The translations under genes were made by a program, and so were the position numbers. Under the pieces are notes generated by a model. The model had not been told where the DNA came from. It saw only the letters and a list, made by a program, of their open reading frames with translations, and ran no database searches. From NCBI GenBank assembly GCA_946629405.1, contig CAMOXW010000138.1, forward strand, positions 1-5,370: 5,370 nt of DNA, written 5' to 3'. The stretch comes from an uncultured Ruminococcus sp. (GTDB lineage Bacteria; Bacillota_A; Clostridia; Oscillospirales; Ruminococcaceae). Below are positions 1 through 5,370 of this stretch, one piece after another; position 1 is the stretch's first letter, and the number at the start of each line of letters is the position of its first letter.

Positions 1-352
1 AAGCTCTTTCCCAGTCATCAAATACTGAAGATCCGCATTCTGTAAACTCATCTTCAGCGATGTAATATGCTTCCTCATGCTCTGATTCAATAAGGCTTAG
101 CGCATATTCGCAGGACTGGATATATTGTTCAGTAAATTTCCGAAAATTCTCACTATCCCACTCGTAATCTCCGACAGCAAGCTCCTCATCGGTGTATTTA
201 TCAAGCCGCTCACGAATAGCTGCTATCTTATCCCTTAACGGACGGCAGGTAGATCTTGAAATGAGAATACACTCAACTGCAGGTGGAAGCACCTTGTCTT
301 TGAGCATAAAACTCAGTGTTTCAGAATCTATGAATGATGTTACATTTTCCAT
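1..352 (-). CDS. Unrecognised acidic protein, 3' end outside the window
   Basis: Reading leftward from the ATG at 352-350, the frame stays open for 117 codons to the window edge, so the C-terminus is missing. The start is supported by an AAAGGAG Shine-Dalgarno about eight bases upstream (360-367). The visible protein begins MENVTSFIDSETLSF, has a short basic stretch around residues 33-48 (SRSTCRPLRDKIAAIRER) and then becomes rich in Asp and Glu (for example EHEEAYYIAEDEF near residues 90-102). I see no signal peptide, membrane segment or catalytic motif, and I do not recognise the family. It lies 23 bp behind the phosphatase gene on the same strand with only the ribosome binding site between them, so the two are almost certainly co-transcribed and share the regulated divergent promoter. 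Existence is well supported by start, frame and operon position; function is unknown. Confidence 0.8.
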   Translation of the reverse strand, partial: MENVTSFIDSETLSFMLKDKVLPPAVECILISRSTCRPLRDKIAAIRERLDKYTDEELAVGDYEWDSENFRKFTEQYIQSCEYALSLIESEHEEAYYIAEDEFTECGSSVFDDWERA

Positions 353-375
353 ATTTATTCTCCTTTATTTGCTTT

Positions 376-819
376 TTAATACTCTTTTTCCATATTCTCA
401 TAAACAACTTTCAGCAGGTAGTAAACATAATCATTGAACATTTTATCATCAGTCGGTGGCAATCCAAGCATCTCACGGGCGAATACGCCTACTGCTCTTG
501 AACGTGAAATACCGGCATAGCAATGGATAAGCAATGTATCAACATTCTGATGTTTCGTCAGGAAGTAAATAATGTCCAGTGCCTGTTTTTTCTGGAAAAG
601 AGTGTAACCGGACTCAGGCTCTTCAATATCGTCAAAATAAAGTGTGAGCACGCCCTTGCAGTATCTGTTTTCAGTAAGCTGAAATCCGAATCCGCCGCAC
701 CATGCGTCCTGAATCGAGATCGCTGCATAGGTTTCGGACCTATTAGGATTGTCGTTATGTCTCATAACGAAGCTGAGTGCTTCACGGGCAGAGGTAACTA
801 AAATTCTCGGTTTTTTCAT
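376..819 (-). CDS. Protein-tyrosine / dual-specificity phosphatase-like protein
   Basis: This 147-residue protein is a small cytoplasmic cysteine phosphatase. The P-loop signature is seen directly as HCYAGISRSR: H99, the nucleophile C100 and the phosphate-binding R106, followed by S107, which matches the HCxxGxxR(S/T) signature of the DSP/PTP superfamily. A preceding acidic segment, YFDDIEEPESG (D63/D64), is well placed to give the general acid. The length fits a minimal single-domain DSP; no signal peptide or membrane segment is present. The ATG at 819-817 follows AGAAGGAG at 834-827. The gene is first in a leftward operon and divergent from hen1, with which it shares a dyad operator. Family members dephosphorylate phospho-Tyr/Ser/Thr, and some act on RNA 5' phosphates or lipids. 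The substrate here is unknown. An RNA role is only suggested by the neighbour and the shared control region. Confidence 0.88.
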   Translation of the reverse strand: MKKPRILVTSAREALSFVMRHNDNPNRSETYAAISIQDAWCGGFGFQLTENRYCKGVLTLYFDDIEEPESGYTLFQKKQALDIIYFLTKHQNVDTLLIHCYAGISRSRAVGVFAREMLGLPPTDDKMFNDYVYYLLKVVYENMEKEY

Positions 820-832
820 TTTATCACTCCTT

Positions 833-849
833 CTGAAAACAGTATATCA
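833..849 (-). promoter_or_regulatory. Promoter of the leftward phosphatase operon
   Basis: On the minus strand an extended -10 element reads TG-A-TATACT (TG at 849-848, TATACT at 846-841). It is followed by GTTTTCAGAA, whose CAG (835-833) sits where a transcription start is expected, leaving a leader of about 15 bases. No -35 hexamer is found at 16-18 bp spacing. Instead the dyad at 857-874 ends exactly 10 bp upstream of the -10 box. The extended -10 string GTGATATACT is identical to that of the AAA+ operon promoter. Inferred from sequence only. Confidence 0.6.
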
Positions 850-856
850 CTTGTTA

Positions 857-874
857 TGTCCAAATTTTTTTACA
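857..874. promoter_or_regulatory. Shared dyad operator between the divergent operons
   Basis: The 18-bp sequence TGTCCAAATTTTTTTACA is an imperfect inverted repeat: its two half-sites, each read inward, are TGTCCAAAT and TGTAAAAAA. It lies exactly 10 bp from the rightward -10 box (885-890) and exactly 10 bp from the leftward -10 box (846-841), so one site serves both promoters symmetrically. A second copy stands at 2780-2797 with the same 10-bp spacing to its -10. The dyad occupies the place where -35 boxes would be. A dimeric activator is my preferred reading, a repressor the alternative. The regulator is not encoded in this window. Confidence 0.6.
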
Positions 875-884
875 CGGCTTGATG

Positions 885-901
885 TATGATATTTACAGAA
901 A
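885..901 (+). promoter_or_regulatory. Promoter of the hen1-pnkp operon
   Basis: TATGAT at 885-890 is the -10 candidate, in the same register as TATACT of the AAA+ operon. It is followed by ATTTACAGAAA (891-901), nearly the same as ATATACAGAAA downstream of the AAA+ promoter, which places the transcript start near 897-898 and leaves a leader of about 20 bases before the ATG. No -35 box is visible; the dyad at 857-874 occupies that region. From 856 to 901 the sequence aligns without gaps to 2779-2824 with about 31 of 46 identical positions. Confidence 0.55.
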
Positions 902-916
902 CGAAGGAGTGATATT

Positions 917-2260
917 ATGCTTATAACAATTACTTATGAAGGCACAAACACTCAGCAGCTTGGCTATCTGCTCCACAAGAATCCATACGCAGCGCAGGAG
1001 TTTTCGCTTACTTTCGGCAAAGCCTATGTATTCTATCCAGAGGTGTCTGACGAGCGTACAACTGCCGCTCTGCTCCTCGACATAAACTCTCTTGATCTTG
1101 CAAAGGGTAAGGAGAATTCTTCAAATACAGGACTTTTCGACTATGTGAATGACCGTCCCTATACATCTAATTCATTTATGAGCGTGGCGCTGAACCGCGT
1201 ATTCGGTACTGCTATGAAAGGCAGATGCGACAAGAATCAGGCACTTGCGGATACTCCGATTGACCTTACAGCAAATGTACACATGCTCCGCTGTGAGAAC
1301 GATGAACTGCCAAGGAGAATTTTTGAGCCGCTGGGATATATGGTAAAAATTGAACGCAGACTGCTTGATGAAAGATTTCCTGAGTGGGGCGAAAGTCCGT
1401 ACATTGACCTGACTATCAAAGGAACGGTTAAGCTCTCCGAGCTGCTCAATCACCTGTATGTGACAATTCCAGTTTTTGACGGAAACAAGCACTATTTTAT
1501 TGACGAGAACGAAATAGAGAAGCTGCTCAGTCACGGCGGTGAATGGTTGAAAACTCACCCTTACCGTAAAACTATAACCAAGGGATATTTCAACAATATC
1601 CGCAGTATTACGAAGTCCGCGCTTGGTATAATTTCCGATGATAATGATACTGAACAGCCGAAGCAGAAACGCCTTGACACAGAGCGCCTTGATACGATAA
1701 CACAGGCTGTTCTCGACAGCGGCGCAAAGAGCGTTCTTGACCTTGGCTGCGGTGAAGGTAAATATGTTGCACGACTGCTGAATGAGCCGCAGATAAGCCA
1801 TATAACTGCCGCTGATGTTTCGGTGAAAGCACTTGAATCTGCAAAGAACCGCATTGAAAAGCTGACACAGCGGCAGAAGGACAGAGTTGAGTTCATTCAG
1901 GCTTCTGCAATTTGCAGGGACCGGCGTTTTGATGGTCATGACTGCTGTTTGCTGATCGAAGTCATTGAGCACATTGACGAGGACAGGCTGTCTGTAATGG
2001 AGCGTGTGGTGTTTGAACTTACCAAACCGAAAACAGTTATCGTCACTACTCCGAATGCGGAGTACAATGCAAATTACGAGTTCCTGAACGAGGGTGAACT
2101 CCGCCACACCGATCACAGATTTGAGTGGAACAGGGAGAAATTCCGAGATTGGACTGAAAAAATATGCGAGAAATACGGTTACAAAGTCAGGATCACAGGC
2201 ATAGGGAACGAAAACGAGATTCACGGCGCACCGACGCAGATGGGAGTGTTTGAGTTATGA
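917..2260 (+). CDS. hen1: Hen1, 3'-terminal RNA ribose 2'-O-methyltransferase
   Basis: The 447-residue product has the full two-part layout of bacterial Hen1. An N-terminal Hen1-specific domain (about residues 1-240) includes LLDERFPEWGESPYIDLT (149-166), LNHLYVTIPVFD and HPYRKTITKGYF. It is joined by a polar linker to a class I methyltransferase domain (about 255-447). The AdoMet loop is VLDLGCGEGKY (273-283). The Mg/Mn-binding Hen1 signature is E348-V-I-E351-H352 with H400 in the RHTDHRFEW block; TTPNAEYN (377-384) follows the family pattern. No essential residue appears lost. The enzyme methylates the 2'-OH at the 3' end of cleaved RNA, so that after repair by Pnkp the same ribotoxin cannot cut again. 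The start is supported by GAAGGAG at 903-909. Its stop overlaps the pnkp start (ATGA), indicating translational coupling. Length is close to the usual roughly 460 residues. Confidence 0.95.
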   Translation: MLITITYEGTNTQQLGYLLHKNPYAAQEFSLTFGKAYVFYPEVSDERTTAALLLDINSLDLAKGKENSSNTGLFDYVNDRPYTSNSFMSVALNRVFGTAMKGRCDKNQALADTPIDLTANVHMLRCENDELPRRIFEPLGYMVKIERRLLDERFPEWGESPYIDLTIKGTVKLSELLNHLYVTIPVFDGNKHYFIDENEIEKLLSHGGEWLKTHPYRKTITKGYFNNIRSITKSALGIISDDNDTEQPKQKRLDTERLDTITQAVLDSGAKSVLDLGCGEGKYVARLLNEPQISHITAADVSVKALESAKNRIEKLTQRQKDRVEFIQASAICRDRRFDGHDCCLLIEVIEHIDEDRLSVMERVVFELTKPKTVIVTTPNAEYNANYEFLNEGELRHTDHRFEWNREKFRDWTEKICEKYGYKVRITGIGNENEIHGAPTQMGVFEL

Positions 2261-2748
2261 GAATTGAGATACCGCAGCTTTCTTTAGTAGCGCTTGTAGG
2301 AGCGTCCGCAAGTGGAAAATCCACATTTGCACACAAGTATTTTAAGCCTACAGAGGTGCTTTCCTCCGACTTTTTCAGAGGAATTGTAGGCGATGATGAG
2401 GCTGACCAGTCCGTGACCGACAGCGCTTTCGACCTGCTTTTCAAGGCGGCTGAGATTCGCCTTGCGCTGGGCAGATTAACTGTCATTGACGCTACAAATA
2501 TACAGAAGAATTCCCACAAAAGTATTCTCGATCTTGCTAAACGTCAGAACGTCCACTCTGCTGCTATCGTTCTCGATACTTCACTGAAAACTCTACTTGA
2601 GCGCAATGCTAATCTTGCACTGAAAGAGTTTGCGCTGGGCGTTGAAGCACTGAGCAGATTTGTGAAAAAAGAGCCGCTCTACCGCGTGTATCAGTGTGCA
2701 TTTGGCGTACTGGCTATGGAGAGTGAGCCGACCGATCCGAGATTATAA
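2257..2748 (+). CDS. pnkp: Internally deleted Pnkp: partial kinase fused to the ligase C-terminus
   Basis: Bacterial Pnkp is normally about 850 residues with kinase, 2',3'-phosphatase and ligase domains. This product has 163. Residues 1-119 match the N-terminal kinase: a P-loop GASASGKST (15-23, K21/S22), SSDFFRG with D38 and R41, VIDATN (76-81), and LLERN (113-117, R116). From about residue 120 the sequence (ALKEFALGVEALSRFV, then a terminus ending ESEPTDPRL) no longer resembles the kinase lid but closely resembles my memory of the extreme C-terminus of full-length Pnkp. The reading frame and natural-looking stop are kept, so the parsimonious explanation is an in-frame loss of roughly 2.1 kb. 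The phosphatase, the ligase nucleotidyltransferase core and the distal kinase lid are absent, so end-healing and sealing as in CthPnkp cannot be expected. Translation is coupled to hen1 by the 4-bp overlap. Kinase origin is certain; the fusion call rests on remembered family sequence. Confidence 0.85.
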   Translation: MRIEIPQLSLVALVGASASGKSTFAHKYFKPTEVLSSDFFRGIVGDDEADQSVTDSAFDLLFKAAEIRLALGRLTVIDATNIQKNSHKSILDLAKRQNVHSAAIVLDTSLKTLLERNANLALKEFALGVEALSRFVKKEPLYRVYQCAFGVLAMESEPTDPRL

Positions 2749-2750
2749 GA

Positions 2751-2780
2751 ATTGCCGCACTCAGGTGCGGCAATCTTTAT
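2751..2780 (+). terminator. Hairpin terminator after pnkp
   Basis: ATTGCCGCAC (2751-2760) pairs perfectly with GTGCGGCAAT (2765-2774) around a four-base TCAG loop, starting two bases after the pnkp stop. The tail CTTTAT is a short, imperfect T tract, so termination may be partial. The tail touches the operator of the next operon at 2780, packing the end of one unit directly against the control region of the next. Confidence 0.75.
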
Positions 2781-2797
2781 GTCCAGTATTTTGAACA
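2780..2797. promoter_or_regulatory. Second dyad operator, upstream of the AAA+ operon
   Basis: TGTCCAGTATTTTGAACA is an inverted repeat of the form TGTnCA-N6-TGnACA. Its half-sites, read inward, are TGTCCAGTA and TGTTCAAAA, matching those at 857-874. The distance to the -10 box (2808-2813) is exactly 10 bp, as at the other two promoters. This is the most symmetric copy and the best seed for a genome-wide motif search. Confidence 0.6.
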
Positions 2798-2804
2798 TCG
2801 GGTG

Positions 2805-2824
2805 TGATATACTATATACAGAAA
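2805..2824 (+). promoter_or_regulatory. Promoter of the AAA+ operon
   Basis: An extended -10 box TG-A-TATACT is seen at 2805-2813, then ATATACAGAAA. A start at about 2820-2821 leaves a leader of about 16 bases before the ATG at 2837. No -35 hexamer lies at standard spacing; the dyad at 2780-2797 is there instead. The string GTGATATACT is shared exactly with the leftward promoter near 841-850. Confidence 0.62.
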
Positions 2825-2831
2825 GAGGTGA
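2824..2831 (+). promoter_or_regulatory. Ribosome binding site fixing the AAA+ gene start
   Basis: AGAGGTGA lies 5 bases before the ATG at 2837. An in-frame GTG at 2804 would extend the protein by 11 residues, but it lies inside the extended -10 element and upstream of the likely transcript start, and has no ribosome binding site. The ATG at 2837 is therefore chosen. Confidence 0.75.
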
Positions 2832-2836
2832 ACAGT

Positions 2837-4813
2837 ATGAGATATTTTGAGTGTAAAGTTAAGCTGACAAACGAGATCCAGCCCCGTACCGATGAAGGTT
2901 CAGCTGTATGCGATGAGATTGCAAGAAAGTGCGATGAATACTGCGACATGAATAAGGACAGCTTCTGCGGCTGCGTGACTTATCTCAAGGGCAGAGAGTG
3001 TGTGTTCTACATGAGCGGAAATGGCAGCAATGCAGTATTTGAAGCCGAGATAAAGAATTTCTGGAAGATGCTCAAACTTAAAGGCAAGATAGAAAAAATA
3101 GCTGAAATGCCTGTGGATAAGGTTAATAAGGCACTCAGGAACAGCCGTCATGTTGACACACCTGATGATATTGAGGAGCTTATGAAAGTATCGGCTTTCA
3201 GATATACTGACATTGACGAGCATATTGTTACAACAGATGGCAAGCCTGAACTCTCGGATTATGCAGATTTTATAAGAATGCCTGAACTGAAAGCAGAGGC
3301 TGAACGTATTGAAGCCTGCAATAATACTGAATTCATTGGTCACCCTGTTCACTATCTGATCGAAGGAAATAGCGTTGATAAGATCAAAAAGACCGTTGAT
3401 GTACTTGTGAGCAGTCTTATGAAGTCTAACAGACTTGAATCCGGCAGAGTGAGCTATATTGACGAGAGAAGAGTTGCAAACAGTCGTGGAAACCTTATTG
3501 AGAATATATATGAAAATATCGGCGGCGGTACTGTGCTTGTTGGCATAAACACTGTCCGCGGCGAGAATGAATATGCAGATACTACTGATGCGATGATAGA
3601 AGAAGTGTGCAAACACGCTCTGAAACACCGCAATGATATACTGACCATTTTTAACATAACACGGCACGATGTTAAGGCTGAAAATGCAATTGCATCTTAT
3701 CTTAAAGATGAACTCAGACTTATCCAGCTGAGAGAAGCTGCCATAGGATTTACCGAGTGCATTTCCTATCTCGGTGAACTTGCTGCTGCAAAGGATATAC
3801 ACAATACAGGCGAACTTGAAAAGAAACTTGATCCCGATACAGAGACTTATTACATAAGCGAACTTGACAATATTTTTAATGAATATTACAACGAACATAT
3901 CAGGAACACAGCGTTTCCTGCTTATGCCGACTGCTCAGTATTCAAGGCTAAGGAGAGTAAGATAGAGGGCAAGGCTGCTGATGAACTGGCTGAGATGATA
4001 GGACTTGACAGCGTAAAAGACGTGATAAACCGCTCTGTGAACTTTTTCAAGCTTCAGCAGGCTTACAGGGACAGGAATATCGTTATGGATAATCCTGCAA
4101 GAAGTATGATATTTACAGGTAATCCCGGTACTGCAAAGACAACTGTTGCAAGGTTAACTGCTAAAATTTTTCGTGACAACGGTCTGCTTGAAAATGGCAG
4201 GCTCGTTGAAGTTGGACGCGCCGATCTTGTTGGAAAGTTTGTTGGCTGGACTGCACCTACGATAAAGGCTGCATTCCGCAGGGCTAAGGGCTCTATCCTG
4301 TTCATTGACGAGGCGTACTCCCTTGTTGACGACAGGAATGGCAGCTTCGGTGACGAGGCTATAAATACGATCGTACAGGAAATGGAGAACCACCGCGATG
4401 ATACTATCGTTATCTTCGCAGGTTACCCAGATAAAATGGAAGGATTCCTTGCCAAGAATCCCGGCCTGAGAAGCCGTATAGCGTTCCACGTTGACTTCCC
4501 TGACTATAAAGAAAATGAGCTGCTGGATATCCTGCGGCTCATGGTGAAGAACAAGAATATGAAGCTTGCCGGAGATGCCGAGGACAAGGCTCATGAGATC
4601 TTCCGGGAGGCTGTGAAGCTGCATGATTTCGGCAACGGACGTTTCGTCCGCAACCTCCTTGAAAGCGCCATTATGGGTATGTCTCAGCGGCTTGCAGGGC
4701 AGGATCTGAATAATCTGAGCGATGAGATGCTCGTTACGCTTACTGCCGATGATTTTACTATGCCGAAGCTGACTACCCAAAAGGACGATAACAGGCGTAA
4801 AATAGGATTTTAG
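2837..4813 (+). CDS. CbxX/CfxQ (SpoVK-like) AAA+ ATPase with a long N-terminal extension
   Basis: The product has 658 residues counted from the ATG at 2837. The C-terminal third (about 378-645) is a complete CbxX/CfxQ-type AAA+ module: ELAEMIGLDSVKDVI leader, Walker A GNPGTAKTT (428-436, K434), pore-loop region around GKFVGW, Walker B ILFIDEAYSL (D491/E492), sensor-1-like IVIFAGYP, arginine finger in NPGLRSRI (R545/R547) and sensor 2 in GNGRFVRN (602-605 region). All catalytic elements look intact. The N-terminal 370 residues are not a standard domain I can name. Residues about 180-320, with NLIENIYENIGGGTVLVGIN, resemble a degenerate AAA fold lacking a Walker A, as seen in multi-domain relatives. 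No membrane segments. Members are hexameric remodelling ATPases; the SpoVK name is by homology and does not imply a sporulation role. It is the first gene of a two-gene operon under the same promoter type as hen1-pnkp. Confidence 0.9.
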   Translation: MRYFECKVKLTNEIQPRTDEGSAVCDEIARKCDEYCDMNKDSFCGCVTYLKGRECVFYMSGNGSNAVFEAEIKNFWKMLKLKGKIEKIAEMPVDKVNKALRNSRHVDTPDDIEELMKVSAFRYTDIDEHIVTTDGKPELSDYADFIRMPELKAEAERIEACNNTEFIGHPVHYLIEGNSVDKIKKTVDVLVSSLMKSNRLESGRVSYIDERRVANSRGNLIENIYENIGGGTVLVGINTVRGENEYADTTDAMIEEVCKHALKHRNDILTIFNITRHDVKAENAIASYLKDELRLIQLREAAIGFTECISYLGELAAAKDIHNTGELEKKLDPDTETYYISELDNIFNEYYNEHIRNTAFPAYADCSVFKAKESKIEGKAADELAEMIGLDSVKDVINRSVNFFKLQQAYRDRNIVMDNPARSMIFTGNPGTAKTTVARLTAKIFRDNGLLENGRLVEVGRADLVGKFVGWTAPTIKAAFRRAKGSILFIDEAYSLVDDRNGSFGDEAINTIVQEMENHRDDTIVIFAGYPDKMEGFLAKNPGLRSRIAFHVDFPDYKENELLDILRLMVKNKNMKLAGDAEDKAHEIFREAVKLHDFGNGRFVRNLLESAIMGMSQRLAGQDLNNLSDEMLVTLTADDFTMPKLTTQKDDNRRKIGF

Positions 4814-4818
4814 GAGGT
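4812..4818 (+). promoter_or_regulatory. Strong ribosome binding site of the last gene
   Basis: AGGAGGT overlaps the TAG stop of the AAA+ gene (TAGGAGGT) and stands four bases before the ATG at 4823. It identifies that ATG, rather than the TTG at 4869 of the long downstream frame, as the real start, and shows tight coupling to the AAA+ gene. Confidence 0.85.
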
Positions 4819-4822
4819 CAAT

Positions 4823-5297
4823 ATGAACGTAACGGAGCTTATTATCGGTGCCGGACTTACTCCCCTGATTGAGGAGAGCTGGCGCCGTTACAAAAAAAAA
4901 CGAAACTGCGGAGATCACCCCTGATTTCCGCAGTGGTGTCGTCCGGCTGCTGTCTGTGATAAGGGACATCGAGCCTGTGAAGACAGGCTGGACTATCGCC
5001 GCCAAAACCTATGAGCCGGACGGGCTTGATGTGTTTGTGCTCGACAACGAGGGGCAGGATTACAGCCTGCTCTTTGTAAAATGGGCGGAGGTGCTTGGCT
5101 ATGAAGTGCCGGAGGAGCTTGCTGAGAATATCGGGCAGGCTCGTCTTGCCGCCGCTATACTCTACGGAATGACGTGGTTCGCCGTGAGCAGCGAGGAAAA
5201 TGACAAGGCAGCAGAGCAGTTCGCAGAGGACTGCAAGGACGTTGACGAGCCCACTTACAGCAGCTTTTCTGAGATGCAGGAAGATATCGGGGAATAA
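4823..5297 (+). CDS. Small acidic protein, DUF6557-like, frame broken at A9
   Basis: From the ATG at 4823, with an excellent Shine-Dalgarno, the frame reads 33 codons (MNVTELIIGAGLTPLIEESW then RRYKKK...) to a TGA at 4922-4924. The rest of the protein lies in the +1 frame and runs to TAA at 5295-5297. Removing one A from the nine-A run at 4892-4900 joins both parts into a sensible 157-residue protein (...WRRYKKNETAEITPDFRSG...). The downstream part has acidic, soluble character with YSLLFVKWAEVLGYEV, ILYGMTWFAVSSEEN and an acidic tail. That pattern of FxxWxExLGxEV followed by LxxMTxFxxSxEE resembles a small family I recall as DUF6557, of unknown function; this assignment is tentative. It is the second gene of the AAA+ operon, so it may be a partner or substrate adaptor of the ATPase. 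The break may be a sequencing indel, a mutation, or a recoding or phase-variable site. Confidence 0.72.
4892..4900 (+). repeat. Homopolymer A9 at the frame break
   Basis: Nine consecutive A sit exactly where the reading frame of the last gene changes. Eight A (or eleven) would restore one open frame. Runs of this length are known to promote both polymerase slippage on RNA and replication slippage, and are also a common place for sequencing indels. Confidence 0.9.
4905..4934 (+). other. 12-bp stem-loop just behind the A9 run
   Basis: ACTGCGGAGATC (4905-4916) pairs with GATTTCCGCAGT (4923-4934) around the loop ACCCCT, giving 11 Watson-Crick pairs and one G-U. It starts four bases after the A9 run. 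In the plus-strand transcript this is a slippery run followed by a structure; on the minus strand the order is hairpin, TTCG, then nine T, which resembles a leftward intrinsic terminator with a displaced T tract. Either, both or neither may be functional, since the sequence is also coding. Confidence 0.6.
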
Positions 5298-5301
5298 AGA
5301 A

Positions 5302-5324
5302 CTCCCGCCGTTTGTGGGCGTGAG
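5302..5324 (+). other. Weak hairpin after the last gene
   Basis: CTCCCGCC (5302-5309) pairs with GGCGTGAG (5317-5324) with one internal mismatch and a seven-base loop, five bases after the stop codon. No T tract follows, so it may be a transcript-end or stability structure but is a poor intrinsic terminator. The remaining bases to 5370 show only an isolated TATAAT (5346-5351) without a matching -35 box or the dyad. Confidence 0.35.
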
Positions 5325-5370
5325 ATGATAGTTATCCGGTATATTTATAATGTTCCGAGCCGTCCGCCCC

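Follow-up and report, generated by a model that had tools for sequence, protein, structure and literature searches.

The analysed stretch of DNA (5,370 nt, hereinafter the window) derives from a bacterium close to Ruminococcus flavefaciens, and its closest locus, L001, lies in an R. flavefaciens MAG. On the minus strand, a gene for a 147-aa protein-phosphatase-like protein (376..819) encodes an HCxxGxxR loop (HCYAGISR), which we take to be protein-phosphatase-like; its DSPc match (E 0.004) is below the Pfam cut-off. Behind it, and probably in the same transcription unit, lies the start of a gene of unassigned family (2..352, minus strand), which gives no Pfam match and encodes 291 aa at full length in L001. 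The plus strand encodes the 3'-terminal RNA ribose 2'-O-methyltransferase Hen1 (917..2260; TIGR04074 E 3.8e-180, Hen1_L E 8.2e-94) and a Pnkp (2257..2748) in which profile matches and comparison with L001 reveal a large internal in-frame deletion, which fuses the kinase start to the last part of the ligase domain and leaves 163 aa compared with 845 aa in L001. A terminator-like hairpin detected by a hairpin scan behind hen1-pnkp (2751..2774, plus strand) separates this unit from the AAA+ unit; positions 700-2900 hold two terminator-like sites, where shuffles give 1.7 on average. The AAA+ unit encodes a SpoVK/CbbX-like protein (2837..4813, plus strand; TIGR02881 E 1.9e-76, below its cut-off; AAA and AAA_lid_6) and probably includes the gene for a DUF6557 protein (4869..5297, plus strand, Pfam match). 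An ATG frame from 4823 differs from the long DUF6557 frame, and an A9 run at 4892-4900 lies between the two.

Dyads and promoters in the window

Two unstranded dyads occupy the intergenic promoter regions: dyad 1 (TGTCCAAATTTTTTTACA, 857..874), an 18-bp putative operator common to the divergent phosphatase-like and hen1 promoters, and dyad 2 (TGTCCAGTATTTTGAACA, 2780..2797), the putative operator of the AAA+ operon. Three –10 boxes each lie 10 bp from a dyad end: TATACT of the phosphatase-like promoter (841..846, minus strand), TATGAT of the hen1 promoter (885..890, plus strand) and TATACT of the AAA+ promoter (2808..2813, plus strand), and CAGAA follows all three. The dyad is centred at about –31.5 if the –10 box spans –12 to –7. 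Promoters with an extended –10 box can be functional in the absence of a –35 box. The –10 box is extended at two of the three promoters, with TGA before TATACT (at 2805-2807 in the AAA+ promoter), and TG immediately precedes TATGAT in the hen1 promoter, which partly accounts for the missing –35 boxes.

The earlier note had described this arrangement as hard to obtain by chance, which the shuffles bear out. A composite of dyad (up to two mismatches), 10 bp and TAnnnT matching TATAAT in at least five of six positions occurs three times in the window compared with a shuffle mean of 0.014, and none of 1000 shuffles reaches three. The significance resides in the fixed spacing, since the loose dyad pattern on its own does not reach significance (seven matches in the window; at least seven in 14 of 200 shuffles). 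The claimed 46-bp promoter alignments stand in part: the two plus promoters share 30 identities (about 31 claimed) and the minus promoter shares 31 with the AAA+ promoter (about 30 claimed) but only 26 with the hen1 promoter. The observation is confirmed as real, and the earlier note understated it.

The consensus of sigma-54 promoters is of the –24/–12 type; the window contains 17 such matches at up to three mismatches, whereas shuffles average 24.3, and no match falls at any of the three promoters, in keeping with the earlier claim that these are not sigma-54 promoters. RtcR-type control of RNA repair was accordingly set aside, there being no –24/–12 promoter at the dyad sites. The LexA (SOS) operator of Bacillota is a GAAC-N4-GTTC box, of which the window has no match at up to one mismatch. 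Compared with the –26 motif of the PafBC type, the sites are palindromes, but their right arm covers –28 to –23, where a –26-type contact may still be made.

Distribution and architecture across genomes

Genome-wide scans place the sites in a multi-operon island. In G001, a genome of the window's own species, seven of eight matches lie on one contig (binomial 7e-14), and in the relative G002 11 of 18 do so (binomial 6e-18), leaving one and seven matches outside the island, compared with three and five for a reversed control pattern. The proposal of a small regulon is favoured, although with more transcription units than the three originally claimed: in these two relatives the island contains hen1-pnkp, AAA+, phosphatase-like, addA, MoxR and NADAR genes and a gene for a WYL transcription factor. 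Across 125 genomes of the genus, three have more than one exact match and 17 others have one; the composite recurs in nine genomes, and some islands contain paralogous genes. These scans establish the site, its geometry and its restriction to the island.

The earlier note would have been refuted by a dyad not conserved at orthologues, and the orthologous operons were compared. The dyad is kept directly upstream of the AAA+ operon in five of seven genomes, in register (G001, G002, G270, G359 and G413); the site lies 509 bp before the called start in G150, and G192 has a site with three mismatches only. Directly upstream of hen1 it is found in only two of four genomes, one being G001. Dyad 1 is identical in L001. 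The phosphatase-side site of G002 retains its position, register and minus-strand –10 box, with a degenerate dyad (three mismatches), a weaker plus-strand box (TAAGAT) and a further 141-aa reading frame between it and hen1.

Among 78 sides of dyads chosen without any –10 criterion, a –10 box is found at a spacing of 10 on 38 and at any other spacing on at most six. Bare dyads inside open reading frames also have a –10-like box at a spacing of 10, on four of 66 sides. In the 50 promoters assembled, two of which come from genomes with only distant WYL relatives (G376 and G469, 24-26% identical), the absence of a –35 box is general: no promoter matches TTGACA at more than three of six positions, compared with about 11 expected from shuffles. 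TGn precedes the –10 box in 31 of the 50, and TG directly precedes it in six more. Conservation extends to positions that played no part in the selection (central RAATTY, T at –22, TG), –21 to –18 are variable, and the spacing register recurs with different half-sites. In a tenth genome, G040, a different dyad, GTCTT-N6-AAGAC, occupies exactly the same position relative to the promoter; the WYL protein of G040 is divergent and fused to NADAR, and this genome retains the AAA+, SLOG, phosphatase-like and hydrolase genes.

The island WYL protein as candidate regulator

The earlier note had suggested looking for a conserved regulator gene near other copies of the site, and the WYL gene of the island is the candidate. 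In the stretches compared, its family is the sole one found in all nine genomes, the next families reaching seven, although six of the nine were found through the WYL family, so that its ubiquity is partly by construction. The dyad alone led to G473, where a WYL gene adjoins the site. At least two sites occur in six of nine WYL-positive and 0 of 387 WYL-negative genomes of the family (Fisher 1.6e-11). The three WYL-positive exceptions are G359, with one exact site and three one-mismatch sites, and G236 and G356, which encode a shorter WYL paralogue and have no in-register site at up to one mismatch (G356 has one two-mismatch site). In eight of nine genomes a site precedes either the WYL gene itself or what looks like an operon containing it; in G150 no site was found before the WYL gene.

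P0001, the WYL factor encoded in the closest relative (G001), matches WYL (E 2e-7) and WCX (E 2.1e-4; 22.0 bits, just below the 23.9 cut-off), and in its model helices 82-152 lie between the wHTH and WYL. Foldseek ranks DriD (E 1.2e-9) and PafBC (2e-9) ahead of BrxR/CapW (9e-5 to 1.4e-3), the model having a pTM of 0.47 and superimposing poorly on DriD as a whole (TM 0.29 by query, rmsd 12.6). Two arginines in LRVDRL of P0001 are presumed to be WYL groove residues; the proteins of G150, G359 and G327 differ there (IDKL), and a single common ligand is therefore not assured. The site symmetry implies that the predicted regulator acts as a dimer. Comparison across genomes speaks for what was originally envisaged, one dimeric regulator and a local regulon, with the WYL factor as candidate, and we strongly infer that the WYL protein regulates the dyad promoters. 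We also infer, less firmly, activation rather than repression and the nature of the ligand.

We consider it likely that a DriD-like WYL activator bound to the dyads replaces –35 contacts, helped by the extended –10 box, and drives a regulon of island genes, RNA repair among them. The 10-bp spacing, the absent –35 box and the G040 geometry favour such activation, which the earlier note had raised as a substitute for –35 contacts. The dyads would be bound as operators by a dimeric WYL-domain factor whose gene lies in the same island (P0001 in G001); this factor would lie over the –35 region and contact RNA polymerase; together with the extended –10 box, this contact may allow promoters lacking a –35 box to fire, as described for DriD of Caulobacter. 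The symmetry of this geometry explains how a single palindrome can be shared by two divergent promoters. The factor would control its own operon as well as Hen1-Pnkp RNA repair and the NADAR, AAA+, phosphatase-like and SLOG proteins, in what may be a LexA-independent response to nucleic-acid damage or conflict, for which the trigger is probably single-stranded nucleic acid held by the WYL domain.

CapW, like BrxR, is a WYL repressor. Were the island protein a BrxR-like repressor, default-active extended –10 promoters would be blocked until ligand release, a reading that we regard as unlikely. BrxR represses from inverted repeats (PMC9122601), the WYL factors of ADP-ribose conflict operons are regarded as negative regulators in a survey of these operons (PMC9503650), and a fixed position is possible for a repressor too. 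However, the dominance of the 10-bp spacing, the absence of –35-like sequence, the spacing retained under the changed operator of G040 and the top-ranked folds, both of activators, fit a polymerase-contacting activator better. That the dyad is the target of another regulator, encoded in the island or elsewhere, with the WYL gene as just one of the genes under its control, seems quite improbable. Co-occurrence with the dyad would be expected of co-regulated targets too, and single sites do occur in genomes with only distant WYL relatives; yet no other family spans the nine genomes in the stretches compared, the operator and the WYL protein of G040 differ while four other gene types are kept, and few sites are found outside the island, where a host-wide regulator would be expected to have them. 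Recent duplication of promoter segments or chance, to which the shared positions of the two plus promoters and the paralogous island genes might point, is scarcely credible given the shuffles, the conservation of unpicked positions next to variable ones, and the recurrence of the register with other half-sites and with the G040 dyad.

Relation to known systems and implications

The NADAR domain is of the kind acting on ADP-ribosylated guanine. DriD of Caulobacter crescentus is a homodimeric, ssDNA-sensing WYL activator whose sites, described for five promoters, cover part of the –35 element and keep a single distance to –10 (PMC12340889). The system here resembles it in the wHTH, helical linker and WYL fold (with WCX), and in a pseudo-palindrome of about 20 bp over –35, a single –10 distance, a poor –35 and a conserved G at –14; it differs in its operator sequence, its use of one site for divergent pairs, an extra C-terminal leucine-rich-repeat domain or fused NADAR, and an island regulon with RNA repair and NADAR instead of didA, bapE, recJ and dnaG (PMC12340889). 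PafBC of mycobacteria, a close structural match, is likewise a WYL activator; with it, the housekeeping holoenzyme can work at promoters where the usual –35 contact is missing. It differs in being a heterodimer with a –26 motif and a DNA-damage regulon (PMC11804915). SiwR of Mycobacterium smegmatis, another WYL activator, acts as a homodimer at an imperfect palindrome of 19 bp, placed between –35 and –10, and serves one adjacent operon with DinB/YfiT-like genes (PMC10693628). BrxR and CapW also govern defence genes, BrxR through inverted repeats, but are repressors with lower-ranked structural matches; BrxR uses 11-bp repeats with a 5-bp spacer and a predicted –10 box upstream of the first repeat (PMC9122601). 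RtcR is a dedicated regulator of an RNA repair operon, with a CARF sensor and sigma-54 promoters (PMC4012209). ARG-centred anti-ADP-ribosylation systems carry WYL or Nudix factors, the WYL factor with phosphatase and vWA genes and sometimes NADAR, and are predicted to be repressed (PMC9503650), whereas the promoter design here suggests activation; no ARG occurs among the proteins scanned here, and the survey mentions neither Hen1 nor Pnkp. Among the papers searched, none contains the words WYL, Hen1 and Pnkp together, and in the titles and abstract openings of the listed papers on Hen1-Pnkp repair we found no description of its control in bacteria.

A single damage-sensing regulator of the WYL type probably turns on the island genes as a group. 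A more tentative possibility is an island-borne, LexA-independent nucleic-acid-damage response in which a WYL activator, NADAR-fused in some strains, would sense damaged or ADP-ribosylated nucleic acid and activate a single regulon comprising RNA repair, ADP-ribose removal, DNA end processing and AAA+ machinery. Between islands, the operator would change together with its regulator under a fixed promoter geometry. If so, this paired change would insulate co-resident islands from one another. For bacterial Hen1-Pnkp RNA repair the results provide a regulator candidate, the exact operator sequence and a rule for the promoters; they suggest that the DriD arrangement extends to a large promoter set in another phylum, and offer, in a natural change of operator specificity, material for how WYL factors read DNA.

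Dyad promoters in the window and the related islands

Re-reading the window places the two dyads (857–874, common to the divergent phosphatase-like and hen1 promoters, and 2780–2797, ahead of the AAA+ operon), the three -10 boxes (846–841 on the minus strand, 885–890 and 2808–2813) and the 10-bp spacings exactly where an earlier sequence-only note had put them. Its 46-bp alignments hold for the two plus-strand promoters (30 identities, about 31 claimed) and for the minus-strand and AAA+ promoters (31, about 30 claimed), but not for the minus-strand and hen1 pair (26). By itself the dyad pattern is not unusual, with 7 loose matches in the window and at least 7 in 14 of 200 shuffles; the composite of a dyad and a -10 box at 10 bp occurs three times, against a shuffle mean of 0.014, and none of 1000 shuffles reaches that count. 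Two of the window's promoters carry a TGn extended -10, and the hen1 promoter has TG immediately before the -10 box. The AAA+ unit is probably separate from hen1-pnkp, since a terminator-like hairpin (2751–2774) lies immediately ahead of the second dyad.

The window encodes a phosphatase-like protein and Hen1 (TIGR04074), a Pnkp that lacks a large internal part, a SpoVK/CbbX-like AAA+ protein and DUF6557. Its closest locus, L001, comes from a Ruminococcus flavefaciens MAG (Hen1 93% identical) and shows no mismatch over 1–1200, divergent promoter included. Beyond base 1200 there are 11–22 mismatches per 200 until a junction near 2602–2610, after which 2758 bases have 3; the window's pnkp lacks about 2.0 kb, in frame, a short stretch being common to both sides. 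The pattern over 1201–2748 reflects either a recombination tract plus a deletion or a chimeric assembly. In the DUF6557 gene (4823–5297), the ATG frame from 4823 differs from the long frame, which is also listed in L001, and an A9 run at 4892–4900 separates the two, consistent with a decayed gene or slippage.

Composite matches with at most one mismatch are concentrated on one 24.8-kb contig in G001, the genome of L001 (7 of 8; binomial 7e-14), and, in G002 (Ruminococcus sp. RGIG6695), on a stretch of about 33 kb of a single contig (11 of 18; 6e-18); with the pattern reversed as a control, the match counts are 3 and 5, respectively. Exact matches occur in 20 of 125 genomes of the genus, singly in 17, and more than once only in G001, G002 and G473. 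Both islands contain hen1-pnkp, AAA+ and phosphatase-like genes, an AddA-type helicase-nuclease, a MoxR ATPase and, behind an alpha/beta hydrolase, a WYL transcription factor and a DarT1-associated-type NADAR protein. The Pfam assignments come, for most families, from the G001 copies. AddB, the partner of the AddA-type protein, was called in that genome only, and a YpsA-type SLOG protein was called there as well; the gene after MoxR in G001 encodes a DUF2201 metallopeptidase-like protein, as does the one after MoxR in G002, judged from the reading frame. Close to the G002 and G413 islands (loci L103 38–1666 and L130 1–6000), recombinase-, integrase- and mobilisation-like frames, judged by eye from translations, suggest transfer by integrative elements. 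On locus L101, two phosphatase-like relatives (10828–11307 and 17840–18262) lack the HCxxGxxR loop, one having no HC and the other reading HCFEEFQGLR and ending there; they are perhaps binding-only or decayed paralogues.

Eight contigs yielded, with no -10 criterion, 72 dyads within one mismatch of TG[TC]NCA-N6-TGN[AG]CA, 39 outside called ORFs and 33 inside. A TATAAT-like box stands at spacing 10 on 38 of 78 sides outside ORFs (next best spacing 15, with 6 sides) and on 4 of 66 sides inside. A set of 50 promoters was drawn from 11 genomes, nine of them WYL-bearing, leaving out 7 two-mismatch rows, 8 rows for which no downstream gene was called and the window's 3; it has the consensus A-TGYNCARAATTYTGNRCA-T, then TATAAT. 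The dyad ends and TA...T are conserved by construction, being picking criteria, whereas the central RAATTY, T-22 and TG are conserved without having been picked for. T occupies -17 in 35 of the 50, and TGn occurs in 31, with TG directly before the -10 box in 6 more. The set also lacks -35-like sequence: at 15–19-bp spacers all 50 promoters match TTGACA at no more than 3 of 6 positions, a level that about 11 of 50 shuffled promoters would be expected to exceed. CAGAA at the start, which the earlier note described for the window, fails as a general rule, CAGA lying shortly behind the -10 box in 20 of 50. Half-sites vary by genome, mainly TGT in G001, G002 and G473, mainly TGC in G150, G359, G327 and G270, both in G413, and TGTGCA-type in G192.

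A WYL protein as candidate regulator

Searching 396 family genomes with P0001, the 517-aa WYL protein of G001, gives matches in 9 at E <=1e-30. Of the 396, 6 contain a broader composite pattern two or more times, all of them within these nine, and none of the 387 WYL-negative genomes does (Fisher 1.6e-11). At genus level 6 of 125 genomes match, at full length in G001, G002, G473 and G040 and as a shorter paralogue in G047 and G068; G473 was found by dyad search alone, and its WYL gene adjoins its site. The earlier note had proposed looking for a conserved regulator gene near other copies of the site, and the WYL family is the sole gene family found in all nine compared genomes, partly by construction because six of them entered via the WYL search and the comparison covered the retrieved stretches only. 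AAA+ and AddA/UvrD-type helicases follow with seven each, and Pnkp, NADAR, AddB and a leucine-rich protein with six each. In eight of nine genomes, G150 being the exception, a site stands ahead of the WYL gene or its apparent operon. Several WYL regulators (P0006, P0008, P0010, P0012, P0014 and P0015) carry a C-terminal DarT1-associated NADAR domain, and a WYL-NADAR fusion also occurs in G040 (C36 39788–42061; L155/L156).

The G040 full-length WYL protein is 53% identical over the part common with P0001 and 91% identical to the NADAR fusion P0010. Its island holds AAA+, SLOG, phosphatase-like, hydrolase and addA genes; hen1-pnkp was not found in the 39 kb examined, nor was an in-register TGYNCA composite with up to two mismatches. 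Should the WYL protein be the regulator, with the geometry set by polymerase contact, a different dyad would be expected in the same position. When the 20-mers preceding 49 intergenic -10-like boxes across 25 kb of the island were scored for plain palindromy, the count peaked at 6 at exactly the predicted offset and did not exceed 2 at any of the other 44. Five of the six palindromes share ATGTCTT-N6-AAGACAT-like arms; they stand at a divergent pair (one side facing AAA+), at two other genes and at the hydrolase-WYL operon; exact GTCTT-N6-AAGAC plus box has four matches in G040, all on the island contig. This predicted operator at the same position is the strongest single result for an island-encoded dimeric WYL factor that would bind the dyads.

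Activation, repression and a possible second type of control

The predicted structure of P0001 (mean pLDDT 81, pTM 0.47) comprises a winged helix, a helical linker, WYL, WCX and a C-terminal leucine-rich-repeat domain (residues 340–512), perhaps a protein sensor. Foldseek ranks DriD first (E 1.2e-9), then PafBC (2e-9), a CRISPR-associated WYL-type protein (1e-6) and the repressors BrxR and CapW (9e-5 to 1.4e-3); only this ranking is used, because the model and DriD superpose poorly overall (TM 0.29 by query, rmsd 12.6). Sections of a 2025 preprint describe, at five DriD promoters, a pseudo-palindromic site over the -35 region at one distance from the -10, poor -35 elements and a conserved G at -14, report that the DriD linker bundle contacts polymerase, and suggest that homodimeric WYL activators share this mechanism (PMC12340889). 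The island promoters match each reported sequence feature, which favours activation by the predicted WYL factor. The main rival is that the protein represses, as was assumed for WYL factors in an ADP-ribose conflict survey, where they stand alongside phosphatase and vWA genes and sometimes NADAR (PMC9503650).

The dyad is partly kept at orthologues, lying directly upstream of AAA+ in 5 of 7 genomes (in G150 the site is 509 bp away and in G192 it has three mismatches) and of hen1 in 2 of 4. The G002 phosphatase side keeps the register (38/60 identical) and has lost three dyad positions; a 141-aa frame stands ahead of hen1 there. At three more distant Ruminococcus-type hen1-pnkp loci (L003–L005) the composite was not found. 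Each encodes a WCX match directly upstream of hen1-pnkp (two slightly under the Pfam cut-off, and that of L005 with a WYL match besides), and their promoters share a different conserved dyad, TTCC-N11-GGAA (within L003 532–606, L004 1423–1497 and L005 7926–8000) 8 bp before an extended TGT-TAT(T/C)AT box, making a second WYL-type control of RNA repair plausible.

Implications for WYL regulons

PafBC, DriD and SiwR are described as binding ssDNA; from this and from an island cargo for repairing RNA, removing ADP-ribose and processing DNA ends, we infer the probable ligand and purpose of the WYL system. Our literature search found no paper joining WYL, Hen1 and Pnkp, and Hen1 and Pnkp are absent as terms from PMC9503650. 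For a WYL-activator regulon the mechanism class is already known; what is new is the cargo, the regulator architecture, with leucine-rich repeats or a NADAR fusion, and the natural change of operator.
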